This document shows positions 1 through 64,000 of a DNA stretch of 64,000 nt, piece after piece. This stretch comes from Brevibacterium sp. JSBI002 (GTDB lineage Bacteria > Actinomycetota > Actinomycetes > Actinomycetales > Brevibacteriaceae). The stretch covers positions 62,001 through 126,000 of the forward strand of contig NZ_CP110341.1 in the NCBI RefSeq assembly GCF_026013965.1, written 5' to 3'. Below the pieces are notes generated by a model. That model was not told where the DNA came from, did no database searches, and worked only from the letters and a program-made list of their open reading frames with translations. A program made the position numbers and the translations under genes. Position 1 is the stretch's first letter. Each line of letters opens with the position of its first letter.

Positions 1-411
1 TACACCGTCTTCATCGGTCTCGTCACCCTCACGCCCAACCAGCTGGACACGGGCCCCGGATCGGTCATCGCGTTGCTGCTCGAGTTCCTCGCTTCCCACC
101 GGGTGACCTCGTGGATCGACTACGACATGCTCGAGAAGCTGGCGAACGTCGGAATGTTCATCCCCTTCGGGCTTCTCCTGGCGCTGCAGTGCGGTCGCGG
201 CCGCTGGTGGGTCGGCTGGGTCACGGGGATTGCCTTCACCTGCCTCATCGAGGGCACGCAGGCGACTCTGCTCTCACCCACTCGCTTCGGCACGATCAGC
301 GACCTCGTGACGAACAGCCTCGGCGCCGGCATCGGAGCGGTGGCCGGACTCATCGCCATGACCCTCTGGCCGGGGTCTGACGACGTTCCCGTCGATCACG
401 AGGTGCACTGA
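1..411 (+). CDS. VanZ-like membrane protein, 5' end outside window
   Basis: The frame is open from the first base and ends at the TGA at 409-411, so the gene starts upstream of the window. The visible 136 residues contain the VanZ core: an EKLANVGMFIPFG segment, a hydrophobic helix ending in IEGTQ, and a conserved SDLVTNSLGAGIGA motif before a last membrane helix. VanZ-like proteins are small multi-pass membrane proteins; VanZ itself gives low-level teicoplanin resistance, but most chromosomal homologues have no proven role. The next gene (535-1011) is a clear paralogue aligning along the whole visible length, so this is a tandem duplication. A TTG at 73 could be mistaken for a start, but homology to the paralogue continues upstream of it (YTVFIGLVTLTP versus YTLFIAAITLTP). 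Confidence 0.85.
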   Translation, partial: YTVFIGLVTLTPNQLDTGPGSVIALLLEFLASHRVTSWIDYDMLEKLANVGMFIPFGLLLALQCGRGRWWVGWVTGIAFTCLIEGTQATLLSPTRFGTISDLVTNSLGAGIGAVAGLIAMTLWPGSDDVPVDHEVH

Positions 412-469
412 ACACGTGATGCACTGATGTCGCGGTGCATGGATCGTGGGGTGCACTGATCGCGGTCAG

Positions 470-498
470 CTGCGCATTGACCATGCGCAGCTGCGCAT
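470..498. repeat. Inverted/direct repeat between the two VanZ genes
   Basis: CTGCGCAT (470-477) is followed after 5 bases by its reverse complement ATGCGCAG (483-490) and at once by a further CTGCGCAT (491-498). The same 120-base gap also holds three GCACTGA words. It could be an operator for the second VanZ gene or a by-product of the tandem duplication. There is no T-run, so a terminator is less likely. Confidence 0.45.
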
Positions 499-534
499 TG
501 ATCGCACTCCAAGGATTCAGTCGTATGTTGGACG

Positions 535-1011
535 GTGATGACAGATCGTGATCAGCGCACAGTCGGTGCGCCGCTGGCCCTTCTCGTCCTCTACACCCTC
601 TTCATCGCCGCCATCACGCTGACCCCGCAGCAGATGGGCACCGGCCCGGACACCCTCATCGGGCACGCACTCGACCTCTTCGCCGCTCACCGGGAGACTG
701 CCTGGCTGACCTATGAACGGGTCGAGAAGCTGGGCAATGTGGCGATGTTCATTCCCTTCGGCTTCCTCGCGGCCCTGCACTTCGGGCGCCGACGCTGGTG
801 GCTCGGATTCCTCTTCGGCGCGGGTTTCAGCGCCGCCATCGAGATCTTCCAGGGCACCGTGCTCACTCAGTCCCGCTTCGCCACGCTCAGCGACCTCGTC
901 ACGAACACTCTCGGCGCCGGCATCGGCGCGCTCCTCGGCCTGTGCTGCCTGGCCGCATGGCCGAAACGGTCGACGAGGCGGGAATCCGAAAAGGAGCTCG
1001 CGCCGGTGTAG
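535..1011 (+). CDS. VanZ family membrane protein
   Basis: Complete 158-residue VanZ-like protein. It opens with a TM helix (ALLVLYTLFIAAITLTP), then the family core EKLGNVAMFIPFGFL, a helix with IEIFQGT, and SDLVTNTLGAGIGALLG leading into the last helix; the tail is basic and hydrophilic. Length is normal for the family. The start is GTG at 535 or the adjacent ATG at 538; no strong Shine-Dalgarno is visible. It lies 123 bases after the paralogous VanZ gene on the same strand and the two share conserved blocks across their length. A third, more distant VanZ gene lies at 39503. The specific role (glycopeptide tolerance, envelope maintenance or other) cannot be read from sequence. Confidence 0.85.
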   Translation: MMTDRDQRTVGAPLALLVLYTLFIAAITLTPQQMGTGPDTLIGHALDLFAAHRETAWLTYERVEKLGNVAMFIPFGFLAALHFGRRRWWLGFLFGAGFSAAIEIFQGTVLTQSRFATLSDLVTNTLGAGIGALLGLCCLAAWPKRSTRRESEKELAPV

Positions 1012-1092
1012 GTCCGATCACGTCAGTCCGGGGCCCCGGTTGTCCGCCGACCTTCCAGCCGGCCCTTCGGTGACCGCTCGATCTCCCGGCCC

Positions 1093-1566
1093 TCAGTCGT
1101 CCTCGGCTTCTTCGAGGGCCGCGATGCACCGCCCGAGCGCCTCGGTGACCATCGTCCGAGTCTCATCGTCGAGCGATGAGACCATGCGCCCGGAGACCGC
1201 CTCGACGCGGGAGACGGCCTGATCGAGCACCTCAAAGCCCGCCGAGGTGAGGCGTGTGGGCAGGATGCGACCGGACTCGGCCGTGGAGGGTCGCTCAATC
1301 AGTCCCCGTTCCTGGAGTCCGCGCAGCAGCGTATTCATCGTCTGCCGGGTGACGAAGGCGCCGCGCGCGAGCTCGGAATTCGACGCGCCCGGTCTCCGGC
1401 GCAGCTGTTCGAGGCAGTTGTACTGCGGGGTGGTCAGCTCCAGCGGCCGCAGCGTCTCGTCCATCTTCGACCGCAGCGTCGACTGCAGGTGCTTGAGCTG
1501 AAAGCCGAGCAGCGACTCGAGGCTGTCTTCTCCTGCGTGGTCTTCAGCATCCTTCTCTTGACTCAT
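1093..1566 (-). CDS. MarR family transcriptional regulator
   Basis: 157 residues, the usual MarR size. A winged helix-turn-helix occupies about residues 45-105 (LTTPQYNCLEQLRRRPG, then SNSELARGAFVTRQTMNTLL as recognition region, then the wing with RILPTRLTSAG); flanking helices form the dimer interface. MarR proteins are mostly ligand-released repressors. The gene is divergent from a VOC-domain gene at 1669, and the 102-base gap carries TGACAT/ATGTCA dyads overlapping a promoter, so self-regulation and control of the VOC gene are likely (inference). ATG at 1566 is the start; other in-frame starts are internal. Confidence 0.9.
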   Translation of the reverse strand: MSQEKDAEDHAGEDSLESLLGFQLKHLQSTLRSKMDETLRPLELTTPQYNCLEQLRRRPGASNSELARGAFVTRQTMNTLLRGLQERGLIERPSTAESGRILPTRLTSAGFEVLDQAVSRVEAVSGRMVSSLDDETRTMVTEALGRCIAALEEAEDD

Positions 1567-1575
1567 GTAAGCATT

Positions 1576-1610
1576 CTGACATACATTGGGTCATGTCAGG
1601 ATACTGACAT
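1576..1610 (+). promoter_or_regulatory. Promoter with overlapping MarR-type operator
   Basis: TGACAT (1577-1582) and ATGTCA (1593-1598) form a dyad with a 10-base spacer, and TGACAT recurs at 1605-1610. The repeats overlap a plausible sigma-70 promoter reading right (CTGACA at 1576-1581, 18-base spacer, GATACT at 1600-1605) toward the VOC gene. A repressor bound here would block both divergent genes. The MarR gene on the other side is the natural candidate. Confidence 0.6.
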
Positions 1611-1668
1611 TAAAGGCGAGGGCGGTCCGCCGCGAGGCGGCGAGCTGCCGTGAGATGAGGAGGACGCC

Positions 1669-2127
1669 ATGAACACGTCAATGAGCACAGAGAAGATGGG
1701 CACAGAATCGGCCGCCACGGAATCGACCGGTGCGGAGGCAGGCGCCACACAGCAGGTCGGCTCTGTGAGCGGCCCGGACTTCATCGCCTTGCAGGTCCGA
1801 GACGTGGAAGCGGCCGCCCGGTTCTACGAATCGCATCTCGGGCTCACCCGTGCCCCGGTCGCTCCTCCCGGAGCGGTCGTCTTCACGACGTCGCCGATTC
1901 CCATTGCCGTGCGCGAACCGCTGCCCGGCGTTGATCTCGACGCCGGGGACCTCCCGGGGAACGGGGTGGCATTGTGGCTGAGGTGCGACGATGCCCGCGC
2001 TCTTCATGATTCCCTCGCCGAGGCGGGGGTGGAGATCCTCCGGGCGCCAGCTCCCAGCCCCTTCGGACTGACCTTCGCCTTCGCCGATCCCGACGGCTAT
2101 GCAGTGACCCTGCACGACGCAGGGTGA
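1669..2127 (+). CDS. VOC (glyoxalase/bleomycin-resistance fold) protein
   Basis: 152 residues. After a polar, Thr/Ala/Glu-rich N-terminal stretch of about 38 residues comes a single VOC domain: GPDFIALQVRDVEAAARFYE, then LGLTRAP, and a closing FADPDGYAVTLHD. Such domains bind a metal and act as glyoxalases, dioxygenases or drug-binding proteins; the substrate is not evident. ATG at 1669 has a good ribosome site (GAGGA, about 1655-1663). The long N-terminal tail contains a second Met at 1681, so the true start could be slightly downstream. Divergent from and probably controlled by the MarR regulator at 1093. The stop directly abuts the stop of the convergent gene at 2128. Confidence 0.85.
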   Translation: MNTSMSTEKMGTESAATESTGAEAGATQQVGSVSGPDFIALQVRDVEAAARFYESHLGLTRAPVAPPGAVVFTTSPIPIAVREPLPGVDLDAGDLPGNGVALWLRCDDARALHDSLAEAGVEILRAPAPSPFGLTFAFADPDGYAVTLHDAG

Positions 2128-2391
2128 TCAGCCGAGCGAGTCGACGATCTTCTTGATCCGGCGGTCGCGGGTCTCACCGCCGGCGACGCCGATCTTCTCC
2201 CGGTGCTCCTTGGCGAGCGGGAGCAGGTACTTCCCACCCATCACCGTGGTCGTCGAGAAATACGAATAGCCTTCGATCGTGACGATGACCGGGACCCGCT
2301 TGCCCACGCCGAAGCCGAGCACGATGTCCTCGGGAACTTCGATGCCGACGTCGTTGCCGAGTTTCAGGAGTTCAGTGGTGAACGTGACCAT
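2128..2391 (-). CDS. Small DUF1905-domain protein
   Basis: 87 residues with the DUF1905 pattern: a short strand (VTFTTELLK), then GIEVPEDIVLGFGVGKRVPVIVTIEGYSYFSTTTVMGGKYLLPL, with the typical valine-rich strands and the GGKYLLPL turn. DUF1905 proteins are small beta-barrel-like domains of unknown function, sometimes joined to a YdeI-type tail. Here the C-terminus passes quickly into RDRRIKKIVDSLG, which resembles the end of such a tail, so an internal segment may be missing relative to longer relatives (inference). ATG at 2391. It ends exactly where the convergent VOC gene ends, with no space for a terminator between them. Confidence 0.75.
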   Translation of the reverse strand: MVTFTTELLKLGNDVGIEVPEDIVLGFGVGKRVPVIVTIEGYSYFSTTTVMGGKYLLPLAKEHREKIGVAGGETRDRRIKKIVDSLG

Positions 2392-2436
2392 GCGGCCTCC
2401 TCGGTGAGTGGATGGTCTTGACCGAGCGTAGGCCGA

Positions 2437-3408
2437 TCAGTCCTCGTCGACAAGGTCGGGAGCGGTTTCGGTGGTCGAGAAGGTCGGCCACCAGCAGCGT
2501 ACGCGCTTGGCGTAGTCGCGGTATTCGTCGCCGAAGCGCTCGATCAGGTCGGTCTCCTCGTGGGGGCGGATGAGCCAGTTCCACAGCAGTGAGCCGATGA
2601 GTGCGTATACGACGACGAGCCACGAACCGATGAGCAGGCCCATCGCCATGCCCTGGACGATGCCTGCGATGGCCATCGGATTGCGGACGAAGGCGTAGGG
2701 ACCGCGGGTGACGAGGTGATGGGCCATCTGGGAGGGCAGCGGTGTGCCGGAGCCGAAGTTCGCAATCGCTCTGGCCGACCACACGCCGATGACGCTGGAG
2801 ATGGCGAGCAGGGCGAAACCGACGACGACCAGGAGGATCGGGAACTTATAGGCGAGGTTCCAGCGGTCTTCGAAGGCATTGATGATGACCGGGATGATGA
2901 TGAGGAACACGCCCCAGAACACGACGATCTGGATGGTGGTCCGCATCAGCAGGCGGGACCGGATGCGGGTATGCGAACTGTGGAACGCGAAGGGTCCGAT
3001 GAGGAGCTTCTCGGACGGGATGCGCCCGACGATCATGAGCACACCGGCAAGGAGGCTGCCGAGCGCGGCGAGGATCATGAGGACGGCGCCGAGTCCCGCC
3101 TCGGTGGTGGCGGTCGCATAGACGACCATGCCCAGGGCCACGAGCACGGTCCAACCGGTCGCGATCCACACCGCCCAGCGGAAGTTGAGCGCGGCCAGGG
3201 CCGAGCCGATGACGAAGAGCGGAATATCGACGAATGCGATGAGCAGCGGGTCGATGCTGCCGAGCGTCGCGTCGGCCACCCCGGGAACCATCGCGGTGCC
3301 CAGCCACCACGCCGCTCCGGCGAGGGCCTGGAGGGCGAAGTACATCCGGCCGTGGAAGATGCGCAGTCGTTTCTTCGGTTTGTTCACTTCGGTGAGATGT
3401 CGATTCAT
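2437..3408 (-). CDS. Isoprenylcysteine carboxyl methyltransferase-like membrane protein
   Basis: 323 residues, integral membrane, with about seven hydrophobic segments. The C-terminal part carries the ICMT/phospholipid-methyltransferase signature: HLVTRGPYAFVRNPMAIAG (from about residue 231), a hydrophobic helix, then RPHEETDLIERFGDEYRDY and a closing CWWP. Family members transfer a methyl group from S-adenosylmethionine to lipid or prenyl-type substrates in the membrane; bacterial substrates are mostly unknown. The N-terminal half is an extra block of helices not needed for the motif. Its ATG (3406-3408) overlaps the TGA of the upstream PhzF gene by four bases, so the two are co-translated. 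Confidence 0.8.
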   Translation of the reverse strand: MNRHLTEVNKPKKRLRIFHGRMYFALQALAGAAWWLGTAMVPGVADATLGSIDPLLIAFVDIPLFVIGSALAALNFRWAVWIATGWTVLVALGMVVYATATTEAGLGAVLMILAALGSLLAGVLMIVGRIPSEKLLIGPFAFHSSHTRIRSRLLMRTTIQIVVFWGVFLIIIPVIINAFEDRWNLAYKFPILLVVVGFALLAISSVIGVWSARAIANFGSGTPLPSQMAHHLVTRGPYAFVRNPMAIAGIVQGMAMGLLIGSWLVVVYALIGSLLWNWLIRPHEETDLIERFGDEYRDYAKRVRCWWPTFSTTETAPDLVDED

Positions 3409-4310
3409 GTGTGCACCGTCCCGCGGATGCAGATGGATGTGTCTCCGCCGACCCAGATCTCGTCGTCCTCGGCGGCGATGGAGATGACTCCGGAGCGGCC
3501 GAGCGCGGTTCCCTGGGTCGCGGTATAGCTGTTCGGGGCCAGGTTCTCACCGATGAGCCATTGGGCGACGGAGGCGTTGAGGCTGCCGGTCACCGGATCC
3601 TCGGCGACGCCGACTCCCGGCACGAAGGCGCGGATCTCGTACTCGTGGTCCGACCCGTCGGGGTGGGCGCCGAGGACGCCGAGCTTCGCATCCGGGATCG
3701 CCGAGAAGTCCGGGGTCAGTGCGAGCACCTGTTCGGCGCTGGACAGTCGCACGGCCGCCCAGCCGGGGCCGTTGTCGGCCCACTGGTGTCCGAGGATCTC
3801 GGAGCGATCGACGCCGAGGGCGGCTGCGATCTGCTCGACGTACGCCTCGTCGAGCGGTCCCGAGCGCAGGCGATCGGGGGCGGCGAAGGCGAGGAGTTCG
3901 GAGGATGCGGTCGCTGGTTCGGTTGGGGTGGTCGGGCTGGTCGGATCGGTCGGGCCGCCTCGGCGAGGGGATCTGCGGATGTCGACGAGACCGGCACCGC
4001 ACTCCTGGACGATGCGGTCCGCGTGTTTCGGGGCGCCGCCGGCGTCGAGCCAGGCCGCTGCCGAACCGAGCGTGGGGTGGCCGGCGAAGGGCAGCTCTCG
4101 GTGCGGGGTGAAGATGCGCAGGCGGTAGTCGGCCGCGGGGTCGTCGGGCGGGAGGACGAAGGTGGTCTCGGACAGGTTCGTCCAGTTCGCGATGCGGGCC
4201 ATCTGCGTGTCATCGAGGCCATCGGCGTCGACGGTGACCGCGACGGGGTTGCCCTGGAAGGGCACGGCAGAGAAGACATCGACCTGGGCGAAACGACGGT
4301 GCTGTGACAA
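3405..4310 (-). CDS. PhzF family isomerase/epimerase
   Basis: 301 residues. The N-terminus reads FAQVDVFSAVPFQGNPVAV, the family hallmark; Glu48 in NLSETTFVLP aligns with the catalytic Glu of PhzF, and GHPTLGSAAAWL and EDPVTGSLNASVAQWL match the two later family motifs. PhzF enzymes isomerise small metabolites; only a few make phenazine precursors, so no phenazine pathway is implied. A Pro/Thr-rich stretch in the middle looks like an expanded inter-domain loop. The frame stays open far upstream, but homology begins just after 4310 and a GAAGGAG site lies five bases before the TTG at 4308-4310, so TTG is chosen; GTG at 4316 is the alternative. Coupled to the methyltransferase downstream through ATGA. 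Confidence 0.85.
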   Translation of the reverse strand: MSQHRRFAQVDVFSAVPFQGNPVAVTVDADGLDDTQMARIANWTNLSETTFVLPPDDPAADYRLRIFTPHRELPFAGHPTLGSAAAWLDAGGAPKHADRIVQECGAGLVDIRRSPRRGGPTDPTSPTTPTEPATASSELLAFAAPDRLRSGPLDEAYVEQIAAALGVDRSEILGHQWADNGPGWAAVRLSSAEQVLALTPDFSAIPDAKLGVLGAHPDGSDHEYEIRAFVPGVGVAEDPVTGSLNASVAQWLIGENLAPNSYTATQGTALGRSGVISIAAEDDEIWVGGDTSICIRGTVHT

Positions 4311-4488
4311 TGACACTCCTTCGCAATATGCGGACCACGCTGCGAGCGGGGGATTGCGCGGGCGCTTCTCACAGTGTAAAGGCCCAGGCCGGAGCGTCGG
4401 TGGATTGGCCCCTGTTGGCGCGGGGGTGTCAGCTGCGGAGGGCGGCGGTTCGGTCGACTCGGTGCGACCGGTGATTGCATAATGAGGC

Positions 4489-5595
4489 ATGCACTCAGGT
4501 GACACTGCGCGGAGACGAGGTCCTCGCATCGGAATGCTCGGCGGCGGGTTCATGGGCCGCGTCCACAGTCGAGCCGCACGTTCGGCCGGAGCCGTGCTCG
4601 ACTCGGTCGCATCGTCGCGGCCGGAGAGATCGGCACAAGCGGCGGCGAATCTCGGCTTCGAGAATTCGACTGCGCCCGACGAACTGCTCGGCCGCACCTT
4701 CGACGCAATCCACATCTGCACGCCCAACGACGTCCACGCGGCACAGTCCCTGCAGGCGCTGGACGCGGGGTCGAACATCATCTGCGAGAAGCCCTTGGCC
4801 ACTGATTCGGCCGCCGCGCGTGCCGTGTTGGCCTGCGCCGACGAGGCGGGTCTGCTTGGGACCGTTCCGTTCGTCTATCGCTACCACCCGATGGTGCGCG
4901 AGGCCCGAGCCCGATTCCGCGAGGGGCAAGCCGGGACGCTGCTTACCGTCGACGCGGGATACCTGCAGGACTGGCTGCTCGGCTCGGGCGACGAGAACTG
5001 GCGCGTCGAGACTGAGCGCGGCGGCCCCTCGCGGGCCTTCGCCGACATCGGCTCCCACCTCGTCGACCTCATCGAGTTCATCGTCGATGACCGAATATCG
5101 TCCCTGGTGGCGACCACGAGGACAGTTCACCCACGCCGAGGCGGCACCGCGGTGACCACGGAGGACACCGTGGCTGCAACCGTCGAGTTCTCCGGCGGCG
5201 CCATCGGTTCGCTGCTGGTGTCCCAGCTGGCTCCCGGACGCAAGAACGGACTGACCGTGGAGATCGCCGGCACCGAGGCGAGCATGCGCTTCGAGCAGGA
5301 GCAGCCCGAGCAGCTGTGGTTCGGCAAGCGCGCCGACAGCCGCCTCCTCGTCCGCGATCCCGACTCCCTGTCCGCCGATGCCGCGCGCCTGTGCATGGTC
5401 CCGGCCGGCCATCCGCAGGGATACCAGGATGCGTTCAATGGCTTCGTCGCCGACTCCTATGCCTACTTCGCCGGCGAGCGACCCGAAGGTCTGCCGACTC
5501 TGCGAGACGGGGTGCGAGCCGTGCTCGTGACGGAGGCCGTGCTGCGGTCGGTACACGAACGTTCTTGGGTCGATGTCGAGTCGCTGGGCCTCTAG
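4489..5595 (+). CDS. Gfo/Idh/MocA family NAD(P)-dependent oxidoreductase
   Basis: 368 residues. A Rossmann N-terminus carries GGGFMG (18-23) for the dinucleotide, then IHICTPNDVH (74-83) and CEKPL (EKP at 100-102), the conserved catalytic lysine motif of this family. The C-terminal half is the usual beta-sheet substrate domain, with DIGSHLVDLIEF supplying the conserved Asp/His. Family members oxidise or reduce sugars, inositols or other hydroxy compounds; the substrate cannot be assigned. It stands alone, divergent from the PhzF pair. The ATG at 4489 lacks a strong ribosome site; a TGCATAAT-like patch just upstream may be its promoter. Confidence 0.9.
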   Translation: MHSGDTARRRGPRIGMLGGGFMGRVHSRAARSAGAVLDSVASSRPERSAQAAANLGFENSTAPDELLGRTFDAIHICTPNDVHAAQSLQALDAGSNIICEKPLATDSAAARAVLACADEAGLLGTVPFVYRYHPMVREARARFREGQAGTLLTVDAGYLQDWLLGSGDENWRVETERGGPSRAFADIGSHLVDLIEFIVDDRISSLVATTRTVHPRRGGTAVTTEDTVAATVEFSGGAIGSLLVSQLAPGRKNGLTVEIAGTEASMRFEQEQPEQLWFGKRADSRLLVRDPDSLSADAARLCMVPAGHPQGYQDAFNGFVADSYAYFAGERPEGLPTLRDGVRAVLVTEAVLRSVHERSWVDVESLGL

Positions 5596-5737
5596 GCGCC
5601 GTGACCTCCGGCACCATGGGCACCCCGACTGCCCGAACCGTGGGCGCCTCCTGCCTGAGTCATCGGAGTCCGACCTCCCGAATCGCTGAGGAGGTCCTGA
5701 GGGTCCCGCTCAGGAGCGGTTCGTACACTGGGCCGCT

Positions 5738-6487
5738 ATGGACTTCAAGCAGGCAACGGCGACGTGGTGGGATGCCATCACCTCGGGCTTCGGGCGGCAG
5801 GACGGGCTCGAGCTCGACATCCTCGGGCTCGTGCTCGTCATCGGAGTTCCCCTGGTCGTGACCCTGACTCCGGGGATCTGGAGGTTCTTCGGACTGTTCG
5901 TGACCTTCATCCACGAACTCGGTCACGCATTCGCCGCCCTGATGACGGGACGCGTGGTCAAGGGGATCTCACTGAACTTCGATCATTCGGGGCAGATGAA
6001 CTCCTTCGGCCGAGTCGGCTTCTCCGCCACTTGGGCGGGTTTCTGGGGATATCCGGCACCGGGCGTGCTCGGGCTCGTCCTGGCCACCTCGGCGGTCTTC
6101 GGTTGGGCCCCCTTGGCACTGTCAGTGGGCGCGCTGATCCTGTTGGTCGCGCTCATCTTCATCCGGAACTTCGCGGGCGCGGTCATCGCCGTGATCACGG
6201 CGATCGCGGCGCAGCTCGTCGTCGTGTTCCTGCCGCTGGAGTGGATCTCGGTCTTCGTCGCCGCGCTCGGCACGGCGCTGACGATCGGGTCGCTCAAGGA
6301 CCTCGTCAAGGTCATCCGCGTCCATACGCGCCGGCGCCACGTGCAGCAGTCCGATGCCTATATCCTCGCGCAGGGCTCGGCCTTGCCCGCCGGTGCCTGG
6401 CTGACGCTGTTTGCGCTGGTCATCATCGTCTGCGCGCTCGCCACCGCACGGGTGCTGTATACGGCGGTGTCGGTCGGCGCGGTGTGA
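5738..6487 (+). CDS. M50-like integral membrane metallopeptidase
   Basis: 249 residues with about six hydrophobic segments. HELGH at residues 59-63, inside a transmembrane stretch (FVTFIHELGHAFAALMTG), is the HExxH zinc site of M50/M50B intramembrane peptidases. The rest is hydrophobic helices with a basic loop (VHTRRRH), suggesting a cytoplasmic segment. M50 proteases cleave membrane-bound substrates such as anti-sigma factors; short M50B-like proteins of this type in actinobacteria are uncharacterised. No PDZ domain and no anti-sigma partner lies nearby. ATG at 5738 is the only start that keeps the first amphipathic segment. Confidence 0.8.
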   Translation: MDFKQATATWWDAITSGFGRQDGLELDILGLVLVIGVPLVVTLTPGIWRFFGLFVTFIHELGHAFAALMTGRVVKGISLNFDHSGQMNSFGRVGFSATWAGFWGYPAPGVLGLVLATSAVFGWAPLALSVGALILLVALIFIRNFAGAVIAVITAIAAQLVVVFLPLEWISVFVAALGTALTIGSLKDLVKVIRVHTRRRHVQQSDAYILAQGSALPAGAWLTLFALVIIVCALATARVLYTAVSVGAV

Positions 6488-6595
6488 ATGCGGCGAGCTT
6501 TGGGCGGCGAGCGTGCGGGGCGTGCCAGCTGTGGGAGGTGCCTCTGACCCGGCGGGCCGCGATTCCACGTCAGTGCCTGGTGGCAGAATCGGAGT

Positions 6596-7273
6596 ATGGC
6601 CCCACTTCCGAAGTTCTCCGCCGTCCTCTTCGACTGTGACGGAGTCCTCGTCGATTCCGAAAGCATCACGAACGGCGTCCTCCACCAAATGCTGCAGGAA
6701 CTCGGCTGGCAGCTGAGCGCCGAGGAATGCATTGCGCGATTCGTCGGCAAGATGCTCCGCGATGAGGCTGATGTCATCGAGGAGCACACCGGATTCCGCA
6801 TCGACGCGGAGTGGATGCAGGAGTTCCGACGGCGGCGCAATGCCCAGCTCGAGGCCTCCCTCCAAGCGATTCCCGGGGTCGTCGAGGCCGTTCACCGCAT
6901 CGCCGAGATCTACCCGGGCAGGATCGCCTGTGCTTCGGGAGCGGATCGTCCCAAGATCGAGCTGCAGCTGCGCAAGATCGGCCTGTTCGATGCCTTCGAC
7001 GGTCGGATCTTCTCCGGCATGGAGCAGCCGAACTCGAAGCCTGACCCGGACGTCTATTTGGCGGCAGCCGAATCCTTGCAGATCGACCCCGCCGAGGCGG
7101 CCGTGATCGAAGATTCCCCCACAGGCGTGATCGCCGGGGTTGCGGCCGGATCCCGCGTGCTCGGGTTCTGCCCGGATTCTCCGGTTCATCAGAGTGCGAA
7201 AACGCTGTTGGCTGCAGGTGCGGTTGAGACCTTCAGCGCGATGGATCAGCTGCCTGGCCTGTTGACTGAGTAG
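6596..7273 (+). CDS. HAD superfamily phosphatase / phosphomutase-like
   Basis: 225 residues. Motif I is LFDCDGVLVDSE, with nucleophile Asp13 and acid/base Asp15; a four-helix cap follows (about 20-85), then motif II (CASGA), the lysine of motif III (NSKPDPDVY) and motif IV EDSPTG. This is the subfamily of beta-phosphoglucomutase-like and phosphoglycolate phosphatases (HAD subfamily IA, variant 3). Substrate is probably a small phosphorylated sugar or acid but is not determined by sequence. Single gene; ATG at 6596. The next gene lies 172 bases downstream after an A+T-rich promoter region. Confidence 0.9.
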   Translation: MAPLPKFSAVLFDCDGVLVDSESITNGVLHQMLQELGWQLSAEECIARFVGKMLRDEADVIEEHTGFRIDAEWMQEFRRRRNAQLEASLQAIPGVVEAVHRIAEIYPGRIACASGADRPKIELQLRKIGLFDAFDGRIFSGMEQPNSKPDPDVYLAAAESLQIDPAEAAVIEDSPTGVIAGVAAGSRVLGFCPDSPVHQSAKTLLAAGAVETFSAMDQLPGLLTE

Positions 7274-7349
7274 GTACCTGGCTCGCTGAGCCTCGGCTGG
7301 GACGAAATTGAATCATCAAAATGTATCAAACGGCATTCAGAATCATAGC

Positions 7350-7378
7350 TTTACTTTTCGTAATCGAAATGTTACATT
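7350..7378 (+). promoter_or_regulatory. A+T-rich promoter region of the DUF222/HNH gene
   Basis: The stretch at about 7305-7415 is strikingly A+T-rich for this genome. Within it TTTACT (7350-7355), a 17-base spacer and TACATT (7373-7378) form a plausible promoter for the gene at 7446. Confidence 0.4.
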
Positions 7379-7445
7379 CATTTCTCCTTCTTGGAAGTAA
7401 AATGGAGTCAAGGCATTCACATCGACGTGAAAGGCGGCGAGACCG

Positions 7446-9635
7446 ATGAAGGATCCTCAGGATCCGGGCAACAGCGGTCTCGAGCGTGCCTCGAATGAAT
7501 CAGTCTCCGGTTTCCCCGCCGCATCGGCGGATCCCTCTTCTTCGCCACAGGTCCCTCTGATCGGCCCCGACTCGCCCCGTCGTCTCGACGTCGACCCCGA
7601 CTCGCCGATGGCCGTGGTCGTCAGTCTGTCTCAATTGAGCACGGGAGTTCGCCTCGCCGAATTCCAAGCCGTCGCGGGCCTGTTTCTGACCGATGTCATT
7701 GAGAAGCTCCGTTACGCCGAGGGCGACAAGATCTACTATCACGCAACGTTCTCTGAGACGGCTGGCCGCTTCATCACGGCACGTGACGGACTGCCGCCCA
7801 AGGAGGACGACTTCGTGGACCCGTGGACATCCACCGGCTTCGTTCTCGAAGACCGCGAAGTCGTCGGGTCTGATGACACTGATTCTTCCACCGGCACTGC
7901 CACGGGCGACAGCGAAACCGGGGAGAGCATCGTCGATCAGCCACTTGCTCCGCCGGCAGCCCCGCTTCCGAACTTTCCCAAATTCGGACTGCACAAATCC
8001 TTCAACAGCTGGGTCCATGATCTTGCTGCTCGCGAAGAGATCGCCGAATTGACCGCGGTCCTCGGCTCGTCGAGCGACGGTGCCTACAACGAGATCACGA
8101 ACGCCGTCACACTGGCGTTCGGCCTGCCGAAGTTCCTGCAGCGCTGCCTGGCCGGTGAGTTCACGATCGAACACGTGCTTGCCGCGACCCGTGCCATCAA
8201 AGACGTCGCCTTTGAGTATCTGCCCCGTCTCGATGCCTACCTGGGCGACCGTCGTGCCGATATCACCCTGGAGACCTTCAGGAAGTCGCTGAACCTCAAG
8301 ATCGCGGCGATCGTGCCTGTCGACGACCGGGCCGAGCTGGCCAAGAAGCGTCGCCGGGTTGACATCATGAATTACCCCGACGGCACCGCCTCGGTGACCC
8401 TGTCCGGACCCGCCGTGGAACTCAACGCCTTCTACCTGCGCATCGAGGCCTTCGCCCGGGCGATCCGCAATGGCAACATCTCAGCACTCACCGAAGAGAG
8501 CACCGCCGGCCTCGAGGTTGCCGACCAAGACAGCATCGCCGCCCTGATGTTCGACATCGCCACGCGAGCGACCCCGCAGATGAGCATCGCCGTGACGACG
8601 CACGACACCACGACCGGTGAGACCACCACCAACGAGATCGCTCTCGAGACTGCCGACGATTCCGACCCCATGGCTCCGATCACCGCATCCGCGGTCGATC
8701 GCACCGCGCAGACTGTGCAGCGCGAAGCGGTAGCGGCAGCCAGCACCGGGGTCGACGTGAAGACCACCATCAAGCTCGTCATGCCCACCCACGGACAATG
8801 GGTGCGAGAGCAGGCGAAGATGATGGTGACGGTCCCATATCTCACCGCGGTGGGAAAGTCGGAGCTGCCGGGAACGTTCTCCGACGGCACCCCGGTGCCG
8901 CCCGACGCAGCACGGGCTCTCGCAGGTGAGAGCCGCACTTGGCACCGGATCCTCACCGATCCCGCCACCGGGACACCGATCGATGCCCGCTCACGCAGCT
9001 ACCACATCCCGGCAGAAGTGCGCGCGCCCTTGGTCGGCAAATGGCAGTCCTGCACTGCTCCGGGGTGCACCCGACGAGCGGAGATCTCGGAAGTCGACCA
9101 CATCATTCCGTTCGACCATGCCGATCCGGCCCGAGGCGGTCAGACGACGTTCGAGAACCTCCATCCGCTGTGCAAACCCGACCACCAGGCGAAGACCGAC
9201 CGCAGGTTCTCCGTGCGAATGACCGAGGACGGGGCAGTGGAGTACTCCTTCACCCGCGGAGTAGTCGCAACAATGTATCCACCGGACAACCCGATCAACG
9301 CCGAGCATGCTCGACAGGTGGAGAACTTTGACCAACTGCCGAATCTGCTCGACCGGCAGAATCCCGTCGATGCTGAGCAGCTTCGCGACGTCGGAAATCT
9401 GGGCCCAGCCGGACGACTCGACAATACAGATGCATTTCGCCCTCCTGAACCAGAGGGCCACACCGCAACAGGGGACTCCGAACCAGTAGCCTCCGAGCCA
9501 AGGGACTCCAGACCAGGCTCCAGGGAACGAGGGGACAAGTGTGCCCCGAGCGCTGGCGCCAAGCCCGTCTTGAGCGTCGGCCGGGAGCCCCCGTGGAACG
9601 ACTATTGGGACTCCGGAGATCCTCCCCCGTTCTGA
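7446..9635 (+). CDS. DUF222 / HNH endonuclease domain protein (13E12-type)
   Basis: 729 residues. The long central region matches the DUF222 type found in 13E12-repeat proteins of actinobacteria. An HNH nuclease domain sits at about 535-580: CTAPGCTRRAEISEVDHIIPF supplies the first zinc cysteines and the DH of the active site, followed by NLHPLCKPDHQAKT with the Asn, Cys and last His. The C-terminal 120 residues are polar and look disordered. These proteins are multi-copy in many actinobacterial genomes; their biological role is unknown and they are not proven mobile. ATG at 7446 follows a GGCGGCGAG stretch. Confidence 0.9.
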   Translation: MKDPQDPGNSGLERASNESVSGFPAASADPSSSPQVPLIGPDSPRRLDVDPDSPMAVVVSLSQLSTGVRLAEFQAVAGLFLTDVIEKLRYAEGDKIYYHATFSETAGRFITARDGLPPKEDDFVDPWTSTGFVLEDREVVGSDDTDSSTGTATGDSETGESIVDQPLAPPAAPLPNFPKFGLHKSFNSWVHDLAAREEIAELTAVLGSSSDGAYNEITNAVTLAFGLPKFLQRCLAGEFTIEHVLAATRAIKDVAFEYLPRLDAYLGDRRADITLETFRKSLNLKIAAIVPVDDRAELAKKRRRVDIMNYPDGTASVTLSGPAVELNAFYLRIEAFARAIRNGNISALTEESTAGLEVADQDSIAALMFDIATRATPQMSIAVTTHDTTTGETTTNEIALETADDSDPMAPITASAVDRTAQTVQREAVAAASTGVDVKTTIKLVMPTHGQWVREQAKMMVTVPYLTAVGKSELPGTFSDGTPVPPDAARALAGESRTWHRILTDPATGTPIDARSRSYHIPAEVRAPLVGKWQSCTAPGCTRRAEISEVDHIIPFDHADPARGGQTTFENLHPLCKPDHQAKTDRRFSVRMTEDGAVEYSFTRGVVATMYPPDNPINAEHARQVENFDQLPNLLDRQNPVDAEQLRDVGNLGPAGRLDNTDAFRPPEPEGHTATGDSEPVASEPRDSRPGSRERGDKCAPSAGAKPVLSVGREPPWNDYWDSGDPPPF

Positions 9636-9707
9636 CGGCGGGTCCGTTCTGACGGCGAACCCTTTCTGACGACCAGCCCGATCTGACTGCAGCCCGAAAT
9701 CGCACGA

Positions 9708-9746
9708 GGCCCCGGACGCGCGCCTTCGCAGGCGGCGGCCGGGGCC
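9708..9746. terminator. Hairpin between convergent HNH and permease genes
   Basis: GGCCCCGG (9708-9715) pairs with CCGGGGCC (9739-9746), with an inner CGCC/GGCG stem (9721-9724 / 9731-9734). It sits between two convergent stops and is likely a bidirectional terminator. Confidence 0.65.
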
Positions 9747-9783
9747 CAAGCGGTGTAACCGAGCCTAATTGGCGTATCCGGTT

Positions 9784-11394
9784 TTAGGTCCCGTCCTCGG
9801 CGATGAGGCGGCGGACGTCTTCCTGGGTGCGCACCTCACCCTTCTGGGCGGCGTCGACGACCTTCTCATGCTGCTCCTCGGTGACGACGGGAACTTCTTC
9901 ACCGTTGCAATCGACGATCTTGCCGTCCTTGACGGTATCGCCTTCATAGAGGATGGCTTCGTTGTCGATGAGGCGCTGCAGCTCTTCCTTGCGGATGACC
10001 CGTCCGGTGCCGGCCACGAAGACCGATCGGTCGGAGCGATCCTTCGTCTTCACACCGATGTGGTTGAAGATGAGGTTGAGCAGCACGGCCATGAGAGTGG
10101 CCGAGGAGATGCCCGAGTGCAGGATGATGCCGACCCAATCCGGGAAGGCGTTGTAGAAGTCGGGCTCGACGACCGGGATGATGCCGAAGGCCAGCGAGAC
10201 CGCCACGATGATCATATTGAGGTTACCCTCGTACTCGACCTTCGACAGCGTGCGGATGCCCGACGCGGCGACCGTGCCGAACAGGACGATGCCCGCGCCG
10301 CCGAGAACCGGAGTCGGCACTGCGGCAATCAACCCGCCCATCACCGGCAGCAGACCGAGCACCACGAGGATCGCACCGCCGGCAGTGACGACGAAGCGCG
10401 ACTTCACTCCCGTGATAGCGACCAGACCGACGTTCTGCGCAAAAGCCGACTGCGTGAAGGAGTTGAAGATCGGCGAGACCGCCGAGGACAGCATGTCAGC
10501 GCGCAGACCCGAAGCGATGCGCTTGGAGTCGACCTTCGTATCGACGATCTCTCCGACGGCGATGATGTCCGCAGTCGTCTCGGCGAAGGTGACGATGATG
10601 ACGATGAACATCGAGATGATCGCCGCTGCCGAGAATGTCGGCATACCGAAGGCGAACGGCTCGGGGAACGCGAAGATGCCGCGATCGAGTACATGGGAGA
10701 AATCGGCCCAGCCGAAGATGAGGCAGCCGATGGTGCCGATGATGATGGCCAGCAGAATCGACAGCTGGGAGATCATCGCGACGGGAATCCGGCTGAGGAT
10801 GAGCACGATCGCCAGGGTGACCACGGCGATGAGGATATTGCGCGCGCTGCCATAGTCGGCGGCCTCGGCGTCCCCGCCCATGGCCCAGCCTGCGGCCACG
10901 GGCATGAGTGACAGACCGATCGTGGTGATGACCGTTCCGGTGACCACCGGCGGGAAGAACTTCACGATGAGTGCGAACGCCGGAGCGACGATCAGACCGA
11001 TCACCGAGGCGACCAGCACCGATCCGAAGACCGCAGGAAGACCGTCGCCACCGGCCAGAATGGACGTCATCGTGGCGACACCGGCGAACGAGACGCCCTG
11101 GACCAGCGGCAGCTGCGAGCCGAAGAACGGCACACCGACCGACTGCAGAATCGTTGCGAGACCACCGACGAACAGACAGGAGGCGATGAGGAGGCTGATG
11201 CCGTTGCCGTCGAGACCGGCGGCATTGCCGATGATGAGGGGAACGGCGATGATTCCGCCGTACATGGTGAGCACGTGTTGCAGACCGTAGGCGAACGAGC
11301 TGCCGACGGAAAGCCGTTCGTCCTCCGGACGGGCCGGCTTGCTCGCGGCCGCGGACTTGCGGTCGTTGCTGGGTGACTGATGGGATACCGACAT
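9784..11394 (-). CDS. NCS2 family purine (xanthine/uric acid-type) permease
   Basis: 536 residues with about 12-14 membrane helices. The NCS2 signature is present: QNVGLVAITGVKSR at about 320-333, plus the helix-1 LQHVLTMYGG and the PLVQGVSFAG segment. NCS2 carriers import xanthine, urate, guanine or uracil with protons or sodium. The divergent neighbour is an 8-oxoguanine-deaminase-like enzyme, which supports a purine rather than uracil substrate (inference). A hydrophilic C-terminal tail of about 90 residues after the last helix, with VVTEEQHEKVVDAAQ, is longer than usual. ATG at 11394; the 449-base gap to the deaminase holds several dyads. Confidence 0.9.
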   Translation of the reverse strand: MSVSHQSPSNDRKSAAASKPARPEDERLSVGSSFAYGLQHVLTMYGGIIAVPLIIGNAAGLDGNGISLLIASCLFVGGLATILQSVGVPFFGSQLPLVQGVSFAGVATMTSILAGGDGLPAVFGSVLVASVIGLIVAPAFALIVKFFPPVVTGTVITTIGLSLMPVAAGWAMGGDAEAADYGSARNILIAVVTLAIVLILSRIPVAMISQLSILLAIIIGTIGCLIFGWADFSHVLDRGIFAFPEPFAFGMPTFSAAAIISMFIVIIVTFAETTADIIAVGEIVDTKVDSKRIASGLRADMLSSAVSPIFNSFTQSAFAQNVGLVAITGVKSRFVVTAGGAILVVLGLLPVMGGLIAAVPTPVLGGAGIVLFGTVAASGIRTLSKVEYEGNLNMIIVAVSLAFGIIPVVEPDFYNAFPDWVGIILHSGISSATLMAVLLNLIFNHIGVKTKDRSDRSVFVAGTGRVIRKEELQRLIDNEAILYEGDTVKDGKIVDCNGEEVPVVTEEQHEKVVDAAQKGEVRTQEDVRRLIAEDGT

Positions 11395-11500
11395 CTATCT
11401 CTCCATTGAGTGCGTCCTCGGGCGAAGACCTCACGGTGACTGACCGACCTCAGTGGCCGGTGTAGCGTGCGAGCGGGCATCAGATCGACCGAGGGATCGG

Positions 11501-11606
11501 TTGCATAATTCCGTTATGCGAAAGGAAATTTCCTTATCGCAAAACTCTAAAGGAATACCATTTGCGCCGCAAGCCATTTTAGTGACCCGCGGCACATGTT
11601 AGAGTT
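11501..11606. promoter_or_regulatory. Divergent control region with stacked palindromes
   Basis: The permease-deaminase intergenic region is A+T-rich here. It contains TTGCATAA (11501-11508) facing TTATGC (11514-11519), a perfect 14-bp palindrome AAGGAAATTTCCTT (11522-11535) inside a looser TGCG...CGCA dyad (11517-11540), and AACTCTAA (11543-11550) mirrored by TTAGAGTT (11599-11606). These are likely operator and promoter elements for purine uptake and catabolism. The regulator is not encoded in the window. Confidence 0.5.
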
Positions 11607-11843
11607 CACGGCAGTCGTGTACCCATCCCTCGACAATCTACTGATCGTTCGCTCAGTTCGATGGTTGTGCATCATCGTACCGTCTCGCCGACCAGTGGGT
11701 ACAGTCGGGGATCCCGGATGGGATACCGACCGGCGGAGCAGCAGACGCCGGAAAACCTGAGCTGGTGGCGTCGGCCCCAGTTCTGTCGCCACTGACCAAT
11801 AGTGCGCGCTCGTCGCGCACGGTTCAAGAGGAAAGGCGACACG

Positions 11844-13424
11844 ATGACCGACATCAACAAAACCGGCACACCGTCAGCAGGAAGTTCCTCGGCTCCAGGG
11901 AGTTTCTCGGCACCGGGAAGCTCCCTGACTACGGGAGACCGCGCATCGAGGAACTCCCAACTGTCAGGGAACTCCCCGCGGCCGGGGGACCCTCCGGCGT
12001 CCGCGAACTCATCGACAGCGCGACTGTGGCTGCGCGATCCGCTGGCAGTCCACCTCGGTGTCGGTGTCGATCCGAACCGGGCGGCGCGGGGAATCGTCAT
12101 CGATCGGACAACAGGGACCATCGTCGAACTCGTCCCGGCCGGTGGTGAACCCACCTCCTGCGGAGCCGAAGGGACCGCGGCCTCCGGGGAGAATCTCGAA
12201 GTCATCGACGCCTCAGCGCATGTCATCACGCCCGGGCTGATCAATACGCATCATCACTTCTACCAGACGCTGACCCGTGCATGGGCGCCCGTCGCCGACC
12301 TGCCCCTGTTCGGGTGGCTGCAGAACCTCTACCCGGTCTGGGCCAGGCTGACCCCGCGGGCGCTCGAACTCGCCACGACCGTGGCGATGGCCGAACTCCT
12401 CGAATCCGGATGCACGACCGCCGCCGACCACCACTATCTGTTCCCCACCGGCATGGACGAGGCCATCGACATCCAGGTCGACGTCGTCCGGAGACTCGGC
12501 ATGCGCGCCATGCTCACCCGCGGGTCGATGTCCCTGGGCGAGGACGACGGCGGACTGCCCCCGCAGCAGACCGTGCAGGATTCGGAAGTCATCCTCGACG
12601 ATTCCCGTCGCCTCGTCGAGACCTACCATCAGCGAGGGCCCGGCGCTCAGATCCAGATCGGCTTCGCCCCGTGCTCCCCGTTCTCCGTGACCACCGAGCT
12701 CATGCGCGAGTCCGCCGCGCTCGCCGCGGAACTCGATGTCCGTCTCCACACCCACCTGGCCGAGACCATCGACGAAGAGGACTTCTGCCGCGAGACCTTC
12801 GGCCTGCGCACCGTCGACTACCTCGAATCCGTCGGCTGGCTGGGGGAGCGGACCTGGTTGGCGCACGGTGTGCACTTCGACGATTCGGAGATCGGCCGCC
12901 TCGGCGCCGCCGGGGTCTCCGTCGCCCACTGCCCGACCTCGAACATGCGGCTGGCCTCGGGCATCGCCCGCGCCGTCGAACTCGAGGACGCCGGTGTCAA
13001 CGTCGGACTCGGCGTCGACGGATCCGCGTCGAATGACGCCTCGAACCTCATCCGCGAGGTCCGGCAGGCCCTCTACATCCAACGTCTGCGCTACGGCGCC
13101 GAGGTGGTCACCTGCGACCGCGCCCTCGACTGGGCGACCAAGGGATCGGCGGCGGCACTCGGCCGCGACGATCTCGGCACCATCGAGGTCGGAAGGCAGG
13201 CCGACCTCGCGATGTTCCGCCTCGACGGCCTCGCATTCTCCGGATCGCACGACCCGATCCCCGCGCTCGTCCTCTGCGGTGCGGAGAAGGCCGACCGGGT
13301 GATGGTCGGCGGTCAGTGGCGGGTCGTCGACGGCCACGCCATCGGCGCGGACGGATACGAAATCGACAAGGAAGCGCTCATCGCCGCACATCAGGAGGAG
13401 GCGCGCCGCCTCGTGGCGGGATGA
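11844..13424 (+). CDS. 8-oxoguanine deaminase-like amidohydrolase
   Basis: 526 residues, amidohydrolase superfamily. The metal site is seen as NTHHHFYQTL (about 133-142), HTHLAE, HGVHF and the Asp in GVDGSASND; the closing block RQADLAMFRLDGLAFSGSHDP is characteristic of 8-oxoguanine deaminases and related hydroxyatrazine-type hydrolases. The reaction would be hydrolytic loss of the 2-amino group of 8-oxoguanine to urate, or of a close analogue. The first 55 residues are a Ser/Pro/Gly-rich tail (SSSAPGSFSAPGSS) not found in the core family. ATG at 11844 has an AGAGGAAAGG site; an upstream GTG at 11802 is less supported. Divergent from the NCS2 permease, consistent with purine scavenging or breakdown. 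Confidence 0.8.
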   Translation: MTDINKTGTPSAGSSSAPGSFSAPGSSLTTGDRASRNSQLSGNSPRPGDPPASANSSTARLWLRDPLAVHLGVGVDPNRAARGIVIDRTTGTIVELVPAGGEPTSCGAEGTAASGENLEVIDASAHVITPGLINTHHHFYQTLTRAWAPVADLPLFGWLQNLYPVWARLTPRALELATTVAMAELLESGCTTAADHHYLFPTGMDEAIDIQVDVVRRLGMRAMLTRGSMSLGEDDGGLPPQQTVQDSEVILDDSRRLVETYHQRGPGAQIQIGFAPCSPFSVTTELMRESAALAAELDVRLHTHLAETIDEEDFCRETFGLRTVDYLESVGWLGERTWLAHGVHFDDSEIGRLGAAGVSVAHCPTSNMRLASGIARAVELEDAGVNVGLGVDGSASNDASNLIREVRQALYIQRLRYGAEVVTCDRALDWATKGSAAALGRDDLGTIEVGRQADLAMFRLDGLAFSGSHDPIPALVLCGAEKADRVMVGGQWRVVDGHAIGADGYEIDKEALIAAHQEEARRLVAG

Positions 13425-13502
13425 GGGCTGGGGCGGCGGTCGCCTCGGCGAACCTGATTTGAGGGCCGGTCGGGCCTTGGGCACAGATGGGCGGCCGGCC
13501 GC

Positions 13503-13988
13503 TCAGTCCTCGGGCTTGCGGAACACCTCGCGCAAGTGGTCGCCGGTGAGGAAGTCGCCGACGCCGATCATGACCACGCTGAACACGATCTGCTCGGTGA
13601 TCATCCAGACCGGGTAGAGGCCGGGGATCGCGGCCATGACGAGGGTGATGACGGGGAAGATCTGCGTGAACAGCCGCAGACGCTGGTATCCCCAGTAGAA
13701 GCCCTTCGTTGCGCGCCAGAAGAAGTAGAAGAGTGTCACGGTCATGCCGAGGACGACGATCGTGCGCATCCACACGGCGAACGGCACGGGCTCGCCGGCT
13801 CTGGCGATGAGCACTGCGTAGACCACGGCTCCGAAGCCGAGCACGAGTTCGAACCCGAGCAGCCAGGTGATCCACGCGAAGGCGCGTTTCGTCTTCGGGT
13901 GTTCGAGGCCGTCCGAGGGCACGACGATTCCGGCTTTCCTGCCGCCGGCGAGGCGGTCGATCTTCGTGAGCAGGTTCTCCATGGCCAT
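13503..13988 (-). CDS. Four-helix membrane protein of unknown function
   Basis: 161 residues. A basic N-terminus (KIDRLAGGRKAG) is followed by about four hydrophobic helices (WITWLLGFELVLGFGAVVYA, MRTIVVLGMTVTLFYFF, FPVITLVMAAIPGLYPVWM, IVFSVVMIGVGDFL) and a short charged tail. I recognise no domain or motif. ATG at 13988, with a second Met two codons later. It converges with the deaminase gene across 78 bases and is divergent from the DUF2871 gene at 14134. Conserved hydrophobic pattern and codon use argue for a real gene; function unknown. Confidence 0.7.
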   Translation of the reverse strand: MAMENLLTKIDRLAGGRKAGIVVPSDGLEHPKTKRAFAWITWLLGFELVLGFGAVVYAVLIARAGEPVPFAVWMRTIVVLGMTVTLFYFFWRATKGFYWGYQRLRLFTQIFPVITLVMAAIPGLYPVWMITEQIVFSVVMIGVGDFLTGDHLREVFRKPED

Positions 13989-14133
13989 GCCACCAGGCTA
14001 GCGGGATTGCCGGCTCCCGAACCGATTTTCCGGGCCTCAGTACCCTGTGTGATGGAGCATCAATCGAAAGTTGGGGATGGAGTTCAATCCTGTGGGTCAG
14101 GAAACCGCGCCCGCGCGCTGATGAAGTGGAAGT

Positions 14134-14616
14134 ATGAAGAAGATATTCGATGCAGCTTTCACGTACATGATCATCGGCGTCCTCTCGGGACTGTTCTACC
14201 GCGAGTTCACCAAGGCCAACGACTTCCCCTCCGGTGAGTTCACGCAGCTCGGCCTCGTCCACACCCACCTGCTCACACTCGGCTTCGTCGTCCTCCTCAT
14301 CGTCCTCGCCCTCGACAAGGTGTTCGGACTCTCCGGAACGAAGCTGTTCTCGTGGTTCTTCTGGCTCTACAACGTCGGCGTGATCCTCACAGCGGGGGCC
14401 ATGGTCTGGCACGGCTCGCTCACCGTCCTCGGCGAAGAGTCGAACGCCATGATCGCCGGAATCGCCGGCCTCGGCCACATCGCCCTGTCCGTCAGCCTCG
14501 TCCTGTTCTTCCTCGCCCTGCGCCGGAAGGTCGTGGGCGGCAAAGCTGTGGCCGGCAACGCCGCGACTGGCAAGGCTGTGACCGAAGGTGCGGAGGCGAC
14601 TTCGCCGTCGCGCTGA
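14134..14616 (+). CDS. DUF2871 membrane protein
   Basis: 160 residues, four hydrophobic helices. The opening KIFDAAFTYMIIGVLSGLFYREFTK and the block LGLVHTHLLTLGFVVLLIVLALDK are typical of DUF2871, a small family of actinobacterial and firmicute inner-membrane proteins. Conserved His residues (HTH, and HGSL in the third helix) could bind a metal or haem, but no function is established. The C-terminal tail (about 22 residues) is an Ala/Gly/Lys-rich low-complexity stretch built of similar KAVAGNAATGKAV units. ATG at 14134 follows a GAAGT-type site. Confidence 0.8.
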   Translation: MKKIFDAAFTYMIIGVLSGLFYREFTKANDFPSGEFTQLGLVHTHLLTLGFVVLLIVLALDKVFGLSGTKLFSWFFWLYNVGVILTAGAMVWHGSLTVLGEESNAMIAGIAGLGHIALSVSLVLFFLALRRKVVGGKAVAGNAATGKAVTEGAEATSPSR

Positions 14617-14705
14617 CCGGAACACCTTCGCCGAGGCGGTTGCATCCAACGACGTCACCGTCGGGGTGCGGGCCCGAAATCCTGCTGAGGGGTGACAATG
14701 GTGCC

Positions 14706-15488
14706 ATGAGCAGTGATTCCCAGCGCCGGGTGCGCATCCTCGCCATCGAACACGAACGTGGCACCGGACCGCAGCGGTTCGGTGAATGGCTGGCCGAAGC
14801 CGGCGCCGAGGTGGTGGTGACCCGTCCCTACCTCGGCGAGGTCATTCCGGAGCTCGGTACGTTCGACGCGCTCATCGTCCTCGGCGGATCCGCAGGGCCC
14901 ACCGAGGACGCTGAGAATCCCTGGTTCCCCGAGGTCAGGGACCTGCTTCGCCGGTCGATCACTGGGGAGTTCCCGAGCCTCAACATCTGTCTCGGTGGCG
15001 AGATGCTCGCTGTCGCCGGCGATGCTCCGATCACTCGGCGGGCACACCCGCAGATCGGGATCTACGAGCTGGGTGCCACCTCGGCGGGGGAAGCCGACCC
15101 GGTATTCGGGGCGCTGGCCAGTGGCGAGTCAGCTGGTGGGGCGACAACCGGTGCCGAGTCAACCAGCGGCACTGGGCTGCCGTCCGTGCTCTTCCATCAG
15201 GAGGAGATGGCGCTGCCGAACGGAGCCGAACTCCTCATCACCGGTTCCGACGCCCCGGTCCAGGCCTTCCGCCTCGGCGAATTCGCGTGGGGCACCCAAT
15301 TCCATCCGGAAACCGATGCCACACAGATCGTTCGCTGGCTGGACGGCAATGACTTGGCCCTGCCCGCAGGCAAGACCGAGGACTCGATCATCGCGGAGGT
15401 CGAGGCTCACGACGCAGCACTCACGGAAGCGGGCCGCCGCTTGGCCGGATCCTTCGTCGACTTCCTCTCCGCTCGGCAGCACGGATAA
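14706..15488 (+). CDS. Class I glutamine amidotransferase-like protein
   Basis: 260 residues in a GATase1 fold, of the GMP-synthase-like stand-alone type. Nucleophile Cys95 lies in NICLGGEMLA, oxyanion-region glycines in VLGGSAGPTED, and the catalytic pair in QFHPET (His200, Glu202). The usual consensus around the Cys is GxCLG(A/H)Q; here GGE replaces G(A/H)Q, a mild variation. Such proteins hydrolyse glutamine or, when free-standing, gamma-glutamyl compounds (for example polyamine catabolism). A Gly/Ser/Thr-rich loop at about 138-158 looks inserted. ATG at 14706; longer upstream frames have no homology. Confidence 0.85.
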   Translation: MSSDSQRRVRILAIEHERGTGPQRFGEWLAEAGAEVVVTRPYLGEVIPELGTFDALIVLGGSAGPTEDAENPWFPEVRDLLRRSITGEFPSLNICLGGEMLAVAGDAPITRRAHPQIGIYELGATSAGEADPVFGALASGESAGGATTGAESTSGTGLPSVLFHQEEMALPNGAELLITGSDAPVQAFRLGEFAWGTQFHPETDATQIVRWLDGNDLALPAGKTEDSIIAEVEAHDAALTEAGRRLAGSFVDFLSARQHG

Positions 15489-15624
15489 GTCTGTCCGGCG
15501 GATAGGAGAGTGCAGTCCGATGGGCGAGGAGACGCTGCTCACTGGTCAGGGGAGTTGGGGAAGTCCTTGAAAACTCAAGAAATTGTGAGAACCCTCAGAG
15601 CCACGCACTTTTCCTGAGCGATCG

Positions 15625-15653
15625 CTGACACTTACCTATCCGGTTGCTACGTT
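15625..15653 (+). promoter_or_regulatory. Promoter of the AGCS symporter
   Basis: CTGACA (15625-15630), exactly 17 bases, then TACGTT (15648-15653). The predicted start of transcription near 15660 lies downstream of the in-frame TTG at 15652, favouring the ATG at 15715. Confidence 0.55.
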
Positions 15654-15714
15654 GATGACAGGTGCCGGTCCCGGACCAACCCTCCGGACGAAACGCAATG
15701 ACGCGCCCGCAGAT

Positions 15715-17391
15715 ATGACTTCCATAACCGAACATCTCGCCCACACCGCCTCCGCGGCCGACCTTTCCGCCACAGGGAACGATCTCGTCGCCGCCGGAGT
15801 CGACGCAGCCATCGAATCCTTCCTCGGGCCAGCCGCACAGACCTTCAGCAATATCGTCTTCTTCGAGCTGCAGATCGGCTCGCTCGGCATCCCGCTCATC
15901 GTCGTGTGGCTCATGGCCGCCGCTGTCTTCATCACCTTCTACCTCCGCTTCCAACCGATCACCGGACTCCGCTACTCCGTCGGCATCATCCGCGGCCGCT
16001 TCACCCGCAAGACCGACCCGGGGCAGGTCTCGAGCTTCCAGGCGCTCGCCACCGAACTCTCTGGCACCGTGGGCTTGGGCAACATCGCCGGTGTGGCCGT
16101 GGCGATCACGATCGGCGGACCCGGTGCCGCTCTGTGGATCATCATCTTCGGCTTCTTCGCCATGACCGTGAAGATGGCCGAGGCGACACTCGGCGTGAAA
16201 TACCGGCAGATCAACGAAGACGGGTCCGTCTCCGGCGGACCGATGTACTACCTGCGGGCTGGCCTGGCCGAGATCGGTCGACCCAAGCTCGGGAAGTTCC
16301 TCGCCGGGTTCTATGCGCTCACCGCTGTGCTCGGCGTCATCGGTGCCGGCAACCTGTTCCAAGCGAACCAGGCGGCCGCGATCATCGTCCAGGCCACCGG
16401 CAGCGAGTCGAGCTTCTTCGCCGACAAGCTCTGGCTCATCGGAGCGATCATCGCCGCCCTCACCGCTCTGGTCATCCTCGGCGGGATCAAGAAGATCGGA
16501 CAGTGGACGTCGAAGCTGACTCCCCTCATGGCCATCCTCTACTTCCTCTCGATCATCGTCATCCTGATTCTCAACGCCGGGCAGATCCCGCATGCCTTCG
16601 GGCTCATGTTCACCGGAGCCTTCAGCCCCGGCGGAGTCGCCGGTGGCGCCGTGGGCGTGGCGATCGTCGGCATCCAGCGGGCACTGTTCTCCAACGCGGC
16701 CGGAATCGGCTCTGCAGGTATGGCCCATGCCGCCTCGAAGACCACGAAGCCGGCCACCGAGGGATTCGTGGCGATGTGGGAGCCACTCATCGATTCCGTC
16801 ATCATCTGCACCCTGACCTCGCTGGCGATCATCACCACCGGTCTCTACAGCGAAAGCACCGAGGATGGAATCGGCTTGACCGCGCAGGCCTTCGGCACAG
16901 TGTCGAGCTGGTTTCCGATCCTGCTCACGATCGCCGTCGTGCTCTTCGCCTTCTCGACGATCCTCGCCTATGGCTACTACGGTCAGCAGGCGCTGGGCTA
17001 CCTGACGAAGAACTCGAAAGTCGCCGACAAGGCCTACCAGATCTTCTGGATCCTCGCAGTCATCGTCGGCGCCTCGATGTCGCTGGACTCGGTCATCGCC
17101 TTCTCCGACGCGATCTTCTTCCTCATGGCGTTCCCGAACCTGCTCGGCATCTACTTCCTGGCCCGCATCCTCCGTCTTGAAGTCCTGCGACTGCGCAAGA
17201 AGATCGACGCCGGTGTGATGCGGGAGATCACCCCCGTCGAACTCCAAGTCGGAATGGGCGATCACGAACCGACGGCGGAGCAGATCAGGGCCGCCGAGGC
17301 GGGGCGGAAACGCAAACGCGACAAGCTCCGCGAAGTCCGCGATACGCTGCGCCGGAAGAAGCTGGAACGCAGCAAGAAGGCCGCGGACTGA
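15715..17391 (+). CDS. AGCS family alanine/glycine:cation symporter
   Basis: 558 residues, about 10-12 membrane helices. The AGCS signature is clear: FQALATELSGTVGLGNIAGVAVAI, then GGPGAALWII, AEATLGVKYR and SGGPMYYL. These carriers import D/L-alanine or glycine with sodium or protons. The C-terminal cytoplasmic tail of about 60 residues is strongly basic (RKRKRDKLREVRDTLRRKK). ATG at 15715 is chosen because a good promoter places the transcript start near 15660; the longer form from 15652 would start upstream of it. No strong ribosome site is visible. The gene ends in a 13-bp palindromic hairpin that includes its stop codon. Confidence 0.9.
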   Translation: MTSITEHLAHTASAADLSATGNDLVAAGVDAAIESFLGPAAQTFSNIVFFELQIGSLGIPLIVVWLMAAAVFITFYLRFQPITGLRYSVGIIRGRFTRKTDPGQVSSFQALATELSGTVGLGNIAGVAVAITIGGPGAALWIIIFGFFAMTVKMAEATLGVKYRQINEDGSVSGGPMYYLRAGLAEIGRPKLGKFLAGFYALTAVLGVIGAGNLFQANQAAAIIVQATGSESSFFADKLWLIGAIIAALTALVILGGIKKIGQWTSKLTPLMAILYFLSIIVILILNAGQIPHAFGLMFTGAFSPGGVAGGAVGVAIVGIQRALFSNAAGIGSAGMAHAASKTTKPATEGFVAMWEPLIDSVIICTLTSLAIITTGLYSESTEDGIGLTAQAFGTVSSWFPILLTIAVVLFAFSTILAYGYYGQQALGYLTKNSKVADKAYQIFWILAVIVGASMSLDSVIAFSDAIFFLMAFPNLLGIYFLARILRLEVLRLRKKIDAGVMREITPVELQVGMGDHEPTAEQIRAAEAGRKRKRDKLREVRDTLRRKKLERSKKAAD

Positions 17392-17403
17392 GTCCGCGGC
17401 CTT
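17377..17403 (+). terminator. Palindromic terminator overlapping the symporter stop
   Basis: AAGGCCGCGGACT (17377-17389) and AGTCCGCGGCCTT (17391-17403) are perfect reverse complements around one central base, and the TGA stop lies inside the stem. Confidence 0.75.
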
Positions 17404-17440
17404 CGGGCCTGGTCCTTCTGGGCTGAGCCCGACCCTGTCG

Positions 17441-17474
17441 GGTGGTTCCTCTTCACGGTGAAGGAGGAACCACC
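17441..17474. terminator. Second hairpin between convergent genes
   Basis: GGTGGTTCCTCTTCAC (17441-17456) pairs with the 17-base arm ending 17474 (GTGAAGGAGGAACCACC) with one bulged base. It probably ends transcription of the leftward envelope operon that stops at 17489. Confidence 0.65.
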
Positions 17475-17488
17475 TCGGCGATGGTGGG

Positions 17489-18331
17489 TCAGTCTTCGAC
17501 CTTCTTGAGTTTCTGATCGGTGTTCGAGTAGGCGATCGAATCAGCGGTGGATCCGACGAGCCCCATCGTCACGCGCAGCAGTCCGGGTTCGACGTCGTCC
17601 ATGGGCGGAGGGGTCTCCGGTCCCAGGGTCAGCGACTTTCCGTCCTTCGTCGTGGCTGTGATCGACCCGATGTACGTAGTGACATCGCCACTGAGCGTCA
17701 TCGTGTCGGCCTTCGTCACCAGTCCTTCGTGCTCCTCGGGAGGTCGAACCGTGAGTAAGAAGCCGGTGATCTTGATCTCATCGGCCTGAATCTTCAGCAC
17801 CACGATGGACCCGCCGTCGGCGGTGGGCACCGATACGAACGAAATGCCCTTCAGACCCTTGAACGAGAGCCCGTCCGAACCCATTGCGGCCGGAGTCTCC
17901 GTGAAGACCGGCGCGTTCTCATCCATCTGTGCATCGGACGGGAACTCGCCGTTGCCCTCTATCTCCGAGTCCTCATCCCCGTCCTCGGTCGGGTCGTCGC
18001 TGGGCTCATCGAGTCCCAGACCACCCGGGTCCGTAGGTTCGTCGGACGGCTCCTCCGTCGGTTCCTCGCTCGGTTCATCCGTGGGACCCGGTGCGGGCAG
18101 CGAGGGGTCCGACGTCGGTGGATCACTGGGTTTCACCGGCATTCCGGGCGACAGGCTTCCCGCAGGTGAAGAGTCCTTGGTCTTTGCTGAGTCCTCGTCA
18201 TCGCAGGTGCCCACGAGTGAGCACAACGGTGACGATTGGGCGGCTGCAACCGAACCCGCCCCGAGAGTCGTCGGGAGGATCAGGACAGCTGCCGCGAGGA
18301 TTGAGGCCGTGCGGCGGCTGTGTGCCCTCAT
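17489..18331 (-). CDS. Secreted acidic protein, last gene of DUF6230/DUF6114 operon
   Basis: 280 residues. A signal peptide (RRTASILAAAVLILPTTLG, cleavage near AAAQS) is followed by two cysteines (CSLVGTC), a long Pro/Glu/Asp/Ser/Thr linker with DEPSEEPTEEPSDEPTDP-type repeats (about 80-120), and a beta-rich C-terminal domain of about 150 residues. The linker looks like a wall-spanning spacer. I recognise no enzymatic motif. ATG at 18331 overlaps the preceding TGA by four bases, so it is translated with the DUF6114 membrane protein. Its C-terminal domain superficially resembles the DUF6230 product encoded first in the operon (both are Gly/Thr-rich beta proteins), so they may be partners. Function unknown. 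Confidence 0.75.
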   Translation of the reverse strand: MRAHSRRTASILAAAVLILPTTLGAGSVAAAQSSPLCSLVGTCDDEDSAKTKDSSPAGSLSPGMPVKPSDPPTSDPSLPAPGPTDEPSEEPTEEPSDEPTDPGGLGLDEPSDDPTEDGDEDSEIEGNGEFPSDAQMDENAPVFTETPAAMGSDGLSFKGLKGISFVSVPTADGGSIVVLKIQADEIKITGFLLTVRPPEEHEGLVTKADTMTLSGDVTTYIGSITATTKDGKSLTLGPETPPPMDDVEPGLLRVTMGLVGSTADSIAYSNTDQKLKKVED

Positions 18332-18945
18332 GCAGTCTCCCCCTCAGCGGCTTCGGACTCCTTCGGCCCGCGCGGTCCCATCCATGCGACGACCAGGATC
18401 GCGCCGATGGTGGACAGCAGCATGCCGATGATGAACCCGCCGAGGTTCACTCCGATGAGTGAATAGACTGCGAGGACGAGAGCGATGATCCCGTAGAACA
18501 CATGATGCGTGGGACGGAAGATTGACAGCAGAGCGAGGACGACGATGGTGATCGGAACGACCGTTGCCTGCAGACCCTCGATGCCGAACTGGATCTGCAT
18601 ATTGCCGAGGTCCAGCTGACCCGAGAAGAACAGTTCGATTCCTCCGAGGATGGCAAGCACGCCTCCGATGAAGGGACGCTGCCGACGCCATTGCTTGAAC
18701 CTCTGGCGCTTGTTCTCGGCGCCTTCGGTCATCTCGGCTCCCTTGCTGTTGTCAGCATCCCCCGTCTCCGGCGTCGGGACGGCGAATTCTGCCGTCTCGA
18801 CGCCGGAGACGGAATGGTCGCTCCGCTCATCGGCGCGTCGACTCCGCCGGGACAGCGCAAGCAGGCTCGTCTTCTGCACGGTGTCCTCCTGTTCGGCGGC
18901 CCCCCGTTCATCGGTCGGCTGCCCGTTGGCTGCTGAGTCCCTCAT
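18328..18945 (-). CDS. DUF6114 membrane protein
   Basis: 205 residues from ATG at 18945 (GTG at 18954 is an alternative). A polar N-terminal region of about 85 residues is followed by the DUF6114 core: WRRQRPFIGGVLAILGGIEL, a TVVPITIVVLALLSIFRP helix and a C-terminal GGFIIGMLLSTIGAILVVAW helix, four membrane spans in all. DUF6114 proteins are found in actinobacteria almost always next to DUF6230 proteins; no biochemical function is known to me. The start overlaps the TGA of the DUF6230 gene (TGATG) and the end overlaps the ATG of the secreted protein gene (ATGA), a tightly coupled three-gene operon. The polar head is longer than in typical members. Confidence 0.8.
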   Translation of the reverse strand: MRDSAANGQPTDERGAAEQEDTVQKTSLLALSRRSRRADERSDHSVSGVETAEFAVPTPETGDADNSKGAEMTEGAENKRQRFKQWRRQRPFIGGVLAILGGIELFFSGQLDLGNMQIQFGIEGLQATVVPITIVVLALLSIFRPTHHVFYGIIALVLAVYSLIGVNLGGFIIGMLLSTIGAILVVAWMGPRGPKESEAAEGETA

Positions 18946-19559
18946 CAGTCGCACTGCTCAGATCCGTCGGTGAGCTTCAGCGACATGTCCTTGAGGGTGA
19001 AGACCGAGGCCGTGGTCGACCAGGAATCCTGCTTGAGGTCCTTGATCGAGATGGTGTCGGCATCCTGGGAGAAGTCGCCCTTGCTGCCCTTGGCCTTCGT
19101 ATTGACGTCGGAGGCATCGACGCCGATTCGAATGTTCTTGAATTCCGCATCGCCCTTGAGGCCGGTCATTCCGATCTGAAGGTTCTTCGCCGAGGCGGGG
19201 GTGCCCTTTCCGCCGGCCTTGATGAGGACGCCCACCTTGCCCAGAGGAGTCTCCTGGACGGCAGACTGACAGAGGTTCTCCAGGGTTGCGTCCTTGATGT
19301 TCGCGGTGACGACTGCGTGCTTGCCGCCTTCGGCGTCCTTGGCGACTCCGCTGTACTGGGAGAAGCCGGTTCCCTCGAGCTGCGACGAGGAGATCTTGAA
19401 CTGTGTGCCGGAGATGGCGAACGAGACCGGGACTGCTCCCTGGGCCACCCCGCCCATGAGCATCGCTGAGACGACGCCTGTGGGAATCGCGACCATGGCG
19501 ATGCGACCGGCGTGAGATGAGACGAGCCTGCGGATGAGGCTGGGATTGCGGAACTTCAT
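18945..19559 (-). CDS. DUF6230 secreted/anchored protein
   Basis: 204 residues. A twin-basic, helix-like N-terminus (RRLVSSHAGRIAMVAIPTGVVSAMLMGGVAQGA) acts as a signal or anchor, and the rest is a beta-rich extracytoplasmic domain with two cysteines (LCQSAV and the terminal EQCD) that could form a disulfide. This is the DUF6230 family, first gene of a DUF6230-DUF6114-secreted-protein operon. Older databases label some members cholesterol esterase, but no Ser-His-Asp hydrolase motif is seen here, so that label should not be used. ATG at 19559 has an excellent AAGGAGGATCA ribosome site. Confidence 0.8.
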   Translation of the reverse strand: MKFRNPSLIRRLVSSHAGRIAMVAIPTGVVSAMLMGGVAQGAVPVSFAISGTQFKISSSQLEGTGFSQYSGVAKDAEGGKHAVVTANIKDATLENLCQSAVQETPLGKVGVLIKAGGKGTPASAKNLQIGMTGLKGDAEFKNIRIGVDASDVNTKAKGSKGDFSQDADTISIKDLKQDSWSTTASVFTLKDMSLKLTDGSEQCD

Positions 19560-19898
19560 TGATCCTCCTTGACCACCGACAGCACAGTCGGCATCAGCGT
19601 GTGATGTAAGTTACTACGGGGTGTTACCCGACAGTATCGCGGGTGAAGTTTGACCGTCAACAGCTTTTGTCGACGAGGCTTGAGAGGGCAGCAGCGGGGG
19701 TGGTCGTGCGGTCGGGTCTAAAGCCGCCTTGTCGGATCCTCAGGGTTGCCATCGGCCCAGCTCAGAGGATGTGTCAGGGGCGGTTGTCAGGGTGATCCGA
19801 ATCACTGGCGACACACCCGCGGTCCCGCCCGAGGCGACGAAATCCGCAGGGGCGCCGTTCGTGAACAAAACTTTCAAAACTCAGCTCGAGCTGAACGC
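19560..19898. other. 339-base gap upstream of the envelope operon
   Basis: No convincing gene. It should contain the leftward promoter of the DUF6230 operon; two GTTAC words at about 19610-19630 and a GTGAT-CCGA-ATCAC dyad (19792-19805) are the only structure I see. The rightmost 40 bases are A+T-richer, past the stop of the AbgT gene, without a clear hairpin. Confidence 0.5.
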
Positions 19899-21443
19899 TC
19901 AGCGCACCGGAGCATCGGGACCGAGCGGAATGCCCAGGCCCCACCACAGGAAGAACAGCAGGCTCCAGCTGATCGTCATGCACACGGCCAAAGGCAGGGT
20001 GTGGGAGGCGAGCGTGCCGATGCCGGCGTTCTTCTGATACTTCTGCATGAACCCGAGCGCGAGGATGAAGTACGGGCTCATCGGGGTGATCGCCGTCGAA
20101 CCCGAGTCGGCGATGCGGAAGATCGCCTGCGAGGTCTCCGGCGGCACCTCGAGGAGCATGAGCAGCGGCACGATGACCGGGGCCATGATCGCCCACATCG
20201 CCGAGCCGGAGGTGATGAGCACGTTGACGACGGAGAGCACGAGCAGGACGAGGATGAACACCACCCACGTCGGCAGACCGAGGCCGGTGAAGAGTTCGGA
20301 CACGGAGACCGAGACGAGCATGCCGATGTTCGTCCACTCGAAGTACTCGAGGAACTGGGCGATTGCGAAGAAGAGGACGAGGACCCCGGAGATCGAGGCG
20401 AGCCCCTGACCCATCAGCTTCGGCACGTCCGACCAGGTCTCGATCGTGCCCTCGCGGAAGCCGTAGACGATGCCGCCGATGCCGAAGAGCATGGCGATGA
20501 GGAAGGCGATTCCGGTGAGGAACGGGGACTCGCCGAAGGGGCCGTCGCCGCGCAGGGGCGCGCCCTCGGGGACGACGAGGACGACGATGGCGATGACCGC
20601 GGCGATGACGGCGAACATCGCCCAGCGCAGGGCTTTGCGCTCCTTGTCGGTGATGACGAGGTCTTCGTGCTCGGCATCCTCGTCGGCTTCGAGGTTGTCG
20701 CGCTTCATGAGCACGAGTTCGGTGACGATCGTGATGACGATGGCCAACAGGAAGGAGCTGGCGATGTTGAAGTACCAGTTGCCGATCGGGGTGACGATGT
20801 AGTCGGGGTCGATGATGTTCGCTGCGGCGGTCGTGATGCCCGCGAAGATCGCATCGTTGGGCGTCGGGATCGGGCTGGCATCGTAGCCGGAGGCGATCGA
20901 GGTGTAGGCGACGATGACGCCGAGGACGGGGGAGCGGCCCACGGCCTTGAACACCATTCCGCCGAGCGGGACGAGGATGACATAGGCCGCCGCCGAGGCG
21001 ACGTGGGAGACGGTGCCCATGAACGCGACCGTGAAGACGATGAGTCCGGCCGGGACACGGGCGATCGAGACCTTCATCGCAGTCGACAGCAGACCGGTGC
21101 GTTCGGCCAGGGCCACGCCCATGATCACGACCATGATCGTGATGAGCGGCGGGAAGGTCTCATAGGCATCGAGCGCGGTGCTCACGGCCATGGCGATCCC
21201 GTTGCCGCTGAGCAGGTTGTTCACCGGGGTCCATTCCCCGGTGCCGGGATCCTCGACTCCCGCGCCGGCGAGGGAGAGGACGAGGCTGAACACGGCGAGG
21301 ATGGCCGCGAGGATCCAGAACAGCCAGAAGGGGTTCGGCAGCTTGTTGCCGACGACTTCGATGACGTTGAGGGCCCGGATGACCAGCGGCAGCTTCTCCT
21401 GCTCGTCGGTCTGCGGGGTATCGGTGGTCTGGGTCGGTTTCAT
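19899..21443 (-). CDS. AbgT family transporter
   Basis: 514 residues, about 11-13 membrane helices. Family blocks are present: ALNVIEVVGNKLPNPFWLFW at the N-terminus, VVIMGVALAERTGLLSTAM, ASAAAYVILVPLGG, SGYDASPIPTPNDAIFAGIT, and LITSGSAMWAIMAPVIVPLL. AbgT proteins import p-aminobenzoyl-glutamate or export sulfonamides; an export role has been shown for some. ATG at 21443 has an AGGAGCTCACA site. It is the last gene of a leftward set GntR - creatininase-like - AbgT; the 127-base gap before it means it may have its own promoter. The pairing suggests uptake of an amide that the hydrolase then opens (inference). Confidence 0.85.
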   Translation of the reverse strand: MKPTQTTDTPQTDEQEKLPLVIRALNVIEVVGNKLPNPFWLFWILAAILAVFSLVLSLAGAGVEDPGTGEWTPVNNLLSGNGIAMAVSTALDAYETFPPLITIMVVIMGVALAERTGLLSTAMKVSIARVPAGLIVFTVAFMGTVSHVASAAAYVILVPLGGMVFKAVGRSPVLGVIVAYTSIASGYDASPIPTPNDAIFAGITTAAANIIDPDYIVTPIGNWYFNIASSFLLAIVITIVTELVLMKRDNLEADEDAEHEDLVITDKERKALRWAMFAVIAAVIAIVVLVVPEGAPLRGDGPFGESPFLTGIAFLIAMLFGIGGIVYGFREGTIETWSDVPKLMGQGLASISGVLVLFFAIAQFLEYFEWTNIGMLVSVSVSELFTGLGLPTWVVFILVLLVLSVVNVLITSGSAMWAIMAPVIVPLLMLLEVPPETSQAIFRIADSGSTAITPMSPYFILALGFMQKYQKNAGIGTLASHTLPLAVCMTISWSLLFFLWWGLGIPLGPDAPVR

Positions 21444-21570
21444 TGTGAGCTCCTGAGAGTCCAGTCAGGTCTTTCGGGCAGGGTCCACCAGGGCACGGTG
21501 ATTACGGCGCTGGAATCGGGTGATCTGTGGTGGGGTGCGGGCCGGGCGGCCGGTCAGTGAGAAGCGGGTG

Positions 21571-22392
21571 TCACAGTCTCTGCAGCTCCTGACAGTAGGC
21601 GACGAGTCGGTCGATGACCTCGCCGAGGATGTCCTCCCCGGCCGCGGCCGTGGCGGTCCGTGGATCGCCGAGTACGCCGTTGTCGGCGTAGCGGTCGAAC
21701 GTCACCGCTGTGGACGGTGATTTCGTTCGTGTAAGTCGGGCGCGCGGGTCGAGATCGTCGAGCCGGGTGGCGCCGGGGTTGAGGTGGACTGTGTCGACGA
21801 GGGATTCGTCGATGGCGAGCATCTGCGAGGTCTCGGACTCTCCGCAGTGGCCGCTGACCTCGGTGCGCGGCAGCTGGGCGGTCGCCTCGGTGGCCAAAGC
21901 GGAGACCGGAGCATAGGCGAAGACGAAGTCCGGGTGGGTGGCGAGCAGAGACTGCTGGACCACTCCGAGCGCGGCGAGGTTGCCGCCGTGCCCGGTGATG
22001 ACGAGGAGTCTGTCGAATCCGGCATCGGCCAGCTGACGCACGATCGAGGAGACGAGGTCGATGAACAGCTGCGGGCCGATGTTGATCGTGCCGGGCAGGA
22101 AGCGGTGATGCGGGGAGACGCCGTAGTCGATGCTCGGCAGGACGAAGGCGCTGCCCGCCCGAACCTGGTCGCCGTCGGCGCTGTCGGTGAGTCGGTCGAC
22201 GACGGCACGGGCGACGTGAACGGCGCGGATGTTGTCGGTGCCCAGGGGCAGTCCGTCACCGTGCTGTTCGCAGGCGCCGACAGGAAGGACGAGCAGGCTG
22301 TTTCGGTCCTTCGCGAGTTCGACCTCCAGAGAGGTGAGTTCGGCGTAGTCGCGGATATGGGGGCGGATCTCGGAGATCGTCGGGCGGCTCAT
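21571..22392 (-). CDS. Creatininase-superfamily amidohydrolase
   Basis: 273 residues. The metal motif LPVGACEQHGDGLPLGTD gives Glu42, His44 and Asp53; a second block is GHGGN (His135) and a third is GESETSQML. In true creatininase the second block reads GHYEN, with the catalytic Glu, whereas here Asn stands at that place and the substrate-binding tryptophans are not evident. It therefore fits better with the broad amide/peptide hydrolase branch (MftE-like, formamide hydrolases) than with creatinine hydrolysis. The ATG overlaps the TGA of the GntR gene (ATGA). A creatinase does occur 30 kb away, so a distant link to creatinine cannot be excluded. Confidence 0.8.
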   Translation of the reverse strand: MSRPTISEIRPHIRDYAELTSLEVELAKDRNSLLVLPVGACEQHGDGLPLGTDNIRAVHVARAVVDRLTDSADGDQVRAGSAFVLPSIDYGVSPHHRFLPGTINIGPQLFIDLVSSIVRQLADAGFDRLLVITGHGGNLAALGVVQQSLLATHPDFVFAYAPVSALATEATAQLPRTEVSGHCGESETSQMLAIDESLVDTVHLNPGATRLDDLDPRARLTRTKSPSTAVTFDRYADNGVLGDPRTATAAAGEDILGEVIDRLVAYCQELQRL

Positions 22393-23138
22393 CGCTGGGA
22401 TCCTTCGGCGGTGTCGGCGTCCCCGGCCTGGTCCGCGGCGTCTGCCTGGACTGTGCTGTTTGCCAAGTCCGTATCGTCCGTCCAGTCCGCGAGGACGGCG
22501 GCCTTGATCGCCTCGAGGTGCTTGCGGGTGCGGTGGGAGGCTTCGAAGCCGTCGCCGCGACGGATCGCATCGAGGATGTCCGCGTGTTCGTCGTGGTCGC
22601 GCAGTCGGTCGTAGCTCGTGCGCGCCGCCTGCTGGGTCCGCGAATGGATGGCCAGCAGGGACACGAGCATCTCGTGCAGAGCGCGGTTGCCCGAAGCGCG
22701 AGCGAGTTCGACGTGGAAATGACCGGCCGGGACCGCGGTCTCGACCTGGAGGGCATTGTCGAGCGCGGACTCCATGGAGGCCACGGCGTCGGCGGCCTGG
22801 ACCGTCGCTGCGAGCTCGGCGATTCCGGGTTCGACGGCGATGCGCGCATCGAGGAGTTCGATGGCCGCCGCGAGATCGACGGGCACATAATGCGGGTTGT
22901 CGAGGATGCGGCGGTTGATCGCTTCGCGGACGTAGGTGCCCGATCCGTGTTTGAGCTCGACCGAGCCCGTCGCTTCGAGGCGGCGCAGGGCCTCCCGGAC
23001 GGTGGGCACGGTGACCTCGAAGCGTGCGGCGAGGACCTTCGCGGAGGGCAGGGTCTGCCCGGGCTGGAGGTTCTCGGTGCGGATGGTGTCGACGATTTCG
23101 CGAGTGAGGCGTTCGACGAGTCCGACGGTGGACGTCAT
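22389..23138 (-). CDS. GntR/FadR-type transcriptional regulator
   Basis: 249 residues from ATG 23138, which has an AAGGAGAGCACC site; a TTG 15 bases upstream is the longer alternative. The N-terminal winged helix (about 5-75) includes LPSAKVLAARFEVTVPTVREALRRLEATG and a GSGTYV wing. An FCD-like all-helical ligand domain follows (DARIAVEPGIAELAA, FHVELARASGNRALHEML, HDEHADILDAIRRGD). The tail of about 25 residues is Asp/Ala-rich. It is co-translated with the creatininase-like gene and probably represses the operon until a small acid binds. A dyad just upstream of its start is the likely operator. Confidence 0.88.
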   Translation of the reverse strand: MTSTVGLVERLTREIVDTIRTENLQPGQTLPSAKVLAARFEVTVPTVREALRRLEATGSVELKHGSGTYVREAINRRILDNPHYVPVDLAAAIELLDARIAVEPGIAELAATVQAADAVASMESALDNALQVETAVPAGHFHVELARASGNRALHEMLVSLLAIHSRTQQAARTSYDRLRDHDEHADILDAIRRGDGFEASHRTRKHLEAIKAAVLADWTDDTDLANSTVQADAADQAGDADTAEGSQR

Positions 23139-23169
23139 GGTGCTCTCCTTCAAGTGTTTAAGTCATCTA

Positions 23170-23184
23170 ATCACTTTGAGTGAT
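23170..23184. promoter_or_regulatory. Candidate GntR operator
   Basis: ATCACT (23170-23175), TTG, AGTGAT (23179-23184): a perfect 15-base odd dyad 32 bases upstream of the regulator start. Autoregulation by the GntR protein is the simple reading. Confidence 0.5.
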
Positions 23185-23221
23185 GTGTGTCAACGGTCAC
23201 TTCTGGGGCGGATCCTGTTGG

Positions 23222-24249
23222 TCACTTCTGGGTGGGCCCCTGCGTTGCTCCCGGGTGGCTGCGGAAGAAGTCCCAGACCGTTTCCGTGGCAGAGAAGTCC
23301 TTCGTGACGTACCCACCGCCGCTGTAGACGACCTCACCTGGCCAGACGTGACCGCCGTCAGCGACGGAGTAGAGCTCGACGGCTGCTGACCTCTTGCCGG
23401 ACTTGCCGACCGAGCGGCTTTCCGTATCGCCTTCCTTGCTGCATTCCGTCCACTGGGTACGCACAACGTCTTCGCCCTTGCGTCCGACCTGGCGTTCCTT
23501 CGTCGTCGCGCAGTCGGAGGCCTCCGCCCAGGGCTCGATCCACTCGCGGACTCCCGGGTAGTCCTCGCCTTGGCGGTGGCCGCCCTCGTAGTGCATCGTG
23601 GCGTCCCCGGTGCCGTGGATCGCGAGCATCGGCGTGGGCGTCGAGTATTCGCAGCCCTCTGTCGACTGGGGATAATAGGCACCGGCGACGGGAGCGAACG
23701 CGGAGAAGCGATCGCGCAGGTGGCAGGCGAGGACGGAGACCATGCCGCCGCCGTTCGACTTGCCGGTGGCATAGACCCGATTGAGGTCGATGCAGTGCTC
23801 GGATTCGATCGAATCGAGCAGATCGGCCACGAAGGCGACGTCATCGGCACCGCTGGCGTAAGGAGCACCCTGCCAGGAACGTTTGCCGCCACCCCGGTCG
23901 CCGTCGGGGAAGACGGTGATCGCGGGCAGGGTCGGCAGTCCCGTGTAGTTCTGGAATTCGGCACCGTCTGACCCATTGCCGTGGAACCCGAGGACGAGCG
24001 GCAGCGGCGTCGAGATGTCGTAGTCGCGCGGGATGTTGATGCGGTAGCTGCGCTCGCCGTCTTCCGTAGAGATCGTCTTCTCGTCGTTGCCCGGCTTCTG
24101 CTCGGTGCCGCAGCCGGCCGATGGGGCGGCCGGCATCGGCGGTGCCTTTGCGCCGGTGCCCGTCGCCGGTCCCGCGGTGCCTGTCAGCAGGGCAATGCTC
24201 GCGCGGCCGCGAGCAGAGTGGTCGTGATGCGATTCGTCATTGATGACAT
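23222..24249 (-). CDS. PHB-depolymerase-type secreted esterase, signal peptide frameshifted
   Basis: Alpha/beta hydrolase of the polyhydroxybutyrate depolymerase/feruloyl esterase-like group. Seen in the main frame: FHGNGSDGAEF (oxyanion hole), ATGKSNGGGM with the nucleophile Ser, and SVADGGHVWPG with the catalytic His; cysteines are plentiful, as in secreted esterases. The enzyme frame is open upstream but gives an implausible His/Asp-rich N-terminus. A normal start (ATG 24249, AAAGGA six bases upstream) encodes MSSMTNRITTTLLAAA in the next frame and runs to a stop. Dropping one CG from the CGCGCG run at 24200-24205 joins them into a textbook signal peptide (LLAAASIALLTGTAGPA). Thus the gene is either broken, phase-variable or affected by a sequencing error. 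Monocistronic; ends at 23222. Confidence 0.7.
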
Positions 24250-24392
24250 CGTCAGTCCTTTGATCGTCGGTGATCGTGGTGTGGACTCTAGCACAGGTCA
24301 TCAGATGACTAAATGAATTGGCTATGTCGGTCGCGTCGTCGAGGAGGCAGTGGTGTTGCCGATTCGGAATCCGCAGTCGGAAGGTGTTCGAC

Positions 24393-25052
24393 TCAGGCCA
24401 TCTGCGGCGAATCCCCTTCGATGGTTGACCAGTTCGCCTTCGTCAGTGCGACGGCATGCGCATGTTCACCGGCACGGACGGCGGCGATGATCTCGGTGTG
24501 CTGCTCCGGTGAGGCCGATCCCTCCACCGATTCGAAGTGCAGGAACTCCGCTCGGCGCAGAGTGGCGGTGACGACCTCGAGGTGATCGGGAATGAGGGGA
24601 TTGCCGGATCGAGTGAGGGCCACCTCGTGGAAGTCGTCATCGGCGGCGATCGCCGCCTCGGCGTCGCCGACTGCGAGAGCCGCGCTCAATCGGCCGTTCG
24701 CCTGCTCCATCTCAGTCAGTGCCGCCTCATCGAGGGCGGGGAAGGCGAGGTCGATCGCCAGACCGTGGAGTTCGGCGGCGATCTGCCGGGCCGCGAGGAT
24801 GAGTTCCGGATCCTCTGGGGCCACGCGCGTCATCCGGCCCGGCTCCGCCACGACGAGTCCGGCCTGCGCCAACCGTTGAAGCGCCTCGCGCACAGGCGTT
24901 CTGGACACCTGCAGCCAGGCGCCGAGCTCCTGATCGCGCAGCTGTTCCCCCGGGGCGAGCTGGCCGCGGACGATGGCGTCGCGGATCGACCGATAGACGT
25001 CATCGCGAAGCAGGCTGCGCTGCAGGGCGGGGGAATCCGTGGGGATCGGCAC
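24393..25052 (-). CDS. GntR family regulator (FCD domain) facing acdS
   Basis: 219 residues. Winged helix at about 10-75 with LRDQELGAWLQVSRTPVREALQRLAQAGLVV, then an FCD helical domain containing DDDFHEVALTRSGNPLIPDHL and a late HTEIIAAVRAGE, where conserved Asp/His residues bind a metal and organic acid. GTG at 25052 is preceded by AAGGTGA. It is divergent from an ACC deaminase-E1 operon, and the gap between them holds a perfect 26-bp palindrome, so it very likely regulates that operon and itself (inference). Many bacterial acdS genes are controlled by an Lrp-type AcdR; a GntR-type neighbour is a different arrangement. Confidence 0.88.
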   Translation of the reverse strand: MPIPTDSPALQRSLLRDDVYRSIRDAIVRGQLAPGEQLRDQELGAWLQVSRTPVREALQRLAQAGLVVAEPGRMTRVAPEDPELILAARQIAAELHGLAIDLAFPALDEAALTEMEQANGRLSAALAVGDAEAAIAADDDFHEVALTRSGNPLIPDHLEVVTATLRRAEFLHFESVEGSASPEQHTEIIAAVRAGEHAHAVALTKANWSTIEGDSPQMA

Positions 25053-25130
25053 GCTCGGTCACCTTGTCTCTGAGTGGGCAATTCTCGTCCCGCGGAATGG
25101 GACGCGAACTCTGACCCATTGTAACCACCA

Positions 25131-25156
25131 GCAATATGCAATATATTGCATATTGC
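25131..25156. promoter_or_regulatory. Perfect 26-bp palindrome, likely GntR operator
   Basis: The left arm GCAATATGCAATA (25131-25143) is the exact reverse complement of the right arm TATTGCATATTGC (25144-25156), with no spacer. Each arm contains two ATTGC/GCAAT words, so it may hold two overlapping sites. It lies 78 bases upstream of the GntR gene and 67 before acdS, in otherwise G+C-rich DNA. Confidence 0.75.
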
Positions 25157-25223
25157 GATCCAGGACATATCGCACGAGAGAGTGGTCGCCCCGAAGCGAA
25201 CGCCCCAGATAACAGAGGACATC

Positions 25224-26240
25224 ATGGCCATCACCGACTTCGAACGCCACCCACTCACCTTCGGGCCGAGCCCCGTGCACGAGCTCCCGCGACTGAGCGA
25301 CCACCTCGGCGGGGCCCGTGTCTGGGCCAAACGCGAAGACGTCAACTCCGGACTCGCCTTCGGCGGCAACAAGACCCGCAAGCTCGAATACATCGTTCCC
25401 GACGTCCTCGCCTCGGGCGCGGACACGCTCGTGTCCATCGGCGGCTACCAGTCCAACCACACCCGCCAGGTCGCCGCGGTCGCCGCTCACCTGGGGTTGA
25501 AGGCGCGCCTCGTGCAGGAACGCTGGGTCGACTGGGAGGACCCGGTCAACGACAAGGTCGGCAACATCGAGCTCTCGCGCATCATGGGCGCCGACGTCCG
25601 TCTCGACTCGGCCGGATTCGACATCGGCATCCGTTCGAGCTGGGAGAACGCCCTGGCCGAGGTCGAAGAATCGGGCGGCAAGCCCTACCCGATCCCGGCC
25701 GGCGCCTCCGAGCACAAGTTCGGCGGACTCGGCTTCGCGAACTGGGCGTATGAGGTCGCCGAACAGGAGAAGGAACTCGGCGTCTCCTTCGACACCATCG
25801 TCGTGTGCACCGTGACCGGCTCGACGCATGCCGGAATGATCGCCGGATTCGCCGCCCTTGAAGCCGCCGGCGGACCGAAGCGCAAGGTCATCGGCATCGA
25901 TGCATCGGCCACGATCGGGAAGACCCGCGACCAGGTGAAGAGAATCGCGAACAACACCGCCGCACTCATCGGCCTCGGGCGTGAGATCACCGACGACGAC
26001 ATCGATATCCGCACCGGATGGGAAGGCCCGGCCTACGGCATCCCCGACGAGACGACCGTGAACGCGATCCGCACCACCGCCCAGCTCGAAGGCGTCATCC
26101 TCGACCCCGTCTACGAGGGCAAGTCGATGGCCGGACTCCTCGACCTCGTCGGAGGCGGCACGATCGGCAAGGATTCCACCGTCCTCTACGCCCACCTCGG
26201 CGGACAGCTCGCACTCAACGCCTACTCCTCGATCTTCTGA
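25224..26240 (+). CDS. acdS: 1-aminocyclopropane-1-carboxylate deaminase
   Basis: 338 residues, normal length. A PLP fold-II enzyme that opens 1-aminocyclopropane-1-carboxylate (the plant ethylene precursor) to 2-oxobutanoate and ammonia. The PLP lysine lies in [16 protein letters not shown] (about Lys50), followed by [32 protein letters not shown] and GIDASA. Residues separating true AcdS from D-cysteine desulfhydrases are kept: Tyr-Glu in DPVYEGKSM (about 297-298) and Leu in YAHLGG (about 325). ATG at 25224 has an AGAGGAC site; earlier in-frame ATG at 25146 sits inside the operator. It is two bases from the next gene, an E1-like enzyme that could act on the 2-oxobutanoate product. Confidence 0.9.
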
Positions 26241-26242
26241 CG

Positions 26243-28666
26243 ATGAGCACCGCACAGGAACCGAGCGCACAGGACACGGACCGCCACCAATTCGAGACCT
26301 CCCTGCAGGTCAGCCCGCCCGGGACGAACGACCGTCCGCTGCGGGCCTCGACCTCGGGTGATGATGAGATCCTCGACGAGATCGCTCAGCGCGTGCTGTG
26401 GCTGGCGACCTCGATCATCGACCGCGCCAACCGCGGCCGAGTCAACCCGGACGGGGTCAAGGTCGGCGGTCATCAGTCCTCGTCGGCCTCGATGACCGGG
26501 ATCATGACGGCGCTGTGGTTCACCCGACTGCGCGCCATCGACCGCGTCTCGGTCAAACCCCACGCCTCGCCGGTCCTCCACGCGATCAACTATCTGCTCG
26601 GAGACCTCGGCGAGGAATTTCTCGACACCCTGCGCAGCCGCGGGGGACTCCAGCCCTACCCGTCACGGACGAAGGATCCGGACACGGTGGACTTCTCCAC
26701 CGGATCCGTGGGCATCGGCGCGACCGCTCCGATCTGGGCGGCCCTGTCCCACCGCTACGTCTCCGACCGGTTCCCCGAGACTCCGGAGGCCGGCCGCTTC
26801 TACTCCCTGCTCGGCGACGCGGAGATGGACGAAGGGGCGGTGTGGGAGGCGATCATCGATCCGGAGGTGCGCAGCCTCGGCGAGATCGTGTGGATCGTCG
26901 ACCTCAACCGGCAGTCGCTCGACAGGGTCATTCCCGATGTCCAGATCCGCCGTCTGCAGGGCATGTTCGATGCCGCCGGGTGGCAGGTGCTCACCTGCCC
27001 GTGGGGGCGCCGACTCGAAGCCGTGTTCGCGGCCCCCGGCGGTGAGGCGCTCAAAAAGCGGCTCGTGCAGATGCCCAATCCGGAATACCAGCGGCTGCTG
27101 CGCGCCCATCCGTCCGAGATCCACGACCGGCTGCTCGCGGGGCTGGCCGACACCGAGGCGGCCGCCCTGTCCGCGGTCATCGACGACTTCGACGCGGACG
27201 GTCTCGCTTCCCTCATCCGTGACCTGGGCGGACATGACCTCGGCCAGCTCGTGTCGACGTTCGACGCGATCGACGACGACCGGCCGACGGTGGTCTTCGC
27301 CTACACGATCAAGGGCAAGGGGCTGGCCACGGAGGGCCATCCCGGCAACCATGCCGCGCAGCTGACCGAAGCGCAGATGCGCGAACTCGCTGCCGCCTCG
27401 GGGATGGACCTCGATGACCCGTGGGTCACCTTCGCTCCGGATACCCCGGCCGGCCGATTCTGTGCCGAAACCGCGCAGCGGCTGCGGCGGGAACCGGTGA
27501 CCGACCACGCCGTGGCCGAGGTGCCCGCCGAACTGGGCTTCACCCCGCGACCGCAGATCTCCACCCAGGCGGCGCTGGGGCGGTTCCTCTCCGACCTCAA
27601 GCACGTCGCCCCCGAGGTGGCCCAGCGCGTTGTGACCCTGTCGCCGGACGTCGCGACGTCGACGAACCTCGGCGGATGGATCAACAAGACTGGGATCTGG
27701 TCGCCGGCGGGCCGGCATGACTGGTTCTCCGATGATCGGGAACGAGTGCTCCGGTGGCAGGAGGGCACGAGCGGACAGCACATCGAACTCGGCATCGCCG
27801 AGGTCAATCTCGTCTCCCTGGCCGGGGAACTCGGGTCGACCGGGCAGCGGTGGGGACAGCCGCTGCTGCCGATCGCCACGATCTACGATCCCTTCATCAA
27901 CCGGGCCCTGGAGCCTTGGACCTTCAGCCTCTATGCAGGTGGGCGCTCGATCATGGTCGGCACGCCCTCGGGTGTGTCGCTCGCGCCGGAAGGTGGGGCG
28001 CACCAGTCGTTCAACACACCCTCGGTGACTTTGGAGATCCCGGGTCTGACGAGCTGGGAGCCGGCCTTCGCCCAGGACCTCGAGTGGGCCCTGCTCGAAG
28101 CGCTGCGCGAACTCGCCGACCCGGACGGCGACTCTGCCTACTTCCGGCTGACGACGAGGCCCGTTTCCCAGGAACTCGCGAGCGTGCCCGAAGATCCGCT
28201 GCTGCGGGAACGTCGCCGTGACCAGGTCATCGCCGGCGGCTACCGGCTCTCGGCCAGACCGGCCGCCGAGGATGAGGTCACTCTCGTCGGTGCAGGGGCC
28301 ATCATGACCGAGGTGATCGAAGCGGCGACCCGGCTGGAATCCCTGGGAGTGCGGGCCGGAATCGTCTGCCTGAGCTCCCCGTCGAAGGTGTTCCGGTCGG
28401 TGCAGGCGCGGTCGCAGGTCCGTTCGAGTGTCCGCTCGGCCATCGCCGACGAACTCTTCCCCGCAGAGCATCCGGCCCCGCTGGTCACCGTCCTCGACGG
28501 GCACCCGCACACTCTGGCGTTCCTGTCCGGAGTGCGCGGGGATCGCACACGGAACCTCGGGGTCACCGAATTCGGTCAGGCATCCTCGGTGAGCGAGGCG
28601 TACGCGATCCACGGGATCGACACGGATTCGATCGTGCGCGCCGGACTCGACCTCGTGGGACGGTGA
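26243..28666 (+). CDS. AceE-like 2-oxoacid dehydrogenase E1 / transketolase-like protein
   Basis: 807 residues; classical homodimeric AceE is about 890-930, so this is a shorter relative. Visible landmarks: KVGGHQSSSASMTGIMTALWF near the N-terminus (AceE-type His and Ser), SVGIGATAPIWAALSHRY, the thiamine-diphosphate motif GDAEMDEGAVWEA (about 190) with an Asn downstream (DLNRQSLD), and a pyrimidine-domain segment EGTSGQHIELGIAEVNL. A dedicated E2/E3 is not adjacent. ATG at 26243 follows the acdS stop by two bases, so the two are one transcription unit. Established for the family: thiamine-dependent decarboxylation of a 2-oxoacid. Inference: it processes 2-oxobutanoate made by AcdS. Confidence 0.8.
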   Translation: MSTAQEPSAQDTDRHQFETSLQVSPPGTNDRPLRASTSGDDEILDEIAQRVLWLATSIIDRANRGRVNPDGVKVGGHQSSSASMTGIMTALWFTRLRAIDRVSVKPHASPVLHAINYLLGDLGEEFLDTLRSRGGLQPYPSRTKDPDTVDFSTGSVGIGATAPIWAALSHRYVSDRFPETPEAGRFYSLLGDAEMDEGAVWEAIIDPEVRSLGEIVWIVDLNRQSLDRVIPDVQIRRLQGMFDAAGWQVLTCPWGRRLEAVFAAPGGEALKKRLVQMPNPEYQRLLRAHPSEIHDRLLAGLADTEAAALSAVIDDFDADGLASLIRDLGGHDLGQLVSTFDAIDDDRPTVVFAYTIKGKGLATEGHPGNHAAQLTEAQMRELAAASGMDLDDPWVTFAPDTPAGRFCAETAQRLRREPVTDHAVAEVPAELGFTPRPQISTQAALGRFLSDLKHVAPEVAQRVVTLSPDVATSTNLGGWINKTGIWSPAGRHDWFSDDRERVLRWQEGTSGQHIELGIAEVNLVSLAGELGSTGQRWGQPLLPIATIYDPFINRALEPWTFSLYAGGRSIMVGTPSGVSLAPEGGAHQSFNTPSVTLEIPGLTSWEPAFAQDLEWALLEALRELADPDGDSAYFRLTTRPVSQELASVPEDPLLRERRRDQVIAGGYRLSARPAAEDEVTLVGAGAIMTEVIEAATRLESLGVRAGIVCLSSPSKVFRSVQARSQVRSSVRSAIADELFPAEHPAPLVTVLDGHPHTLAFLSGVRGDRTRNLGVTEFGQASSVSEAYAIHGIDTDSIVRAGLDLVGR

Positions 28667-29004
28667 CCGAGCGGCGAGATGAACCGTTTCGGTCCTCTGG
28701 TTCGATGAACAGGGACCGGAGCGGACCCCTCGCCGAGGAGGGTGGTCCCCGATCGCGGCCAGTGTCCCTCGCCGGGGGCGCGGTTCGGATTTCGTCGTGA
28801 ATGATTCGGAATCCGCACCGCCTCGCCGAGGGGATCGCGGTCGATCCGGGACTGAGGATTCCCCCAGGTTTCGGCACTTGTTGCGCGGGTCACGTCTTGA
28901 TAGCGTGGGTGGCAGGCATACGCATTCCGTCGATTCTGACGGCAAACAGGTATGCAATTGCTTCAGCGGCGCCAACAGGCGCGCACAAGTCAAAGGAGTC
29001 TGGA
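28667..29004. other. 338-base intergenic region after the E1-like gene
   Basis: No gene seen. CGGTCC (28690-28695) and GGACCG (28713-28718), with an inner GTTC/GAAC stem, form a likely terminator. Further on are several CCTCGCCGAGG-type words (about 28725-28835) belonging to the frequent motif described in the findings. The promoter of the aldehyde dehydrogenase should lie in the last 100 bases. Confidence 0.5.
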
Positions 29005-30399
29005 ATGAGCAACGTAGGCAGTGCTGCAGGCGGCTACCGTGTCGAGAACCCGGCCACGGGCGAAGTCGTCGAGAAGTTCGACAATGCCACCGACGAAGAG
29101 GTTCAGCAGGTCCTCGAATCCGCACACAAGGGCTACCTGAGCTGGCGCGAGAAGACGATCGAGGAACGCGCCGCGATCGTCAACAAGGTCGCCGCTCTCT
29201 TCGGCGAGCGCAAGGAAGAGCTCGCGAAGATCATCGCCGAGGAGATGGGCAAGCCCACCGCCGAAGGTGAGGAAGAGGCCGAGTTCTGCGAAGAGATCTT
29301 CAACTACTATGCGAACAACGGACCGAAGTTCGCCGCCGATGAGCCGATCGAATCGATGTCGGGCGGCAAGGCCTTCATCCAGCGTCGCCCCGTTGGCCCG
29401 CTGCTGGGTATCATGCCCTGGAACTTCCCCTACTACCAGGTCGCCCGCTTCGCCGCACCGAACCTCGTGCTCGGCAACACGATCATCCTCAAGCACGCGG
29501 AGATCTGCCCCCGCTCCTCGGCGAAGATCGCCGAGATCATGAAGGAAGCCGGCATCCCCGAAGGCGTGTACAACAACATCTACGCCACCCACGACCAGAT
29601 CGAGACGATCATCGCCGACGACCGCGTCGAAGGCGTGTCCCTGACCGGTTCCGAGCGTGCCGGATCCGCCGTGGCCGCGACCGCGGGCAAGCACCTCAAG
29701 AAGGCCGTGCTCGAGCTCGGCGGTTCCGACCCCTACATCGTCCTCGACACCGATGACATGAACGAGGCCGTCGACACCGCGTGGGGCACCCGCCTGTACA
29801 ACACCGGTCAGGTCTGCAACGCGAATAAGCGGATGATCGTCATGGACGACATCTACGACGACTTCGTGTCCGGGTTGACCGAGCGGGCCCAGTCCTGGGA
29901 GAAGGGCACCCCCGCCGAGGCGGGCGACGGCAAATACTCGCCCTTGTCCTCGCGTTCGGCCGCCGAGAACCTGCGCAAGCAGCTCGACCGCGCCGTCGAG
30001 CAGGGTGCGACTCTCGTCGGCGGCGAGCTCGCCACCGACGGTTCGGCCTATGTCTCGCCGGCCGTTCTCACCGGAGTCACCTCGGAGATGGACGCCTACC
30101 GCGAAGAGCTCTTCGGCCCTGTGGCCACCGTCTACAAGGTCAGCAGCGATGACGAAGCACTGGCCCTGGCCAATGACTCGCGTTTCGGCCTCGGCGGCGC
30201 CGTGTTCGCCAAGGACGAGGAGCGCGCCGCGAAGCTCGCTCAGCGCCTCGACGTCGGCATGTCGAACGTCAACACCCCTGCCGGTGAGGGCGCGGAGATC
30301 CCGTTCGGCGGCACCAAGCGCTCGGGCTTCGGTCGCGAGCTCGGCCCCTACGGCATGGACGAGTTCGTCAACAAGCGCATGTACTACGTGGCTGACTGA
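29005..30399 (+). CDS. NAD(P)-dependent aldehyde dehydrogenase (succinate-semialdehyde type)
   Basis: 464 residues. The general base Glu237 lies in VLELGGSDPYIVL and the nucleophile Cys271 in YNTGQVCNANKRM; PWNFPYYQVARF and SLTGSERAGSAVAATAG are the cofactor-binding blocks. The length and the closing GGTKRSGFGRELGPYG fit the GabD/SSADH group, which oxidises succinate semialdehyde and related omega-semialdehydes to acids, but the exact substrate is not decidable. ATG at 29005 has an AAAGGA site seven bases upstream. Single gene, ended by a very long hairpin at 30425-30490. Confidence 0.88.
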   Translation: MSNVGSAAGGYRVENPATGEVVEKFDNATDEEVQQVLESAHKGYLSWREKTIEERAAIVNKVAALFGERKEELAKIIAEEMGKPTAEGEEEAEFCEEIFNYYANNGPKFAADEPIESMSGGKAFIQRRPVGPLLGIMPWNFPYYQVARFAAPNLVLGNTIILKHAEICPRSSAKIAEIMKEAGIPEGVYNNIYATHDQIETIIADDRVEGVSLTGSERAGSAVAATAGKHLKKAVLELGGSDPYIVLDTDDMNEAVDTAWGTRLYNTGQVCNANKRMIVMDDIYDDFVSGLTERAQSWEKGTPAEAGDGKYSPLSSRSAAENLRKQLDRAVEQGATLVGGELATDGSAYVSPAVLTGVTSEMDAYREELFGPVATVYKVSSDDEALALANDSRFGLGGAVFAKDEERAAKLAQRLDVGMSNVNTPAGEGAEIPFGGTKRSGFGRELGPYGMDEFVNKRMYYVAD

Positions 30400-30424
30400 C
30401 TGAGGGCTGGCCTCAGCCTTCGTC

Positions 30425-30490
30425 GAGAAACGGGCTGGGTGTCGAGAAACGCATGTGCGCATGTGTTTCTCGACACCCAGCCCGTTTCTC
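30425..30490. terminator. Exceptionally long perfect hairpin after the aldehyde dehydrogenase
   Basis: Two 26-base arms (30425-30450 and 30465-30490) are perfect reverse complements; the 14-base loop can itself pair CATG with CATG after a G-T wobble, giving a stem of about 31 bp with a TGCG loop. The arm repeats GTCGAGAAACG twice (30422-30432, 30441-30451). Far larger than a normal terminator. Confidence 0.7.
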
Positions 30491-30587
30491 ACTGTTTTCG
30501 CCGCCTCCGGAGGGCCGGGCAATCGTTGCCGCAGGATGCGAAAGGAGACGCGCAGCTCCTGAAGGGCGCTCAGGCGACTGTGAATCT

Positions 30588-30902
30588 CAGATTCTGAAAC
30601 GACGCGAGACGAAGACCGGCAGCGGCACCTTCGTCATCGCCTCCGCGCCGGAGACCGGACTGCACCTCGGCGACTACTCTTCCCAAGACCTCCACGAGGC
30701 CCGCCCGCACATCGAAGTCCCGGCTGCCGAGCTCGCGGCCACTCGCCGCACCGTGGCCGATCTCGTCCGCCTCCACGTCGTCATCGCCCGTGCCAGTGGG
30801 AATCGCGTGTTCGAAAGCGTCATCGCCGAACTCCGCGGAGCCCTGACCGCCCAGCCCGAGCTGCTCAACCTCGCCGCCAGCCGCCAGCCGGAGGACGCGG
30901 TT
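30588..30902 (+). pseudogene. Remnant of a GntR/FCD-type regulator
   Basis: The frame here reads RETKTGSGTFVIASAPETGLH, the wing of a GntR DNA-binding domain, followed by recognisable ligand-domain fragments: ADLVRLHVVIARASGNRVFE and SVIAELRGALTAQPELL. The recognition helix upstream is missing (the DNA before about 30580 does not translate into it), and a block of the helical domain between DLHEARPHIEVPAAELAA and the ARASGN segment is deleted. No start or ribosome site fits. It probably once regulated the acyl cassette starting at 30998. Confidence 0.55.
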
Positions 30903-30997
30903 GGCGGCGCCGCTCCTATACTGGGGATCGGTGCTCGGTGCATGCCCAAGACGGCCCGGGAACGGGCCCGCGAGGAACGAATTCGAGGAGGACGGAA

Positions 30998-32638
30998 TTG
31001 CCCATCACGTCGAGGATCCTCGAGGTTGCGGCCGCCGATCCGGACCAGTTGGCCATCGTCGGAGGCCCCTCTGGCAGCCCCGCCCACGATGAGAGCGCCC
31101 ACCATGCCGAAGGAGCAAAGGTCCCACGCTCCCTCACCCATGCGCAGCTCGTCGCCGACTCGGCCACGATGTTCGCCGCCGTCGACGCCCTCCACCGTGC
31201 CCAGACCGATCCGCCGACTCCCGCGCCCGAGACCCACGCGATCCCGATCACGGCAGTGAGCCTCACCTCGGCGTTCGAGACCTCCCGCATCATCGCGGGC
31301 CTCGCCGGCTTCCGCGCGGTCTCGGCCACGATCGACCCCCGCTGGCCGCTCGACCATCAGGTCGGAGTCATCACGACCACCGGCATCGGCCTCGTCATCA
31401 GCGACTCGCCCCCACTCGCCGAGGCGCTCGCCGCCGCCGGCTGGACCGGAACCGTCATCACAGCGACCGACCTCCAAGCCCGCGAAGCCGCCATCGACCC
31501 CGCCGACACCGCACCGCCGACCGTTCGCGAGGCGCATGAGCCGTTCCTCATGCTCTTCTCCTCCGGCACGACGAGCAACCCGAAGGCCTTCATCAAGACC
31601 CGCCAGCAATACCGCGACAACGTGGCCGTGTCCTCGGCCCACCTCGAACCCTTCGCCGGAGTGGCCACCTTGGCGCCTGGCCCCGTGTCCTACAGCCTCA
31701 CCCTCTACGCCGTCGTCGAAAGCCTCGCCACCGGCGGCAGCGTCCACGTCGCCGACGACTTCGACCCCTTCACCATGGGCTCGCGCATCACCGACGAAGC
31801 CATCACCCGCGTCGTCGCCGTGCCCGCCGTCGTCAAGGCCCTCGCCGAGGCGGCCCGCCGAACACCTGAGAACTTCCACGGTCTCGACCTCGTCGTCACC
31901 GGAGGAGCGAACCTGCCCGCTTCCATCCGCTCGGCACTCGCCGACGTCCTCCCCGACGCCCGGCTGATCAGCTACTACGGTGCCGCCGAGATCGGATTCA
32001 TCGGCGACAGCCGTGATGGCGACGGCACCTGGATCTCGATCTACGACACCATCGGCGTCGAGGTCCGCGACGAATCCGGCGCCTGGCTGCCGGACGGAGA
32101 GATCGGCACGGTCTGGATCCACGCCGCCGCCTGCTCCGACGGCTATGTCACCGGCACCACCGACGCTCAGCTGCGACGCCCCGACGGCTGGGCCACCGTC
32201 GGCGACCAGGGACGGATCGAAAACGGACTCCTCCAACTCGCCGGACGGGCCGGTGACATCGCGATCACCGGAGGGCACAAGGTGTCCCTGCCCGAGGTCG
32301 AACGAGCCTTTGAGGGATTCGACCGCGAGGATCCGCGGTCGGGGCCGGGCCGCCTCGGCGAGGTCTGCGCGATCGCACTGCCCGACGACGGTCTCGGCAG
32401 CATCGTCGCCCTCGTCATCGAACCGGGTGCTCTGGGCTCCGGGAGCCATGCCGGGGATGGCGAATCGACTTTGCCCGACAAGGCAGCTCTGCTCGCCCAG
32501 GCACGGGCGAAGCTGGCCCCGCAGTTCGTGCCGCGACGGTTCTACTTAGTCGACCGGCTGCCGCGGACCGTCGGCGGGAAGATTCGACGCCACGAAACCG
32601 TTGACCTGGTCATGAGCGGAAAGGCACAGCGGCTGTGA
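30998..32638 (+). CDS. AMP-forming acyl/aryl-CoA ligase-like enzyme
   Basis: 546 residues, ANL superfamily. Core motifs: A3 SGTTSNPK (189-196), A5 YYGAAEIGF, A7 GDQGR and the A10 lysine in VGGKIRRHE (Lys528). These enzymes activate a carboxylate with ATP and pass the acyl group to CoA or a carrier protein; the substrate pocket is not recognisable. The first 110 residues are atypical and Pro/Thr-rich. The start is TTG at 30998, six bases after a strong GAGGAGG; upstream frame lacks homology. The stop overlaps the GTG of the ketosynthase (GTGA). First gene of a tight three-gene cassette. Confidence 0.85.
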   Translation: MPITSRILEVAAADPDQLAIVGGPSGSPAHDESAHHAEGAKVPRSLTHAQLVADSATMFAAVDALHRAQTDPPTPAPETHAIPITAVSLTSAFETSRIIAGLAGFRAVSATIDPRWPLDHQVGVITTTGIGLVISDSPPLAEALAAAGWTGTVITATDLQAREAAIDPADTAPPTVREAHEPFLMLFSSGTTSNPKAFIKTRQQYRDNVAVSSAHLEPFAGVATLAPGPVSYSLTLYAVVESLATGGSVHVADDFDPFTMGSRITDEAITRVVAVPAVVKALAEAARRTPENFHGLDLVVTGGANLPASIRSALADVLPDARLISYYGAAEIGFIGDSRDGDGTWISIYDTIGVEVRDESGAWLPDGEIGTVWIHAAACSDGYVTGTTDAQLRRPDGWATVGDQGRIENGLLQLAGRAGDIAITGGHKVSLPEVERAFEGFDREDPRSGPGRLGEVCAIALPDDGLGSIVALVIEPGALGSGSHAGDGESTLPDKAALLAQARAKLAPQFVPRRFYLVDRLPRTVGGKIRRHETVDLVMSGKAQRL

Positions 32639-34002
32639 ACGCCTCCCGGAGCCATCAGCACCGACCGGACAACACGCGTGACGTCACCATCACCGGACTC
32701 GGCGCCATCACCCCGAGCGGCCAGGACCCCGAAACCCTCTGGCGATCTGTCCGCAGCGGTACCAGCGCCATCGACGTCCTCGCAGGTGAGCAGTTCGATG
32801 ACCTAGCAGTGCGAATCGGCGGGCAGATCAAGGACTTCGACGCCGAGGCGGTTCTGCCCCGAGCGCTCGCCCGCCGGCTCAGCCCCGTCCAACATTGGGC
32901 CATCGCCGCGGCCGACCAAGCGCTGCGCGCAGGCGGCATCGAGTCCGCCGTCGACGATCTGCCCTGGGATCGCGACCGCACGGCCGTCATCGCAGCCACC
33001 GGATCAGGACCGGTCGACGCCATGCAGGAGGCCACGCGCCGCCTAGACGCCGACGGCCCCAGGTCCGTGCCGCTGACCCTGTCCATCCACGGAGCACCGG
33101 ACTCCGCGGCAGCGCTGATCAGCCAGCGCTTCGACCTGCGCGGTCCCGGCCAGGGAGTCTCGGCGACGTGCGCTTCGGGGGCAATCGGCCTCGGCGAGGC
33201 GATGCGCCGCATCCGCCACGGCTACGCCGACGCCGTGCTCGTCGTCGGCATGGAGGACTGCCTCGGCCCGGTCAATCTCGCCTCGAACGCGAACATGCGC
33301 GCGCTCGCCGCCGGATACGAAGACGATCCGACCGCCGCCAGCCGCCCCTTCGACCGGGGCCGAAACGGCTTCGTCATGAGCCAAGGTGCGGCCGCGATCC
33401 TCCTCGAATCCGCCGACTCGGCGGCCTCACGTGGGGCGACGCCGCTGGCCGAGCTCGTCGGATTCGGCGCCGCCAGCGATGCCCACCACCCGACGAACCC
33501 GCATCCGGGCGGACGGGGAGCCGCTTCGGCTGTGGTCCAGGCAGTGAACGATGCAGGGCTGGAACCCTGCGATATCGACCACATCAACGCTCACGCCACG
33601 GGCACACCGGCCGGCGACCGCGCCGAACTCGCCGCCTTCGGCGCGGCCCTGGGGGAGGCGGGACGGTCGACCCCGATCTCGGCCACGAAATCGACGACAG
33701 GGCACCTCCTCGGCGCATCGGGGGTCGTCGAGGCGATCATCGCGACCCTGTCGATGCGTGATCAGACGCTGCCGCCGACGCTCAACCTCGACGACAACGA
33801 GTTCCCCGACTGGGACATCGTCACAGGTCACGCCCGTGAGATGGGCGGTGAACCGAACCTCGCCGAGGCGGCCGTCGACACTGTGCTGTCAACGTCGTTC
33901 GGCTTCGGCGGGCACAACGGCGCGATCATCCTGCGCCGCACCGCGCAACACACAACACCGTCAGCAGAAGCGACCGACCCCTCGACGAAAGAGAGACGAT
34001 GA
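32635..34002 (+). CDS. Beta-ketoacyl synthase (FabF-like, KAS II)
   Basis: 455 residues. Complete Cys-His-His catalytic set: Cys179 in SATCASGAIGLG, His320 in NAHATGTPAGD, His357 in KSTTGHLLGASG with Lys352; GFGGHNGAIIL closes the fold. It can therefore condense an acyl unit with a malonyl-type extender. A 15-residue polar N-terminal extension precedes the usual VTITGLGAITPSG. GTG start at 32635 overlaps the ligase stop; its own TGA overlaps the ATG of the acyl-CoA dehydrogenase gene (ATGA). Because no acyl carrier protein, reductase or malonyl transferase lies nearby, it must use carriers from elsewhere or CoA esters. Not the housekeeping FabF context, where acpP and fabD are usually adjacent. 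Confidence 0.88.
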   Translation: MNASRSHQHRPDNTRDVTITGLGAITPSGQDPETLWRSVRSGTSAIDVLAGEQFDDLAVRIGGQIKDFDAEAVLPRALARRLSPVQHWAIAAADQALRAGGIESAVDDLPWDRDRTAVIAATGSGPVDAMQEATRRLDADGPRSVPLTLSIHGAPDSAAALISQRFDLRGPGQGVSATCASGAIGLGEAMRRIRHGYADAVLVVGMEDCLGPVNLASNANMRALAAGYEDDPTAASRPFDRGRNGFVMSQGAAAILLESADSAASRGATPLAELVGFGAASDAHHPTNPHPGGRGAASAVVQAVNDAGLEPCDIDHINAHATGTPAGDRAELAAFGAALGEAGRSTPISATKSTTGHLLGASGVVEAIIATLSMRDQTLPPTLNLDDNEFPDWDIVTGHAREMGGEPNLAEAAVDTVLSTSFGFGGHNGAIILRRTAQHTTPSAEATDPSTKERR

Positions 34003-35204
34003 CCGACCGTGAGACACGCGTGAGCGAACTCGCCGCGCGGTACCTGCCCGATGATGTGCTCGAACGATTCCGCGAACGAGCCGACGTCTATGACCGCGAG
34101 AACCGATTCTTCGACGAGGATCTGGCCGAGCTTAAGGACTTCGGCTACCTCACCCTCTTCGTGCCCGAGTCCCACGGCGGGCCCGGTTTGAGCCTGTTCG
34201 AGGTCACCCGACTGCAGCAGAGGCTGGCAGCGGCGGCGCCCGGAACGGCGCTGGCGATCAACATGCACCTCATGACCACCGGAGTGGTCAAGGCGCTGTC
34301 CGATCGCGGCGACGACTCGCTGAACTGGGTGTTCGACGAGGTCATGGCCGGCGAGATCTTCGCCTTCGGCATCTCGGAGCCGTCGAACGACTGGGTGCTG
34401 CAGGGCTCGAACACCGAGGCGGTGCCGACGTCCGACGGCGGATACGAACTGACCGGGGTCAAGATCTTCACTTCGCTGTCTCCTGTGTGGACCAGGCTCA
34501 TCGTCCACGGTGCCGTGGCCTCCGACGACGACGGGATCGCCGGTCCCGATGCGGAGGAGCCCGCCGAGGGGCAGCTCGTCTACGGATTCATCGAACGCGA
34601 TGCACCCGGGATCACGGTCTCGGACGAGTGGGATGTGCTGGGAATGCGGGCCTCGCAGTCGCGGGCGACGATCCTCGACCACGTGCCGATGAAACCCGAA
34701 CGGGTCTCACGCGTCATCCCCGCCGGCAAACACCCCGATCTGCTCACCTTCGCGATCACGAGCAACTTCCAGCTGCTCATCGCTGCCGTCTATGCCGGAG
34801 TCGCGGCCCGTGCGCTCGAGCTGGGCGCCGCCGGACTGCACAAGCGGAAGTCAGCGAAGGCCGGCGTCACCTTCGCCGAGGTCCCCGAAGCCCGGACGCG
34901 CCTGGCCGACGCCCACCTCGACTTCAAGCCCGTGACGGCGATGATCGACGCGTATGCTCGGGACTTCGATGACCTCATCGACCACGGCTCCGGGTGGCCG
35001 TTGCGCCTGGTGGGGGCGAGGATCAAGTCCGCCGAGGCGGCCCGCCGCAGCGCCGAGACCGCGCTGATGTGCACGAGCGGCAGCGGATTCGGCAACAAGC
35101 ACGAACTCTCCCGCCTCTTCCGCGATGCCACGGCCGGGCTCTTCCACCCGCCGAGCGCGGATGCGGCCCGTCCGATGTACGCGGCAGCGCTGCTCGACGG
35201 GTAG
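33999..35204 (+). CDS. Acyl-CoA dehydrogenase-like flavoprotein
   Basis: 401 residues. N-terminal helical domain with FGYLTLFVPESHGGPGLSLFE, then a beta domain with FAFGISEPSNDW and DEWDVLGMRASQSR, and a C-terminal helical domain. The canonical C-terminal catalytic Glu of the YEGT type is absent; instead the end reads LSRLFRDATAGLFHPPSAD, a variant seen in actinobacterial biosynthetic acyl-CoA dehydrogenases. It may desaturate or oxidise the product of the ligase-ketosynthase pair. ATG 33999 is coupled to the ketosynthase and preceded by GAAAGAGAG. Convergent with the E1-E2 operon, with a hairpin between them. Confidence 0.82.
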   Translation: MTDRETRVSELAARYLPDDVLERFRERADVYDRENRFFDEDLAELKDFGYLTLFVPESHGGPGLSLFEVTRLQQRLAAAAPGTALAINMHLMTTGVVKALSDRGDDSLNWVFDEVMAGEIFAFGISEPSNDWVLQGSNTEAVPTSDGGYELTGVKIFTSLSPVWTRLIVHGAVASDDDGIAGPDAEEPAEGQLVYGFIERDAPGITVSDEWDVLGMRASQSRATILDHVPMKPERVSRVIPAGKHPDLLTFAITSNFQLLIAAVYAGVAARALELGAAGLHKRKSAKAGVTFAEVPEARTRLADAHLDFKPVTAMIDAYARDFDDLIDHGSGWPLRLVGARIKSAEAARRSAETALMCTSGSGFGNKHELSRLFRDATAGLFHPPSADAARPMYAAALLDG

Positions 35205-35222
35205 GGAGTTCGGCCCGCCGCT

Positions 35223-35286
35223 CGTTCAAGGCGAAGCGCACTTGTCGAAAGGTGTACCCCACGAAAAGTGCGCTGACGCTTGAACG
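35223..35286. terminator. Long imperfect hairpin between convergent operons
   Basis: CGTTCAAG (35223-35230) pairs with CTTGAACG (35279-35286) and AGCGCACTT (35235-35243) with AAGTGCGCT (35266-35274), separated on each side by four unpaired bases. It is placed as a bidirectional terminator but is long and structured. Confidence 0.65.
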
Positions 35287-35314
35287 ACACCGAGGCGACC
35301 CTCGCCGGATGGCC

Positions 35315-36835
35315 TCAGAGCTCGGGCAGCAGCGAGATCGGGTTCTCGATGCAGTCGGCGACGAAGGTGAGGAACTCGCTCGGCTCCTGACCGTCGCACG
35401 CCCGGTGGTCGAAGACGAACGACAGGTACATCACTTTGCGTACCGTGAGCTCGCCGTCGACAACCCACGGGCGGTCCTTGATCCGACCGAGACCGAGCAT
35501 GGCCACCTCGGGGAGATTGATGATCGGGGCCGAACCGTCGACGCCGAACACCCCGTAGTTGTTCAAGGTGAACGTGCCGCCGGAGAGTTCCGCCGGATCG
35601 AACTTCCCCGAGGCGGCCTTCCCAACGGTCTCGGACACGGAGTCGCGCAGCTGCCGCAGGCTCATCTCGCCGGCCCCGTGCACGACGGGAACCATGAGTC
35701 CGCGCGGGGTCTGCGCGGCCAAGCCGAGGTTGATGTCGCCGTGGGTGACGATCTCGCCGGCGGCCGTGTCGATCGAAGAATTGATGATCGGGTACTTCTT
35801 CAACCCGGCCACGACGAAGCGGGCGACGAGGGACAGCAGCGAATACTTCTCACCCGTGCGCGCCTCGAGCGCGCGCTTCGTTCCCAGCAGCTCGGTGGCG
35901 TCGACATCGAGCCAGATCGTCGCCTCGGGGATCTCCTGCCGCGACTTCGTGAGACGTTCGGACACGACCTTCCGCAGCCCCGTGATCGGGGTGCGGGTAT
36001 CGCGGTCGGCCCGCCCGACAGGCGAAGGTGCCCCCACCGAGGTGGCGCTGCGTTGCGTGGTCGACTGAGGTTCGCCGGCTGGTGACGTCCCCGCGTGGAC
36101 GTGAGCGCTCGCCGCTTCGACGTTCGCAGCCGTGCCCGACTCGATCGCGGCGAGGACATCGGCCCTGGTCACGACCCCACCCGGACCCGTGCCGGGCATG
36201 TGTTTGGCGCTGATGCCGTGGTCCTTCGCGAGCTTGCGCACAAGTGGGGAAGAGACGGGGGAGACGCGCTCGCTTGCCTCCGTCGATGACTCATCGGTGG
36301 AGGTCGACGTCTCTGCCGGCGGCTGCGATGGGGCGTCCGGGATGACGGTCGGAACAGCGGGCGCTTCAGCCGGGCTCGGAGTGGATGCCGCACCAAATTC
36401 GGCCGCACCAGGCCCGGCCGTGTGCTTGCCGCCGAACGAGCGCTTCTTCGTCGACCGGGTCTTCGGCTCCGATGTACCGTAGCCGATGAGGTTCGCGCCG
36501 CTCGATTCGCCGGCACCAGTTTCGCCGCCGTCCACAGCCCAGGCGCCCGCGCCCGCCTCAGCGCTCGCCTCGGCGCTCGCCTCGGCGACGGAGAGCAAGG
36601 GCTGACCTGCGCTCACGGTGTCCCCGGCGTTCGCGTGAAGGCTGACGATCCGCCCGGCGTACGGGCAGGGGAGTTCGACGACGGACTTCGCGGACTCGAC
36701 CTCGACGACCATCTGATCGACGTGGACCTCGTCCCCGATCTCGACCTTCCAGGAGATCAGCTCCGCCTCGGTGAGGCCTTCGCCGAGGTCGGGAAGGATG
36801 AACTCGCGCGTGCCCGTATTCAGATCAGCACTCAT
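35315..36835 (-). CDS. 2-oxoacid dehydrogenase E2 (dihydrolipoyl acyltransferase)
   Basis: 506 residues. One lipoyl domain (1-85) with the lipoylated Lys50 in VEVESAKSVVELP; an Ala/Ser/Thr/Pro-rich linker; a peripheral subunit-binding domain (VSPLVRKLAKDHGISAKHM ... GVVTRADVLAAI); a second flexible linker; and the acyltransferase core ending in FDHRACDGQE with the catalytic His477 and Asp481 (HRxxDG). ATG at 36835 overlaps the E1 beta stop (TGATG). It is the last gene of a leftward operon encoding E1 alpha, E1 beta and E2, the branched-chain/pyruvate type. The E3 component is not in the window and must be shared. Confidence 0.9.
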   Translation of the reverse strand: MSADLNTGTREFILPDLGEGLTEAELISWKVEIGDEVHVDQMVVEVESAKSVVELPCPYAGRIVSLHANAGDTVSAGQPLLSVAEASAEASAEAGAGAWAVDGGETGAGESSGANLIGYGTSEPKTRSTKKRSFGGKHTAGPGAAEFGAASTPSPAEAPAVPTVIPDAPSQPPAETSTSTDESSTEASERVSPVSSPLVRKLAKDHGISAKHMPGTGPGGVVTRADVLAAIESGTAANVEAASAHVHAGTSPAGEPQSTTQRSATSVGAPSPVGRADRDTRTPITGLRKVVSERLTKSRQEIPEATIWLDVDATELLGTKRALEARTGEKYSLLSLVARFVVAGLKKYPIINSSIDTAAGEIVTHGDINLGLAAQTPRGLMVPVVHGAGEMSLRQLRDSVSETVGKAASGKFDPAELSGGTFTLNNYGVFGVDGSAPIINLPEVAMLGLGRIKDRPWVVDGELTVRKVMYLSFVFDHRACDGQEPSEFLTFVADCIENPISLLPEL

Positions 36836-37917
36836 CACAGCTCCCAATCCCAGGACTCGAGCGCATCGAGCACGCGTTCGACGGTGGGCAAATAGAACTC
36901 CTCGAGCTTCGGCGACGGATACGGCACATCGAATCCAGCGACCCTCAGGATCGGGGCCGACAGGTGGGTGAAGTTGCGCTCGGTGAGGCGGGCGGCCACC
37001 TCGGCGCCGTATCCGCCGAACTGCGCGGCCTCGTGGATGATCGCCGCGCGCGAGGTCTTGCGCACGGACTCGGACACCGTCTCATCATCGAACGGCGACA
37101 GCGTGCGCAGGTCGATGACCTCGATGGACAGTCCGTGCTCGGCCCCGGCCTCGGCGGAATCGAGCGCCGTCCGCACCGTCGGACCATAGGCGAGCAGGGT
37201 GACGTCGGTGCCCTCGCAAATGACCTGGGCCCGATTCATCGGCGCCGTCGTCACCGGCAGAGACAGCGTCTCCTTCATCCAGTACCGCGACTTCGGCTCC
37301 ATGAACACGACCGGATCATCGGAGGCGATCGACTCGCGCAGCAGCGAATACGCATCGGCCGGATTCGACGGCGTGACGACGGTCAGACCCGGCGTCGACG
37401 TCCAATAGGCCTCGGACGAGTCCGAGTGGTGTTCGACTCCGCCGATGTCGCCGGCATAGGGAATCCGGATCGTGATCGGCAGGCTGACCCGGCCTTTCGT
37501 CCGGTTCCGCATCTTCGCCACATGGGACACGATCTGCTCGAACGCGGGGTAGGCGTAGGCGTCGAACTGCATCTCGACCACCGGGCGCATGCCGTTCATC
37601 GCCATGCCGATTGCGGTGCCGATGATGCCCGACTCCGCAAGCGGGGAATCCCAGACCCGGTTCGACCCGAATTCGGCCCTCAGTCCTTCGGTGACGCGGA
37701 AGACCCCGCCGAGGCGGCCGACATCCTCACCGAAGACGAGCACAGTGTCGTCGTCGGCCAGAGAATCGCGCAGCGCCTGGTTGAGGGCCTTCGTCATCGT
37801 CACCGATGACGGTGCTGCCATTGTCGCCGGTTCGGTGCTCGCCGAGGCGGCCGGTGCTGTTTCGTCGTTCACCGCGGTCGGATCGGACGTCGGGTCGGTG
37901 CCTGTTTCGACGCTCAT
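36835..37917 (-). CDS. 2-oxoacid dehydrogenase E1 beta subunit
   Basis: 360 residues. After a 38-residue Ala/Thr/Pro-rich head comes the family core: MTKALNQALRDSLADDDTVLVFGEDVG, PLAESGIIGTAIGMAMNG, EMQFDAYAYPAFEQIV and PYAGDIGGVEHHSDSSEAYW, supplying the thiamine-contacting Glu and the His of the active site. The C-terminal half reads VITYGP-type strands and FDVPYPSPKLEEFYLP. It forms the alpha2beta2 E1 with the next-upstream product, acting on branched-chain 2-oxoacids or pyruvate. ATG at 37917 overlaps the E1 alpha stop by four bases. Order and sequence resemble the M. tuberculosis bkdABC locus. Confidence 0.9.
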   Translation of the reverse strand: MSVETGTDPTSDPTAVNDETAPAASASTEPATMAAPSSVTMTKALNQALRDSLADDDTVLVFGEDVGRLGGVFRVTEGLRAEFGSNRVWDSPLAESGIIGTAIGMAMNGMRPVVEMQFDAYAYPAFEQIVSHVAKMRNRTKGRVSLPITIRIPYAGDIGGVEHHSDSSEAYWTSTPGLTVVTPSNPADAYSLLRESIASDDPVVFMEPKSRYWMKETLSLPVTTAPMNRAQVICEGTDVTLLAYGPTVRTALDSAEAGAEHGLSIEVIDLRTLSPFDDETVSESVRKTSRAAIIHEAAQFGGYGAEVAARLTERNFTHLSAPILRVAGFDVPYPSPKLEEFYLPTVERVLDALESWDWEL

Positions 37918-39020
37918 GCGTGGCCTGCCGCGGCGAGTTCGGCTTCGAGGACCTGCTGCTGTTCGGCAAGGGCCGTGCGCGGGGTCGCATAGACGTGGGC
38001 GAAGAGTTCGCGCGGGTCGACCTCGGCCTCTTGGTTCATCGCATCGCGCACGGACGCGGCCAGGGTCTCAGCCGCCTCGGCGACCTCTGCGACCGTCGAA
38101 TCGTCGAGGGCACCGGTCGTTCGCAGATACTTCTCGAGACGGTCGATGGGATCGAACTGCTTCCAGTGCTCGACCTCTTCTGAGTCGCGGTACTTCGTCG
38201 GATCGTCGGAGTTCGTGTGCGACTCCATCCGGTAGGTGAGGCACTCGATAAGGGTCGGACCGTCCCCATTCCGACCCTTATCGAGTGCCGCGGCGACGGC
38301 GGCGAACACGGCAGCGACATCATTGCCGTCGACGCGCAGGCCCGGCATCCCGTAGCCGGCGGCGCGATCGGCGAGCATCGTCGCGTTCGTCTGCTCCCGC
38401 AGGGGAGTGGAGATCGCGTACTGGTTGTTCTGCAGCACGAAGACCGTCGGGGTCTGCCAGACGGAGGCGAAGTTGAAGGCCTCGTGGGTGTCGCCTTCGC
38501 TGCTGGCGCCGTCGCCGAGGAAGGTCAGAGTCGCTGCATCCTCGCCTTTGAGCTTGGCGGCCATCGCGAATCCGGTGGCATGCAGAGTCTGCGTTGCCAG
38601 CGGTGTCGCCGCAGGTGAGGCGTGATACTCACGCGGGTCGAAACCGCAGTGCCAGTCCCCGCGGAAGGCGGCGAGGATCTCGGCGACGGGCACTCCGCGG
38701 GTCAGCAGCGCTGCCGAGTCGCGGTAGGTGGGGAAGAGCCAGTCGTTCGGGGCCAGCGCGGTGGTGGCCCCCACCTCGGCGGCTTCCTGTCCTGCCGCGG
38801 AGGGGTAGGTCGCAAGTCGACCCTGCCGGGTCAGATGCGTGACCTGCGCTTCGAACCGGCGGACGAGGACCATCTGCCGGTAGAGACCGGTGAGGGCGGC
38901 ATCGCTGGGGATCCGCAGCCCTTCGGTCGGAGTGTCGGTGAGCCGGCCATCTGCGCCGATGAAGCTGATCGGCTGCAGCTGGGGCAGTGAGCGGCCTGTG
39001 GTGGGAACGTCAATGGTCAT
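37914..39020 (-). CDS. 2-oxoacid dehydrogenase E1 alpha subunit
   Basis: 368 residues. The thiamine-diphosphate motif is GDGASSEGDTHEAFNFASVW (from about 169), closing with VLQNNQYAIST; the early block reads RRFEAQVTHLTRQGRLATYPSAAGQEAA, close to actinobacterial BkdA/PdhA. The phosphorylation-loop region is AGYGMPGLRVDGNDVAA, followed by ESHTNSDDPTKYRDSEE. First gene of the E1 alpha-E1 beta-E2 operon, ATG at 39020. Unusually, a 50-base segment of the gene (38240-38289, encoding about LDKGRNGDGPTLIECL) is a perfect 20-bp inverted repeat without disturbing the conserved GPTLIE motif. Substrate (branched-chain 2-oxoacid or pyruvate) is not settled by sequence. Confidence 0.9.
   Translation of the reverse strand: MTIDVPTTGRSLPQLQPISFIGADGRLTDTPTEGLRIPSDAALTGLYRQMVLVRRFEAQVTHLTRQGRLATYPSAAGQEAAEVGATTALAPNDWLFPTYRDSAALLTRGVPVAEILAAFRGDWHCGFDPREYHASPAATPLATQTLHATGFAMAAKLKGEDAATLTFLGDGASSEGDTHEAFNFASVWQTPTVFVLQNNQYAISTPLREQTNATMLADRAAGYGMPGLRVDGNDVAAVFAAVAAALDKGRNGDGPTLIECLTYRMESHTNSDDPTKYRDSEEVEHWKQFDPIDRLEKYLRTTGALDDSTVAEVAEAAETLAASVRDAMNQEAEVDPRELFAHVYATPRTALAEQQQVLEAELAAAGHA
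38240..38289. repeat. Perfect 20-bp inverted repeat inside the E1 alpha gene
   Basis: GGCACTCGATAAGGGTCGGA (38240-38259) and its exact reverse complement (38270-38289), separated by 10 bases. It is fully inside the coding sequence and in a conserved protein region. See findings. Confidence 0.9.
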
Positions 39021-39082
39021 GGCCCCATGGTGGCGTGAGCCGAGTCACGATTCCATGGCTTAGGTGCAGGTGAGGACGGGCG

Positions 39083-39145
39083 GCCAAACGTGTCGCGAAC
39101 TCGGGACGAAGGGGCCGGTTCCGGCAGGTCGAGTGGACGTTTGGC
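39083..39145. repeat. Nested inverted repeats upstream of the E1 alpha gene
   Basis: GCCAAACGT (39083-39091) / ACGTTTGGC (39137-39145), inside that ACTCG (39099-39103) / CGAGT (39130-39134), and inside that GCCGG (39114-39118) / CCGGC (39121-39125). It could fold into one long interrupted stem. It lies 63 bases before the leftward E1 alpha start, so it may be regulatory; or it ends rightward transcription entering the island. Confidence 0.5.
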
Positions 39146-39250
39146 TGGACGGTGAGGGCTCTTTCACACAGCCGTGCGTGCAAGTCCAGCGCAGTAGATC
39201 AACATTTCTTGTGCAATTTCATCTTTCTGGGGGATGTGCGGAGGCCGAGT

Positions 39251-39502
39251 ATGAACATAACCTCTATACCGGCCGAGAACTACCGGAGTTCCAGCAGAGA
39301 GGAATCATGTGAAGAAGATGGAGCTCAAGGCCCGGTGTCGTGGTCCGGAACCTACAAGATGAAGTCGAAGCAAACAAAGACAGCGACGTTCTCGGGCTCT
39401 GCGTCGTTGAGCAGCAAACGGCCATGCGCTCGTGCTCTGATGAAAGACACGATTTCGGGCAAGAACTACTACACGAGAACGACGTTCTGTGCAGGACTGT
39501 AA
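39251..39502 (+). pseudogene. Remnant of a small secreted protein gene
   Basis: The open frame ends with WSGTYKMKSKQTKTATFSGS followed by a Cys-containing tail (RPCARALMKDTISGKNYYTR and TTFCAGL), which looks like the mature part of a small disulfide-bonded secreted protein. The N-terminus is not a signal peptide. A better start signal (GAGAGGAATC then GTG at 39309, encoding KKMELKA) lies in another frame and dies after 17 codons, suggesting a deletion or frameshift that removed the export signal. DNA is A+T-richer than the surroundings. The stop is directly followed by the ATG of the VanZ gene. It may also be a real small ORF from ATG 39251. Confidence 0.4.
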
Positions 39503-40051
39503 ATGCTTAGATATCTAACTGCACTGCCCTACGCACTTCCGGTCGCGGCAGTTGGTGCGATCGTTGCAGCAGTAATCGCAAAGCCTGTTGGCCGACGGCT
39601 TCGAGAGCATCCAGTAATCGTGTTCTTCTGGATGGCAAGCGTGTCCGTTGTGATCGCTGCGACAGTGACACCGTCAGGGCACGCGCCTGGATTGAACGAT
39701 GGTTTGACGACGACCCGAGTCTGGGCGTGGTCGTTCCCGGCCCCAGGGGCGCTATTCTCGGTCAATTGGCAGTCGATGAACCTGTTGCTTTTTGCGCCAT
39801 TAGGGGTATCTAGTGGACTGTTCCTTCGGTTCCGCCACATTGTCGGGGCCGCTTCCATTGCAGCGTTACTGTCGCTGGCTGTCGAACTTGTCCAGTACAT
39901 GGTTATCCCGCTGGGCAGAGCACAGTTCAACTCAGCGACGGTCGTAATCGGATGGGTCGGGATTGTAGTGGGAATGCTGGTGGGAAGACTGGTAGCGAGC
40001 CAGATTCGGAAGACTAAACAAAAAGGGGATCAAGGCCAGCTGCAGAGCTGA
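39503..40051 (+). CDS. VanZ-like membrane protein (island copy)
   Basis: 182 residues with about five hydrophobic segments. The C-terminal half carries the VanZ pattern: NWQSMNLLLFAPLGVSSGLFLRF, SLAVELVQYMVIPLGR and a last Gly/Val-rich helix, ending in a basic Lys/Gln tail. It differs from the two VanZ genes at the start of the window and has lower G+C and different codon use, so it was probably acquired separately. ATG follows the TAA of the preceding small frame without a gap, suggesting translational coupling in the ancestral operon. No ribosome site of its own. Role unknown; VanZ-like genes sit next to secreted-peptide genes in some actinobacteria, as here (inference). Confidence 0.75.
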   Translation: MLRYLTALPYALPVAAVGAIVAAVIAKPVGRRLREHPVIVFFWMASVSVVIAATVTPSGHAPGLNDGLTTTRVWAWSFPAPGALFSVNWQSMNLLLFAPLGVSSGLFLRFRHIVGAASIAALLSLAVELVQYMVIPLGRAQFNSATVVIGWVGIVVGMLVGRLVASQIRKTKQKGDQGQLQS

Positions 40052-40160
40052 CTATGCCCCAAGTGTCAATACTTCAGACACGCAGATAGGGAACGAACAT
40101 AGATGGGTCGAGGCGAATACGATGATTGGACTCCGGCCGCACTGGATAGAACGGATAATT

Positions 40161-40721
40161 ATGAAGAAGCTTGTCTCAATTGTTGGTGGGCTTGCCCTGG
40201 TCGCCGGTTCAACGTTCGCCGCGGGACCAGCATCGGCAGTGTTGAGTGAAGACATCCAGCCGGTAGCGTCTTCGCCTGCAGATGAAGACGCTCAAGTTGA
40301 TTCGCTGCTGAAAGACGGTGCCGAAGCAGACCCGCTGGAGCTTGTACCCGGTGCGACCACCGACCCTGACAAGGTCAAAGAGATTGACGAGTCGGGAGCT
40401 CCAGCAACTGTAGTGGTCGATCCTGACAACGGGAAGATCGTCGCAGCAAAACTGGAAACCACAATCTCGGCCCACAAGATATCAATTGTCGGCCCTGGGT
40501 GTTCGGCGGCGAGCGGATATTTCTGTACGAGGGGCTCTAATTACTACGGGTTCAAAGGAACTGGCTCTCTGTCCGGGAAGTGGAAGAGCATCAAGTGGTT
40601 CCACACCGGCAATAAGCAGGGTGCAGTTCGATATGGAGGAAAGTGGCAAAGCTGGCACCCGAAGAACCGGGCCGTGCAACTGACGAAAGCCGTTACAGTG
40701 ACTGGGCTAAAACGGCAGTAA
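40161..40721 (+). CDS. Small secreted protein of unknown function
   Basis: 186 residues. A classic signal peptide (MKKLVSIVGGLALVAGSTFA, cleavage near PASA) is followed by an acidic pro-like region of about 80 residues (SSPADEDAQVDSLLKDGAEA) and a basic, aromatic C-terminal domain with two Cys (GCSAASGYFC) and several Trp/Tyr/Gly (YYGFKGTGSLSGKWKS, YGGKWQSWHPK). The layout resembles small extracellular beta-rich binding proteins or inhibitors, but no family is recognised. ATG at 40161 is the start that begins the signal peptide; a longer frame upstream has none. Lies in the same A+T-richer patch as the third VanZ gene. Confidence 0.7.
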   Translation: MKKLVSIVGGLALVAGSTFAAGPASAVLSEDIQPVASSPADEDAQVDSLLKDGAEADPLELVPGATTDPDKVKEIDESGAPATVVVDPDNGKIVAAKLETTISAHKISIVGPGCSAASGYFCTRGSNYYGFKGTGSLSGKWKSIKWFHTGNKQGAVRYGGKWQSWHPKNRAVQLTKAVTVTGLKRQ

Positions 40722-41257
40722 AAGAAAGAAACGCAACTGTCACACTAAACACAGCTGAAGCCATGGACTATTCAGTTTTCGGCATCGAATTATGCGCGTT
40801 GTATTTGGGAACGTCCTCAGCGCTAGATGCTTTCGGGGTCTCTGCCCTGGTTCGCGGATAAGTGGCTCTTCCCAGATGAGGGTGTAGGTCGGCCGGGCGC
40901 GTCGGTCCGCAGATAGACGTCGAGATCTCCCTACGACGGAGGTTCCTACGCCATCCATCCGAAAGACCCCGACGTGTCCGACGCTACCCCGCCGGCCGGC
41001 TTCGGCCGCCCTGACCTGACCGCCTTCGCGTCTTATCCCAATCGACTCTGATCGGGTCTGCTGATCCTCTCGACGAGAACGCAGCGACATCACAGCCACC
41101 CAACCCCGACCGTCCGGGAAGCCGGGAGACGTCACATGGCCTATGCTGCGGGCGTGTCGAGTGGGTCGTCCAGGGGCGACGCAGGAGCGTCGACGCGACG
41201 TGCTGAGAGCTGGTTCCAGTCGAGTACCAGCACACCGGCTACAGGCATGGCGATAGG
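40722..41257. other. 536-base non-coding, mosaic stretch
   Basis: No convincing gene. Base composition shifts from A+T-rich to G+C-rich at about 40860, where GGCTCTTCCCAGATGAGGGT begins; this is similar to the terminal repeats of some ISL3-type elements, but no transposase or second end is visible. A 35-codon frame on the minus strand (41141-41248) has no recognisable product. Most likely degraded mobile DNA or junction sequence. Confidence 0.4.
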
Positions 41258-42199
41258 TCAGGAACGGCGTCGCTCCCTACGCAGGAGGGAGCGCAGAGTC
41301 TCGGCGTTCGCGTAGCCGACCCGTAGCGCGATCTCGGCGGAGGTGAGGTCCGTGGTTGCTGAGAGGTGCCGAGCTCGCTCGATGCGAAGCCGTTGGACGA
41401 AGCCGAGCGGAGTGAGGTTGAGCGCCGCACGGACTCGTCGTTCGAGGGTGCGCCGGCTGGTGCCGAGCGACTGCGCGACGAAGGCGACGTTGAACGGTTC
41501 GTCCAGGCGGGCGCGCACGAAGCGTTCGAACTCGACGACGATCGGGTCCTCGTGCCGGAGATGTTCGTAGGCGACGAAGGCCGCCTGCGACGGGCGCTCG
41601 TCGATGATGAGGAGCTTGGCGACGTGTTGGGCCAGGTCGGGGCTGATCGATCGCACGAGTGAGAGCGCGAGGTCGATGTGGGCGAACGCGGCGCCGGCGG
41701 TGACGAGGTTCCCGTCGACCACGACCATGGTGTCGAGATCGAGGGCGACGGTCGGATAGCGCTTCAGGAACTCCGGCCCCAGGAACCAGCTGGTCGTCGC
41801 CCGCCGATGATGCATCCGTCCGGTCTCGGCGACAGCGAACACGCCGGTGCACGCCGCGGCGATCCGGGTGGTCGCCTCGTCGAGGCGCCCGAGCGAGGCG
41901 ATGACCGAACGAGCATCTCGGCTCTGGAGGGCGTCGTTGGTAGCGGCGGCCGTAAGGGTTCCAAGCGCAGGGACGACGACCACGTCGAACTCTGCGGACT
42001 CCGACAGCGGGTGGTCCACCGACAGGGTCATCGATGCCGTCGTGGTCACTCGCCGTTTCGGTCCGAGGATGGCGAGTTCGATCGGGTCGATCCGCGGGTC
42101 GACATCGCCGCGGGCTCCGTCGGCCACCCGCACGATGTCGATGATCGACGCGATAGCCGAACCGAAGCAGCCGTCGATCGCGATCAGTCCGATACGCAT
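41258..42199 (-). CDS. AraC-type regulator with DJ-1/PfpI domain (GlxA-like)
   Basis: 313 residues from ATG 42199. The N-terminal half is a DJ-1/PfpI-like domain (IGLIAIDGCFGSAIASIID, VVVPALGTL, AACTGVFAVAETG with the conserved Cys position), and the C-terminal half an AraC DNA-binding domain with two helix-turn-helices (FVAQSLGTSRRTLERRVRAA, LTSAEIALRVGYANAETLRS). The last residues are basic (RRERRRS), slightly shorter than typical. No ribosome site precedes the ATG, and TATTGT seven bases upstream could be a -10 element, so a leaderless transcript is possible. Divergent from a small monooxygenase gene that it probably regulates. Confidence 0.85.
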   Translation of the reverse strand: MRIGLIAIDGCFGSAIASIIDIVRVADGARGDVDPRIDPIELAILGPKRRVTTTASMTLSVDHPLSESAEFDVVVVPALGTLTAAATNDALQSRDARSVIASLGRLDEATTRIAAACTGVFAVAETGRMHHRRATTSWFLGPEFLKRYPTVALDLDTMVVVDGNLVTAGAAFAHIDLALSLVRSISPDLAQHVAKLLIIDERPSQAAFVAYEHLRHEDPIVVEFERFVRARLDEPFNVAFVAQSLGTSRRTLERRVRAALNLTPLGFVQRLRIERARHLSATTDLTSAEIALRVGYANAETLRSLLRRERRRS

Positions 42200-42306
42200 G
42201 ACGTAAACAATAGCAATACTGCCGTATACGCCACTACCCACCGGCCCTCGCTCGTCATACGCTGAACTCGTCTCACAAAGAACCTCGACGTCAAGGAGAG
42301 TCCCTC

Positions 42307-42618
42307 ATGTCCACACCCGCATCACTTCCGTATGCCTTCGTCGCCAAGATCGTCGCGGCCGATGGCCAGCACGACGCGCTCGCCGATCTGCTCGCCGGCG
42401 CTGTCGCACTCGCCAACGAAGAAGTAGGAACGATTGTCTGGTTCGCGGTCAGGACCCACGCCGATACCTTCTGGATCTTCGATGCATTCCCCGACGAGGC
42501 CGCTCGCGACGCCCACGCCAACGGCGCCATCGTCGCAGCCCTGATGGCCAACCAGCACCTCCTCAGCGCAGAACCCGAGATCATGGCGGCCGACGTCCTC
42601 GCGTCCAAGCTCCCGTAG
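42307..42618 (+). CDS. Antibiotic biosynthesis monooxygenase (ABM) domain protein
   Basis: 103 residues, the usual size of single-domain ABM proteins. The fold is read from AFVAKIVAADGQHDALADLLAGA, the central TIVWFAVRTHADTFWIFDAF and the closing DEAARDAHANGAIVAALM. Members oxidise quinone-like compounds without cofactors or bind reactive carbonyl metabolites. ATG at 42307 has a good AAGGAGAG site. Divergent from the GlxA-like regulator with about 107 bases between, so probably its target. Confidence 0.85.
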   Translation: MSTPASLPYAFVAKIVAADGQHDALADLLAGAVALANEEVGTIVWFAVRTHADTFWIFDAFPDEAARDAHANGAIVAALMANQHLLSAEPEIMAADVLASKLP

Positions 42619-42834
42619 TCCGCCAACGCACGAGACGATCGCGCCCCGCCGAGCCGTCGCCAGGTCGCGACGCAACGCCACGCTGCGTTGCCGAGCGGCG
42701 CGAGGCCTATCGGCACACCACACGGACAGGATGCCGGCCGCGAGCGCTCAGCCGGCGAGGGTCCGTCGCAGAGGAGAGCGACGTCGGTGTCGGGCAGAGC
42801 CGGGAGGCCAGCGCTTCGCGCGACCACCAGAACC

Positions 42835-42876
42835 GAACAGCCCCTGCCCTGCGTTTCCGCAGGTCAGGGGCTGTTC
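42835..42876. terminator. Strong hairpin left of the tRNA-Thr remnant
   Basis: GAACAGCCCCTG (42835-42846) pairs with CAGGGGCTGTTC (42865-42876) and the inner CTGCG/CGCAG with a TTTC loop. On the minus strand it lies directly after the tRNA 3' end, so it is probably the terminator of the ancestral tRNA gene. Confidence 0.7.
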
Positions 42877-42882
42877 GCCGGG

Positions 42883-42917
42883 GCCGCCTGTCGGAATCGA
42901 ACCGACGACCTGATTAC
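42883..42917 (-). pseudogene. 3' half of a tRNA-Thr (CGT) gene
   Basis: Read leftward, the DNA gives CGTAATCAG (anticodon CGT, then the 3' anticodon stem), GTCGTCGGTTCGATTCCGAC (variable loop and T-arm) and GGCGGC (acceptor 3' side), matching actinobacterial tRNA-Thr. The 5' half (acceptor, D-arm, first anticodon stem strand) is not present to the right; the break falls at the anticodon. Such 3' fragments mark integrase attachment sites or deletion junctions. Confidence 0.7.
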
Positions 42918-43029
42918 GTCGGCTTTGCGTCTATCGCTTGATGCGCCCACTGGGCGAACGAACCGCTGACCTGCGCAAACGCCGAGCGTGGGGGACGCCG
43001 CCATCCGGTGGTGACCGACGACGACCGAC

Positions 43030-43489
43030 CAGTACCGATCGTTTCACCGGAGCTTGCGGCGGCGTCATGAAGGCCCGTCCCGGCGAAGGGACCGGGCTGG
43101 CTGCGCTCGAGCGGATCTGTGCGGAGCTGTTCACTCTGCCCGATGTGCTCACCTTGCTCTTCGCCGACAACCCGATCATCAGCGATGAATCCTTCGCCGA
43201 GGCGGCGGCCGAGTCCCGGTCAGGCGCTGAGTCCAGCACGTGCGCTGAATCTGCGGATGCCGAGGATGATCCCCTCGAGGCCGTCATCGCGAAGGGGCAG
43301 GCGGACGGTTCCATCGATGAAGGCGTGCCCATCGGATGGGCGGCGGCGTTCGTCTACCTCACCATCGGCTCCGGACACCTCTACAGCGTGAGCGTCGGCG
43401 TCGACGATCCGACCGCACGCGCCCAGTCTCTCGAGCTGACCATCAGGGCGGTGCGGAAGACCCTCGCCTCGTCAGGGGCTGAGTGCTGA
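43030..43489 (+). pseudogene. TetR family regulator lacking its DNA-binding domain
   Basis: The frame reads RFTGACGGVMKARPGEGTGL, then LERICAELFTLPDVLTLLFA, and later GSIDEGVPIGWAAAFVYLTI and LELTIRAVRKTLA, the ligand/dimer domain of a TetR protein. The N-terminal helix-turn-helix (about 50 residues) is missing: upstream DNA translates into Arg/Pro-rich junk and reaches the tRNA fragment. A late ATG at 43067 lacks a ribosome site. The insertion AESRSGAESSTCAESADAED is low-complexity. I read it as a truncated gene, created by the same event that cut the tRNA. Confidence 0.65.
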
Positions 43490-43654
43490 CCAGGGCGTGA
43501 ACACCGACCGGGCCCGCAGAGCTGTGTGCGGTACCGCCGACTCCCGAAATGTGATCTCGGTGAAGCCGCGGGGCCATGCCGAGGCAGTTGTGCGGCCGAC
43601 GAGGTCTGACTTGTTACCGTTATTGCTTCAGTTCATCCTCGGCAGGAGCAATGC

Positions 43655-45604
43655 GTGTCTACTTTCTTCGACGGTCCCGAATTCCACGGAATGGCAGCGG
43701 GCGGCAGTATCAGCCATAACCCCGGCATGGGCGATCGGATGATGCGGGAGCTGGCGCCGTTCCTCAAGGCCGAAGGCGTCGACATCGACGATCCGAATGC
43801 GGACTTCACCGAAGCCGAATTCCACGCAGCCATGGAGAAGGCGCAGGAGGAGTACAACCGCCGCCTGTTCACCCCGGTCGGTGCCCACCGCGGACTGGCT
43901 CTGGGGAAGCTGCGGTCATTCTCCGTGGCCTTTGCCGAAGGCGACATCAAAACCGCGGAGGCTGTTGTGGCCTCCCTGCCCTCTGACCCCCAGGACTTCA
44001 ACCCGAGCGTCGCGCAGGTGACCGGGGCGGCGATGGACCTCCTCGACGAATGGTTCACCGACGACGTGCACGGACCGAAGCTCGGCGGAGTGATGGCACC
44101 GAAGTGGTCGGCGAAGAAGTCCCGTGCCGTGGCCCGCGACATCCTGGCCCTGGCACATAAGGGCCGCGTCGTCGACAGCCTCGATCGCCTCATCGCCAGC
44201 AACAGCGGACGTCCAGTCCTCGAGGGCTCCATGCTCGCCGTAGCCGCCGCCGTCGCGCGGTTGGCCAAACGAAACAAGGTCTCGGAGCAGCAATTCGTCG
44301 ACGAGCTCATGCCGCTCGACGGCTATCCGGAACCGGTTGCGGGCACCTACGGTTCCACCGACCGAGTGTTCCAGGACGACCAGGACGTCCAGGACGGCCC
44401 TGCCGCAGAACAGGACCTGCCTGAGTGGCTCGGCGGATCGAGCGCCGAGGCGAGCGCACAGGCGAATCCCCACGCCGACCCGCAGAGCGTCGACGAACGA
44501 ATGGACGCGGTCGAGAAGACCGTCTACGAGATGCCGCTCTATCAGCGCTTCCGCGACTGGCTGGCCGAGACCTACGACGACGTCGACGAGGACTCAGAGG
44601 TCTTCGACATCGCCCACCTCCTGTTCTGCATCGCCGTGTCCTCCCGCGCAGATATCGACGAACCGGAGGGAATCGACGACCTCCTCGACGTCCTTGAAAG
44701 CTTCGCAGTCGACGGACAGGAGGAGGCCGAGAAGTCCGATGGCGAATCGCCGTCGACGGTGATCTTCCTCGACAGCCTCGAAGCTCTCGACAACTATCTC
44801 CGCTTCCGCATGGACACCGACGAGAACCCCGAACGCTGGAACGCCGCCCGCGCCCGAGCCGAGGCCGCGAGCATGCGCACCGACCCGCTGCCCTCGGCCC
44901 TGATGGCCGCAGTCGAAGCCAATGCCCTGAGTGAGGAGCAGCTCGCGCAGCCCATGCCGCACAATCGCCTCGTCGCCGGTGTAGCCGGCATTCTCGACTG
45001 GATCGGCGACTCCCGCCCGCTGACAGGTACGGGACGGGTGAAGCGGGCCGATATCGCCGAGGCGGCCGAAAAGTTCGGCATCAAAGCCGTCGGAGTTGCG
45101 TCGAACGCCCGGTACGAAGACGGCGTGAACTATGCGCGCAGCGCCGATGAGGTGCCCGTCCTCGAAGCGATGTGGGCCGTGATGCAGAGTGCTGAGATCA
45201 CCGAGATCACCGGCACCAAGGTCCGCCCGGGAAGCGCCGCCGACGAGTGGAAGAAGGGTGAGGTGAGCGCGGATACCGCACTGCCGGTCATCGGCGCCTT
45301 CATCTACGAGCGGCTGCTCGACGTGATCAACCTCGTTCCCGGAGAGGACTACGGCGCCCCTGCGATCACGATCGCCCAACGCCTCATCGAGATCCTCACT
45401 CCTGACTCGGCACCCGAACGCCCCGACCTCGACCTCGGCGAGGTGCGCGCCGAGCGACTCTCCACGCTCTTGGCAGACGAGCTGCAGGAGCTCACCGAGC
45501 TCGGGCTCCTCACAGCCGACGGAGACACGCTGTCTGTCGAGCCGGTGTACAAGCGCATCGTCGCCGGTGCCGCGCTCATGCTGCTGTCGGGGCCGCGCAG
45601 CTGA
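43655..45604 (+). CDS. Large cytosolic protein of unknown function
   Basis: 649 residues, acidic, no signal peptide or membrane helix. I recognise no domain. Visible features: an N-terminal FHGMAAGGSISHNPGMGDRM stretch, a helical repeat-like body rich in Ala/Glu/Asp (many LL/AV pairs), an acidic low-complexity linker at about 230-275, and a C-terminal helical region (APAITIAQRLIEILTPDS). GTG at 43655 follows GGCAGGAGC. The even codon use and length argue strongly for a real gene. It is not in an operon: a truncated TetR precedes it and an iron box and small non-coding stretch follow. Confidence 0.75.
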   Translation: MSTFFDGPEFHGMAAGGSISHNPGMGDRMMRELAPFLKAEGVDIDDPNADFTEAEFHAAMEKAQEEYNRRLFTPVGAHRGLALGKLRSFSVAFAEGDIKTAEAVVASLPSDPQDFNPSVAQVTGAAMDLLDEWFTDDVHGPKLGGVMAPKWSAKKSRAVARDILALAHKGRVVDSLDRLIASNSGRPVLEGSMLAVAAAVARLAKRNKVSEQQFVDELMPLDGYPEPVAGTYGSTDRVFQDDQDVQDGPAAEQDLPEWLGGSSAEASAQANPHADPQSVDERMDAVEKTVYEMPLYQRFRDWLAETYDDVDEDSEVFDIAHLLFCIAVSSRADIDEPEGIDDLLDVLESFAVDGQEEAEKSDGESPSTVIFLDSLEALDNYLRFRMDTDENPERWNAARARAEAASMRTDPLPSALMAAVEANALSEEQLAQPMPHNRLVAGVAGILDWIGDSRPLTGTGRVKRADIAEAAEKFGIKAVGVASNARYEDGVNYARSADEVPVLEAMWAVMQSAEITEITGTKVRPGSAADEWKKGEVSADTALPVIGAFIYERLLDVINLVPGEDYGAPAITIAQRLIEILTPDSAPERPDLDLGEVRAERLSTLLADELQELTELGLLTADGDTLSVEPVYKRIVAGAALMLLSGPRS

Positions 45605-45654
45605 ACAGTGACTGCCTCGCAGGCAGTGCGACCGAAAAAGTCTCCATCGATCTG

Positions 45655-45689
45655 TTGTGTACTCTCAATCCTCGGTTAGGCTAACCTAT
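45655..45689 (+). promoter_or_regulatory. DtxR/IdeR-type iron box with overlapping promoter
   Basis: CTCGGTTAGGCTAACCTAT (45671-45689) matches the 19-base DtxR/IdeR consensus at 16 positions; the core GGTTAG-G-CTAACC is a perfect palindrome. TTGTGT (45655-45660) and TAGGCT (45677-45682) with a 16-base spacer are plausible -35/-10 elements, so the box would repress this promoter when iron is plentiful. No protein gene follows in this direction before the convergent Lrp gene. Confidence 0.8.
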
Positions 45690-45818
45690 GAGAAATACGC
45701 AACGCTGATCTTTCCTAAGGTGGTTGACACGCTAGCTTGAAGTGTTGGATCCGGCGTGGGCGGTTCTCTCTGTTTCACGTCAAGAAGCCCTCGGCACAAA
45801 TTCCGGTGCCGGGGGCTT
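45690..45818 (+). ncRNA. Candidate iron-responsive small RNA
   Basis: Between the iron box and a strong hairpin lie about 130 bases without a credible gene: the only frame is a 6-codon ATG frame (45688-45708) with no ribosome site. Predicted stems include GACAC/GTGTT near 45735-45755 and CGTG/CACG near 45755-45780, then the terminator. Layout (promoter, iron box, short non-coding segment, terminator) matches what is known for iron-regulated small RNAs such as mycobacterial MrsI. A decayed gene is the main alternative. Confidence 0.45.
45785..45818. terminator. Hairpin terminator between small RNA and lrp gene
   Basis: AAGCCCTCGGCAC (45785-45797) and GTGCCGGGGGCTT (45806-45818) form a 13-bp stem with one T-G wobble and an 8-base loop. 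It can serve both the rightward candidate small RNA and the leftward Lrp gene. Confidence 0.7.
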
Positions 45819-45865
45819 CGCTCTGTCAGAACTGAGTGCCCTATCGGGCGGAAGCGCCGCGTTCC

Positions 45866-46321
45866 TCAGCCGGCGCCCGGCCTGTGGCCCTCCGCCTCAT
45901 CGAGGATGAGGAGTGAGCGGGAGGACACGACGCCCGGGACTTCGTGGATCCGGCGGAGGATCACCTGCGACAGCGCAGTGTTATCCGGGGCATTGACCGT
46001 CACCAGGGCGTCGATGTCCCCGCTGACGGCTTGGACCTTCTCGACGAAGGGAAGGGCTGCCAGGTCATCGCGGACCTGCGGCCAGGGGCGCTCGCCGATC
46101 TTGACGACGACGACCGCGGTCACGGTCATGCCGAGAGCCTCGCGGTCCACCTCGGCGGTGAATTTTCTGATCGCACCCGATTCGATGAGGGTGGTGAAGC
46201 GCTTATGTGCGGCGGAGCGGGAGATGTGGACACGTTCGGCCAGCTGGCGCACGCTCAGGCGCGAGTCCTCGACGAGGGCGGCGATGATGCTGCGGTCGAT
46301 GTCGTCGAGGTCGAATGCCAC
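45866..46321 (-). CDS. Lrp/AsnC family transcriptional regulator
   Basis: 151 residues. N-terminal helix-turn-helix (FDLDDIDRSIIAALVEDSRLSV followed by RQLAERVHISRSAAHKRFTTL) and a C-terminal RAM/AsnC ligand domain (TVTAVVVVKIGERPW, VQAVSGDIDALVTVNA, LRRIHEVPGVVSSRS). These regulators sense amino acids and control their transport and metabolism. GTG at 46321 has AAGGAG six bases upstream; the frame continues upstream without homology. Divergent from etfB by 418 bases, so it may or may not control it. Several amino-acid catabolic genes lie within 20 kb. Confidence 0.88.
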   Translation of the reverse strand: MAFDLDDIDRSIIAALVEDSRLSVRQLAERVHISRSAAHKRFTTLIESGAIRKFTAEVDREALGMTVTAVVVVKIGERPWPQVRDDLAALPFVEKVQAVSGDIDALVTVNAPDNTALSQVILRRIHEVPGVVSSRSLLILDEAEGHRPGAG

Positions 46322-46553
46322 GGGGCGCTCCTTCACCGTTGATGTCTGCGTCTTGCCTGCGACCTCTGCGTTCAACCTGCCCTGATGCACTCGCGCGGAG
46401 AGGCGGCGATGGCACCGGGAGGACTGGTCGTTCTCCTTCCCATTCTAGGGCCCCGCCTCGGCGAGGGGATGGCCCTGCGTCGAGGTCCCGTCGTCGACGA
46501 CAGGGGGACCGCCTCGGCGAGGAGAGTCCGCATGGTTGCGGAGTCCGGCGCAC

Positions 46554-46583
46554 TGGACAAATTCTGTCGATCGTTCGTACAGT
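46554..46583 (+). promoter_or_regulatory. Candidate promoter for etfBA
   Basis: TGGACA (46554-46559), 18 bases, TACAGT (46578-46583), followed by a GTGGT/ACCAC dyad (46597-46610) near the presumed start of transcription and a GAGAC/GTCTC hairpin (46686-46701) in the leader. The rest of the 418-base Lrp-etfB gap holds two CCGCCTCGGCGAGG words (46453 and 46509) and no gene. Confidence 0.35.
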
Positions 46584-46739
46584 TACGGAGATATCTGTGG
46601 TGCCTACCACGTACCATGGGTGATGGACATGATCGGTTCTAACCCGGACCCGGTCAACGGACGGAAATCAGCCACCTGTAGATTATGAGACGAAAGTCTC
46701 ACGCAGCTGGAACTGCTTCACGAACCTAAGGAGTCATCC

Positions 46740-47516
46740 TTGAAGATCGCGGTGTTGGTCAAAGAGGTCCCGGATACGTACGGCGACCGCAAGTTGAACT
46801 TGGAAACCGGGCTCGCCGATCGCGGCGCCTCGGAAGCCGTCCTCGATGAGATCGGTGAGCGTGCCCTCGAGGTCGCCCTGACGCAGAAGGACTCCGACGG
46901 CGACACCGAGGTGACCGTCATCTCCATGGCGCCCGATACCGCGACTGCGACGATCCGCAAGGGTCTGGCCATGGGTGCCGACAATGCCGTGCACGTGGCC
47001 GATGAAGGCTTGGCCGGTGCGGACCTGGGCCTGACCGCCGAGGTGCTCGCCGCCGCTCTGCGCCGCGGTGAGTTCGACCTCGTCGTGACCGGCAACGTCT
47101 CCACCGACGGCAACGGCGGCATGATGCCGGCGATGCTCGCCGAGCACCTCGACTACCCGCACGTGACCGGCCTGACGACCGTCGAACTGGGCGACGGCAA
47201 GGTCTCCGGCACCCGCGCGGTCGAAGGCGGCAAGCAGCAGGTCTCGGCCGAACTGCCCGCCGTCATCTCCATCACCGAGGCGCTTCCCGAAGCCCGATTC
47301 CCGAACTTCAAGGGCATCATGGCGGCGAAGAAGAAGCCCTTCGAGGTCATCAGCCTGTCCGATCTCGACATCGATGCCGAGGACCAGTCCGTGGCCCGCT
47401 CGATCATGGTCACCGTCGCCGAGAAGCCGCCGCGCGAAGCCGGCGAGAAGGTCGTCGACGAAGGCAATGGCGGAGTCGAACTCGCCGAATACCTCACCAA
47501 GAACCGTCTGGCCTAA
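46740..47516 (+). CDS. etfB: Electron transfer flavoprotein beta subunit
   Basis: 258 residues. Begins [19 protein letters not shown] and carries the ETF-beta blocks [29 protein letters not shown] and [22 protein letters not shown]; the C-terminus reads [19 protein letters not shown]-beta binds AMP and helps hold the FAD; the pair carries electrons from acyl-CoA and related dehydrogenases. The start is TTG at 46740, with AAGGAG seven bases upstream. The gene is followed 11 bases later by etfA and then by a membrane cytochrome b gene, so an ETF-to-membrane route is implied (inference). Acyl-CoA dehydrogenase-like and sarcosine-oxidising genes elsewhere in the window could feed it. Confidence 0.95.
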
Positions 47517-47527
47517 GGAGAATCGTC

Positions 47528-48505
47528 ATGTCAGAATTCCCGCAGGACTCCATTCTCGTCGTCCTCACCGCCGATGCCGAAAGCCAGCTGGAGAAGCCGG
47601 CCGCCGAACTGCTCGGCGGAGCCGCTGAGATCGGCTCGCCCGTCGCCCTCGTGCTCGCCGTCGGCAGCGCCGAAGCCGCTGCCGAGAAGGCCGCCGAACT
47701 CGGCGCCGTGGCAACACTGACCGCCGCAGCCGCCGAAGGCAACCTCGGCACCGCAGCCGTCGACGCCGTGGCCGCAGCCGCGGAGCTCACTGCTCCCGAC
47801 GCCGTGCTTGTGCCGAACACCCTCGACGGTCGCGACATCGCCGGTCGCTACGCCGTGCGCAGCGGATCGGCCGTGTGCGTCGACGCCGTCGGACTCGAAC
47901 GCGACTCCGAAGGCATCGTGGCCAACCACTCCGTCTACGGCGGCGGCTACACCGCTTCCTCGGCTCCGACCTTCGGTGCCCCCATCGTTACCGTGCGCCT
48001 GGGCTCGATCGAGGCGCGTGCAGAAGCTCAGTCCGCGAACACGCAGGCCCTCGAGGTCGCCGATTCCGGTAAGCGCTCGGCTGCGATCGACTCGTTCGAA
48101 GCCGTCGTCGAAACCTCCTCGCGTCCAGAGCTGCGCGGTGCGCAGAAGGTCGTCTCCGGTGGTCGCGGCGTCGGTTCGGAGGAGTCCTTCGAGCTCGTCG
48201 GCGAATTCGCCGACACCCTCGGCGCAGCCCTCGGCGCGTCCCGTGCGGCCGTCGACGCCGGCTACATCGCCCAGTCGCACCAGGTCGGCCAGACCGGTGT
48301 GTCGGTGTCCCCGCAGCTCTACGTGGCTCTCGGCATCTCCGGCGCGATCCAGCACAAGGCCGGCATGCAGACGTCGAAGACCATCGTCGCAGTCAACAAG
48401 GACGCCGAAGCCCCGATCTTCGACATCGCCGATTTCGGCGTCGTCGGCGACCTGTTCAAGGTCGTTCCCCAGGCCATCGAATCACTGAACGAGAACAAGT
48501 CCTGA
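47528..48505 (+). CDS. etfA: Electron transfer flavoprotein alpha subunit
   Basis: 325 residues. The C-terminal FAD-binding signature is [20 protein letters not shown] ... [37 protein letters not shown] and [11 protein letters not shown] are the preceding flavin contacts (here [13 protein letters not shown]). The N-terminal domain is Ala/Glu-rich. ATG at 47528 has an AAGGAGAATC site. It forms a heterodimer with EtfB. The stop TGA is one base from the ATG of the cytochrome b gene, so all three genes form one operon. Confidence 0.95.
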
Positions 48506-48506
48506 T

Positions 48507-50948
48507 ATGGCAACCTATTCCAGTTCGCTGCGCTCGGGTCTGCCCCGGGTCGAAGGCGGAGACCCCTGGCCCCCGGAGGGCACCATCGGTGAACCCTTGG
48601 AAGAGGGCGCGTCGTGGCTGCCGGAGACTGCCGAGACGGAGGAACTGGATGAAGGTTCCCCCGCCGAGGCGGCCGAGTCCGATGTGACCGAAGCCGAGGA
48701 ATCGACGGGGGCAGATGCTTCCGCTGAAACCGATGAGCCCGTTGAGGATTCGGTCGAGGAGCCTGCTGAGGCAGTTACTTCTGCCGAGGTGCCTCTGCGT
48801 CGTGGTCTTCCGCGCGTCGAGGGTGGAGAGCCTTGGCCGCCGGAAGGCCTTGCTCCTGCCGGAGTGAAGGCCACCGCTGCTTCTGCTGCGCCCGCAGTGT
48901 CGGCCGAAGTACCAGCTGCCGAAGGGGATTCCTCTGTCGAAGATTCGACCGAGGAATCGGCGCCCGTCGAGTCGGACGAAGAGTCCTCGGCCGCTCCTGC
49001 TGCCGCCGCGGCAACGGCTGGAGCCGGCGTGGCTGCAGGCGCTGCCGTCGCCACCTCTGCCTCTGATGATGAGTCGGCTGCGGCAGAACCTGCCGCCGCC
49101 GATGCTCCCGCTGCGGAATCGGCTCCTGCCGCCGAGGTTCCCCTGCGTCGCGGTCTGCCGCGTGTTGCCGGTGGAGATCCTTGGCCGCCGGAAGGCTTCG
49201 CGCCTGCCGGGGTCAAGGCTGCAGGTGGCTCGGCCGCCGGTGCTGCTCCGGCAGCGGCTGTATCCGCTCCTGTCGAGAGCACAGCGGACGAATCCGCGGC
49301 TCAGCCCGATTCCGCCGAAGCCGCCTCGACTGATACGTCAGCCGATTCCACGTCTGAATCGACATCCGCTGCTCCCGCGGCCGCCGCTGCTGGCGCGGGT
49401 GCTGCCGGTGCCGGTGTGGCCGCAGCTGCTGCTGGCCGCTCGGACTCCGGAGAACTCTCCGATGTACCTCTGCGCCGCGGACTTCCCCGCACCGCCGGGG
49501 GAGACCCCTGGCCGCCGGAAGGCTTTGCTCCAGCACGCGCTGCCAAACCTGCCGCAGGCTCGGCCGCCGCTTCGGCTCCGGCTGAAGAGAAGGCCGCAGA
49601 CGCTAAGTCGACCGATGCCGCATCTGCCGAGGCAGACAAGCCGGCCGAGGCGAAGCCGGTTGCAGCTGACGATTCCGCTGAGAAGAAGCCCCAGGGGCGG
49701 CGCACCGGAATCGGCGGCGTCGGTGCCGGCGCGGCAGCCGCAGGTGCGGGAGCCGCCGCCGGCGCAGGTGCCGCAGCAGCGGGAGCCGCCTCGGCGTCGG
49801 AGAAGAAATCTGACGAAGCCGAGAAGAAACCCGCTCAGCGCAAGCCGATGGCCAAGCCTCCAGCGAAGACGGCGGACAAGCCCGCTCAGCGCAAACCGAT
49901 GGCCAAGCCCGCCGCGAAGGCGGACGACAAGGCTGCCGCACGCACCGCGGACAAGCCGGCTGCGAAGACGGCACCGGCCGCGAAGGCCACATCGTCCGGT
50001 TCGGGCAGTACTGCCTCGGCGAAGCCCGCAGCGAAGAAGGAACCGGTCATGATCGGTTCGAAGTCGCTGGGACAGTGGTCCAAACTCGTCGGGCTGGGAC
50101 TCGGCGGACTCATCGTCGTGGCCGGGATCCTCATCCTCGCCGCGCGCGGTGTCACGACCCTGCCGGGCGTGCCGGAGTTCCTCGAACGCTACCCGGGCGA
50201 ATACAACATCCCGGAATTCGTCGATCCCGGTTTCCCGGGCTGGGTGCGGTGGACGCACTTCCTCAACATCTTCTTCATGGTGCTCATCATCCGTTCGGGT
50301 CTGCAGGTGCGTCACCAGCAGAAGCCGCCGGCGTTCTACACCCCGAAGAAGGGCGGGAAGAAGGTCAGCATCAACCTCTGGCTGCACACGAGCCTCGATC
50401 TGCTGTGGCTGGCCAATGGTGTGGTCTTCGTCGTGCTGCTCTTCGTCTCCGGGCACTGGGCACGCATCGTGCCGACCAGTTGGGAAGTCTTCCCGAACGC
50501 GCTGTCGGCGGCGCTGCAGTACGGAACGATGGAATGGCCGATGGAAGATGCGTGGGTCAACTACAACGCTCTCCAGCAGCTGATGTACTTCATCATCGTG
50601 TTCATCGCCGCCCCGCTGGCCGCGATCACGGGTGTGCGGATGAGCGAATGGTGGCCGAAGAACGCGACGACGCTGAACAAGATCTACCCGGCGCCGCTGG
50701 CGCGGGCGATCCACTTCCCGACGATGCTGTTCTTCGTGTTCTTCATCCTCGTCCACGTGTTCCTCGTGTTCACGACCGGACTGCGGCACAACCTCGGCTA
50801 CATGTTCGCGGGTACCGATATGCTCGGTTGGGCCGGACTCGTCTGGTTCCTCATCGCGATGGTCGTGGTCGTGGCCGGTTGGTTCGCCGCCAGGCCGCTG
50901 CTGCTGGCCCCGATCGCGAATCTCTTCGGACGCGTCTCGAGCAGGTAG
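48507..50948 (+). CDS. Membrane cytochrome b with LRRGLPR-repeat N-terminus
   Basis: 813 residues in two parts. Residues 1-510 are soluble, Ala/Glu/Pro/Lys-rich and disordered, with four copies of a motif of the form [19 protein letters not shown] separated by acidic or Ala-rich linkers, ending in KPMAKPxAK-type basic repeats. Residues 520-813 hold about five membrane helices with histidines placed like haem ligands ([33 protein letters not shown] and ILVHVFLVF), fitting a cytochrome b561/b6-type domain. ATG 48507 is one base after the etfA stop. It is a likely membrane acceptor or donor for EtfBA; the repeats may dock soluble partners (inference). Followed by two strong hairpins. Confidence 0.8.
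48528..49528 (+). repeat. Four [11 protein letters not shown] coding repeats
   Basis: Degenerate 57-66 base units at about 48528-48581, 48790-48857, 49137-49200 and 49465-49528, each encoding LR(R/S)GLPR followed by (V/T)xGG(D/E)PWPPEG. The middle residues and synonymous codons vary, so they are old, selected repeats rather than recent copies. Confidence 0.8.
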
Positions 50949-50969
50949 GCGACACCGGACGCATCAGCG

Positions 50970-51003
50970 AAGCCCCGCACGATCGAATGGTCGTGCGGGG
51001 CTT
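50970..51003 (+). terminator. Terminator 1 after the etf-cytochrome operon
   Basis: AAGCCCCGCACGA (50970-50982) and TCGTGCGGGGCTT (50991-51003), perfect 13-bp arms with an 8-base loop. Confidence 0.8.
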
Positions 51004-51027
51004 CGCTGTGTCGGTGAGTACAGTTCC

Positions 51028-51062
51028 AAGGCCCTGTCGGACATGCAGTCCGGCAGGGCCTT
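51028..51062 (+). terminator. Terminator 2 after the etf-cytochrome operon
   Basis: AAGGCCCTG plus CGGAC (51028-51042) pair with GTCCG plus CAGGGCCTT (51048-51062), one mismatch per stem, ending in a T-rich tail. Two hairpins in a row insulate the creatine region downstream. Confidence 0.8.
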
Positions 51063-51107
51063 TCGCCTGCCGCTTTCTGATTGCGCGCAGTTCTGAGCAG
51101 AAATCTC

Positions 51108-51136
51108 TTGACCGGGTGACCGGGACAGAATAATCT
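51108..51136 (+). promoter_or_regulatory. Promoter of the transporter-creatinase operon
   Basis: TTGACC (51108-51113), exactly 17 bases, TAATCT (51131-51136): the best sigma-70-type promoter in the window. The start of transcription should fall near 51143, inside the dyad repeats that follow. Confidence 0.7.
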
Positions 51137-51140
51137 TAAA

Positions 51141-51176
51141 TGCAACGCAGTTGTAAAGAATGCAACACCGCGTTGT
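51141..51176. promoter_or_regulatory. Two tandem TGCAAC/GTTG dyads, likely IclR-type operator
   Basis: TGCAAC (51141-51146) / GTTGTA (51150-51155) and TGCAAC (51161-51166) / GTTGT (51172-51176) repeat at a 20-base interval, placing both on one face of the helix across the transcription start. The IclR gene at 53903 is the obvious candidate regulator. Confidence 0.6.
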
Positions 51177-51202
51177 CACCGTTCACAACGATGGAGAAGA
51201 CA

Positions 51203-52552
51203 ATGAAGTCCGACCTCGCTCCAGAGGACAACGACGCTGTGAAATCAGATGCGTCGGCGACCGCGCAGCCGAATATCGAGCAGAAGCGGACGCTGCGGCG
51301 CGTCGTCTCCGCCAGTTTCGTCGGCAACTTCGTCGAATGGTTCGACTACGGCGTCTACGGGTATTTTGCGACGACCATTGCGATCGTCTTCTTCCCTGAG
51401 TCCGAAGGCAATCTCGCGCTTCTGTCCACCTTTGCGGTCTTCGCCGTCTCCTTCGTCGTCCGCCCCATCGGAGGCTTCATCTGGGGTCATATCGGAGACA
51501 AGATCGGACGACGTTCCGCACTGTCCGTCTCGATTCTCATCATGTCTGTCTCGACCTTTGCGATCGGTCTGCTGCCGAGCTTCGCGGTCGCCGGCTTCCT
51601 CGCTCCGGTGCTGCTGCTCGTCGTCCGCCTCGTCCAAGGATTCTCTGCGGCAGGCGAATATGCGGGGGCCTCGGCGTTCCTCGTCGAATACGCACCACCG
51701 CGGCGACGCGGACTGTACGCGGCAGTGGTTCCCGCCAGCACCGCCACCGGATTGCTATTGGGATCGGTGCTCGCCGCAGTCCTCTCGTCGACGCTGAGCG
51801 ATGGACAGCTGGAGAGCTGGGGTTGGAGGCTCCCATTCTTCCTTGCCGCGCCCATGGGACTGATCGGCCGCTATATCCGAACCCGACTCGAGGACACGCC
51901 GGCATTCCGTGAACTCGCTCAGCAGGATGAAGTGATCAAAGCCCCGGTCTTCGCCATGTTCCGGGACCACTGGCGGCCCCTGGTCATCTCGATGTGCGCA
52001 GTGCTGCTCAACGCCGTCGGGTTCTATGTCGTCCTGACCTATATGCCCACCTATCTCACGACCGAGCTCGGCTATGGGGCTACTGAATCGTTCGTCGCCA
52101 CCACCATCGCTCTCGTCACCTATATCGGTTTCATCCTGCTCACCGGTCTGGCCTCGGATCGGTTCGGTCGCAAGAGGATGCTCATCATCGCGTCAGTCAC
52201 TTTCATCGTCCTCACGGTGCCGGCCTTCATGCTGCTGGACGCCGGCAGCTTCACGCTCGTCGTCCTCGTCGAGATCGGACTCGGAGCCATGCTCACCCTC
52301 AACGACGGCACTCTGCCGAGCTTCCTTGCCGAGATGTTCCCGACACGTATCCGGTACACCGGGTTTGCCGTGAGCTTCAACGTGTCGAACGCCCTGTTCG
52401 GCGGCACCGCACCTTTTATGGCCACTCTGCTCATCGGCCTGACCAATTCGCATCTTGCCCCCGGTTGGTACCTCATGGCTGCGGCCGCAATCTGTCTCGG
52501 TGCAGTCATCTGCGCCAAGGAGACCTTCCATAAGCCTCTGCGCGACGTCTGA
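51203..52552 (+). CDS. MFS transporter, metabolite:H+ symporter type
   Basis: 449 residues, 12 predicted membrane helices. SASFVGNFVEWFDYGVYGYFA is the family opening seen in ProP, shikimate and citrate carriers; GGFIWGHIGDKIGRR is the MFS motif A between helices 2 and 3. Substrates in the family are organic acids and betaine-like compounds. Start ATG 51203 has GGAGAAGA directly upstream; ATGs at 51140 and 51191 lie in or near the operator. It is followed after 68 bases by the creatinase, so creatine (or creatinine) uptake is the likely role (inference). A search for guanidino-compound carriers would decide. Confidence 0.85.
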   Translation: MKSDLAPEDNDAVKSDASATAQPNIEQKRTLRRVVSASFVGNFVEWFDYGVYGYFATTIAIVFFPESEGNLALLSTFAVFAVSFVVRPIGGFIWGHIGDKIGRRSALSVSILIMSVSTFAIGLLPSFAVAGFLAPVLLLVVRLVQGFSAAGEYAGASAFLVEYAPPRRRGLYAAVVPASTATGLLLGSVLAAVLSSTLSDGQLESWGWRLPFFLAAPMGLIGRYIRTRLEDTPAFRELAQQDEVIKAPVFAMFRDHWRPLVISMCAVLLNAVGFYVVLTYMPTYLTTELGYGATESFVATTIALVTYIGFILLTGLASDRFGRKRMLIIASVTFIVLTVPAFMLLDAGSFTLVVLVEIGLGAMLTLNDGTLPSFLAEMFPTRIRYTGFAVSFNVSNALFGGTAPFMATLLIGLTNSHLAPGWYLMAAAAICLGAVICAKETFHKPLRDV

Positions 52553-52620
52553 AGTCGTCCAGAACCCCACCACACCGCCGCGGCACCGAGATGGCGGTGT
52601 CGAACGAATAGGAGAAACCC

Positions 52621-53874
52621 ATGACCACCTTTGCTGACAATGCCTCCGTCGCTGACCTCGAGCGGCTCAAGGTCCTCCACAACGGGTCCAAGACACCGCT
52701 GACCTTCTCCGATGGGGAGATGGAGCGGAGACTGACCGGACTGCGCGCCATTATGGCCGAGAAGGAGCTCGACGCAGTGGTCCTCACCTCTTATCACAAC
52801 ATCAAGTACTACTCGGACTTCCTCTTCACCTACTTCGGTCGCTCATATGCCATGGTCGTCACGGCCGACGACACGGTGACGATCACCGCGAATATCGATG
52901 CAGGCATGCCGTGGCGAACCAGCTACGGGGAGAACATCGTGTACACGGATTGGCGTCGTGACAACTACTACTACGCGATCCAGGAGGGCCTGCGTCAGCG
53001 CGGAATCGGAAACCCGCGCCGTCTCGGCGTCGAGGACGACAACCTGCCCCTCGAGAATCGCAACAGGCTCCAAGATGCCTTCCCTGCAGTGGAACTCGTC
53101 GACATCTCGAAGGAGTCGATGCGCCAGCGGATGATCAAGTCACCCGAGGAGATCGAGGTGATCAAACACAGCGCTCGAATCGGTGACCTCGGCGGTGAGG
53201 CGATCAAGGCCGCCATCACCGAAGGCATCAGCGAGTACGAACTCGCGCTCATCGGCACTGAGGCGATGACTCATGAGATCGCTAGGACGTTCCCTGACCA
53301 GGAGATCCGTGATACCTGGGTGTGGTTCCAATCGGGTATCAACACCGATGGCGCGCACAATTGGGCGACGACCCGCAAGATCCGAAAAGGTGACATCCTC
53401 AGCCTCAACTGCTTCGCCATGCCGACCGGCTATTACACCGCGCTGGAGCGCACACTCTTCTACGGAGAGCCCAACGCTCGGTCGCTCGAGCTGTGGAACG
53501 TCAACGTCGAAGTGCACAAGCGCGGAATCGAACTCATCAAGCCCGGAGCTGTGTGCAAGGACATCGCCGCCGAACTCAATGAGATCTACTTCGAGCACGG
53601 ACTCTTCGAAAACCGCACCTTCGGGTACGGACACTCATTCGGAGTGCTCAGCCACTACTATGGGCGTGAGGCCGGGCTTGAACTGAGAGAAGACATCGAC
53701 ACCGTCATCGAGCCGGGAATGGTCATCTCCATGGAGCCGATGATCACCATTCCCGAGGGGCAGCCGGGTGCCGGCGGTTACCGCGAACATGACATCGTCG
53801 TCGTCGGGGAGAGCGGCTCCGAGGACATCACGAAGTTCCCGTTCGGGGCCGAACACAACATCATTCCGGCCTGA
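52621..53874 (+). CDS. Creatinase (creatine amidinohydrolase)
   Basis: 417 residues, M24/pita-bread fold. Long blocks are nearly those of Pseudomonas creatinase: SGINTDGAHNWATTRKIRKG, SLNCFAMPTGYYTALERTLF, FGYGHSFGVLSHYYGREAGL and ISMEPMITIPEGQPGAGGYR. The catalytic His232, Glu262 and Glu358 of that enzyme correspond to His246, Glu276 and Glu372 here, a constant offset of 14. The reaction is creatine + water to sarcosine + urea, without a metal. ATG 52621 has an AGGAGAAACC site. In one operon with the MFS transporter; sarcosine is consumed by the soxBDAG operon 3 kb downstream. Confidence 0.93.
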   Translation: MTTFADNASVADLERLKVLHNGSKTPLTFSDGEMERRLTGLRAIMAEKELDAVVLTSYHNIKYYSDFLFTYFGRSYAMVVTADDTVTITANIDAGMPWRTSYGENIVYTDWRRDNYYYAIQEGLRQRGIGNPRRLGVEDDNLPLENRNRLQDAFPAVELVDISKESMRQRMIKSPEEIEVIKHSARIGDLGGEAIKAAITEGISEYELALIGTEAMTHEIARTFPDQEIRDTWVWFQSGINTDGAHNWATTRKIRKGDILSLNCFAMPTGYYTALERTLFYGEPNARSLELWNVNVEVHKRGIELIKPGAVCKDIAAELNEIYFEHGLFENRTFGYGHSFGVLSHYYGREAGLELREDIDTVIEPGMVISMEPMITIPEGQPGAGGYREHDIVVVGESGSEDITKFPFGAEHNIIPA

Positions 53875-53890
53875 GGGCCTCGCCGCCGAA

Positions 53891-53896
53891 TATACT
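53891..53896 (+). promoter_or_regulatory. -10 element of a probably leaderless iclR transcript
   Basis: TATACT ends six bases before the ATG at 53903, which is where the transcript would start; no ribosome site is present. Leaderless mRNAs are common in actinobacteria. Confidence 0.5.
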
Positions 53897-53902
53897 CACA
53901 CC

Positions 53903-54601
53903 ATGTCCCGACAATCGCCTGACAACCCACGCCGCGGTGCCTCGGTCATCGAAAACACCGTCGCCATCCTGCGCTGTTTCGCGCCGGACCGGCAGGAGCT
54001 CGGTGTCACCGAGATCGCACCGCGCGTGGGGCTGCACAAGAGTTCGGTGTCGCGGATTCTCGCCTCGCTCGAGCAGGAGGGGATCGTCGAACAGGCGCCG
54101 TCGAAGCGGTATCGGCTTGGGTTGGGCATCATTGCGATCGCCGGCCCCCTGCTGGCCGATCTCGATGTTCGCAGGGCAGCGTATCCCATCCTGCAGGCAC
54201 TCACGCGGGCCACTTCCGAGACGAGTGCGCTGATGGTGTGGGACGGCGCCGAGGCGGTCACCGTCGAACAGGTTCCGAGTCCCGAGCCGGTCAAGCATAC
54301 GTCCAGTCTGGGGTCGAGATATCGTACGGAGGGAAGTGCCTCGGTGAAGGTGTTCCGCGACGCCGGCGACGGCCCGGATCGCGCCGGCGGTCCCGCGTAT
54401 GCACTCAACGATGCCGAAACCTCTCCGCACGAGGTCGGCATCGCCGCACCCGTGCACGACCATCGCGGTGAAGTGGTCGCGGCCGTCCTCATCGCCGCAC
54501 CGAAGTTCCGCACCGATGCGACCCGCATCGCCGAGCTCGGCGAACACTGCGTTCAGGCGGCGGAGCGGGTCTCGCTGCGCCTCGGCGGTTCAGGGAGGTA
54601 G
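53903..54601 (+). CDS. IclR family transcriptional regulator
   Basis: 232 residues, slightly short for the family (about 250). N-terminal winged helix with VIENTVAILRCFAPDRQELG and VTEIAPRVGLHKSSVSRILA, then YRLGLGIIAIAG and an effector domain (ETSALMVWDGAEAVTVEQV, EVGIAAPVHDHRGEVVAAV). Part of the central effector domain, usually with the HxxA/GK cleft, looks shortened (TEGSASVKVFRDAGDG). Likely controls the transporter-creatinase operon through the tandem dyads at 51141-51176 (inference). ATG 53903 with TATACT just upstream; a longer frame from 53768 overlaps the creatinase end and is not supported. Confidence 0.85.
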   Translation: MSRQSPDNPRRGASVIENTVAILRCFAPDRQELGVTEIAPRVGLHKSSVSRILASLEQEGIVEQAPSKRYRLGLGIIAIAGPLLADLDVRRAAYPILQALTRATSETSALMVWDGAEAVTVEQVPSPEPVKHTSSLGSRYRTEGSASVKVFRDAGDGPDRAGGPAYALNDAETSPHEVGIAAPVHDHRGEVVAAVLIAAPKFRTDATRIAELGEHCVQAAERVSLRLGGSGR

Positions 54602-54653
54602 CGACTCTGCATCATTGTGCGATGTCGGGGGCGTGGGCGGGTGAAGTGGGACC

Positions 54654-55316
54654 TCAGCGCAGGGTGGTGCGGACGGTCTTGTCGAATTCGCGGACGTGCT
54701 CGGCGGCGCGGGCGGCGACAGTCTCCTCGTCGCCGTCGAGGATGGCCTCGAGCAGATCGATGTGCTCCCGGATGTGAGTGACGAGATCCGGGATCCCCGG
54801 GATGACGAGGCACCAGATGCGGGTAGCCAGATCATCGAGGCGGATCAGCGTCTCCGACAGGTGCGGATTGTCCACCGAGCTGTAGATGAGGCGGTGGACG
54901 TCGAGGTCGCGTTCCATCAGCGTGCGCTGCTCGTCGGTCGATTCGAGTGCCCTGAGGTCGGCGATCGCGGCCGTGAAATCCGCGCGACGCTCCGTGGTGA
55001 GGTTGCGAGCCGCACGCCTGGCGGCGATGGGCTCGAGTGCTTCGCGCATCTCGGAGATCGTCGACAGATCGGTGAGGTCGACGTTGGTGGCGAAGGTGCC
55101 GCGCCGCGGATAGGACACTACAAGATGATCGCGTTCGAGTCGCTTGAGGGCCTCGCGGATCGGCGTGCGGCCGACCTCGAGCTCGGCACTGAGGGCCGCC
55201 TCGTTGATCGGATCGCCCGGAGCGATGTCGAGCATGATGAGCCGGTGCCGCAGGATCTCATAGGCGTGATTCGCCAAGGACGTCGTCGGTGACGTCGCGT
55301 CGGCGGATGTGCTCAT
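54654..55316 (-). CDS. GntR family regulator (FCD domain) divergent from glyA
   Basis: 220 residues. N-terminal helix-turn-helix (INEAALSAELEVGRTPIREA, LKRLERDHLVVSYPRRGTFA) and an FCD domain: EMREALEPIAARRAARNL, DLDVHRLIYSSVDNPHLSET and REHIDLLEAILDGDEETV, with the metal-binding Asp/His residues. ATG 55316 has a GAGGAGT site; an upstream in-frame start at 55331 adds five residues. Divergent from the glyA-sox operon, so it probably represses it until sarcosine, glycine or a related acid binds (inference). Convergent with IclR, with no hairpin between. Confidence 0.88.
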   Translation of the reverse strand: MSTSADATSPTTSLANHAYEILRHRLIMLDIAPGDPINEAALSAELEVGRTPIREALKRLERDHLVVSYPRRGTFATNVDLTDLSTISEMREALEPIAARRAARNLTTERRADFTAAIADLRALESTDEQRTLMERDLDVHRLIYSSVDNPHLSETLIRLDDLATRIWCLVIPGIPDLVTHIREHIDLLEAILDGDEETVAARAAEHVREFDKTVRTTLR

Positions 55317-55344
55317 GAGAGGACTCCTCATAATCTCTGCGGCA

Positions 55345-55431
55345 GATGTATTGCATCGGCTGGAATTCTCTGCCTACACTACAGGAACGCACCTGATATA
55401 TTAGTTGCTGATCAGCCGGGGTCGGCTGATC
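55345..55431. promoter_or_regulatory. glyA-sox promoter region with operator-like dyad and leader hairpin
   Basis: GATG-TATTG-CATC (55345-55357) is a GntR-like half-symmetric site. TATATT (55397-55402) is a plausible -10. Next comes GATCAGCCG-GGGT-CGGCTGATC (55410-55431), a perfect 9-bp stem placed at the predicted transcript start, so the mRNA would begin with a hairpin. Confidence 0.5.
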
Positions 55432-55452
55432 GTGACAGGTCAAAGGAGATCC

Positions 55453-56844
55453 ATGACAGAGCAACTCGCCAATCCCGCCGCAGCCGGCACGGCCAGTGCC
55501 CCGGCAGGCGCTTCAGCTGGGACCTTCCCCAGCCGCGAACCCGTCGAACTGAGCACCTCGATCGCTGAACTGGATCCGCAGATCGCCGGATTCATCGACG
55601 CCGAACTGGCCCGGCAGCGCGAGGGCCTGGAGATGATCGCCTCGGAGAACCACACCGCCTCGGCCGTCATGGAAGCTCAAGGGTCGGTACTCACGAACAA
55701 GTACGCCGAGGGCTACCCGGGCCGCCGCTACTACGGCGGCTGCGAACACGTCGACGAGATCGAACGCATCGCCATCGACCGCGTCAAGGCACTCTTCGGA
55801 GCCGCGTATGCGAACGTCCAGCCGCACTCCGGCGCCCAGGCCAACGCCTCGGTCATGCACGCACTCATCCGTCCCGGCGACACCGTCCTCGGACTCAACC
55901 TCGCCCACGGCGGCCACCTCACCCACGGAATGAAGATCAACTTCTCCGGCCGCCTCTACTCGATCGTCCCCTACGGTCTCGATGCCGAGACCGGACGCGT
56001 CGACATGGCCGAGGTCGAACGCCTCGCTCACGAGCACCAGCCGAAGCTCATCGTCGCAGGCTGGTCGGCCTACACCCGGCAGCTCGACTTCGCCGAGTTC
56101 CGCCGCATCGCCGATTCCGTCGGTGCCTACCTCATGGTCGATATGGCCCACTTCGCCGGACTCGTCGCCGCCGGACTCCACCCCTCACCGGTCCCGCACG
56201 CCCACGTCGTGTCGTCGACGACGCACAAGACGCTCGGCGGTCCCCGAGGCGGCATCATCCTCACCAATGACGCGGACATCGCGAAGAAGATCAATTCCGC
56301 CGTCTTCCCCGGACAGCAGGGTGGGCCTCTCGAACACGTCATCGCCGGCAAGGCCGTGGCCTTCGGGCTCGCCGCCACCGACACCTTCGTCGACAAGCAG
56401 AAGCGGACCCTGGCCGGGGCGAGCGAACTCGCCCGCCGCCTGACCGAAGACGATGTCGCCGAACGCGGAATCTCCGTCCTCACCGGCGGCACCGACGTCC
56501 ACCTCGTCCTCGTCGATCTGCGCAACTCGACCCTCGACGGAGCCCAGGCCGAAGATCTGCTCGCCCAGATCGGCATCACCGTCAACCGCAATGCCGTTCC
56601 CGACGACCCGCGACCGCCGATGGTCACCTCCGGTCTGCGGATCGGCACACCGGCGCTCGCCAGCCGTGGATTCGGCAGCGAAGCATTCGCCGAGGCGGCC
56701 GACATCATCGCGCAAGCGCTCAAGGCCGGCACGGACGAGAACGGCGCGAGCCCGGAGACCATCGCAGAACTGGGCGAACGCGTCACCCGACTGGCGAACG
56801 ACCACCCCCTGTACCCCACCCTCACCGAGATCGGAGCACGCTGA
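55453..56844 (+). CDS. glyA: Serine hydroxymethyltransferase
   Basis: 463 residues; the core is preceded by about 35 extra Ala/Ser-rich residues. SHMT landmarks: [46 protein letters not shown] and [14 protein letters not shown] with the PLP Lys259. It interconverts glycine plus methylene-tetrahydrofolate and serine. In this operon it takes both products of sarcosine oxidase (glycine and the folate one-carbon unit) to make serine. ATG 55453 has an AAAGGAGATCC site; the frame is open to 55405 without homology. Its TGA overlaps the soxB ATG (TGATG). This is probably an operon-specific copy, not the housekeeping SHMT. Confidence 0.93.
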
Positions 56845-58061
56845 TGGCTGACCAGCTTCCCGAACACCCCGACTTCCTGTGGCGCAATCCGGAGCCGAAG
56901 AAGTCCTATGAAGCCGTCATCGTCGGCGGCGGCGGACACGGCCTGGCCACCGCCTACTATCTGGCGAAGAACCACGGAATGACGAACATCGCCATTCTCG
57001 AGAGGGGTTGGCTCGCCGGGGGCAACATGGCCCGCAACACGACGATCATCCGGTCGAACTACCTGTGGGACGAATCCGCCGCGATCTACGAGAAGTCCCT
57101 CAAGCTCTGGGAGCAGCTGCCCGAAGAGCTCGACTACGACTTCCTCTTCTCCCAGCGCGGCGTGCTCAACCTCGCCCACACCCTCCAGGACGTCCGCGAA
57201 TCCCAGCGCCGGGTGAATGCGAACAAGCTCAACGGCGTCGACGCCGAATGGCTGGACCCCCAGCAGGTGAAGGAAGTCTGCCCGATCATCAACATCGGCG
57301 ACGACCTCCGCTACCCCGTGATGGGCGGCACCTATCAGCCGCGCGCCGGCATCGCCAAGCACGATCACGTCGCCTGGGCCTTCGCCCGCAAGGCCGACGA
57401 GATGGGTGTCGACATCATCCAGAACTGCGAGGTCACCGGCATCGAACGCATCGGCGATCAGGTCGTGGGCGTGCAGACGAACCGCGGACCCATCGCCACC
57501 GAGAAAGTCGCGTTGGCCGTGGCCGGGGACTCCTCGGTGCTCGCCGACATGGCCGGGATCCGCCTGCCGATCCAGACCCACCCGCTGCAGGCACTGGTCT
57601 CCGAACTCTTCGAACCGGTGCACCCGACCGTGGTCATGTCCAACCACGTCCACGTCTACGTCTCCCAAGCGCACAAGGGCGAACTCGTCATGGGCGCCGG
57701 CGTCGACTCCTACAACGGATACGGTCAACGAGGCGGCTTCCACGTCATCGAGGAGCAGCTGGCCGCCGCGGTCGAGCTGTTCCCGATCTTCGCCCGCGCC
57801 CATGTGCTGCGCACCTGGGGCGGCAACGTCGACGTCACCCTCGACGCCTCACCGATCGTGTCGAAGACGGAAGTCCAAGGACTCTACGCCAACTGCGGCT
57901 GGGGCACCGGCGGCTTCAAGGGCACCCCGGCGGCGGGCTTCACCTACGCCCACACCATCGCGAACGACGAACCTCACCCGCTCAACGCCCCATTCGCCCT
58001 CGACCGCTTCGAAACCGGTCACCTCATCGACGAACACGGCGCCGCAGCCGTGGCCCACTGA
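56844..58061 (+). CDS. soxB: Heterotetrameric sarcosine oxidase, beta subunit
   Basis: 405 residues. The dinucleotide fold carries [18 protein letters not shown] (GGGGHG at 28-33). His173 in [13 protein letters not shown] is at the position of the histidine that binds FMN covalently in Corynebacterium TSOX. The subunit also binds non-covalent FAD and holds the sarcosine site, oxidising sarcosine to an imine. Later blocks [13 protein letters not shown] and [13 protein letters not shown] match the family. Coupled to glyA (TGATG overlap) and followed 22 bases later by soxD. Confidence 0.95.
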
Positions 58062-58083
58062 GCGGAAGGAAAGAGACACCGAC

Positions 58084-58374
58084 ATGCTGCTCATCCACTG
58101 CCCGAACTGCGGGCCACGCGACGAAACCGAATTCCACTACGGGGGACAGGCGCACGTTCCCTACCCCGAAGACCCGCACGCCCTGACGGACAAAGAATGG
58201 GCCGAGTACCTCTTCTACCGTGAGAACAGCCGCGGTGCCTTCGCCGAGATGTGGAGCCACAGCGCCGGCTGCCGAAAGTGGTTCAACGCCGTCCGTGACA
58301 CGGCCACCTACGACTTCGCGGCGATCTACCCGATCGGCTCGCCCCGTCCCGACACCCAAGGAGAGGTTCGATGA
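58084..58374 (+). CDS. soxD: Sarcosine oxidase, delta subunit (zinc)
   Basis: 96 residues. Zinc ligands known from the TSOX structure are all present: Cys6 and Cys9 in [15 protein letters not shown], and His59 and Cys63 in [12 protein letters not shown]. The small subunit stabilises the complex. ATG 58084 follows GGAAAGAGACACC; its TGA overlaps the ATG of soxA by four bases (ATGA). Confidence 0.95.
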
Positions 58375-61298
58375 CGAACACCACCCGTCTGCACTCCGCG
58401 TCTCGACTGTCCTCTGCCACCGGCATCGACACCGCCCGCCCGATCGATTTCACCGTCGACGGACAGTCCTACTCGGGCTTCGCCGGTGACACGATCGCCA
58501 GTGCGCTCATCGCCGCGGGCCGCATCGACTGCGGCAACTCGACCTACCTGGGACGTGCTCGCGGCATCCTCGGCGCCGGCGTCGAGGAGTCCAATGCGCT
58601 CGTCCGCGTGCATTCCCGGTACTCCGGAGACGTCTCCGAATCGATGCTGCCCGCCACCCGTGTCGCCATCGCCGAAGGACTCGAGGCCGACTACCTCGCC
58701 GGACTCGGCATCCTCGACCCCGGCCAGGACGAACTGACCTACGAACACAAGCACGTGCACACCGACGTCCTCATCGTCGGCGCGGGCCCCGCCGGACTCG
58801 CCGCGGCCAGGGAAGCAGGCAAGTCCGGTGCGCGCACCCTGCTGCTCGACGACCAGTCCCTGCCCGGCGGCTCGCTGCTCGCGGCGGGACCGGCCACGGC
58901 CGAAACGATCGACGGCGTCGACGCCCTCGCCTGGGTCGAGTCCACCGTCGCCGGGTTCGCCGAGCACGAAGAGCTCACGTACGTGAAGAACACGACCGTC
59001 TTCGGCAGCTACGACTCGAACTACTTCGTCGCCCTCGAAGACCGCACCGACGCCGTCGCCGCTGCTGGTGGCCGCGGAGTGCGCCAGAAGGTCTGGCATA
59101 TCCGCGCCGGTCAGGTCGTGCTCGCCACCGGCGCCCACGACCGTCCGATCGTCTTCGCGGACAACGACCGACCCGGCATCATGCTCGCCTCGGCCGTGCG
59201 CACCTATCTCGGCCGCTTTGGTGTGGCCGCCGGTGACCAGGTGGCGGTGGCGACGACGAACGACTCCGCCTATGACCTCGTCACCGACCTCCATGCGGCA
59301 GGCATCACCGTCCCCGCGGTCATCGACTCCCGCACCTCAGCCTCGGCGATCGCTGAATCCGTCACCGCAGCCACGGGCGCTCGGCTCATCCTCGGCTCTG
59401 CCGTCACCGGCACCGCCGGTGAAGGCCCAGCCGGACGGGTCAGCGCCATCACTGTCGCCGGACTCGATGACGACGGCGTCGCAGCTGAGAACGGTGAGAG
59501 CATTCCCGTCGACCTGCTCGCGGTCTCCGGCGGACATTCGCCGGTCATCCACCTGCACGGTCAGCGCAAGGGCACAATCCACTGGAACGTCGACATCGCG
59601 GCCTTCGTGCCGACGACGCCCGTGCGCGATCAGTTCACGGTCGGAGCAGTGACCGGGGACTACTCGCTCGAAGCGGCTCTGCGGCAGGGCGCCGAGGCGG
59701 GGAACCAAGCGGCGAACCGCACCGGCTTCCCGGCCGCGCTCGCCGCCCCCGCGGCCTCGGCGATGGCCTATGCTCCGGCCCGTCCACTGTGGCTGGTCAC
59801 CTCGGCGCAGGACGACCACGCGAACCTGAGCACGCACTTCATCGACTTCCAGCGCGACCAGACCGTCGCCGATGTGCAGCGGGCGATGGGCGCGGGCATG
59901 CGCTCGGTCGAGCACATCAAGCGCTACACCTCGATCTCGACGGCGAACGATCAGGGCAAGACCTCAGCGGTCAACGCGATCGGCGCGATCGCCTCGGTGC
60001 TGGGGGAGTCCGATGACCTCGGCCAGGTCGGGCACACGACCTTCCGCGCCCCCTTCGCCCCGGTGCCCTTCGCGGCACTGGCCGGACGGCGCAAGGGCGA
60101 ACTCTTCGACCCGGCCAGGGTCACCTCGATCCACCCCTGGCACGTCGCCCACGGCGCCGAGTTCGAAGACGTCGGGCAGTGGAAACGGCCCTGGTACTAC
60201 CCGAAGCCGGGGGAGGACATGGAGGCCGCGGTGCTGCGCGAGGGCAAGGCCGTGCGCGAATCCGTCGGATTCCAGGACGCCTCGACGCTCGGCAAGATCG
60301 AGATCCGCGGGAAGGACGCCGGAGAGTTCCTCGGCCAGATCTACACGAACGGCTTCAAGAAGCTCAAGGTCGGAAAGGGACGCTACGGGCTGATGTGCAA
60401 GCCCGACGGCATGATCTTCGACGACGGCGTGACCCTGCGCGTGGCCGAGGACCGCTACTACATGACGACGACCACCGGCGGGGCTGCGACCGTCCTCGAA
60501 TGGCTCGAGGAATGGCACCAGACCGAATGGCCCGACCTCGACGTCGTCTTCACCTCGGTGACCGAACAGTGGTCGACCGTCGCCGTGGCCGGACCCCGGT
60601 CCCGCGATGTCATCGCCAAGCTCGCTCCGAACCTCGACGTGTCGAACGAGGCCTTCGAGTTCATGGGCTTCCGCGAGACCACCCTGGAAAACGGCACTCC
60701 CGCCCGCATCTGCCGGATCTCGTTCTCCGGCGAGCTCGCCTTCGAGATCAACGTCGACACGTTCTACGGGCTGGCCGTCTGGGAAGCCGTCGCCGAGGCG
60801 GGCGCCGAGTTCGACATCACCCCCTACGGCACCGAGGTCATGCACGTGCTGCGCGCCGAGAAGGGCTTCATCATCGTCGGGCAGGACACCGACGGCACCG
60901 TGACCCCGCAGGACGCGGGCATGGAGTGGATCGTCTCGAAGGTCAAGGACTTCATCGGCAAACGCTCCTACTCTCGCGTCGATACGGCCCGGGAGGATCG
61001 CAAGCACCTCGTGGGCGTGCTCCCGGTTGACGGGACCACGCGTCTGGCCGAAGGCGCCCAGCTCATTGCGGCGGGCACGCCCGTCACCCCGGAGGACGGA
61101 CCGGTGCCGATGATCGGACACGTCACCTCGTCCTATATCTCGCCGAGCCTCGACCGGCCGTTCGGTCTCGCACTCGTCGAGAACGGCCGCAACCGCGAAG
61201 GAGAGATCGTCAAGACTCCCTTCGGCGACACCCTCGTCGACGTCGAGATCACCTCGCCCGTCTTCTACGATCCGGAAGGAAACCGCCGCGATGGCTGA
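58371..61298 (+). CDS. soxA: Sarcosine oxidase, alpha subunit
   Basis: 975 residues, full length. An N-terminal plant-type-ferredoxin-like segment ([20 protein letters not shown]) is followed by an NAD-binding Rossmann domain ([18 protein letters not shown]), and the C-terminal third is an aminomethyltransferase/GcvT-like folate domain ([52 protein letters not shown]). Its folate site captures the methylene group from the imine formed on SoxB as methylene-tetrahydrofolate, and electrons reach oxygen giving hydrogen peroxide. The stop lies eight bases inside soxG. Confidence 0.95.
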
Positions 61299-62013
61299 CA
61301 CCACCTACTCCACCCGTTCGACGGCACAGTCCCCCTCGACCGCTGAGACGCAGGCCGCCCACGCGGGCACCGGATCGAGCGGACTCGATGACCTGCGGGT
61401 CTCACCGGCCGCGCACCTGGCCGGGCTGATGTCCGAGGCGAGTGCCGCCGGCGGCCGCAGCGTCGGCCTGCGCGAACTGCCCTTCACGGTGCAGATCGGC
61501 CTGCGGGCACAGCCGGACTCCGCGTCGTGGAAGTCACTCGAAGACACGTTCGCTCTCAATCTGCCGCGCAGCGTCGGCGAAGTCACCGGTGATCCGGCGG
61601 CCCAGCACGTGCTGTGGCTGAGCCCCGACGAATTCCTCGCCGTCGACGTCTCCCGCTGCCAGCAGCCAGGAGAGACGATCGTCGCCGAGGCGGGACTCGA
61701 GGGACTGCCCGGACAGGTCGTCGATCTCTCGGCCAACCGGACGATCCTCGAACTGACAGGGGAGAAGGCCCGCGAAGTGCTCGAGAAGAGCTGCCGCGCC
61801 GATCTCCACCCCCGCGCCTTCGGCATCGGGTCCGCAATCGTCACCGCTCTGGGTCCCGTGCCGGTCATCCTCCACCACAGTGGTGAGGACACCTACCGCA
61901 TCTATCCGCGGGCGAGCTTCGCGGATTTCACGGTCCGTTGGCTCCTCGATGGAATGGCGGAGTTCCTCACCGACGGGCAGACGCCCGGATCTGAAGCCGA
62001 GGGAGCCGGCTGA
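61291..62013 (+). CDS. soxG: Sarcosine oxidase, gamma subunit
   Basis: 240 residues, longer than typical SoxG (about 200) by an N-terminal Ser/Thr/Ala-rich stretch ([20 protein letters not shown]). The core has the family blocks [47 protein letters not shown] and [12 protein letters not shown]. It is GcvT-like and structural for the complex. ATG 61291 lies inside the end of soxA. Stop overlaps sdaA (TGATG). Confidence 0.92.
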
Positions 62014-63479
62014 TGAGTCTCGGGGTCCTCGATCTGTTCTCGATCGGCATCGGACCCTCGTCCTCGCACACGGTGGGACCGATGCGGGCGGCGGTGCGCT
62101 TCGTCGATGAACTCGCCGAGGCGGGTCTGCTCGAGCGTGTCGATGCGGTCCGCATCGGACTCTTCGGCTCCCTCGGTGCCACTGGCATCGGGCACGGTTC
62201 GGACTCCGCCGTGCTCGCGGGGCTGTCCGGGAAGGAACCCGAAACGCTCGATCCGGACTCCGTGGGCCCGCTGGTCGCCGAGATCCGTGAGACAGGGTCG
62301 CTCCACCTCGGCGGGCGAAAGGACGTGCCCTTCGACGTGGCGTCAGATCTCACCCTGCACCTGCGGGAATCCCTGCCCGGCCATCCCAATGGGATGCGCA
62401 TCAGCGCCGAGGCGGACGGTGAGCTCATCGAGCGCGACTACTACTCCGTGGGCGGGGGATTCGTCGTCACCGCCGACGAACTCGCCGCGGAGAAGGACGC
62501 CGCCGAAGCGATCGATGCAGCCGGGGACGGGCCCGGATCCGGCGGCGACGGTCCCGGTGCGGCCGGTCGAGGTGGGGACGTCATCCCGTTCTCCACGGCC
62601 GATGAGCTGCTCGAGCAGTGTCGCATCCGCGGGCTGAGCATCGCCGAGCTCATGGCCGTCAACGAACGCGCCCGCCAGACTGATGAGACCCTGCGGGCCA
62701 GGCTGCTCGAGATCTGGGCGGTGATGCGCGAATGCGTGCACAACGGCTGCACCCGTACCGAGACGACCCTGCCCGGCGGACTCAAGGTGCGTCGCCGCGC
62801 CCCGGAACTGAAGGCGAAGCTCGAAGCCGCGGACTACCGGGCATCGGGATCGCTCGACGCCCTCGAATGGGTCAACCTCTATGCACTGGCCGTCAACGAG
62901 GAGAACGCCTCGGGCGGACGGATCGTCACCGCTCCGACGAACGGGGCGGCTGGCATCATCCCCGCAGTGCTCCATTACATGGACCGGTTCGTCACCGGTG
63001 ACGAGGGAGCCGGCTCCGCCGCCGGTGCGAGTGCTGCCGACGATGCCGTGGTGACGTTCCTGCTCACCGCCGGGGCCATCGGGATCCTCTTCAAACGCAA
63101 CGCGTCGATCTCCGGCGCCGAGGTGGGCTGCCAGGGCGAGGTCGGATCGGCCTGCGCGATGGCTGCCGCCGGACTGTGCGCCGTACTCGGCGGAACTCCC
63201 GAACAGGTGGAGAACGCCGCCGAGATCGGACTCGAACACAACCTCGGGCTGACCTGCGATCCAGTGGGCGGTCTCGTGCAGGTGCCGTGCATCGAACGCA
63301 ATGCCATCGCTTCGGTGAAGGCGATCAATGCCGCCCGGCTGGCCATGCACGGCGACGGCTCCCATAGGGTGAGTCTCGACCAGGCGACCGAGACCATGCG
63401 GCAGACTGGAGCCGATATGAAATCGAAGTACAAGGAGACCTCGCGCGGCGGACTCGCCGTCAACGTCGTCGAATGCTGA
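62013..63479 (+). CDS. sdaA: L-serine dehydratase (iron-sulfur type)
   Basis: 488 residues, single-chain alpha-beta fusion as in E. coli SdaA (454), with an extra Gly/Asp-rich loop [18 protein letters not shown] near residues 173-190. Cysteines expected to hold the 4Fe-4S cluster: [10 protein letters not shown] and [12 protein letters not shown]. The enzyme turns L-serine into pyruvate and ammonia, completing the path from creatine. Begins [20 protein letters not shown], a family hallmark. Coupled to soxG (TGATG). Confidence 0.93.
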
Positions 63480-63552
63480 GCACCATTCTGAGGTTGCAGC
63501 ACTCTGACCTTGCACCACACAGATCTTGCCCCACGGACAGAAGGACACGGAC

Positions 63553-64000
63553 ATGCAGGACTACATCTTCACCCTCGAATGCGCTGAGCGCCCCGGAATC
63601 ACCCACGCCGTGACCGGTGCCCTGCTCACCCACGGCGGAGACATCAAGGAACTCAAACAGTTCGACGACCAGTCGACCCAGCAGCTGTTCCTGCGCATCG
63701 ACTTCAGCGTCTCCGACGAGCCCGGCAACGGTGTCGAGGCTCTGCGGACCGACTTCGAAGAGATCGGCGAGCAGTTCGGCGCGACCTGGCAGCTGTGGCC
63801 GCAGGGGGAGAAGCGGCGGGTGCTCATCATGGTCTCGAAGTTCGAGCACTGCCTCAACGATCTGCTCTTCCGCGCCCGCGTCGGCGAACTGCCGATCGAG
63901 ATCGCCGCCGTCGTATCGAACCACCCCGATCATCGTGAGCTCGTCGAATGGCACCACATCCCCTTCTTCCGGATCCCCGTGACGAAGGAGACGAAGCCCG
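63553..64000 (+). CDS. purU: Formyltetrahydrofolate deformylase, 3' end outside window
   Basis: The visible 149 residues show an N-terminal ACT domain (YIFTLECAERPGITHAVTGA, then GGDIKELKQFDDQSTQQLFLR) followed by the start of the formyltransferase-like catalytic domain (KRRVLIMVSKFEHCLNDLLF, then VVSNHPDH). PurU hydrolyses 10-formyl-tetrahydrofolate to formate and free tetrahydrofolate, which sarcosine oxidase needs. ATG 63553 has an AAGGACACGG site. The gene runs past base 64000. It lies 73 bases after sdaA, as last gene of the operon within view; glyA-soxBDAG-purU order is known from Corynebacterium. Confidence 0.93.
   Translation, partial: MQDYIFTLECAERPGITHAVTGALLTHGGDIKELKQFDDQSTQQLFLRIDFSVSDEPGNGVEALRTDFEEIGEQFGATWQLWPQGEKRRVLIMVSKFEHCLNDLLFRARVGELPIEIAAVVSNHPDHRELVEWHHIPFFRIPVTKETKP

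What the first reader, a model, noticed from the sequence alone, without database searches (positions are those of the whole stretch)
45655..45818. Orphan DtxR/IdeR iron box driving a gene-less ~130-base transcript
A 19-base site matching the DtxR/IdeR consensus at 16 positions overlaps a promoter and is followed only by a short non-coding segment and a strong 13-bp hairpin. No protein gene follows in that direction. This is the layout of an iron-repressed small RNA; iron-sparing small RNAs are known in mycobacteria (MrsI) but not, to my knowledge, in this group.
Basis: partly seen in the sequence, partly recalled or inferred. Interest (0 to 1): 0.72.

Follow-up and report, generated by a model that had tools for sequence, protein, structure and literature searches.

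The report
Iron-controlled RNA that outlived its operon
In Brevibacterium, a folded RNA under an iron-repressor site normally sits in front of siderophore-uptake genes, but in several species those genes are gone while the site, the RNA and its end hairpin were kept, which suggests that the RNA has a job of its own.

Summary
A DtxR/IdeR box (45671-45689, 16 of 19) overlaps a promoter and is followed by about 130 noncoding bases ending in a 14-bp hairpin; no gene follows on the + strand. Only three places in this genome match the box this well; the others precede siderophore-binding-type proteins and a heme oxygenase. In relatives the same RNA leads an operon for a siderophore-interacting protein (SIP) and a binding protein at the same site. 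It was found in 31 of 57 genomes of the genus: 19 with SIP, 2 with only the binding protein, 10, including the window, with no operon left. No hit lay outside the genus. Among eight SIP-less species the RNA body is 90% and the hairpin 95% identical, against 75-85% at four-fold sites of neighbours and 51% downstream. The hairpin corresponds to a stem that covers the SIP ribosome-binding site in SIP species and stays paired through compensatory changes. Operon loss with RNA retention appears at three places in the tree; seven related genomes lack both. Best reading: an operon leader that became, or always also was, a free-standing iron-repressed RNA. Transcription, 3' end and target are unproven. 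No Rfam family matches.

The parts
45655..45660 (+). -35-like hexamer TTGTGT, 16-nt spacer to TAGGCT
   Evidence: TTGNNN at 16-18 nt spacing in 31 of 31 loci
45671..45689 (+). DtxR/IdeR box, 16 of 19, covering the -10 hexamer TAGGCT (45677-45682)
   Evidence: TTAGGNT core directly upstream of the RNA in all 31 loci
45688..45819 (+). proposed noncoding RNA of about 130 nt (start inferred at 45688-45690, end inferred at the hairpin)
   Evidence: covariance models R1 and R2, folding; no transcript data
45690..45768 (+). P1 helix, 45690-45696 with 45762-45768, closing the 5' domain (one A-G mismatch in the window copy)
   Evidence: 86% of cells paired, both-side changes at 4 of 8 pairs, on 28 of the 31 loci
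45717..45738 (+). P2 hairpin with the conserved GTTGACAC motif in and beside the loop (two bases shorter in G045, G005, G047)
   Evidence: 93% of cells paired, one-sided changes only
45769..45783 (+). unpaired stretch with conserved GTTTCA and CGTCA elements; candidate pairing region
   Evidence: accessibility, alignment A7
45784..45819 (+). 14-bp end hairpin; corresponds to the stem that covers the SIP ribosome-binding site in relatives
43655..45604 (+). upstream neighbour, 649-aa protein without a Pfam match
   Evidence: same upstream neighbour in 14 of 31 loci, 6 of them SIP-bearing
45866..46390 (-). downstream neighbour, Lrp/AsnC regulator; in SIP-bearing relatives it follows the SIP operon

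Best explanation
A promoter whose -10 element lies under an IdeR box makes, under iron shortage, a folded RNA of about 130 nt. The RNA is the former 5' leader of an operon for a SIP and a siderophore-binding protein. In the window lineage the operon was deleted in place, leaving promoter, box, the P1/P2 domain and a hairpin corresponding to the stem that in SIP species covers the ribosome-binding site. The hairpin now ends or protects a free-standing noncoding RNA kept by purifying selection. Shown by comparison: box, synteny, absence of the operon, conservation, covariation, retention of the RNA without the operon at three places in the tree. Inferred: IdeR binding, transcription, the 3' end, and action in trans (most likely base pairing through the unpaired GUUUCA/CGUCA region or the GUUGACAC loop).
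For: Same RNA in 31 of 57 genus genomes (30 by model R2 at E up to 0.1, one match each; G007 by box, layout and SIP). In 11 of 11 SIP-bearing genomes fetched with longer flanks the order is box/RNA - SIP - binding protein - Lrp, then etfB in the 10 whose stretch reached it; in the window SIP and binding protein are gone. All 19 SIP orthologs carry the RNA. Eight SIP-less species: body 0.90 and hairpin 0.95 mean identity versus 0.75, 0.75 and 0.85 at four-fold sites of three neighbours and 0.51 downstream. P1 covaries: 28 double-change cells versus 14.2 in shuffles and at most 9 in slid controls. The hairpin pairs over 11-14 bp in 31 of 31 with double changes at 5 of 14 positions (a sixth if a bulged pair of G042 counts); one of them is private to the window genome. 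The other two best IdeR boxes lie before Peripla_BP_2 genes and a heme oxygenase; a DtxR/IdeR-type regulator is encoded.
Against: No expression data. Seven of 38 genomes in the RNA-bearing group have neither RNA nor the SIP ortholog, so the RNA is dispensable. In G035 and G043 the RNA and hairpin still precede the binding-protein gene, so there it may act only in cis. No U-tract after the hairpin. Target checks were negative: no second good site for the unpaired segment at a start codon and no pairing with the other IdeR-box genes or ideR beyond shuffles. The SIP-stem pairing is only moderately beyond protein plus codon constraint (71 of 1140 synonymous shuffles as strong, 0-12 of 60 per genome). 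The number of P1 pairs with double changes is not unusual (146 of 500 shuffles). The single-gene rpoB tree mixes SIP and SIP-less species, so recombination at the locus complicates the counting.
Confidence: 0.62

Rival explanations
1. Relic: the operon was deleted recently, or the empty allele was spread by recombination, and the leader is decaying without function.
For: The operon is lost in relatives; 7 of 38 group members lack both; closely related species differ in SIP presence; the closest pair, G000 and G029, shows no excess conservation.
Against: Over all 28 pairs of eight species, body and hairpin are more conserved than four-fold sites and far more than the downstream flank. A compensatory change in the hairpin is private to the window genome. 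RNA without any operon gene appears at three places in the tree.
Confidence: 0.14
2. Purely cis or DNA-level role: the box is an IdeR site for titration, and the hairpin terminates the convergent Lrp gene or the upstream gene.
For: The hairpin lies between convergent genes, 46 bases from the Lrp stop codon.
Against: It does not explain conservation and covariation of the 90-nt body, the -35 element or the fixed spacing of box and RNA.
Confidence: 0.13
3. A leaderless micro-peptide starting at the ATG overlapping the box (45688) is the product.
For: A 37-aa frame ends just before the SIP start in 8 of the 30 loci listed.
Against: The frame is 6 codons in the window; 6 of the 30 loci have CTG, TTG or ACG in place of ATG; lengths and frames vary.
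Confidence: 0.04
4. A ligand-sensing leader (riboswitch-like) that controls SIP translation in relatives; the orphan copy is a sensor domain working in trans. (Overlaps with the best explanation.)
For: Structured 5' domain, ribosome-binding site in a 13-14 bp stem, possible UUGAC/GUCAA loop pairing: GUCAA is exact in 17 of 19 SIP species and altered in G006, G035 and G043.
Against: The loop pairing hardly varies, so covariation cannot test it; no ligand is suggested; no Rfam family matches.
Confidence: 0.25

Closest known systems
MrsI of mycobacteria (recalled; no paper could be opened)
   Same: iron-repressed small RNA under an IdeR box in actinobacteria
   Different: no sequence comparison with MrsI was made; this RNA is the leader of a SIP operon in relatives; no targets known
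RyhB/PrrF-type Fur-repressed sRNAs (recalled)
   Same: works-like model: an RNA made when iron is short
   Different: different regulator and host group (recalled); base pairing not shown here
DtxR/IdeR-controlled siderophore-uptake and heme-oxygenase genes
   Same: same box design; in 19 relatives it precedes SIP and in 2 a binding protein
   Different: in the window and 9 other genomes no operon gene is left behind it
Riboswitch or 5'-UTR-derived trans-acting RNAs (for example Rli55, SreA; recalled)
   Same: a leader RNA used as a free RNA
   Different: no ligand or target known; freed by loss of the operon

Membership tests
DtxR/IdeR regulon | 19-bp box overlapping the promoter | tested here: met
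DtxR/IdeR regulon | an IdeR-type repressor in the genome | tested here: met
   three Fe_dep_repr_C proteins; one 247-aa frame with Fe_dep_repress, Fe_dep_repr_C and a DtxR SH3 match just under its cut-off; a second scanned one ends in FeoA; the third was not scanned
DtxR/IdeR regulon | repressor binding and iron response | not testable with these tools
   needs footprinting and RNA assays
MrsI-like iron-sparing sRNA | sequence or structure homology to MrsI | not tested
   no MrsI sequence was fetched; Rfam searches gave nothing, and whether Rfam holds MrsI was not checked
MrsI-like iron-sparing sRNA | no protein coding | tested here: met
   frames not conserved
MrsI-like iron-sparing sRNA | base pairing with mRNAs of iron-using proteins | tested here: inconclusive
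   limited checks negative; mRNAs of iron-using proteins were not surveyed
Intrinsic terminator | GC-rich hairpin | tested here: met
Intrinsic terminator | U-tract after the hairpin | tested here: not met
   not called; the sequence after 45819 is GCTCTGTC
Riboswitch | membership of a known riboswitch family | tested here: not met
Riboswitch | ligand-dependent switching | not testable with these tools
   needs probing

The most novel reading that the evidence does not exclude
A bifunctional iron-repressed RNA: in SIP-bearing Brevibacterium it is the folded leader of a siderophore-uptake operon and also acts in trans, which is why lineages at three places of the tree that lost the operon kept promoter, box, RNA and the stem of the former ribosome-binding site as a free-standing regulator.
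Probability: 0.42. Interest if true: 0.78.

Novelty: new variant of a known kind. Interest (0 to 1): 0.6.

Why it matters
It would be an iron-responsive RNA family found so far only in one genus, with visible stages of a leader becoming a free RNA: intact operon, SIP lost but binding protein kept, remnants of the first codons only, clean hairpin. That makes the birth of a regulatory RNA from an operon leader directly testable in related strains that differ at this locus, and would add an IdeR-controlled RNA in Brevibacterium, a genus of cheese and skin bacteria (recalled).

Tried and rejected
tRNA-like element: 24 bases (45721-45744) resemble a tRNA-Leu gene at 88%, but ARAGORN finds no tRNA here; treated as chance.

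Known RNA family: the Rfam gathering scan of the window found none; permissive scans of L001, L002 and five related loci gave, apart from the real tRNA in L002, only hits far below gathering scores.

Small peptide: frames vary. Antisense targets: a 15-base complement of the unpaired segment has two further 2-mismatch sites in the genome, neither at a start codon.

Rows dropped: the R1 hit in G037 reads like coding sequence; a second weak R1 hit in G053 (22 bits) was not followed; weak R2 hits in G020 and G050 have no box; G007 was left out of the pair counts because it aligns poorly, and L050 and L059 because their RNAs repeat L049 and L058 (A7 holds 28 of 31 loci). G033 has a 54%-identical SIP without the RNA. 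In one search the P2 columns were set one off; one search is the corrected count. Alignment A1 mixed strands and was discarded. In one search the promoter anchors were wrong for several loci; one search is the corrected table.

The odds of the best and the boldest reading were lowered by 0.03 each and those of two rivals raised by 0.01 each for that reason. The motif loci were completed from 80 to all 119 held.

Literature: seven paper searches and two paper look-ups failed, so nothing was read and no claim about what is in print is made beyond recall.

Full report
Observation. The box (45671-45689) matches the IdeR consensus at 16 of 19 positions and is the only such site in the window (0 in 100 shuffles). 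In the whole genome three places reach this level, the reversed-pattern control none: one between two divergent Peripla_BP_2 (siderophore-binding-type) genes, one before a heme oxygenase, and this one. The genome encodes three proteins with the Fe_dep_repr_C domain; one has the DtxR/IdeR layout. The -10 hexamer lies in the box, and TTGNNN stands 16-18 nt upstream in 31 of 31 loci. Downstream come about 130 noncoding bases and a 14-bp hairpin, then, 46 bases on, an Lrp/AsnC gene on the other strand.

Distribution. A blastn search of 57 genomes of the genus found strong matches (E 1e-40 or better) in seven others besides the window genome and clear weaker ones in five more; most of the remaining hits at E up to 1 are pieces of 16-30 bases. 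A covariance model from 12 loci hit 32 of 57 at E up to 1; one of these, G037, reads like coding sequence and was dropped. A second model (28 loci) hit 30 of 57 in the genus and 0 of 3 genomes of other genera of the family. Among 297 genomes drawn from the order it hit 10, all of this genus. These searches used strict filters; a laxer one over the 27 genomes without an R2 hit added only G007 (16 bits) and three hits without a box. G007 has the box, the same layout and SIP, so I count 31 of 57.

Names. In the 119 loci it returned, 17 score 80 bits or more with the model and all 17 are Brevibacterium; the next best, in Gastranaerophilales and Oscillospiraceae, score 20-21 bits.

What it is in relatives. 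In 19 of 57 genomes an ortholog (74-100% identity to the query) of a siderophore-interacting protein follows, and all 19 have the RNA directly in front. The protein read in full (G056) is a 642-aa fusion of SIP domains and an O-methyltransferase dimerisation domain. In 11 of 11 SIP-bearing genomes fetched with longer flanks SIP is followed by a Peripla_BP_2-type binding protein (in two pieces in G007) and then the Lrp gene, and etfB in the 10 whose stretch reached it; in the window the RNA abuts Lrp. Twelve genomes have the RNA without this SIP. Ten have no operon gene left: the window and seven others with one hairpin type, G006 and G049. In G035 and G043 SIP is gone but the binding-protein gene follows the hairpin. 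G006, G049, G035 and G043 keep recognisable remnants of the first SIP codons. The window genome has two other FAD_binding_9 (SIP-family) genes elsewhere, neither reaching E 1e-20 with the lost ortholog.

The hairpin. In the 19 SIP genomes the ribosome-binding-site region pairs over 13-14 bp with a site about 150 nt inside the SIP gene. The SIP-less types keep this stem with a shortened loop. All 31 pair over 11-14 bp, and 5 of 14 positions show changes on both sides. One double change is private to the window genome and one to G035/G043, where SIP no longer constrains the sequence. Control: 71 of 1140 synonymous shuffles of the SIP genes paired as strongly, so in SIP species part of the pairing follows from protein and codon usage. 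Whether the window-type 3' arm descends from the SIP codons or arose anew is not settled; they are alike, but the pairing itself forces likeness.

The body. On 28 of 31 loci P1 covaries: 28 double-change cells versus 14.2 in shuffles and 2-9 in slid controls; covariation score 0.228 versus 0.146 and at most 0.058. The number of pairs with double changes (4) is not unusual (146 of 500 shuffles), and the structure was derived from these sequences. P2 is 93% paired with one-sided changes only. Across the eight window-type species (8 of the 12 SIP-less ones; gaps counted as differences) mean identity is 0.90 for the body, 0.95 for the hairpin, 0.85 for 45668-45686 (most of the box), 0.68 upstream and 0.51 in the 60 bases downstream; four-fold sites are 0.75 (649-aa gene), 0.75 (Lrp) and 0.85 (etfB). 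The closest pair, G000 and G029, shows no contrast (0.91 body versus 0.92-0.93).

History. A single-gene rpoB tree of 57 genomes puts all RNA carriers in one group of 38: 19 with SIP, 12 RNA without SIP, 7 neither. RNA without any operon gene falls in three places: G006 (sister to G035/G043), G049, and the window type, whose eight members are interspersed with SIP species. That suggests exchange of this locus between species; a few placements (for example G004) look odd for a single gene.

Reading. The evidence favours a leader RNA that remains under selection after loss of its operon, hence a free-standing, IdeR-repressed noncoding RNA. Trans action is inferred; the target checks made were negative. 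Lacking both RNA and SIP is also common, so the RNA is not essential. No literature could be opened; names of comparable systems are recalled.

Noticed in passing
45721-45744: 24 bases resemble part of a tRNA-Leu gene (88%); the same query stretch gives one such hit in many genomes of the genus; no tRNA is predicted here.
   Followed up: partly
L071:1495-3420: SIP fused to an O-methyltransferase-dimerisation-type C-terminal part (642 aa).
   Followed up: no
L052 and similar loci: A 37-aa frame starting at the ATG in the IdeR box flank ends just before the SIP start in 8 of 30 listed loci; not conserved elsewhere.
   Followed up: partly
L210 (G018), L284 (G007): SIP genes match in two pieces in different frames, and the G007 binding protein in two pieces, so they may be broken or misassembled.
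   Followed up: no
L216:1547-2569: The binding-protein gene on the + side of the divergent IdeR box appears as two separate frames and may be interrupted.
   Followed up: no
43655-45604: 649-aa protein next to the RNA has no Pfam match.
   Followed up: no
G004, G012, G014: rpoB placement disagrees with the RNA and flanking genes, hinting at exchange of this locus or mixed assemblies.
   Followed up: no
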